Virus record (IMG/VR): IMGVR_UViG_3300033150_000510
Location: 1 to 23,225 of that record
DNA length: 23,225 nucleotides
Reading direction: 5' to 3' (one strand)
Source: a virus
A program made the translations under genes and the position numbers. Positions 1 through 23,225 of this stretch are shown one piece after another. The notes under the pieces were generated by a model. The model saw only the letters and a list, made by a program, of their open reading frames with translations. It had not been told where the DNA came from and did not search any database. Each line of letters starts with the position of its first letter. Within the stretch, counting starts at the first letter, position 1.

Positions 1-74
1 CCATCGACACTGGTCGGATTTGCGAGATGCTCGGTTTGGTGGAATCGGAAGACGGAATCTATCAGGAGGCGTAA
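1..74 (+). CDS. C-terminal end of an unknown protein (partial)
   Basis: The third frame is open from the left edge to a TAA at 72-74 and encodes about 23 residues ending in DGIYQEA. The stop falls inside the spacer between the ribosome binding site (AGGAGG at 64-69) and the next start codon, the tight packing seen throughout this operon, which is why this frame is preferred. The first frame is also open but would only extend the next gene past its own good ribosome binding site. Too little is present to assign a family. Confidence 0.5.
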   Translation, partial: IDTGRICEMLGLVESEDGIYQEA

Positions 75-75
75 C

Positions 76-756
76 ATGAAGATTGACCCCTGCCCCGAAT
101 TTAGAAAACAGCTTTTGGAACGAATCGCCAAACGTGAATTCAGAGAACGTACAGGAGTGCATAGCTCAGACCTAATCTACTGCCTGAACAAGCAGGCTTT
201 GAGACGGTTGAAGCCCAAATCTATCGGTGAAAACGAACTTTTACTGTACAGCCTTGGCTGGTCAACTCAGCGATGGTTGACGGGGCAGGACGAGGACGAG
301 CCAGAGGTCGAGGTTGATGGGATAATTGTAACTGCGGACGCTGTAGTCCCAGAAGGGCAGAGCAAGGCGGCTTGGGAACTGAAATGTACCTTCCAATCAT
401 CGAACAAGCCCATCGAAGAATCTATCCACTGGGTGCGTCAGATGATGGCTCAATGCTACGTCATCGGCACAAAGGTCGCCTACCTTACTAGGTTGGAAGT
501 GATGGGCAACTGGAGGTCGATATTTGGAAAGAAGGAAGAAAAAGCCCTGCCTGAAAACCAGAAGCCGACGCTGAGTGCCTTCAGGTTAGAATTCACTAAG
601 GAAGAACTAGAGGCAAACTGGCGGTGGATGAAGAACAGGAAAGAACAATTTGAGCAGATTTTGAAAACTGGAATCTTACTTCCGAGGGCGCAGGCGTTGG
701 CTTCTGGCATGGAGTTTGAGTGCGACAGATGCCCATATAGAGAGGAATGCAACTAA
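76..756 (+). CDS. Cas4/RecB-like PD-(D/E)XK nuclease with probable Fe-S cluster
   Basis: This 226-aa protein has the layout of Cas4-like exonucleases. One cysteine lies near the N-terminus (C36, in IYCLNKQ) and three lie at the C-terminus (C216, C219, C225), the usual ligand set for a [4Fe-4S] cluster. Between them is a PD-(D/E)XK core: D88 in TADAVV, E101-x-K103 in WELKCT, and a glutamine-containing helix near 122-126 (RQMMAQCY). Such proteins trim DNA ends in recombination and replication. The start has AGGAGG about six bases upstream. The next recognisable gene is a RecA-fold ATPase, a pairing common in phage recombination modules. No CRISPR array or other cas gene is present, so a recombination role is more likely than spacer acquisition. 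The family call is confident; the cluster is inferred from cysteine spacing. Confidence 0.8.
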   Translation: MKIDPCPEFRKQLLERIAKREFRERTGVHSSDLIYCLNKQALRRLKPKSIGENELLLYSLGWSTQRWLTGQDEDEPEVEVDGIIVTADAVVPEGQSKAAWELKCTFQSSNKPIEESIHWVRQMMAQCYVIGTKVAYLTRLEVMGNWRSIFGKKEEKALPENQKPTLSAFRLEFTKEELEANWRWMKNRKEQFEQILKTGILLPRAQALASGMEFECDRCPYREECN

Positions 757-757
757 T

Positions 758-826
758 ATGACAATAATCTTTTTGCTTTTGACTATGGCAGCAGGAGTTG
801 TTTTGTATGAGTGGTTCACAAAATAA
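758..826 (+). CDS. Possible 22-aa single-pass membrane peptide
   Basis: An ATG two bases after the nuclease stop opens a 22-codon frame. Residues 2-17 are almost all hydrophobic (TIIFLLLTMAAGVVLY) and the peptide ends in a short polar tail, EWFTK. It would be a tiny membrane peptide overlapping the start of the ATPase gene by 20 bases. Its candidate ribosome binding site (AGAGGA at 741-746) is 11 bases from the ATG, which is loose. Without it the stretch would be a 50-base gap in an otherwise tightly packed operon. Chance cannot be excluded. Confidence 0.25.
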   Translation: MTIIFLLLTMAAGVVLYEWFTK

Positions 827-1508
827 GGTTGTCCCCAACATTATCGTTAGCATAAATGGTATGCCCAAGAGTGGTAAGACCCACCTTGCGTTGACCTTCC
901 CGAAGCCTTTGTGCATCTTCTCCTTGGACATTGGCATAGAGCGTGTTCTGCCCAAGTTTCAGGGGCAGGAAATTGAGGTCAAGACCTACGATATTCCCAT
1001 TCAAGACACGTTGCACCCACGCCCCTATGCCCAAAAGTTCTGGAAGGAATTTACCTCTGACTACCAGCAGGCAATAGAGTCAAAGGTGTACAAAACCATC
1101 GTTGTTGATACAGGCACGGCACTCTATGAGCTTGCCCGCCACGCCTACGCAGAGGAACTTGGAATCAAGAATCTGATACCACAGCTTTATGGAGAGGTTT
1201 ACACTCGTCTGTCTGCCCTCATCCTGAAGGCACGAGTTCTTGGAATAAATGTTGTCTGGACACACCACTTGCGGGAAAAATACATCGATGACAAGAATAC
1301 TGGCGAACTGGAAATGGACGGTTTCAGACGGGCAGAGGGGCTGGTGGATTTAGTTATCCGCATTCGTTGCGAGACCAGACGGATTGGTTCCAAGGCGGAG
1401 AATAAAATCGTGGCTACGCTGGATAAGTGTGGCTACGACTACACGCTCAACGGGTTTGAGCTTGAAAGTTGTACGTATGATGATATTATTGCCCTGCTCG
1501 GATTTTAG
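807..1508 (+). CDS. Sak4-like RecA-fold ATPase (AAA_24 type)
   Basis: This 233-aa protein carries a Walker A motif at residues 18-25 (GMPKSGKT) and a Walker B strand ending in D101 (TIVVDTGT). A histidine pair in VVWTHHLREK lies where RecA-fold phage ATPases sense nucleotide. These features match the phage AAA_24/Sak4 group, which act on single-stranded DNA with annealing or exchange proteins. ATG 807 is chosen because AGGAG at 793-797 gives nine bases of spacing; an in-frame TTG at 798 directly abuts that site and cannot be used. It follows the Cas4-like nuclease, consistent with a nuclease plus strand-exchange pair. No separate single-strand binding protein is seen in the window. Confidence 0.75.
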   Translation: MSGSQNKVVPNIIVSINGMPKSGKTHLALTFPKPLCIFSLDIGIERVLPKFQGQEIEVKTYDIPIQDTLHPRPYAQKFWKEFTSDYQQAIESKVYKTIVVDTGTALYELARHAYAEELGIKNLIPQLYGEVYTRLSALILKARVLGINVVWTHHLREKYIDDKNTGELEMDGFRRAEGLVDLVIRIRCETRRIGSKAENKIVATLDKCGYDYTLNGFELESCTYDDIIALLGF

Positions 1509-1519
1509 GAGGCGGCACG

Positions 1520-1777
1520 ATGGCTATAGATTTGTTTGACAACGAAAGTAACATTGGAGAACCTGCCCCGTATCGCTTTGCTTGGTCACCAAGTGGAGAA
1601 GTATTCGTGCTGGCACTTTTTCCCCAAATAGGAATTTCAATGGTCTTCAAAAACGTAGATACGTTTTCCCAATTTATTGATGCAGCATCGGAGGCTAGAA
1701 GCAAATTCATACCAAAGGCAGTTCGAGAGGCGGAGGAAATACTTCGGGAAAAAACCAAGGAGAAGGGAGAAGGGTAA
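1520..1777 (+). CDS. Hypothetical protein, 85 aa
   Basis: I do not recognise this protein. It has a strand-rich N-terminal half (PYRFAWSPSGEVFVLALF) and a charged helical C-terminus ending KTKEKGEG. AGGAGG at 1508-1513 with seven bases of spacing supports the ATG. Its stop overlaps the next start as TAATG at 1775-1779, so the two genes are probably translationally coupled. A small accessory of the recombination module is possible, but the sequence itself gives no function. Confidence 0.7.
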   Translation: MAIDLFDNESNIGEPAPYRFAWSPSGEVFVLALFPQIGISMVFKNVDTFSQFIDAASEARSKFIPKAVREAEEILREKTKEKGEG

Positions 1778-2439
1778 TGTGCGGCGATAGTTTAAGACAA
1801 GAACGGTCGTCAAACCCGACGACAGGTGGCGGTTCAAGTCCGACCTCGCCGCTCCAGCTTGTCGTAAAATCTATAACCAAGAACCAAGCTGCTCAGTTCT
1901 ACAAAAAGTGGCATTATCTAGGTGGGCAGGGGTTTTTGGCTTGTCATAACTTCGGGGCATTTTATGAGGACGTGTTGGTAGGTTCCATATCTTTTCACCC
2001 TCCGTCTGCTGTTCAAACCGTGAAGGGTTTGTTTGGAACTACAGACCAACGAGGGTTTTGGGAAATTGGGCGATTGGCTATGACCGACTCCTGTCCTCAA
2101 AACTCGGAAAGCAGATTCATCCGTGTGTCCCTTCGCCTCCTACAACAGATGTTAGAAGTGCGTGCAGTTATCACCTATGCGGACTCTAGTGTGGGACACA
2201 CTGGGGTTGTGTATAAAGCGGCGGGATTCAAGTATTTAGGTCTCACTGCCTCAAAGAAAGACTTTTGGGTGGGGGGTAAGATAAAACAGCGGGGGAGAAC
2301 AAGAGGTGTAAATGGGGAATGGAGACCACGACCGAGGAAGCATCTGTTCGTACTTGTCCTCGATGATACCCTCCCTTTGCTGAAGAAGGAAGTTGAGTGG
2401 AATAATGGAACAAGCAGACGCTCTCAAGGAGCTTTATAA
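1777..2439 (+). CDS. Mom-like DNA-modification acyltransferase (GNAT fold)
   Basis: Residues 28-200 match the Mom family of phage DNA modifiers: KKWHYLGG at 43-50, NFGAFYEDVLVGSISF at 58-73, EIGRLAMTDSCPQNSESR at 96-113, and YADSSVGHTGVVYKAAGFKYLG at 134-155. In phage Mu, Mom converts adenines in DNA to a carbamoylmethyl form and so blocks many restriction enzymes; the same role is inferred here. The start forms a TAATG overlap with the upstream gene. No ATG, GTG or TTG lies in frame between the start and the conserved core, so residues 1-27 (MCGDSLRQERSSNPTT and onward) appear to be a real extension, encoded by a tRNA-shaped sequence. Stop at 2437-2439; the next gene overlaps by 35 bases. 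Confidence 0.75.
   Translation: MCGDSLRQERSSNPTTGGGSSPTSPLQLVVKSITKNQAAQFYKKWHYLGGQGFLACHNFGAFYEDVLVGSISFHPPSAVQTVKGLFGTTDQRGFWEIGRLAMTDSCPQNSESRFIRVSLRLLQQMLEVRAVITYADSSVGHTGVVYKAAGFKYLGLTASKKDFWVGGKIKQRGRTRGVNGEWRPRPRKHLFVLVLDDTLPLLKKEVEWNNGTSRRSQGAL
1781..1856 (+). other. tRNA-shaped 76-nt element, probably degenerate
   Basis: The stretch is exactly 76 nt long and ends in CCA. A perfect 7-bp acceptor stem pairs GCGGCGA (1781-1787) with TCGCCGC (1846-1852), followed by T and CCA. Positions 8-9 are TA, and a 4-bp D-stem pairs GTTT with GAAC. A T-loop, TTCAAGT, sits at 1833-1839 between GG and CC. Against a working tRNA, the D-loop (AAGACAA) lacks the GG pair, the anticodon arm is a 6-bp stem (GTCGTC/GACGAC) with a 6-nt loop AAACCC and no U33, and the T-stem has a mismatch. 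It lies wholly inside the 5' coding region of the Mom-like gene. It could be a decayed tRNA, a tRNA mimic or an RNA control element; no anticodon is assigned. Confidence 0.4.
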
Positions 2440-4636
2440 GCAACTTGCCTTGTGCTCTCGGTGTCCACTGCGAGCTAATGCTACTGCTCCAGTCCCGGGA
2501 AATGGACGGATAGGGGCAAAGTATTTCATCATTGGGGAAGCCCCGGGGAAGAATGAGGATGAAGTGGGGATGCCGTTTGTTGGTCTTTCGGGCAGACGTT
2601 TAGATAGACTGCTATCCCTCGCCAAAATTGACATCAACGATTGCTTCCTGTCAAATGTGTGTCGATGTCGTCCGCTAGCCAACAAAACGCCACGAAAGTC
2701 TGAGAGGATTAGTTGCTATCCGTGGCTTAAAGAGGAACTCAAACTTGTCAAGCCGAAGGTTATTATTACCCTTGGTGCCTTACCACTTTCCCTGTTTACT
2801 AGTGACGGGATTAAGTCCCTCCACGGCACCCAGTTCAAGGCAACTCTAGACCTCGATGGAGAGGTCTATGAAGTAACTGTTATCCCTCAGTACCACCCTG
2901 CGGCTGCCCTTCACCAACCGAGGCTTTGGGCAGTAATGCTTGACGATTGGGAGAATATGTCTGAAGCGGTAGATTCGAGCTACATCGTGGTTAACGAAAT
3001 GAAAAATATTCCAAGCGAGGGTGCACTTGATACTGAAAACAACCCCGATGGCTCGTTGGGCGTGTGGTCAATAACTTTTCGTGATGCATCAGACCAACTT
3101 TGCGTTCAGAGCTTCAATGGAGTACAGGACAAGGTAGTATTCCCTGATACTGTTGTGATGCATAACGCCAAGTGGGACTTGCGGGTGCTCGACGCTAACG
3201 GCATGAAGCGTCCCAAGAATGTAGTGGACACGATGATAGCCGCCTACTGCCTTGGGTTGGGCAGACAAGATATCAAGGATACTGGTCGAGCGGGAGACCA
3301 GATGGTTGGTGGTCTTGGGCTGAAATATCTTGCTCGCCGTCATCTTGGCATGGAAATGAAAAGCTGGCAGCAGGTCAAAGACAGCAGCTTAGAAGAAATT
3401 AAAGAGTATAATGCCGCTGATTCTGTATCTACGTATCTGCTTTGGGAGAAGTGGAAGCCTAAGCTGCCCGACCATTTTTGGCGAATAGATATGCCGATGT
3501 TAGATGTTTGCATGGCGATGGAAGACCGTGGCATCAAGGTTGACCCAGACTTTCTACGGAAATACGCAGAGGCTTTAGACGAGCGGCTGAAGAACATTGA
3601 CCTGCCCCTGAACCCATTTGCCCCACGGCAGATTGCTAATTACGTTTATAACATTCTTGGAATTGAACCGACGAAGTTCACCAAGACTGGACAGCCATCC
3701 ACGGAGAAGGAAATCCTTGAGACTATCAACGACCCCATCGTGAGAAAAATCCTTGAGTATAAAGAAATTCAACACGAACGAAATACTTATGTTAGTTCCT
3801 ATGAGACCAAAATGGACTTGAACCACAGGATTCACTGCGAGTTCAAGCAAACGTCAACGATAACAGGCAGGCTTAGCTCAGCTAAACCAAACCTTCAGAA
3901 TGTTACCAAGGACAAAGAAGACCAGTCCTCGGAACTTCGTAAGCTGTTTATTGCCGAGGATGGATTCTTGCTGGTTCGAGCAGACTTTAGTCAGTTGGAA
4001 CTCCGTGTCTTTGCCGCTCTTACCGACGAAGAAGCCATGCTAAAGGCTCTAGCCAAGGGCAGGAGCATTCATCAGGAAACAGCAGATGCCATTGGGGTAA
4101 ACTACGACGATGCTAAGACGGTCAACTTCTTGATGCTCTACGGAGGCACGGCTTGGGCAATAAGCCAAGAATTCCATATCCCAATTGATAAAGCCAAAGC
4201 GTTGTTAGGCAGCTACTATCGAAACTATCCCGGTATCAAGGCGTATCACCGACGTATTCGAGAACAAGCCGAAACTGAACGGAAGGTGTCAAATCTTTTC
4301 GGGCGGGTTCGGCGGCTTGATGCTATGTTCTCCGACAAGTGGAAAGTTCGTGAGGACGGTATCCGTGAGGCAATTAACACGCCAATACAGGGCACCGCCT
4401 CTGAAATAGTTAAACTAGCGATGATTGACCTGCACTACAATCATTCTGCCCCAATGATTCTTCAGGTTCACGACGAAATTCTGTTTGAAGTTCCTGAGAA
4501 TGAAGCTATGGAATATGCTCACTGGTTGAATGATTACATACCAACGATAACAGAAATCAACGGTGTGCGGTTTCCTGTTGAAGTTGGTGTGGGCAGGACT
4601 TGGGCAGAATCGATGAAGAATAAGTTGAAGGGTTGA
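2405..4636 (+). CDS. Family 4 uracil-DNA glycosylase fused to DNA polymerase A
   Basis: This 743-aa fusion has three parts. Residues 1-180 are a family 4 uracil-DNA glycosylase: GEAPGKNEDEVGMPFVG at 44-60, H164-P165, and cysteines C17, C20, C86/C88 and C104 placed as in [4Fe-4S] members. Residues about 195-350 are a 3'-5' proofreading exonuclease with D209-T-E211, D258 (HNAKWD) and Y335-x3-D339. Residues about 360-743 are the family A polymerase: motif A D527/E532 (ADFSQLELR), motif B K571/F575/Y579, and motif C H689-D690-E691. No 5'-3' exonuclease domain is present. It is probably the replicative polymerase, with the glycosylase removing uracil at or near the fork. ATG 2405 is preferred; TTG 2393 is the alternative, and both have weak ribosome binding sites. 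The position of the motif B arginine holds Y567. Confidence 0.93.
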   Translation: MEQADALKELYKQLALCSRCPLRANATAPVPGNGRIGAKYFIIGEAPGKNEDEVGMPFVGLSGRRLDRLLSLAKIDINDCFLSNVCRCRPLANKTPRKSERISCYPWLKEELKLVKPKVIITLGALPLSLFTSDGIKSLHGTQFKATLDLDGEVYEVTVIPQYHPAAALHQPRLWAVMLDDWENMSEAVDSSYIVVNEMKNIPSEGALDTENNPDGSLGVWSITFRDASDQLCVQSFNGVQDKVVFPDTVVMHNAKWDLRVLDANGMKRPKNVVDTMIAAYCLGLGRQDIKDTGRAGDQMVGGLGLKYLARRHLGMEMKSWQQVKDSSLEEIKEYNAADSVSTYLLWEKWKPKLPDHFWRIDMPMLDVCMAMEDRGIKVDPDFLRKYAEALDERLKNIDLPLNPFAPRQIANYVYNILGIEPTKFTKTGQPSTEKEILETINDPIVRKILEYKEIQHERNTYVSSYETKMDLNHRIHCEFKQTSTITGRLSSAKPNLQNVTKDKEDQSSELRKLFIAEDGFLLVRADFSQLELRVFAALTDEEAMLKALAKGRSIHQETADAIGVNYDDAKTVNFLMLYGGTAWAISQEFHIPIDKAKALLGSYYRNYPGIKAYHRRIREQAETERKVSNLFGRVRRLDAMFSDKWKVREDGIREAINTPIQGTASEIVKLAMIDLHYNHSAPMILQVHDEILFEVPENEAMEYAHWLNDYIPTITEINGVRFPVEVGVGRTWAESMKNKLKG

Positions 4637-4654
4637 CAGATAAAGGAGGTTTAC

Positions 4655-5440
4655 ATGGTAGCGAGAAGGAAGCCAAGAGGCGAGGAACTTGAAGAGTGGT
4701 CTCGCCGTTGGGATGCCGCCGACCATGAAGGCAAGCGAGCCTTATGTGAGGAATTTGGGATAACCTACGACACTGGGAGACACTGGCGTAGCGACAGTAA
4801 TGTACCCAAATTGTGTACAATCGAACACAAAGAATATACTAGTGAACTGGAAGTCGGCAGTGATACTGCCCTTGAGATACTCAGAATACCGCCCAAGGTT
4901 CATCTGGACTTTGTTAGCTTCGATATTGAAACCAGCAACCTGAAGGCAGACTTTTCAATAATGCTAACTGCCTGCATAAAACCATACGGGCAACCAGCAA
5001 AGATATTTCGGGCGGATGACTACCAAGAATTCCACGATGACCGCACCAACGACAGAGCCATTTGTAAAGATGTAGCCGAGGAACTGGCTAAGCACGCCAT
5101 AGTTATCACCCACTACGGAAAAAGATTCGATATGTGCTACCTGCGGGCGAAGATGGTAAAGCATGGTTTAAGTCTGCTACCCCCGATGTTTGGTATTGAT
5201 ACGTACCAGATAGCGAAATCCAGCTTCATGGTGTCCAGCCGCCGTCTCAAGGCGTTGTCCCGTTACTTTGAGCTTGGGGCGAAAACCGAAGTCGAGGGCG
5301 GCTTGTGGATGGATGCTGCCCTGAATGGTTCTACTGTAGCCATTGACAAAATCGTAGAGCATAACGTTCAAGATGTTATAGTGTTGGAACGGCTGGCTGC
5401 GATTTCCTTCCCATACTTGCGGTCAATACCACGATTATAG
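4655..5440 (+). CDS. Helix-turn-helix plus DEDDh 3'-5' exonuclease (YprB/RNase H-like)
   Basis: This 261-aa protein begins with a basic helical segment (residues 1-55) that looks like a helix-turn-helix (KRALCEEFGITYDTGRHWRS). Residues 83-255 form a DnaQ-type exonuclease: D90-x-E92 (SFDIETS), D159 in THYGKRFD, and H236-x3-D240 (EHNVQD), so all DEDDh catalytic residues are present. It resembles the YprB-like RNase_H_2 group. AAGGAGG with six bases of spacing marks the ATG. It directly follows the polymerase, which already has a proofreading domain, so it may act in repair, recombination or primer/RNA removal rather than proofreading. The exonuclease fold is well supported; the DNA-binding N-terminus is less certain. 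Confidence 0.78.
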   Translation: MVARRKPRGEELEEWSRRWDAADHEGKRALCEEFGITYDTGRHWRSDSNVPKLCTIEHKEYTSELEVGSDTALEILRIPPKVHLDFVSFDIETSNLKADFSIMLTACIKPYGQPAKIFRADDYQEFHDDRTNDRAICKDVAEELAKHAIVITHYGKRFDMCYLRAKMVKHGLSLLPPMFGIDTYQIAKSSFMVSSRRLKALSRYFELGAKTEVEGGLWMDAALNGSTVAIDKIVEHNVQDVIVLERLAAISFPYLRSIPRL

Positions 5441-5449
5441 GAGGCGAAG

Positions 5450-5725
5450 ATGCCCTACATTTCTCAGGAAAAGCGGAGAATACTTGAACCAATGGCTCAA
5501 GCACTGGTTGATGACATTGCTTACTGCGCTGAAGATGGACATAAAGATGGGCTGGTAAATTTTGCAATAAGCTCGTTGGTGTTCAGCCTCTATGGTCGGA
5601 CATACAGCGAGTTGAATGCTGCCATCGGCGTTCTTGAGTGCGTGAAACAGGAACTTTACAGGCGTGTTGTAGCCCCATACGAGGATGAAAAATGCAACGA
5701 AAACGGGGAGGTATTTCACGGGTGA
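5450..5725 (+). CDS. DUF6899-like phage protein
   Basis: This 91-aa protein has the pattern I associate with the DUF6899 family of phage proteins: MPYISQEKR at the start, a central helical region, and IGVLECVKQELYRRVVAPYEDEK towards the end, the most conserved stretch in relatives. Its biochemical role is unknown. AGGAGG at 5440-5445 supports the ATG. The TGA at 5723-5725 overlaps the next gene's GTG start as GTGA. Its place among nucleotide-metabolism and DUF1599-type genes matches its usual company in phage early operons. The family number is recalled from memory, not searched. Confidence 0.72.
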   Translation: MPYISQEKRRILEPMAQALVDDIAYCAEDGHKDGLVNFAISSLVFSLYGRTYSELNAAIGVLECVKQELYRRVVAPYEDEKCNENGEVFHG

Positions 5726-6108
5726 AGTTCTTCATCGCTGGTAGATGGTCGGACAGGAATCGAGTTCGTGAGTTGATTTATGCTGCAAGGGAACGTGGGC
5801 ATGAAGTAACTCACGACTGGACGATTAAGGACGTGCCCAACAAGTCTTTTGTTGAGCTGCAAGAGTGTGCTCTAAATGACCTAGATGGCGTTCGTCGATG
5901 CGATGCTTTTGTTTTCCTTGCCGACCAAGAGTTCCAGTTTCGTGGGGCGTACACCGAATTGGGTGCTGCCATTGCACTTGGCAAGCCTGTCTTCATTATT
6001 GGTAGTTGTGCCGACAAGAACATCTACGTTCATCACCCACTGGTCAGGAAGGTGGGCAGTCTAATGGAAGTCTTCGAGATTGTTGACGGAGGTAAAGGTG
6101 AATCCTAG
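5722..6108 (+). CDS. Nucleoside 2-deoxyribosyltransferase-like protein
   Basis: This 128-aa protein looks like the nucleoside 2-deoxyribosyltransferase/TIR-like fold. KFFIAGRWSDRN forms the first strand and loop, D61 sits in RRCDAFVFLAD, and E79 is in GAYTELGAAIALGKPVFIIG, where this family places its catalytic glutamate. Members swap bases on deoxynucleosides or cleave the glycosidic bond. The start is GTG 5722: GGGGAGG at 5705-5711 lies ten bases upstream and the GTGA overlap couples it to the previous gene. An in-frame ATG at 5692 would lie upstream of that binding site. A role in nucleotide salvage or in making modified nucleotides is inferred. Confidence 0.7.
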   Translation: MKFFIAGRWSDRNRVRELIYAARERGHEVTHDWTIKDVPNKSFVELQECALNDLDGVRRCDAFVFLADQEFQFRGAYTELGAAIALGKPVFIIGSCADKNIYVHHPLVRKVGSLMEVFEIVDGGKGES

Positions 6109-6421
6109 CGAAGTTGCCCAAATGATTACAGACATGGCTGAGGCAAGAGTAGCTTTGATGGCACGAAAGGCTTCCGACTATGCCAATGAAGATGCTTTAG
6201 CCAACTTCAAAAGAATGTCCCTAATGTGTGACGTTTTGGGCGTACAGCCATCGAATAGTGCGACTGATTGTGCTCTTTTCCTCGCCCTTCTAAAAATCGA
6301 CCGATGGTGTAATCTACGACGGAAGGGAACACTACCCGAGAATGAAAGCGTGCTGGATACGATTCAGGACTTGCATAACTACATTGATTTGGCGTATGCG
6401 TGCCAAAAGGAAGAAGGCTAA
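6098..6421 (+). CDS. DUF1599/DUF6378-like (MazG-like) protein
   Basis: This 107-aa all-helical protein shows the signature of the DUF1599/nucleotide-modification-associated group: an N-terminal helix, then ARKASDYANEDALANFKRM at about residues 22-40, and a C-terminal ESVLDTIQDLHNYIDLAYA. Phages often carry one next to nucleotide-metabolism genes, and a MazG-like nucleotide-binding or pyrophosphatase role has been proposed. The start is GTG 6098, with GGAGG at 6088-6092 and five bases of spacing; the in-frame ATG at 6080 lies upstream of this site. It overlaps the previous gene by 11 bases. The exact family number is uncertain. Confidence 0.68.
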   Translation: MNPSEVAQMITDMAEARVALMARKASDYANEDALANFKRMSLMCDVLGVQPSNSATDCALFLALLKIDRWCNLRRKGTLPENESVLDTIQDLHNYIDLAYACQKEEG

Positions 6422-6425
6422 GAAG

Positions 6426-6779
6426 ATGCTTGTTAGAATAACATTGTCAGCAAATAGCAAACGAAGTTTGATGGAAACGTTAAAGCGGGTCATCGAAATG
6501 AGTCTGGAAGAAGGACAGACAACTATTGAGGACGTGTCCTTTGAACCAGAGTCAAACATTGAACTGCCAGCACCGACAAAAGAGGAACCAGTCAAAGCCA
6601 AGAAGCGGAAAGTGCCCCCAGTCGTTTATACTCTCGGTAAGGGGATTGACACTATCTGCCCAATATGCGGGCGTTATGTGTCGGTTGGTGTCTGTCCTGA
6701 AGTTGAGGCAAAGGAAGACAAGCCGTACGAAGTAGAACTGCCCTGTGGAGACAGGGTTCCTGTAATCTTTGAAGGTTAG
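6426..6779 (+). CDS. Small protein with CxxC motif, possible zinc-binding
   Basis: I do not recognise this 117-aa protein. The first 40 residues are strand-helix and charged (MLVRITLSANSKRSLMETL). A lysine/proline-rich linker follows (EEPVKAKKRKVPP). The C-terminal part carries CPICGRY, then VGVCPEV and LPCGD, giving four cysteines that could hold one zinc ion. ATG 6426 starts five bases after the previous stop with a weak purine-rich site (GGAAGAAGG). An in-frame ATG at 6342 would mean an 80-base overlap and a tryptophan/arginine-rich leader typical of an out-of-frame shadow, so it is rejected. Confidence 0.6.
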   Translation: MLVRITLSANSKRSLMETLKRVIEMSLEEGQTTIEDVSFEPESNIELPAPTKEEPVKAKKRKVPPVVYTLGKGIDTICPICGRYVSVGVCPEVEAKEDKPYEVELPCGDRVPVIFEG

Positions 6780-6787
6780 TGATTTTG

Positions 6788-6831
6788 CCCCAAGGAAGCC
6801 TTGAGACGCTTAGTCTTATGCTTCCTTGGGG
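6788..6831. repeat. Perfect 12-bp inverted repeat (long hairpin)
   Basis: CCCCAAGGAAGC (6788-6799) and GCTTCCTTGGGG (6820-6831) are exact reverse complements. Inside the 20-nt loop, TGAGAC and GTCTTA can pair further around GCTTA, extending the hairpin. It fills the gap after the stop at 6779 and before the start at 6862. Neither strand shows a T-run next to it, so it is not a typical terminator. An RNA stability element, an attenuator or a protein-binding palindrome are options. Confidence 0.75.
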
Positions 6832-6861
6832 TGGGCAGAAAAACTATGGGCAGGAAATTCA

Positions 6862-7335
6862 ATGACAAGGATAATGTTCCTCCGCCTCTCAGTACAAGAG
6901 GCTCAACTTATCGAGGCGGCATTAAAGGGAGAGGGGCTGGACGACCAACGGTGGTTTCTTATCCAGATTGGTCGCATACTTGTTTCCAAGAAGCCTATGG
7001 AACTAGGTCTTCCAGTTCAGTTCCTTTGGTGGCTTCGGGACAGGCTAGACCCATTTGCGTCAGTTGGAGGAACAACAGGATTTGATGTCATTTTGAAGAT
7101 ATACGACTTGCTCTTGGAGGCAAAGTCGTTGGATTTGCAGGAGGAACTGGGACTGCCCCCATTAGCCCCAGACAAGGAGGAACAGGACAGTGAGTCCAGA
7201 GACGAAGACACAACCAAAGACGGAACCGAAGACAAAACCGAAGACACCACCGAAGCCAGCAGAACCGACGGAACCGAAAATCGACCCGATACGGAGACTG
7301 AACCCAGAGAGACTCTGCCCCGGGCAGAAGGGTGA
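6862..7335 (+). CDS. Hypothetical protein with acidic Thr/Glu-rich tail
   Basis: This 157-aa protein has a helical N-terminal part (about residues 1-100; LRLSVQEAQLIEAALKGEG, FLIQIGRILVSKKP) and an acidic low-complexity tail rich in threonine, glutamate and aspartate (TTKDGTEDKTEDTTEASRTD). I do not recognise a family. ATG 6862 has CAGGAAA upstream at a usable distance; an in-frame ATG at 6826 would begin inside the inverted repeat and is less likely. The tail is probably disordered and could bind a basic partner or mimic nucleic acid charge, but this is speculation. Confidence 0.6.
   Translation: MTRIMFLRLSVQEAQLIEAALKGEGLDDQRWFLIQIGRILVSKKPMELGLPVQFLWWLRDRLDPFASVGGTTGFDVILKIYDLLLEAKSLDLQEELGLPPLAPDKEEQDSESRDEDTTKDGTEDKTEDTTEASRTDGTENRPDTETEPRETLPRAEG
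7201..7311 (+). repeat. Degenerate short tandem repeat in coding sequence
   Basis: Imperfect copies of about 9-12 bases built on ACCGAAGAC and GACGGAACC recur across this stretch. They encode the Asp/Glu/Thr-rich tail of the surrounding gene. The pattern suggests expansion by slippage. It also opens two long antisense frames that are not supported as genes. Confidence 0.6.
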
Positions 7336-7363
7336 TGTAGTTCGGGAAGTAGGGAGATGACAG

Positions 7364-7798
7364 ATGGCAGCTTCGGAATATATATGGATGCCACGAACAT
7401 GGTCGGGATACCCAACAAGAATTTGTACCGCTCGTGACACGACTGAGTTTGTGCCAGAGCCAGTGGCACAAGTTATTGATGTCATGGAAGATTGGTTTCA
7501 GGCAATAGAGGCAGGAACCGCCAACAAGAGGCTGCCTGATATTAGTGGAACTCGATACACAAAAGAGGAAGTTGATGATTTTATAGACAGAATAGATAAG
7601 TTTTTTGAGAGTGAATTGAGTCATCACGCCGATTATCATGCTCGTATTGGGATACGAACAAGCGGTGTTCCAATGAATGTCCCGCCCGAGTTTAATCGAT
7701 TGAGGGGGGCAGCTAGGGAAGCCTTCATGCAAGCATTGCGAGCAAAGTTAAGGGAAGTTATCATACCACAGGAGGGAGACGATGCCGCAAACGAGTAA
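7364..7798 (+). CDS. Hypothetical protein, 144 aa
   Basis: I do not recognise this protein. It begins MAASEYIWMPRTWSGYPTRIC, is mostly helical with many acidic residues (KEEVDDFIDRIDKFFESELSHH), and ends with a helix AAREAFMQALRAKLREV. No catalytic motif is seen. GGGAG at 7352-7356 with seven bases to the ATG supports the start. It overlaps the next gene by 17 bases. Codon choice and spacing match the rest of the operon, so it is very likely expressed. Confidence 0.6.
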   Translation: MAASEYIWMPRTWSGYPTRICTARDTTEFVPEPVAQVIDVMEDWFQAIEAGTANKRLPDISGTRYTKEEVDDFIDRIDKFFESELSHHADYHARIGIRTSGVPMNVPPEFNRLRGAAREAFMQALRAKLREVIIPQEGDDAANE

Positions 7799-8000
7799 AA
7801 TTGAGGACATAATTAATGAGTGGGCTTTGGTGGCTAGGTATAGGCTGCCGCTTACAAGTCAAGAGGTTCAAACGTTTCTGACTCCATCTGGCAATCTGGT
7901 AGATGTTACCAGAAGCAAAGCTGGTAGGGTTATGGGCATCTCGACCAAGCGGGTAGCTGTTGAAGTGGGAGAGGAAGTAGGGGCAGAGTCTAATGACTGA
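7782..8000 (+). CDS. Hypothetical protein, 72 aa, possible DNA-binding
   Basis: This 72-aa protein has a helical start (KIEDIINEWALVARY) and a section, LTSQEVQTFLTPSGNLVDVTRSKAGRVMGIS, that could form a helix-turn-helix-like pair. That reading is tentative and no close family is recognised. AGGAGGGAG at 7771-7779 gives a strong ribosome binding site. The end overlaps the next gene by eight bases. Confidence 0.6.
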   Translation: MPQTSKIEDIINEWALVARYRLPLTSQEVQTFLTPSGNLVDVTRSKAGRVMGISTKRVAVEVGEEVGAESND

Positions 8001-8436
8001 CGGTTCGTTTGTTACTCTTGATGTGTTTGCTCTGCAAATGCGGCGGCTCGTTGTCCAAGCTTTCGTAGATAGGTCGCTACTCATTGACCCAGACAGGATT
8101 CAGTGGCAAATAGCCGAGGTCGAGGGCAATTTACTTATCAGGGCTTTGCTGGACATAGCGACAAAAGAGGAAATTATCGACGAGGTGAAGTATCCGTCAA
8201 ATTGGTGGCAGGCATTTAAGGAACGGTGGCTGCCCAAGTGGTTGAGGCGGCGGTTTCCAGTGGAATACACAACACTTGCTGTTGAATATAAGTTGCCTGA
8301 GCTGGACGTTCCAGCAGAGCTTGGAAGGAAATTTGTAACCTTGAAGCTAATTAAGGAAAGGGAGTTAAAGAAATGGGAGGAAGGCACGCAGGAAGCCCAA
8401 GAACTCCTAGGAAAAACCCCACCTACAGGTACATAA
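7993..8436 (+). CDS. Conserved-type phage protein with WWQAFKERWLPKWL motif
   Basis: This 147-aa protein has a central tryptophan-rich segment, YPSNWWQAFKERWLPKWLRRRFPVEY. I recall this pattern from uncharacterised phage early proteins in which a helix of that form precedes a basic stretch. The N-terminal half is helical with alternating hydrophobic residues, and the C-terminus is charged. No enzymatic motif is visible. The ATG overlaps the previous gene by eight bases. Its own ribosome binding site is only GGGGCAGAG, so translation may depend on the gene upstream. Confidence 0.6.
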   Translation: MTDGSFVTLDVFALQMRRLVVQAFVDRSLLIDPDRIQWQIAEVEGNLLIRALLDIATKEEIIDEVKYPSNWWQAFKERWLPKWLRRRFPVEYTTLAVEYKLPELDVPAELGRKFVTLKLIKERELKKWEEGTQEAQELLGKTPPTGT

Positions 8437-8678
8437 CCTGTAGCCGTTGCGGGCAGGCAGGAAGACCGCTGGTTAAGATTGACGACGAGTATGTCTGCAT
8501 GGACACTGAGTTGTGTGAGCGGAGGCAACGATACATTCAGGTAGTCGGGCGTATTTGTAGTGTTTACCATTGCCACGAGAAGGCTAAATATCGATGTTCC
8601 TGCGGGTTGTACTTTTGTGAGCCACATCGGTTGACTGCCCAACGACAGCATGAGGGTCATCTAGTAGTCGAGCTTTAA
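8373..8678 (+). CDS. Cysteine/histidine-rich zinc-binding protein, B-box-like
   Basis: This 101-aa protein contains two likely zinc sites. The first uses C23-x2-C26, C42 and C48. The second, at residues 62-96, has C62, C67, C75-x-C77, C82-x2-H85 and H93-x2-H96, the spacing of B-box or AN1-like fingers (KAKYRCSCGLYFCEPH). Such folds usually bind proteins or nucleic acids. GGGAG with eight bases of spacing supports the ATG, which overlaps the previous gene by 64 bases, the largest overlap in this operon. It is the last + strand gene before the terminator. The metal sites are clear from spacing; the function is unknown. Confidence 0.7.
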   Translation: MGGRHAGSPRTPRKNPTYRYITCSRCGQAGRPLVKIDDEYVCMDTELCERRQRYIQVVGRICSVYHCHEKAKYRCSCGLYFCEPHRLTAQRQHEGHLVVEL

Positions 8679-8682
8679 TTAT

Positions 8683-8732
8683 AAAAACAAAAGCCCTAGT
8701 CAAGCAAAATGCCGCTTGATTGGGGTTTTCTT
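8683..8732. terminator. Bidirectional terminator between convergent operons
   Basis: An imperfect hairpin pairs the arm AAAAGCCCTAGTCAAGC (8689-8705) with GCTTGATTGGGGTTTT (8714-8729), with one internal mismatch, one bulge and an 8-nt loop. On the + strand it ends in TTTTCTT; on the - strand it ends in a T-rich run (CTTTTGTTTTTAT). It lies between the last + gene (stop at 8678) and the last - gene (stop at 8746), where a shared rho-independent terminator is expected. Confidence 0.8.
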
Positions 8733-8745
8733 ATGTCTGCCAAAC

Positions 8746-8940
8746 TTATATCGCCCGAAGAACCAAAGCTATCAGGGCACCGTTCAACGCCATAATCAAA
8801 CCAAGAATGCCCATGATGAAGTTCATTTGCATCCGCTGTGAACTGAGTTGTGTGGGAATATGGTTATAGACTGCATCCCACAGCATAGAAATCTGGTTTT
8901 TCATGGCTTTGGGTTTTTGGGGTATTTCATGGTTTGTCAT
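8746..8940 (-). CDS. Small holin-like (XhlA-like) membrane protein
   Basis: This 64-aa protein has a polar, partly amphipathic N-terminal half (MLWDAVYNHIPTQLSSQ) and one hydrophobic segment at about residues 38-61 (MNFIMGILGLIMALNGALIALVL), followed by a short positive end, LRAI. That layout matches XhlA-like or other class III holin-type proteins, which assist lysis. AGGAGTAATCG immediately before the ATG gives a clear ribosome binding site that overlaps the stop of the tail gene. It is the last gene of the virion operon. No endolysin is found in the window, so the lysis role rests on topology and position only. Confidence 0.5.
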   Translation of the reverse strand: MTNHEIPQKPKAMKNQISMLWDAVYNHIPTQLSSQRMQMNFIMGILGLIMALNGALIALVLRAI

Positions 8941-8950
8941 CGATTACTCC

Positions 8951-11215
8951 TTATTGTGGTACTCTTACCGCCACTCGATATTTGCCCTCTCGGTTTTCCC
9001 CAGACTGGACATCACCTTGGGCATCCAGCACCTCTACGTAGTGCGTTGTATCGTTGTAGGTAAACGTGACAAGGGACTCCTTCTCGGCTGTGGTTTTAAG
9101 GGCAGACAATAGCTGTTTTGGACTTTTGCCGTCGAAACTTCTTGAGCAGTCAACGGTAAACGAGTAGTTCCATGTTCTGGGCAGTAACTTCTGATACTCG
9201 AACACGGCGTACTGTATGTCTGGCGTATTCGTGGTCGTTGAGCCACGGGCTAGGTCGAACCTGAACTGGATTGACCGAATAGTTACGCCCGTTGGAGTGG
9301 AACTGTTTGGAAACTTATAGGTCGTCTCGCCGTTAGATGATATTGTGCCCAATGTCGTCCACCCAGAACCCAAGTTGGTATAGGAGTGGTCGGTTCTGTA
9401 CTTGACCACGACAGTTTCGTTTTCAGACATTCCACTACAATTTAACGTAAGGGCAAGTGCCCTTTTGTTGCCCACCTGCCAATTGCCGTCGAACCAAGGT
9501 GTTACATGGAAGGCACTTGACGCATAGTTGTGGCTCGTCAACTTCAACGGGTTCAGGATGCTACGTTCTAGCTGTATGTAATAAAGCGTGTCGTCGTGGT
9601 CAAACCACAGCCTGTAGTCGTAGGCAGAACTAACTGCGCCAGTATGCATACTGCCGCCTGTGGAACCTGCTGCCCAAAACACCTGCCAGCCTGTTCCACT
9701 ATATGACATTATGGTTGAAGTAGATGTGCCAGACGTTTGGGTGGAATCTATTAGAGCAAACAGATAGTTATAGCCAGCGATTAGCTTGACTATCTCGCCG
9801 TTGTATTCAGATGGTATTCCGCCGTCCCTCGACAGTCCAGCCGATTCAATAACAGCAGGACTTCCATCAGGAATGTATCTCCATACGTCCAGTCCAGCCG
9901 ATATGTAAGCGGCTTCCTTCCAAATGCAAGCCCCTTTGCCACCGTTCGGGTGGTCTGGAGTCTTGAGCTTTGGTCGAACGAACTGGGCGTTGGTTGTATC
10001 ATGGGCATGCAGCCCCACAGCAGTGGCGGCATAGATGATGTCGTTACCGTCAGCATCGGAATCGGTATAGAGGCTGTTGACTTTTCCTGCGGATACTTCG
10101 TCTAAGGTTCCATTTTCTGCCCACGATGGGGAACTGGCGTTGGGTGTAACCGAGTAGTAGATTTTGTTCGTGGTGGAATCAAACTTCCAAGCCTTGCTGT
10201 CCCAAATAACTCCAAGCGTGGCGTTAGCTGAGTCAGTCTTGTGGAGGACTCCATCGGTATCCAGATAAAGGTATGGTTTTTCGTCGCCTTGGTAAATCAA
10301 CATGGTAGAGTTGACGGTGGCTACCAATGCGGTTATGTCGTTGGGCAGGACAGCAGCTAGACTGGCGTTGCCCGTGTCGTTGTCTATCTTGATTAGCATA
10401 CCCCCGTTGGCAACATAGAAGTCGTTGTTGAAGGTAGCCATGTCGGTTATAGTGTTGAACGTGCCCAAGCCAACGTCGTCTATGTAATACGTGTAGCTCT
10501 GAGCGTCGGTTGTGCTTGGAACACCGACGCAAACTCTCAGCCTTGTAGCACTAGAATCTATCTGTCGGACGACCACCAAGTATTCCCAGTCTCCGCCGCC
10601 TGAGTGAGCCGTAGATGTATTACTTACTCCATCATCTACCCATAGCTGAACCCAATGTATTGAGGCTTTTACCCATGCACCCACAGCAACATACTTACCT
10701 TTATATTCAGCGATGTCACCTGAAGCATTTTGGTATATGTAGCCATAGTCGGTGTCTTCGGTGCTTGCCGTGACGAACTTTACGGCACTTGTTCCTTCCT
10801 TCTTGGTGGAGGTCTCCTGAGAAATGGTCGTCTGAGCCGTTTTGCTGACACTCCAATTGTCTGGAGTTCCACCAGACCAGTCGTTCAGTCCAGCGTTGGC
10901 AAGGGTCATGCCCGTTACTGGCATTGAAACCGACGTAGCCAGCCTTGGCAGGATAATATGCCCATCAAAACTGAGGTCGCAGGTCGAGAACCAGCATCGG
11001 TTAGCGTGCTTGGTTTCGTCCATTTCCTCCACACCGATACCCCCACGCTGGTCATCAATGACCCAACTATCCACAAGCGGGTTGCTCGCCTTGGTGTAGT
11101 CTCCAATGACGATTTTCTGGGGGAAGTTCGAAGCCAGCCCAGATTCAACCCTGCCCACAAGCGGGTATTTTGTGCCGTCCAGTTCTACTTCGTTTCTAGC
11201 AATTACCTTGGTCAT
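8951..11215 (-). CDS. Tail/host-recognition protein with CBM-like and beta-propeller-like regions
   Basis: This 754-aa protein is rich in Thr, Ser, Gly and Asp and appears all-beta. Residues 1-90 have the start typical of large phage tail proteins (KIVIGDYTKASNPL, DDQRGGIGVEEM). Residues about 105-250 resemble a CBM_4_9-type carbohydrate-binding domain (NDWSGGTPDNWS, GKYVAVGAWVKAS, YYIDDVGLG). Residues about 255-520 contain repeated short strands with ITDMATFNNDFYVANGG-like patterns suggesting a beta-propeller. The C-terminal 200 residues are another beta region. It most likely forms part of the short tail or its receptor-binding apparatus. The start couples to the adaptor gene through a TAATG overlap; the separate ribosome binding site is weak. 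Confidence 0.65.
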   Translation of the reverse strand: MTKVIARNEVELDGTKYPLVGRVESGLASNFPQKIVIGDYTKASNPLVDSWVIDDQRGGIGVEEMDETKHANRCWFSTCDLSFDGHIILPRLATSVSMPVTGMTLANAGLNDWSGGTPDNWSVSKTAQTTISQETSTKKEGTSAVKFVTASTEDTDYGYIYQNASGDIAEYKGKYVAVGAWVKASIHWVQLWVDDGVSNTSTAHSGGGDWEYLVVVRQIDSSATRLRVCVGVPSTTDAQSYTYYIDDVGLGTFNTITDMATFNNDFYVANGGMLIKIDNDTGNASLAAVLPNDITALVATVNSTMLIYQGDEKPYLYLDTDGVLHKTDSANATLGVIWDSKAWKFDSTTNKIYYSVTPNASSPSWAENGTLDEVSAGKVNSLYTDSDADGNDIIYAATAVGLHAHDTTNAQFVRPKLKTPDHPNGGKGACIWKEAAYISAGLDVWRYIPDGSPAVIESAGLSRDGGIPSEYNGEIVKLIAGYNYLFALIDSTQTSGTSTSTIMSYSGTGWQVFWAAGSTGGSMHTGAVSSAYDYRLWFDHDDTLYYIQLERSILNPLKLTSHNYASSAFHVTPWFDGNWQVGNKRALALTLNCSGMSENETVVVKYRTDHSYTNLGSGWTTLGTISSNGETTYKFPNSSTPTGVTIRSIQFRFDLARGSTTTNTPDIQYAVFEYQKLLPRTWNYSFTVDCSRSFDGKSPKQLLSALKTTAEKESLVTFTYNDTTHYVEVLDAQGDVQSGENREGKYRVAVRVPQ

Positions 11216-12117
11216 TACTCGTAAACCCTCTTACAATCTGGTGGTAGCTGTACTCTGGCTGCCTTGGCGAATCGGTCTGCCATGCCTTGGCAGATTTCAA
11301 ATTGGGCACGATGGTCGTCTGGGTCGTTGACCGACTGACGAATTCGGGAAGCATGGAGAAAGGCAGCCGCTTGATAGGCGACATAGTTCGGGTCTATCTC
11401 GCAGGTGTCGGTATCGCCGCTTAGCCTTGCCTGTCGTTTTAGCCCCTCAATCCGCAGGTGTCTGCCAGCAACGATGCTGCTATCTGCCCAAAGGTTGCCG
11501 TAGTAGTGCCCATTGTACTTACCAGCAGATGGAAAGCGGTACAGGTGTAGCTTGGGCGTGTCTCCGTGGATAATCTTCCACTGGTCGGGCGGTATAGGGT
11601 TTGGATAGTTCCCGTCGTCGTCCTCCATCGAGACTCGATATATACGGATAAAGCCACTCGGTACACTGTATTCGTACGTATCGGCAACAAGCTCTGTAGT
11701 CTCGTCGGTTCCAAACAGGAGAATCTGCTTTTGAACAGCAGCATCAATCGCCATGTTGATGGCTGACTTTACCTCGTCCCAAGTATAGTCGTAGAGGATA
11801 GCGTAGGTATCGCCAGCCCCAACTGAAGCACTAAACGCAGAATGAACGGTAGCAGTTCCAGTTGACTGAACCCAATCGGTAATGTACCTGACCTCGCCTT
11901 GGGGGGCAGCCTCATCGGTAGTGGTGCGAATCTTAACCTGCACCAAAGGAGAAAGCTCTTGGAAATAGTCGTCCGCCTCGTAGCGGCTGGTGTCCACAAC
12001 GGTGGTAGTAGTGCCGCCCGTGCAGGTGCCCTCCCACCAGTTCTTGCCTGCGGCAGTCAGTGGAACCTTCATAACTAGTTCTATAAGAGCATCAAGACTG
12101 TTAGAAAATACAGCCAT
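11215..12117 (-). CDS. Head-tail adaptor/connector protein
   Basis: This 300-aa protein lies between the capsid genes and the tail protein, where a head completion or adaptor protein is expected. It has a strand-rich N-terminal region (VVDTSRYEADDYFQELSPLVQVKIR), a helical block (TWDEVKSAINMAIDAAVQKQILL) followed by YEYSVPSGFIRIYRVSME, and a helical C-terminus (YVAYQAAAFLHASRIRQ). This order resembles phage adaptor proteins in which a helical core docks onto the portal. AGGAGAAG upstream of the ATG supports the start. The identity is inferred from position and overall pattern, not from a diagnostic motif. Confidence 0.6.
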   Translation of the reverse strand: MAVFSNSLDALIELVMKVPLTAAGKNWWEGTCTGGTTTTVVDTSRYEADDYFQELSPLVQVKIRTTTDEAAPQGEVRYITDWVQSTGTATVHSAFSASVGAGDTYAILYDYTWDEVKSAINMAIDAAVQKQILLFGTDETTELVADTYEYSVPSGFIRIYRVSMEDDDGNYPNPIPPDQWKIIHGDTPKLHLYRFPSAGKYNGHYYGNLWADSSIVAGRHLRIEGLKRQARLSGDTDTCEIDPNYVAYQAAAFLHASRIRQSVNDPDDHRAQFEICQGMADRFAKAARVQLPPDCKRVYE

Positions 12118-12120
12118 TAT

Positions 12121-12279
12121 TTACTTCTCCTTTTCCTTTGGTTGGGCAGTCCCATGTGCCTTACGGTAGAGGTCAAGGCAGATGGCAACCCTCTGGTCGC
12201 TATCCGTGTAGCCCTCTCGCCGCAAGAAGCGAATGCATTCCCCCAAGTCGTCTGGACTTTTAGGTACTGGTATGGGCAT
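12121..12279 (-). CDS. 52-aa small phage protein (CxxxLRxEGY...QRVAICLD type)
   Basis: Reading the - strand from ATG 12279 gives a 52-codon frame: MPIPVPKSPDDLGECIRFLR, then REGYTDSDQRVAICLDLYRK and a lysine/glutamate-rich tail. The pattern Cys-x-x-x-Leu, a Gly-Tyr turn, then QRVAIC is one I recall from small phage proteins near head genes. The start forms a TAATG overlap with the upstream gene and has AGGAGGGG five bases before it. The stop at 12121-12123 is four bases from the adaptor start, so the gene exactly fills a gap that would otherwise be empty. Its function is unknown. Confidence 0.75.
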   Translation of the reverse strand: MPIPVPKSPDDLGECIRFLRREGYTDSDQRVAICLDLYRKAHGTAQPKEKEK

Positions 12280-12509
12280 TATCCCCTCCTTGCTCGTCTA
12301 ACTAAATCGCCACTTATGTCTATCTGCGGGAATTTCTCCCGAACCGCAGCGATGACGGCTCTGATTTCAGCTACCGTTCCGTGTTGTGCCACCCTAGCCA
12401 AAGCGTTTCTGGCGTGTGCCTCATCTTGTATAGGATATTTACGTTTGCTAGGAATAGCAAATGCAGAATCAGGCAGTCTTTTCCTCTGTTTGTATGTCAG
12501 CTTTGCCAT
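12279..12509 (-). CDS. DUF6582-like protein
   Basis: This 76-aa basic protein matches the DUF6582 pattern: KLTYKQRKRLPDSAFAIPSKRKYPIQDEAHARNALARVAQHG (in sections), followed by a helix AEIRAVIAAVREKFPQI. Related sequences occur as short free proteins and as modules in phage head-maturation proteins; the function is unknown. ATG 12509 is chosen because GAGGA lies seven bases upstream; an in-frame start at 12536 would only add nine residues. It overlaps the decoration protein gene by 41 bases and couples to the 52-aa gene through TAATG. Confidence 0.7.
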   Translation of the reverse strand: MAKLTYKQRKRLPDSAFAIPSKRKYPIQDEAHARNALARVAQHGTVAEIRAVIAAVREKFPQIDISGDLVRRARRG

Positions 12510-12924
12510 TTTCTTTTCCTCGTACAACGCTGTCACAGTTATGAGCGGGGTTGATTACGACCAATGTTGATGTAATAGCAACGCCCACAACGGTATTGGC
12601 GGCACCGAGCGTAGTTGGTTCTGTTTGGGTGTACTGTCCATCGTCCTCTGCCACATAGATGGAACCATTGGGCAGAGCGTTCGAGAATCGGTTGCCTCCT
12701 ATGACGCAGGTTCCGAAGTAGGCGGTTATTGTCTGCCCAGAAACGCCGTCTTCTCCAGCTACACAACGAATCTGAACTATGCTGCCCGCCGTTGCTGTGG
12801 CACGTCTCCACCCGACGTTGTATCCTAGAGCATCGCCAGCCTTTACATCATCAGCCAGTAAAACTTGAGCAGGACTCTCCCCGTGGTAAATCACAGCGTT
12901 GTCTTGCGTGTCTATAAGTGCCAT
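12469..12924 (-). CDS. Capsid decoration-like protein (second copy)
   Basis: This 151-aa protein aligns by eye with the N-terminal half of the next gene upstream: GDALGYNVGWRRATA against GDLVGYSSGWKAADG, then CVAGEDGVSGQTITAYFGTCVIGG against FVAGQSGASGDVITAYRAARIGN, then SIYVAEDDGQYTQ against PVYLSDTAGGYSA. The shared core resembles small beta-rich proteins (DUF2190-like) that decorate the capsid surface. No good ribosome binding site lies before its ATG; an 8-bp hairpin sits 9-32 bases upstream instead. The polar C-terminus (RGKENGKADIQ) overlaps the DUF6582-like gene. A paralogous origin by duplication is inferred. Confidence 0.65.
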   Translation of the reverse strand: MALIDTQDNAVIYHGESPAQVLLADDVKAGDALGYNVGWRRATATAGSIVQIRCVAGEDGVSGQTITAYFGTCVIGGNRFSNALPNGSIYVAEDDGQYTQTEPTTLGAANTVVGVAITSTLVVINPAHNCDSVVRGKENGKADIQTEEKTA

Positions 12925-12932
12925 TTGATTAC

Positions 12933-12956
12933 GGGGGTGATTAAAGGCTCACCCCC
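12933..12956. promoter_or_regulatory. Intergenic hairpin between decoration genes
   Basis: GGGGGTGA (12933-12940) and TCACCCCC (12949-12956) form a perfect 8-bp stem with an 8-nt loop. In the - strand mRNA it lies between the stop of the first decoration gene and the start of the second, which has no normal ribosome binding site. No T-run follows, so it is not a terminator. It could tune translation of the second gene or mark an mRNA processing site. Confidence 0.65.
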
Positions 12957-12970
12957 AAAGCCTTATTGGG

Positions 12971-13687
12971 TTACGTCGAGACGGTCGCTGTCTGAGCATC
13001 GTGGATTAGTTCGTGGACAATCCAATTAGTGCCATCGCAGTACACAAGGAAGCCACCGCCGATTTTCTCGCTTGAAGTTGAGAAGGCGATGCTATCGGCT
13101 GCTACGTCGTTGAACACAACCATCGTGTCGGCTGCATCGGCGGTTACGGTCAGGTCTTGGTCTTCAACGTTGGAGAAGATATAAAACAGACCAGACTTCT
13201 TGGTGGGCAGAGTAAACTCAACTGCCCCATCAGCCCCTTGGTTGTTGAAGATGCAACCCGACTCGGCGTGAGTTACGGTATAGTCGTCGGTTTTGGTCAC
13301 GACTCGGAAAAGCATTTCCATTGGAACCTTCTTCGGTTCGACCCAAATCTCTCCGCCTCCAAGCTCATGCCCAACAACTTGAACCACGGTGCCTGCCGAA
13401 GCCGAATACCCTCCAGCGGTGTCGCTCAGGTACACAGGGTTGCCCGCCGTGCCAGTGGTTAAATTACCGATTCTGGCAGCACGGTAAGCGGTGATTACAT
13501 CGCCACTTGCCCCTGATTGACCAGCAACAAACTCAGCATAGACACTGGCGTTGCCATCAGCCGCCTTCCAGCCAGAGCTATAACCGACGAGGTCGCCGAC
13601 GGAAACTGAGCCGCTGAGAGTAATTTTTATGGCACCGACACCTTCTTTGATGATTCTTCCACCAGTGGTGTCATCAGTGAAAGCCAT
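12971..13687 (-). CDS. Capsid decoration-like protein with extra C-terminal beta domain
   Basis: This 238-aa protein follows the major capsid protein, the usual place for a decoration protein. Residues 1-112 are a DUF2190-like beta core (GSVSVGDLVGYSSGWKAADG, GDVITAYRAARIGN, GTVVQVVGHELGGG). Residues 125-230 form a second beta-rich domain (ESGCIFNNQGADGAVEFTLP, GLFYIFSN, DTMVVFND, GGGFLVYCDGTNW), a repeat-strand pattern common in virion surface proteins. AGGAGG with seven bases of spacing supports the ATG. The core is shared with the following gene. Function is assigned from order and pattern. Confidence 0.7.
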   Translation of the reverse strand: MAFTDDTTGGRIIKEGVGAIKITLSGSVSVGDLVGYSSGWKAADGNASVYAEFVAGQSGASGDVITAYRAARIGNLTTGTAGNPVYLSDTAGGYSASAGTVVQVVGHELGGGEIWVEPKKVPMEMLFRVVTKTDDYTVTHAESGCIFNNQGADGAVEFTLPTKKSGLFYIFSNVEDQDLTVTADAADTMVVFNDVAADSIAFSTSSEKIGGGFLVYCDGTNWIVHELIHDAQTATVST

Positions 13688-13732
13688 TTAGTTTCCTCCT
13701 TTTGAATTTTATAACAGTCTATGGGACTGGTG

Positions 13733-14668
13733 TTACGCAGTTACCGTGCCATCGGCATCTATGCCATCGACCTTGGCACAGGAACGCAGGTCTTCCAGCT
13801 TCAGACCGCAGTACCACTTGATGCGGAACCTTCGAGCGTCCTTGGATTCAAGGCTGCCTAGGTCTTCAACCTCAACACCTTCACTAGCTTGAACGCCACA
13901 ACAAGCCTTGGGCGCAAACGTCAGGATGAAGATGGTTGTATTGCCGCCGCCAGTTTTTGCGCTGTAAGCACCAGATGAAGCGGTTTCGGTGTTGACGATG
14001 TGGTCAGACGCTACAATTCGCAGACCACGGAACCACTCAATCATCCGACCATAGTTGTCTCTAGTTTCAGTGAATTTGTCGCCGATTGAATCCAAGTAAA
14101 CGTTGATGTACCGCCGCATCGTTTTGGACATAACCAAGTGGGTCGGCTTCCAACCAGTAATGAGGTCGATTGCCTGTTGCAGTTTGGTCATCGACAGGGC
14201 AGTACCAGTTGAAGTACCAGCATGGACGGTGTTGTAGGTGGTGCTGGTCATCAGCTTGTGAAGACCATCAAACTCCTTGGAATTTGACGAGCTATCCCCG
14301 TAGTAAAAGGTGTCTAGGAATTTTTCTCGGACAGCCTTTATCTTGTCGTCAACAATAGTACCCTTCAGGTCAGTTACGTTTGAACGTGTTCTCAACAGGA
14401 AGTTGTCTATGTCAGCATCCCCACCGAGAATCTTCAGGGTAACAGTCGCTTGAGTCAGGGACGGTGTGCTTTCCACCCATGTATCACCTACGCTGTAAAA
14501 CGTCGCACCAGACCGAGTAGTAACGGTATTGTAGGTAAGACTGTTGCCCAGCAGTTCCTCAAAGGGCAAGATTCCCATTATTGGGTCTTCCTTGCCAAGT
14601 CGGTCAATTACGTAACCTCTGAGGGTAGTCGTGGAATATTTATTGCCCTCGGTTAAAGTAAGAGCCAT
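13733..14668 (-). CDS. Major capsid protein, HK97-type fold
   Basis: This 311-aa protein has the pattern of a HK97-type major capsid protein: an N-terminal region with TLTEGNKYSTTTLRGYVIDRLG, a P-domain segment with FLDTFYYGDSSSNSKEFDGL, an A-domain segment with PTHLVMSKTMRRYINVYL, and a late strand run, GLRIVASDHIV. The C-terminus has paired cysteines (KACCGVQ, KWYCGL, LRSCAK). It follows the scaffold gene and precedes decoration proteins, the standard order. AGGAGGAAAA lies just upstream of the ATG, and the gene overlaps the scaffold end by 16 bases. No protease gene is seen, and no maturation cleavage site is recognised. Confidence 0.85.
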   Translation of the reverse strand: MALTLTEGNKYSTTTLRGYVIDRLGKEDPIMGILPFEELLGNSLTYNTVTTRSGATFYSVGDTWVESTPSLTQATVTLKILGGDADIDNFLLRTRSNVTDLKGTIVDDKIKAVREKFLDTFYYGDSSSNSKEFDGLHKLMTSTTYNTVHAGTSTGTALSMTKLQQAIDLITGWKPTHLVMSKTMRRYINVYLDSIGDKFTETRDNYGRMIEWFRGLRIVASDHIVNTETASSGAYSAKTGGGNTTIFILTFAPKACCGVQASEGVEVEDLGSLESKDARRFRIKWYCGLKLEDLRSCAKVDGIDADGTVTA

Positions 14669-15363
14669 TTTTCCTCCTTATTGAATTTTGAAGGTGGCAT
14701 TGACATGATGTCGATGCCTGAATTACCAGCGTCACGTCCAGAATCAACCTTGGTGGCTGGTTTTTGGGCAGCCTTGGTCTTCTCAAGAGCAATGAGCAGA
14801 GCTTTCTCCCGCAACTCAGTTGCCGAGGAACACTTAAGCAGTTCAGATTTTGCCTCTTTGCCGAGTCCGTACTGGTCGATAAGCTCATTGGCAAGGACAA
14901 CCCTTGCAGCCGCTTCCAATCGCTCACGTTCGGCAGCAATCTCTTGTTCCCTCACAGCGAGTTCTCGTGCACGGCGAGCTTGTTCGAGCTTCATGGTGGC
15001 TACCTGCTTGGCAATATCAACGTCGCCGCCAGCTTCTTCAACCTGATGGAGAAAGGACTGTATTTCCTGCCTTTCTCGTTCCTCAATCATTCTCTGGTAC
15101 TCAGATTGTGCTTGCTGAAGGTCTGCCTTGAGCTTCTTGATAGTGCCTTCATATCCACCCTTTACGGACTTAATCCGTTCCTCCAGTTCCATCTTTGGAA
15201 CTAACTCTGGTTCGGGAGCCTCACCTCCACCTTCCCCCAATTCATTTGTTGGCTGGTCGTTGCTTCCTTCCTGCGCCTCTGGTTCTGGGGCGGTCGCCTC
15301 GTTTGCCTGAGGTTGTCCTGCCTCATCACCTTCGGTTGTAGTCTGGAAAAGCTCGTCTGCCAT
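14653..15363 (-). CDS. Capsid scaffold protein
   Basis: This 236-aa protein is very acidic at its start (residues 1-55, rich in Glu, Pro and Gln). Residues about 57-160 form a long charged coiled coil (KMELEERIKSVKGGYEG, QSEYQRMIEERERQE, REQEIAAERERLEAAARV). A helical C-terminus ends in basic and hydrophobic residues. This layout and its place immediately before the major capsid gene mark it as the assembly scaffold, which guides capsid formation and leaves before DNA packaging. AGGAGG eight bases before the ATG gives a strong start. No protease domain is fused to it. Confidence 0.82.
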   Translation of the reverse strand: MADELFQTTTEGDEAGQPQANEATAPEPEAQEGSNDQPTNELGEGGGEAPEPELVPKMELEERIKSVKGGYEGTIKKLKADLQQAQSEYQRMIEERERQEIQSFLHQVEEAGGDVDIAKQVATMKLEQARRARELAVREQEIAAERERLEAAARVVLANELIDQYGLGKEAKSELLKCSSATELREKALLIALEKTKAAQKPATKVDSGRDAGNSGIDIMSMPPSKFNKEEKWLLL

Positions 15364-15376
15364 TAGTTAAACCTCC

Positions 15377-18300
15377 TTATTCCTTAAATGATGGTAGATA
15401 TTCGTCGAATTTATTTACGTCAAATCGCTGTTGGGGCTGTTCTTGCCCACCTTGCATCAGTATATCTTCAGGTGCCCCATCGTAATTGAGTAGAGCAATT
15501 TGAGCTATGTTTATTATTCTCCGCTGAAGGTCTGCGATGATTTGTTCCTTCTGTTGGGGCAGCTTAGTTTTATCAGCGTCAACAGCGTCAATCATCTTCT
15601 CAAGACTGGTTATCTCCCTGTCTGCCGCTCGAAGTCGTCGCAGTGGTTCCGAATAGTAGTTCCCATACCTAGGGTCATAACCCATGCTTAGCTTCGGGTT
15701 CTTGCGGGCAAACTCCTGAGCTTTGCCGTACTCCTTTTCCTCGATGTATTTCCTGAATTTCTCTTGGTCTGATTCTAACTTGGAGATTATTGACCGCACA
15801 TCGTTGGTGACCATCAATGTAGAGTCATAGGTAGTAGTGTTGATTCCAAATGCTTCTGGGAGAGTTCTTATTAAAGCACCAGTCAAGCCATATTCCTCTT
15901 GTGCTTCAATAATTGTCTGCGGGTACATGGACATAAGCCCGTTTACAAGCTGGTCAATAACGTCTTCTTTTTCGTAGGTAATTTCCTCGCCAATTACGCT
16001 AGTCCCGCTAAGTTGGTCAGCCAATATAGCTGGAATTGGGCTTAACTTCATTCTTCCAGCCTGAACAAGATTCCACAACGCATTTATTTCGTAAGTTCGA
16101 CCAGTCTGACGCTTCTTCAACCCCTCACCGGGGTGTACTAAAGCTGGGGAAGTCTGCCAAAGTGCCCTTATGTATGAGCCGAAGCCAGTCAGCATATCGT
16201 ATCGTGTTTTGCCCACCTTAATCTTTCCAAAGTCTGTGGACAATGGATTTGGTTCTATCTCTGCCCCACCAAGATAGGCTAGATACATAATCATCGCTGT
16301 AGTTGAAGCATACGCCGCAAGGTCTCTGGCAGCAATTTTCCTTACTGCTTCAGAACTGCTTGCCAAGCACCAAGGAAGCAAAATCCTCGATGTCTGAAAC
16401 CTAGGCGAGAAGAACAGTACGTTCAAGCCAGCCTTTAGAACCCCAGAAGTAGGTGTCCGTTGGGCAGCATACTCACCTGTAGATAGTGCACCCCTGCCCG
16501 TAGCGTAGTTAATAAATCGAGTCAACTCTCGAAGGTCGTTCTCCGTGAAGTGTTTTCCCGACTGCCTCCAACCAGCTACGATAGTATCGTAAACATTTAC
16601 TCGTAGCGTATTAAGCATTGTGGCGTAACTACGTTCTGACGCTCTTATTGGAAGAAGTTTGGAAAGCCACTTGGACATAAATGCTTCCTCACGCTCAGCC
16701 AACGTGGAAAATACCCCCGGCGACAGGTCGTGAATAAACAGACCATACTCAATTCTTTTCAAGGCTTCGGCATCTATGCCAGCTTCCCCTGTCCTGCCCA
16801 AGTGCATTTCGTTAAGTTTTATTGCATTCTTTTCGCTGGTTAAAGCCTTGAGTTGCATCTTAAAAGCATCTGCGAATTCCTTTGGATGGCTGGGGGCAAG
16901 CACGGCACCTTGACGAAGTGTCGCCGACAAGTCCATTGATGCGAGCAGAGTTCGTGGCGCATTAAGTATATCTATTGTCGTGCTGATTGCTCTGGCACTC
17001 CACGGACGCATTTCAGCAAATGGCTTGGTGAATTCAAGCCCAAAGACACGCTCCAGAAGCCCCAGTTCATACCAAGTAGGTATCTTTCCAGCATAAATCA
17101 AGCCACCTTTCCCCTCTTTGCCCACCAAAGCATCGATTGCGTTTACCTTTTGGTATTCTAGAAGTTTTGTTGAGTCGCTGATGGCTCGTGTCAATTCGTC
17201 AACTTCTTCTTTTGTGAATCCTAGCTTACTTAATGGGATTAGGTCGTAGGCAGGTTCCTCACCAGCAAGGGCAGCTTTAGCTCTAATTCGCTGTTCGGTA
17301 GTAGTTGCCTTGGAAATCAAGGCACGGTATTTAGCTACCTTCTTCTGGTGGGTTGCTCTACGCTGTTCCAGTAGTATATGTTGCATCTCTTTTGTTGGCT
17401 TAGCTTGGCGGATAAGATTGACAGCCTTTTGAACCGTGGGAGACCCACGCCCCTCTAACCCAACACCAACTGGTAGGTCTAACATCTTTCCAGAAAGTTT
17501 GTACACCTCGTCGGCAAACCATTGATGAAGTTTCGGATTCTTATGAAAGGACTTCTTGATTACGTTCTCGTTTACATCTTCGGCAATTTTCCTGCCAAGT
17601 AACTTCGCTATGTCAGTATCTTCGTAAAGGGCAAGATTATACACATTGGTGTGAGATATGATGTCTGAGTTTGTCTTCAAGAAGTTTAGAGTCCGCTGAT
17701 AACTTTCTTTAGTCTCCCAAGGCAGTCCAATAATGACATTCGGAACTACTGGGATGTTGTTCTTCCTAGCTTTATCTAATGCTTGGTCAATGGTTTTTGT
17801 TGTTGACGGCTTCCGAAGCCGCTTTAAAATATCATCGTTGTAGCTTTCCACACCAAGCTCAACGTATCGAATGCCAGACTGCTTCAGAAACTTTGGGTCA
17901 ATCTTCAAAAATTGGGGGGCAGTAGTCTGGACAATAAACCCATCAAACTCTGGATTGTCTGCCTTTAGTCTAGCGTACACCTCGGGCAGGTATTTATAGT
18001 TTGGTGCCTGCCCAAACGTTTTGTCATCTAGATAGACTAGACGAGGTTTAAGTTCTTTTATCGCCTCTACCTGCTGGTCTATGGTTCTCTTGGAAATGGT
18101 TGTAACTCCACGGGTAACATCACACATTACACAGTCGTGGGCACACCCCTTTGACATACAAAGTCGAGGGATTGTGGTCGAACCCTTGAAGTGATGAAAA
18201 GAAACCCCCTGCTTGGGCTTCTCTCCAAGTGCTTTGGCAGCATTCTGGATGCTGGAGTAGAATCGAACGTTGGGCAGGTCTTTGAAGGCTTCCTTCTTTA

Positions 18301-19525
18301 CGTATCCGCCGACGATTATCTTGCCCTTGTACTTTCTAGCCAGTTGCTTGATGAAGTCAACGTTTACGTCCATTGCGCTGAACATTACATTTTTGTATCC
18401 AGCGTTGTTGAGGAACTTTGCTGCCTCGTCAACATTTCTTACAATGTAAACGTCTGACTTTGGAAAGTTCTTAGCTGCGGAACCCATCCAAGTTGGTATT
18501 TCCCAAAAATCGTCCGCTCTGGCGTATCCTGCTCGTGACCTGTAAAGTTTGTCAAAGTATTTTCTAGCTGCTGGTTCTTCCCCCTTTCCGAGAAGTTTCG
18601 AAGAGAACTGAACCAGTAGCGTTCTGTCGGAGTTGTCTGGTTCGGTAGCTGCTTTAACCCAAAGGTTTTTTGATGCAGCCGCAACAGCCTTTGCCGCCTG
18701 CCCATAGGTCGGATACGGTCTCGTAGGTAGGGCAGTTACCTTCGGAGACCCGTACAGGGCTTTTAAGAATGTTTCCTCGTTTAGCTTGCTCTTGCCATAG
18801 TTGGTGGCTTCTTGAAATGCCAGTAACGCCCTAGACTCAGCATCGGTCATCAGCTTGCCAGCCCTAGACTTGGTAAAGGCTGACCGAACTTTGCTAAGCC
18901 CCTGTCTGACCAAGTTGCCCCCAACCTCTTTTCCTGCCCCAACACCTACAAGATACAGTGGCAGATAGGTAGTTTCCTCAGCAAGCCCTCTTACGTCTAA
19001 ACGCCAAGGCTTCTCCCTCACTTCCTCTGGAGTCCACGGGAATCTAAACGGCGGAGTTATATCAACTCCAGGGTACTCAGCCTTTTCGTACGCCCGACGC
19101 ATGGATTTACCAAGTTCTTGCTCGTACTCTTTGTAGAGTTCCTGTAGAAACTCTTTGGGCACCATAGGCTTCTCTGGCGTGACCTTAGCAGAAACACCAA
19201 AATCATATCCTGGAGGGGCGGGTGGAGGTTCCCACTTTCCTGCCCACCAAGGCATAGTTAGTGCCATGCCCATTGGAGTTGAAATTTCCTCGGCAGCTTC
19301 TCCAAAGCCTCTGAGGGCTTTTTGCCACCAAGATGGTTTCTTTGTAGGTTCCCCAGGGTACAACTCCGTCGTTGCAAGTTTGATTAGCTCTGGGTCGTCC
19401 CACGCCTCGTCCCACCAAGGGGCTTGTCCGAGACGCTTCCTCGCTTCGAGGATTTTCTTTTCCAGCCTAATCTTCTCAGGAACAGGCATTATTTCATTAA
19501 TAAATGAATCCTTGTTGTCGGGCAT
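15377..19525 (-). CDS. Large polyvalent-type virion protein (LPD38-like) with embedded radical SAM domain
   Basis: This 1382-aa protein lies among the head genes, two genes after the portal. Residues 1-110 are tryptophan/proline-rich. Residues about 357-440 form a Rossmann-like segment resembling the B12-binding domain that precedes many radical SAM enzymes (YKNVMFSAMDVNVDFIKQLA, GKIIVGGY), but no DxHxxG motif is seen. Residues about 441-690 are a radical SAM core: C461-x3-C465-x2-C468 for the 4Fe-4S cluster, YVELGVES (555-561) and VIIGLPWET (597-605). From about 700 it has the helical core of phage polyvalent proteins, including PTWYELGLLERVFG and an LPD38-like region (about 850-1130, SPRFQTSRILLPW). 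ATG 19525 is chosen: GGAG lies six bases upstream and TAATG couples it to the previous gene; GTG 19537 lacks such a site. Confidence 0.8.
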   Translation of the reverse strand: MPDNKDSFINEIMPVPEKIRLEKKILEARKRLGQAPWWDEAWDDPELIKLATTELYPGEPTKKPSWWQKALRGFGEAAEEISTPMGMALTMPWWAGKWEPPPAPPGYDFGVSAKVTPEKPMVPKEFLQELYKEYEQELGKSMRRAYEKAEYPGVDITPPFRFPWTPEEVREKPWRLDVRGLAEETTYLPLYLVGVGAGKEVGGNLVRQGLSKVRSAFTKSRAGKLMTDAESRALLAFQEATNYGKSKLNEETFLKALYGSPKVTALPTRPYPTYGQAAKAVAAASKNLWVKAATEPDNSDRTLLVQFSSKLLGKGEEPAARKYFDKLYRSRAGYARADDFWEIPTWMGSAAKNFPKSDVYIVRNVDEAAKFLNNAGYKNVMFSAMDVNVDFIKQLARKYKGKIIVGGYVKKEAFKDLPNVRFYSSIQNAAKALGEKPKQGVSFHHFKGSTTIPRLCMSKGCAHDCVMCDVTRGVTTISKRTIDQQVEAIKELKPRLVYLDDKTFGQAPNYKYLPEVYARLKADNPEFDGFIVQTTAPQFLKIDPKFLKQSGIRYVELGVESYNDDILKRLRKPSTTKTIDQALDKARKNNIPVVPNVIIGLPWETKESYQRTLNFLKTNSDIISHTNVYNLALYEDTDIAKLLGRKIAEDVNENVIKKSFHKNPKLHQWFADEVYKLSGKMLDLPVGVGLEGRGSPTVQKAVNLIRQAKPTKEMQHILLEQRRATHQKKVAKYRALISKATTTEQRIRAKAALAGEEPAYDLIPLSKLGFTKEEVDELTRAISDSTKLLEYQKVNAIDALVGKEGKGGLIYAGKIPTWYELGLLERVFGLEFTKPFAEMRPWSARAISTTIDILNAPRTLLASMDLSATLRQGAVLAPSHPKEFADAFKMQLKALTSEKNAIKLNEMHLGRTGEAGIDAEALKRIEYGLFIHDLSPGVFSTLAEREEAFMSKWLSKLLPIRASERSYATMLNTLRVNVYDTIVAGWRQSGKHFTENDLRELTRFINYATGRGALSTGEYAAQRTPTSGVLKAGLNVLFFSPRFQTSRILLPWCLASSSEAVRKIAARDLAAYASTTAMIMYLAYLGGAEIEPNPLSTDFGKIKVGKTRYDMLTGFGSYIRALWQTSPALVHPGEGLKKRQTGRTYEINALWNLVQAGRMKLSPIPAILADQLSGTSVIGEEITYEKEDVIDQLVNGLMSMYPQTIIEAQEEYGLTGALIRTLPEAFGINTTTYDSTLMVTNDVRSIISKLESDQEKFRKYIEEKEYGKAQEFARKNPKLSMGYDPRYGNYYSEPLRRLRAADREITSLEKMIDAVDADKTKLPQQKEQIIADLQRRIINIAQIALLNYDGAPEDILMQGGQEQPQQRFDVNKFDEYLPSFKE

Positions 19526-20826
19526 TATGTTCTCCACATAGCTTTGGGCGCAAATCTAGAAGTATAGAAGCCACGTTGCCACGGAGGAAGTGACAACCAT
19601 TCCTCTCTGGCTGGATATTTTTCGAGATATTCCTCCCAAGGGTCACGACGTTTGGCTTGCCTACTCCAATCTGCAACACCAGCCTCCCAAGACCCGATGC
19701 CTGCCGCTGTTGAACCTAACGCCTCACGTGCTTCCCTAGGCAGCCCTCTGAATTCCTCCGATGCTGGATTCTGGCGGTATCGATAGGCTGTGTTCAGGTA
19801 GCTTTGAAGGGCATCTTCGCCACGACCAACGTATCGTTCAGCAGCAGCAATGTCGGAACTCATTGGGGCATACGGTGTGGGTTGGGCAGCACCCATCGTA
19901 AACGTTTGAAGGGTGTTCCACCACTGTTGGCGTAGCCCCTCGTGCTCACGCTCAAACTTGCCATAGATGTCAGACAGCCTTCTCTGGAAATACTGACGTT
20001 GGGCAGGAGACACAATAGCCTCAACGAACGAGGAATATGCTTCCTCTGGTTCGGGCATTGGTTCCCGCCTAGCTTGTCTGGCGGCTTCAAGCTCTGCTTG
20101 TTCCCTTGCCTCGGCTGCTCGAAGTCTCTCTTGGTCTTCCAAGGCACTAAGGAAGCCACGCTCTGCTTTCTCTCTGGCGTATTCTTTCTGTCGTTGCAAG
20201 TCTGCCCAACGACCAAGTTCTAGAGTCTGCCAGTCTACAAGCTCACGACGCTTGGCTATATCAGCTTGCTCTTTTACCCATGCGGGCAGGGTTTCCTCGG
20301 CGTACTGTTTGTATTCTTCTCTGTATTTCTGCCAATCTTTGGTAAGTTTGTTGACGTAGTTAGTCCAGTCTTTCTGCCGAGTCTTTACCTTGTACAGTTC
20401 GTAGTCCCGTGTCTGTTCATCTGGTGACGTAAAGACCTCGTAGAACGGCAGTTGGCTTACAGGCACGCCACGGGTAATCCAGTTTTTAACGTTGTCTCGA
20501 ATCGCCTCGGCGGTGTCCGATGAAACCCCTGCGTCCATTACCAGACGAACCAACCAATCTCGCAAGGTAGACAGGTATTCTTCGTACGTAGTGATTGGCA
20601 TCCCATACGAAGGTGGCATCGTAAAGCCAGCCGTTGGCTGCCCACCTCTACGTAAAACGTTCTCGTACCAAAAGCGGTAAATCGGATGGTTCTGGTCAAC
20701 GCCTGAGAAGAACGGAGTCATCAGGTATGACGACCCCATTTCCTGCTTCAGCCTAATAGCAGTACCGTATCCGTAGGTGTCTTCAACCCATTTCCAAAAA
20801 TCTTTAGTTGTTGCACCGTCAGGCAT
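19525..20826 (-). CDS. Coiled-coil structural protein, unknown family
   Basis: This 433-aa protein is mainly helical. Residues about 160-270 are a long charged coiled coil (KDWQKYREEYKQYAEETLP, LQRQKEYAREKAERG, RLRAAEAREQAELEAARQ). The flanking ends are rich in aromatic residues (DFWKWVEDTYGYG at the start, PPWQRGFYTSRF at the end). I do not recognise a family. It lies between the portal and the polyvalent-type protein, with TAATG overlaps on both sides, so all three are probably made together. A role as an internal virion or ejection-associated protein is plausible from position only. Confidence 0.6.
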   Translation of the reverse strand: MPDGATTKDFWKWVEDTYGYGTAIRLKQEMGSSYLMTPFFSGVDQNHPIYRFWYENVLRRGGQPTAGFTMPPSYGMPITTYEEYLSTLRDWLVRLVMDAGVSSDTAEAIRDNVKNWITRGVPVSQLPFYEVFTSPDEQTRDYELYKVKTRQKDWTNYVNKLTKDWQKYREEYKQYAEETLPAWVKEQADIAKRRELVDWQTLELGRWADLQRQKEYAREKAERGFLSALEDQERLRAAEAREQAELEAARQARREPMPEPEEAYSSFVEAIVSPAQRQYFQRRLSDIYGKFEREHEGLRQQWWNTLQTFTMGAAQPTPYAPMSSDIAAAERYVGRGEDALQSYLNTAYRYRQNPASEEFRGLPREAREALGSTAAGIGSWEAGVADWSRQAKRRDPWEEYLEKYPAREEWLSLPPWQRGFYTSRFAPKAMWRT

Positions 20827-22586
20827 TAAACGCCTCCACTACTACCGAGTGCACCACCAGGGGCACCGCCCATTGACTCTGGGGGCAGAACCTCTGGGGG
20901 CATTCCTTCCATACTTTCTGGTGGCATACCCATTCCACTGTTCTCAGCAGTGAACTGTTCCAGCGCACCCATCGACTGTGACTGGGGTCTTCTTGGCTGT
21001 GCTACCTGACCCTGCCCAAGCAGCCGCCGAAGCTCAGTAAGCAGGTTCCTAGCCAAGTCTGTCCTTCCGTCATCCAAGGCGGCAAGGAATGCTTTGTACA
21101 GCCTGTTGATGAGCAGGTTGTCTGCCCACTCTCTAGCGACCCTGTCGCTCTCAAGGTCTGGGTCTTCCACCCCAAGGATTTGGTCTCTAATTGTCTGGTC
21201 GGACAGCAGAGGTATTTCACCCTCTCGTGCCGCCTTAGCCAGCAGGTATCTTTGGGCATCGTCCTTGGGCAGTATCGCCTCAAGGCGGACTTCGGGGTGC
21301 CAGTCGCCAGCAATATCTGATGGTCGAATCAGCATCGGTTTGGGCAGACCAAAAACCTCGTTTCGGCTAGTTCTGCCACGAACCTTTATCGGCTCAAACC
21401 CACCAGCAGAATATTGTTTGGGCAGTTCAATAGAAGCAATTCTGTAGGCATTTTCAACCGCCTCTAAGTATGGGGCTACAACCGTGCTTATCGATGTCTG
21501 AAGTGTGTTTATTGCAAACCCAGACAGTCTGAAGTTGAGTTCCCCAAACACAGTGTATGGAAAGCCAGCACGCTGTTCGTCACCAGTCATAAACTTGAGC
21601 AGTTGGCTCATGTCCTGTGGCATGGCTGGTGTTATTATCGGTTTGATTGTCTCATTTGTAGTGGAATCCAGTGGGATTACTCCCGCCTTTTCCACCTGAT
21701 AGATGTCTTGTTCCAGCATCTTTTCCCCGCCAGCAGACCAGTAGCCTAGGGGCGGTTTTACTCCACGCCGAACTATTGTCAACAGGTCTGACGTTGTTTT
21801 GTTTATGGCGGGAACAATATTCCGCAGCCCGTGGAAAATTGATTCCCCACGATGGATTTCGGTAAACTCGTAGGATTGATGATGCGTTGACGGCATTTCT
21901 CCAGCAATAACAAGATACACTGGGCAGTAATCCAATCCGTGCTTCTCTGGTTTCTTGCCCCACTGGTTGCCAACGACCACTGCGTTTACTTCCTCGTCCC
22001 AGTAGTCATAAACGTCGGTTTCCTTGGCGACCGTTATGTCGTACAAATCTTTGATTTCTTCTTTTGTGGCTTTGCGAACCCTGCACGCCCACTTTAATCC
22101 GTTTCTGCCCATCCCATAGGCAACATTGTATGCATCCCAAGCATTCACCAGTGGTACGGTTTCGCCCCGCTCGTTTTTGTGGACGTAAACAAGAACGAAG
22201 AACCTGCCCCGAAGACAAGCAAGCCAAGCCATCTGGTTCTTCAAAGTTGGCATCCCCATTAGCGTCATCCGCTCATCGTTCAGCGTAAATGAGCCATAAA
22301 GAAACCTCTCGATATTGGAACTAATGCGACGCTCTTCCTCGGTTTCAAGGTCAATTGGGATTCTCACTATCAGCTTGGACTGTGAAACAATGGAGATTGC
22401 TTTATCGGCGAAAACTCTTGGATAGTTGTGCGTATAGCTATAGTAGCCACTCCCAGGGTCATATTCCTTCAGCCGATACAGGTCAAAATCACGATTCCAA
22501 CGTTCCCGCAGTCTAACAGCAGTCATGTTAGACCAAAACTTTTTAGATGCACTAACTATCTGAGACGGTTGTGTGAATACTGCCAC
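20826..22586 (-). CDS. Portal protein
   Basis: This protein of about 586 aa matches phage portal proteins in overall pattern: an N-terminal region with NMTAVRLRERWNRDFDLYRL, a wing-like section (LVNAWDAYNVAYGMGRNGLKWACRVR), and a stem and crown region (GDEQRAGFPYTVFGELNFRLSG, then SISTVVAPYLEAVENAYRIAS). The last 40 residues are rich in Met, Pro and Gly. It forms the dodecameric ring through which DNA enters and leaves. Position between terminase and scaffold fits. The start is uncertain: GTG 22586 has AGGAG eleven bases upstream, while GTG 22652 would overlap the previous gene by about 100 bases. The stop overlaps the next start as TAATG. Confidence 0.8.
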   Translation of the reverse strand: MAVFTQPSQIVSASKKFWSNMTAVRLRERWNRDFDLYRLKEYDPGSGYYSYTHNYPRVFADKAISIVSQSKLIVRIPIDLETEEERRISSNIERFLYGSFTLNDERMTLMGMPTLKNQMAWLACLRGRFFVLVYVHKNERGETVPLVNAWDAYNVAYGMGRNGLKWACRVRKATKEEIKDLYDITVAKETDVYDYWDEEVNAVVVGNQWGKKPEKHGLDYCPVYLVIAGEMPSTHHQSYEFTEIHRGESIFHGLRNIVPAINKTTSDLLTIVRRGVKPPLGYWSAGGEKMLEQDIYQVEKAGVIPLDSTTNETIKPIITPAMPQDMSQLLKFMTGDEQRAGFPYTVFGELNFRLSGFAINTLQTSISTVVAPYLEAVENAYRIASIELPKQYSAGGFEPIKVRGRTSRNEVFGLPKPMLIRPSDIAGDWHPEVRLEAILPKDDAQRYLLAKAAREGEIPLLSDQTIRDQILGVEDPDLESDRVAREWADNLLINRLYKAFLAALDDGRTDLARNLLTELRRLLGQGQVAQPRRPQSQSMGALEQFTAENSGMGMPPESMEGMPPEVLPPESMGGAPGGALGSSGGV

Positions 22587-22833
22587 TTTGTTCTTCACTC
22601 CTAACTTCGTCTGCTGACACCTTTTCTGGGCTTGGCATACCCATTCGAGCACGCTTTTCCTGTGCCTTCAGTTTGTTTCTCATTCTGATATGCAAATCGC
22701 TGACTACTATAACGTCTTCAGGCTTGCAAACTATTGCGAGTTGGTGCCCATCGGCAGTTAGCTCAAACGGTATCAGGTCTCTAATCTCCTTTATGCTGAG
22801 CCTGCAAAAATCAGACTTGGACATAGTTTTCAA
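22552..22833 (-). CDS. Hypothetical 93-aa protein between terminase and portal
   Basis: I do not recognise this protein. It starts with KTMSKSDFCRLSIKEIRDLI, has a short strand-rich middle (HQLAIVCKPEDVIVVSDLH), then a basic helix (RMRNKLKAQEKRARMG) and a polar tail. The start is TTG 22833: AGGAGG at 22841-22846 lies seven bases upstream, while the next ATG is 16 bases away, so TTG is the better choice. The terminase stop overlaps this ribosome binding site. Its 3' end overlaps the portal start. Small proteins here sometimes help packaging, but nothing in the sequence shows it. Confidence 0.6.
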   Translation of the reverse strand: MKTMSKSDFCRLSIKEIRDLIPFELTADGHQLAIVCKPEDVIVVSDLHIRMRNKLKAQEKRARMGMPSPEKVSADEVRSEEQSGSIHTTVSDS

Positions 22834-22845
22834 AGCAAATCCTCC

Positions 22846-23225
22846 TTAGAAGAATCGTATTTTTGGTCTTCTCTTTTCAATAGTAGTAAAACCAAACAGG
22901 CTGACTATGCCGTACGCAAGTGCTTTGCATGAGTGGTTGTTCTTGTCTTCTGGGTTTTCATTGATGATGTTCCCGTCATTGTCGGTCTTCCACTTATAGA
23001 CCTTAGTCTGCCCATCAATAGGATTTGGGCAACCTCCCATCTCAGAAATAAGTCCTTGGCATCTTGCGTTAATATGCAACAGCGGTTTGTTCGTAACTGG
23101 ATTAACAAGTAGAAACCGCTTGACAACCTCAATGCTGTCACGGACGCTAATCTTTTGGCTTCTCAGATGTTTCTTACCTTCGCTAGCCCAAACTTCAATG
23201 GGTGCTGGCATTCCCTGATGCTGGC
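22846..23225 (-). CDS. Terminase large subunit, C-terminal part (partial)
   Basis: The frame is open to the right edge, so only the last 126 or so residues are present. Residues in the pattern HINARCQGLISEMGGCPNP, then QTKVYKWKTDNDG, then NNHSCKALAYGIVSLFG match the end of the nuclease domain of phage large terminases, which cut concatemeric DNA during packaging. The ATPase domain must lie beyond the window. In the final helix most relatives have an aspartate (pattern DHxxDALRY); here the matching position is lysine (NHSCKALAY). This could mean a shifted catalytic residue. It heads the visible virion operon. Confidence 0.78.
   Translation of the reverse strand, partial: QHQGMPAPIEVWASEGKKHLRSQKISVRDSIEVVKRFLLVNPVTNKPLLHINARCQGLISEMGGCPNPIDGQTKVYKWKTDNDGNIINENPEDKNNHSCKALAYGIVSLFGFTTIEKRRPKIRFF

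Follow-up and report, generated by a model that had tools for sequence, protein, structure and literature searches.

Does any phage deliver a radical enzyme into the cell as infection begins? The question is raised by one gene in a 23,225-nucleotide stretch of viral DNA, hereafter the window (IMG/VR record IMGVR_UViG_3300033150_000510), whose product appeared in an earlier note to carry a radical SAM domain within a polyvalent-type phage protein.

Results

The gene and its neighbours are laid out as follows, with residues numbered in the 1386-aa frame that begins at GTG.

13733-14668, minus strand: major capsid protein, gp7/epsilon15-like (PHROG 212, E 2.4e-56; NCBIfam NF045672, 2.9e-46; PF20911, 1.2e-12)
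14653-15363, minus strand: scaffold-like protein, 236 aa, called from position and composition (PHROG scaffold match weak, E 0.69 only)
15377-19537, minus strand: polyvalent-type phage protein, 1386 aa from GTG (intact 98% identical homologue L002:6984-11144; dN/dS 0.055)
15818-17434, minus strand: C-terminal core, residues 702-1240, a polyvalent-associated domain without a name, common to 57 viral loci and phage ctf1B273, with Foldseek BFVD matches
17411-18637, minus strand: radical SAM module, residues 301-709 (profile 625-626 bits over 399 model positions; family of 59 frames)
17678-18157, minus strand: radical SAM core, residues 461-620 (PF04055, E 8.4e-19; radical SAM enzymes matched in both Foldseek and VIA-align)
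18122-18145, minus strand: CxxxCxxC, residues 465-472 (CAHDCVMC), predicted [4Fe-4S] ligands, all three Cys invariant in 53 members
18203-18460, minus strand: truncated B12-binding-like Rossmann segment, residues ~360-445 (SAMDxN, GGY), S387 and GGY 410-412 conserved, without DxHxxG
18461-18637, minus strand: family-specific N-terminal part of the module, residues 301-359 (VQFSxKL ... FWEIPTW), E346, P348 and W350 invariant, Q310 in 52/53
18638-19537, minus strand: N-terminal region, residues 1-300, homologue not found among relatives
19525-20826, minus strand: 433-aa protein between the portal and polyvalent genes, without a match above any curated cut-off
20826-22652, minus strand: portal protein (SPP1_portal PF05133, E 7.6e-6), virion gene context

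An alternative ATG at 19525, four codons after the GTG, gives the 1382-aa frame in which the earlier note numbered its residues. With portal and major capsid genes on either side, the gene is encoded among virion genes. It had been placed between the portal and scaffold genes; the 433-aa gene separates it from the portal gene.

The module in the middle of the protein belongs to the radical SAM superfamily by its cluster motif, by a profile score above cut-off (Pfam Radical_SAM, 68.8 bits against 29.5 for the window protein) and by fold, the last judged from a structure model of low confidence (mean pLDDT 54). With this model, every one of the 50 VIA-align matches listed was a radical SAM enzyme, aligned over about 180-280 residues at Z 10.0-12.9, and so were the Foldseek matches (E down to 1e-13), in agreement with the radical SAM barrel that had been anticipated. 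The three motifs recognized previously are all present: the cluster cysteines C465, C469 and C472 (formerly numbered within 461-468), GxES within ELGVES (E560-S565), and VIIGLPWET as part of NVIIGLPWET from N600. Alignment of 53 family members leaves 25 residues of the module invariant, including the three cysteines, E560, G562, E564, N600 and G604. The borders are insert-like, as had been supposed, but they enclose a wider unit, from about residue 301 to about 709 (17411-18637), than the 17456-18460 first delimited. The description of the segment before the core as B12-binding-like but without the DxHxxG motif also held, as the segment is truncated and the motif occurs in 0/53 members; one relative gives a half-length Pfam B12-binding match (E 0.0016). 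A B12-dependent methyltransferase was rejected on this missing motif, and the best reading of the sequence is that the module is cobalamin-independent. A methylthiotransferase of the MiaB/RimO type was likewise rejected, with no UPF0004 or TRAM Pfam domain at E up to 1 and a RimO model score of 35 bits against 357.

By sequence comparison the ~400-residue module is a member of a new, unnamed radical SAM family, which is seen in uncultivated viruses from many samples, at 58 viral loci; the family comprises 59 frames, with CxxxCxxC in 59/59. The module first noticed in the window is thus real, but it is recurrent and not the single case it had seemed. It is fused inside proteins of 562-4599 aa at 38 of the loci and standalone at 18; the 34 distinct fusions fall on 27 scaffolds. 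Five module-carrying proteins have LPD38 (E 1e-32 to 1e-44) and eight have ART-PolyVal (six above cut-off), while LPD23 and RadC domains also occur. Because several carry one or another of these domains, the hosts of the module are true polyvalent proteins. As PHROGs returned nothing for 9/10 neighbours of the giant proteins, their virion context was judged by eye and from shared neighbours only; a PDB search with the candidate capsid protein of L106 gave no match. No family member was found among 50,697 named phage records, and the family has therefore been invisible to laboratory work so far. Gut-phage tblastn matches (H2-H6), on unannotated and unverified scaffolds, showed generic, low-scoring radical SAM similarity and were placed outside the family. 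Read by eye, the neighbours of some standalone copies are ligase, exonuclease, helicase and dUTPase-like genes, not head genes. A single cellular copy turned up, in genome G525; its surroundings, again read by eye, are chromosomal and not prophage-like, and an MTA/SAH nucleosidase-like gene follows this standalone relative with a 4-base overlap. Among 249 genomes from the G027 phylum and 345 from the G030 phylum, searches at 1e-40, run without a positive control, found no module. From the standalone members it is clear that the enzyme can also be produced simply as an intracellular protein.

The C-terminal core had been likened to LPD38, for which neither Pfam nor hhalign offers support. No Pfam match to LPD38 (PF18857) was obtained in the window core at E up to 10, nor in any of 29 core members (0/29), and hhalign of the core with LPD38-bearing ends gave a probability of 0.4%; at sequence level, LPD38 is ruled out for this core. 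Foldseek against BFVD retrieved proteins annotated as ‘Large polyvalent protein associated domain’, with E values between about 1e-5 and 1e-3 (specific LPD unstated); in PDB, VIA-align found nothing for the core that reached Z 5. A comparison of relatives with and without the insert had been proposed through LPD38 and was carried out with the window core: the other 56 of the 57 viral loci have no CxxxCxxC, and several carry ART-PolyVal, LPD22, LPD23, SLT, helicase, His_Phos_1 or KptA-like domains in the N-terminal part instead. Variable cargo is the rule in this core family, so that the window protein is poorly described as an otherwise ordinary phage protein. It combines the radical SAM module and an unrelated core in one large protein, and Pfam detects in it no named polyvalent (LPD or ART) domain, although other module carriers have them. 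Because it has no such domain of its own, we call it polyvalent-type by architecture and kin. That designation, already used in the earlier note, agrees with the combination of unrelated domains and with the occurrence of the same module elsewhere beside LPD38, LPD23, ART-PolyVal and RadC. That the window protein has a radical SAM module inside a polyvalent-type protein is nearly certain.

The module is linked to DUF7178 in two ways, by adjacency and by fusion. DUF7178 adjoins 7/18 distinct standalone module genes and is the sole neighbour family that also matches the giant proteins. It lies inside 11/34 distinct fusions compared with 1/54 module-free polyvalent proteins (by scaffold, p 5e-4), the control proteins being from other scaffolds and shorter (median 1154 vs 2710 aa). 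In the window itself DUF7178 was not found, but it is encoded by the window's sibling phage; it also occurs in named phages without the module. Its profile matches OGG-type N-glycosylase/DNA lyases in PDB weakly (E 1e-3), and its predicted chemistry is glycosylase-like.

Discussion

The reading that best accommodates these data is that the window encodes a delivered, cobalamin-independent radical SAM enzyme in a polyvalent protein, probably acting on nucleic-acid bases; to this statement as a whole we assign a probability of roughly 0.4. The model proposes that C465, C469 and C472 hold a [4Fe-4S] cluster at which SAM would be cleaved to a 5'-deoxyadenosyl radical, while the truncated Rossmann segment and the FWEIPTW region may contribute to the substrate site. 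Catalysis by the module is very probable. The C-terminal core would place the protein with the virion and bring the cargo into the cell; by analogy with known polyvalent proteins (Iyer et al., 2017; PMC5512222), packaging and injection are reasonably likely. An oxygen-sensitive cluster in an ejected protein would need either to withstand the passage or to be reassembled after entry. The cargo could then act early in infection, most likely on a DNA or RNA base, a target that we propose tentatively. DUF7178, as an HhH DNA-glycosylase-like partner in the same protein or elsewhere in the same phage, might work with the radical SAM module, such that a base is modified or exchanged and incoming DNA is protected, or host or rival DNA damaged.

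The window is one metagenomic record only, and its long frame could in principle be an assembly chimera, or a frame error, that joins a phage gene with a radical SAM gene of cellular origin. This concern, voiced in the earlier note, was not borne out: a separate contig (IMGVR 3300033153_004579) has the intact gene at 98% protein identity, with 123 synonymous vs 23 replacement changes, and the module is fused in 38 loci, independent copies that already refute a chimera, the probability of which is close to nil. Domain relics exist in phage proteins, and a domain embedded in a large virion-cluster protein might be such a non-catalytic remnant with a structural or binding role. However, the cluster cysteines are invariant across the aligned members, CxxxCxxC is present in every frame of the family, the SAM-site motif is kept, and strong purifying selection acts on the radical SAM part (dN/dS about 0.05; 0.048 for this part and 0.055 for the whole gene, window against the 98% identical homologue); we consider a relic very unlikely.

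An active enzyme might instead work late, in the producing cell, where it would modify capsid, portal or another virion protein, or new phage DNA, during assembly. The position of the window gene between portal and capsid genes is consistent with this, as is phage L017, in which a gene for the same core is separated from the scaffold and capsid genes by a pair of stand-alone radical SAM genes from other families. However, some standalone copies of the module adjoin genes such as those for ligase or helicase rather than head genes, and ART-PolyVal and other early-effector domains occur in one protein with the module; we regard late action as unlikely. The substrate could also be a nucleotide or small metabolite (a modified-base precursor, say, or a modified nucleotide of the viperin kind) and not polymeric nucleic acid or protein, which we likewise think improbable. 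The fold matches include viperin and MoaA, and the nucleosidase-like gene directly follows the cellular relative. However, fold rank does not name a substrate, because all radical SAM enzymes have this fold, and the partner DUF7178 resembles DNA glycosylases.

Related modules lie within many otherwise different giant phage proteins of a putatively injected kind, so that some phages may bring radical chemistry into the cell at the start of infection. Presence of the protein in the particle would mean delivery of an oxygen-sensitive radical enzyme and would add radical chemistry to the injected activities already known (methylases, ADP-ribosyltransferases, RNA polymerases). The DUF7178 link provides a concrete, testable guess at the target. 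A more specific and rather doubtful proposal is that the radical SAM module and the glycosylase-like DUF7178 form a base-editing pair that travels with the genome, either as part of polyvalent proteins or encoded alongside them, and rewrites nucleic-acid bases at entry, protecting phage DNA or damaging that of the host. If true, radical chemistry delivered by virions in this way would be of a new kind.

Among known systems, the class B (cobalamin-binding) radical SAM enzymes, such as PhpK-type TIGR04479, HpnJ, MgmA and TsrM, resemble the module in having a Rossmann segment followed by the core and in their structural matches. However, the module's Rossmann segment is truncated and lacks DxHxxG throughout the alignment, and TIGR04479, the nearest curated family by sequence (E 2e-15), scores 56 bits against a family cut-off of 600. 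AprD4 has an architecture of the B12 type but needs no cobalamin for its activity. This radical SAM diol-dehydratase (PDB 6fd2) is among the best structure and profile matches to the module, although identity is about 17% and the module has no sugar-antibiotic context. Free-standing radical SAM genes have been described in Ralstonia jumbo phages (PMC5468394) and in the Thermus phages Cumys and phiMa (PMC11437467); these are separate genes and not polyvalent domains, and searches of named phage records gave no member of the module family. The main text of Iyer et al. (2017; PMC5512222) on phage polyvalent proteins contains neither the word ‘radical’ nor ‘glycosylase’. Although the window core matches no Pfam LPD, the window protein is like those proteins (P1 DarB and the LPD38 and ART-PolyVal proteins) in being large and multidomain, encoded among virion genes and built with exchangeable enzymatic domains, and P1 DarB provides a precedent for an enzyme that is carried in the head and acts in cis to modify incoming DNA (Iyer et al., 2017; PMC5512222).

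The window gene and its radical SAM domain

The gene at issue encodes an unbroken polyvalent-type frame and lies in the following setting.

15377-19537, minus strand: polyvalent-type gene, 1386 aa from GTG (1382 aa from the ATG of the earlier note)
Neighbours: portal (PF05133), a 433-aa unknown protein, a scaffold-like product and a major capsid protein resembling gp7/epsilon15
2393-4636, plus strand: single 747-aa frame joining a uracil-DNA glycosylase (residues 9-191; PDB 4zbx, E 2e-31) to a DNA polymerase I (255-739; E 6e-64)

The radical SAM core that the earlier note placed in mid-protein was borne out, as Pfam assigns residues 461-620 to Radical_SAM (E 8e-19), with no other convincing domain in the protein by that search, and the fold matches listed are radical SAM enzymes. 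PDB sequences gave weak matches to enzymes of this class, and NCBIfam gave many radical SAM families, headed by the PhpK-type TIGR04479 and all far under their cut-offs. The structural model, built from only three sequences, has a mean pLDDT of 54 with much of the barrel at 60-88; its first Foldseek matches were radical SAM enzymes, as were 50/50 of the VIA-align matches listed (Z 10.0-12.9). Having this fold in common leaves the substrate unnamed.

An artefactual origin of the gene was rejected, as a 39-kb viral contig (IMGVR 3300033153_004579), mostly collinear with the window record at 94-97% DNA identity, carries an intact copy that is 98% identical, and whole-gene comparison of one genome pair gave 123 synonymous versus 23 replacement changes (NG86 dN/dS 0.055; 0.048 for the radical SAM part).

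The C-terminal core and its cargo

The C-terminal core (residues 702-1240) is homologous to 57 IMG/VR loci and to UOF78006 of phage ctf1B273 (25% identity). It had been likened to LPD38, which it is not by sequence; a structural search with its model (pLDDT 82) hit viral proteins annotated as 'Large polyvalent protein associated domain-containing'. CxxxCxxC is absent from 56/56 other members of the core family. The domains found in their N-terminal cargo, none in more than two members, include ART-PolyVal, LPD22, LPD23, SLT, helicase, methylase, His_Phos_1 and KptA-like ones; the window protein's family therefore holds different enzymes on its N-terminal side. His_Phos_1 (Pfam) lies inside two of these proteins (L026 and L031), and a histidine-phosphatase-like gene, by eye, stands immediately upstream of the fused module gene at L106, L112 and L141. 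At L017:10450-12704 (IMGVR 3300020171_000469), a core-type polyvalent gene is separated from the scaffold and capsid-like genes by two free-standing radical SAM genes of other families (356 and 400 aa), with a TPP-enzyme gene and a glycosyltransferase gene nearby, by eye.

The module family

Against whole genomes, the radical SAM part had one strong match (E 1e-48), a standalone gene in a 1.0-Mb bacterial genome, and the start of homology was therefore placed near residue 301. The query enlarged with this gene reached 3, then 9, then 58 viral loci, all of them metagenomic contigs, by pattern-based scans that can miss members. Members score at least 243 bits on the family profile (the lowest a truncated frame), and other radical SAM proteins seen at most 72. 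The 59 frames comprise 38 fused within proteins of 562-4599 aa, 19 standalone (one bacterial) and two cut at contig ends. CxxxCxxC is present in 59/59, and 25 residues are invariant across 53 distinct modules, including the three cysteines of that motif, the GGY of the Rossmann segment, E346-P348-W350 (specific to this family), E560-G562-E564, N567, K576-P577, N600 and G604. DxHxxG occurs in 0/53, as the earlier note had observed for the window copy. With the window, L095, L097, L123 and L145 copies as tblastn queries, no member was found in 50,697 named phage records.

The chromosomal standalone copy in a small bacterial genome (L085/L153; G525, C1:455957-457084) is followed, with a 4-base overlap, by an MTA/SAH nucleosidase-like gene. 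In L134 (module at frame residues 1772-2301), an insertion of ~130 aa within the radical SAM domain resembles, by eye, a nested ADP-ribosyltransferase-PolyVal domain.

With the module set aside, 34 distinct fusion proteins fall into 27 groups at 40% shared length, a count that varies with threshold, and the rest of the window protein has no detectable sharing with the other fusions. Fused and standalone members cluster separately in the tree (~2 state changes versus ~15 with shuffled labels). Five carriers have LPD38 and eight have ART-PolyVal; LPD23 and RadC are found among the carriers as well.

DUF7178 as a candidate partner

DUF7178 lies within 3.3 kb of the module in 7/18 distinct standalone loci, directly adjacent in some, and is the sole standalone-neighbour family that also has matches in the giant fusions. 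It occurs inside 11/34 fusion proteins (8/27 groups) versus 1/54 module-free polyvalent proteins of the core family (by group, Fisher p 5e-4; these controls are shorter and of other scaffolds). The window's sibling phage (the 39-kb contig) has a DUF7178 gene in a region beyond what the window covers, at ~5 kb from the terminase gene and adjoining a ~90-aa protein itself recurrent beside the module. This unnamed family was found near DUF7178 or the standalone module at:

L103:1008-1280
L101:1205-1537
L144:7565-7867
L145:11450-11749
L133:6821-7102
L139:2490-2798

In profile comparison, DUF7178 resembles OGG-type N-glycosylase/DNA lyases (E 1e-3), and its invariant Lys and Asp, 20 residues apart, may correspond to the glycosylase catalytic pair. 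Named phages have DUF7178 relatives too, in 36 records that include Roseobacter phage SIO1 and cyanophages. Two phages with DUF7178 encode a short radical SAM protein of 176-183 aa (L066:1204-1752; L098:11552-12079), MoaA/HxsC-like in L098.

Proposed model and prior work

As rival readings, the module may act on virion proteins or DNA while particles assemble, or its substrate may be a nucleotide or metabolite. We favor, tentatively, a nucleic-acid target; its basis is association and weak similarity only, so its probability is put at about 0.4. This model proposes that the window protein is packaged in the head, like other phage polyvalent proteins (Iyer et al., 2017; PMC5512222), and would enter the cell with the DNA, its cluster kept or regained, whereupon the module may modify a nucleic-acid base that DUF7178 could excise or exchange in the same pathway.

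Full-text literature searches yielded no description of a radical SAM domain in a polyvalent protein; most subscription papers and all preprints lay outside that scope, and absence there is no proof. In the founding polyvalent paper (PMC5512222), both 'radical' and 'glycosylase' are absent from the main text. Radical SAM genes of phages are already known as separate genes (PMC5468394; PMC11437467), and, among polyvalent proteins, P1 DarB is described as protecting incoming DNA in cis (Iyer et al., 2017; PMC5512222).
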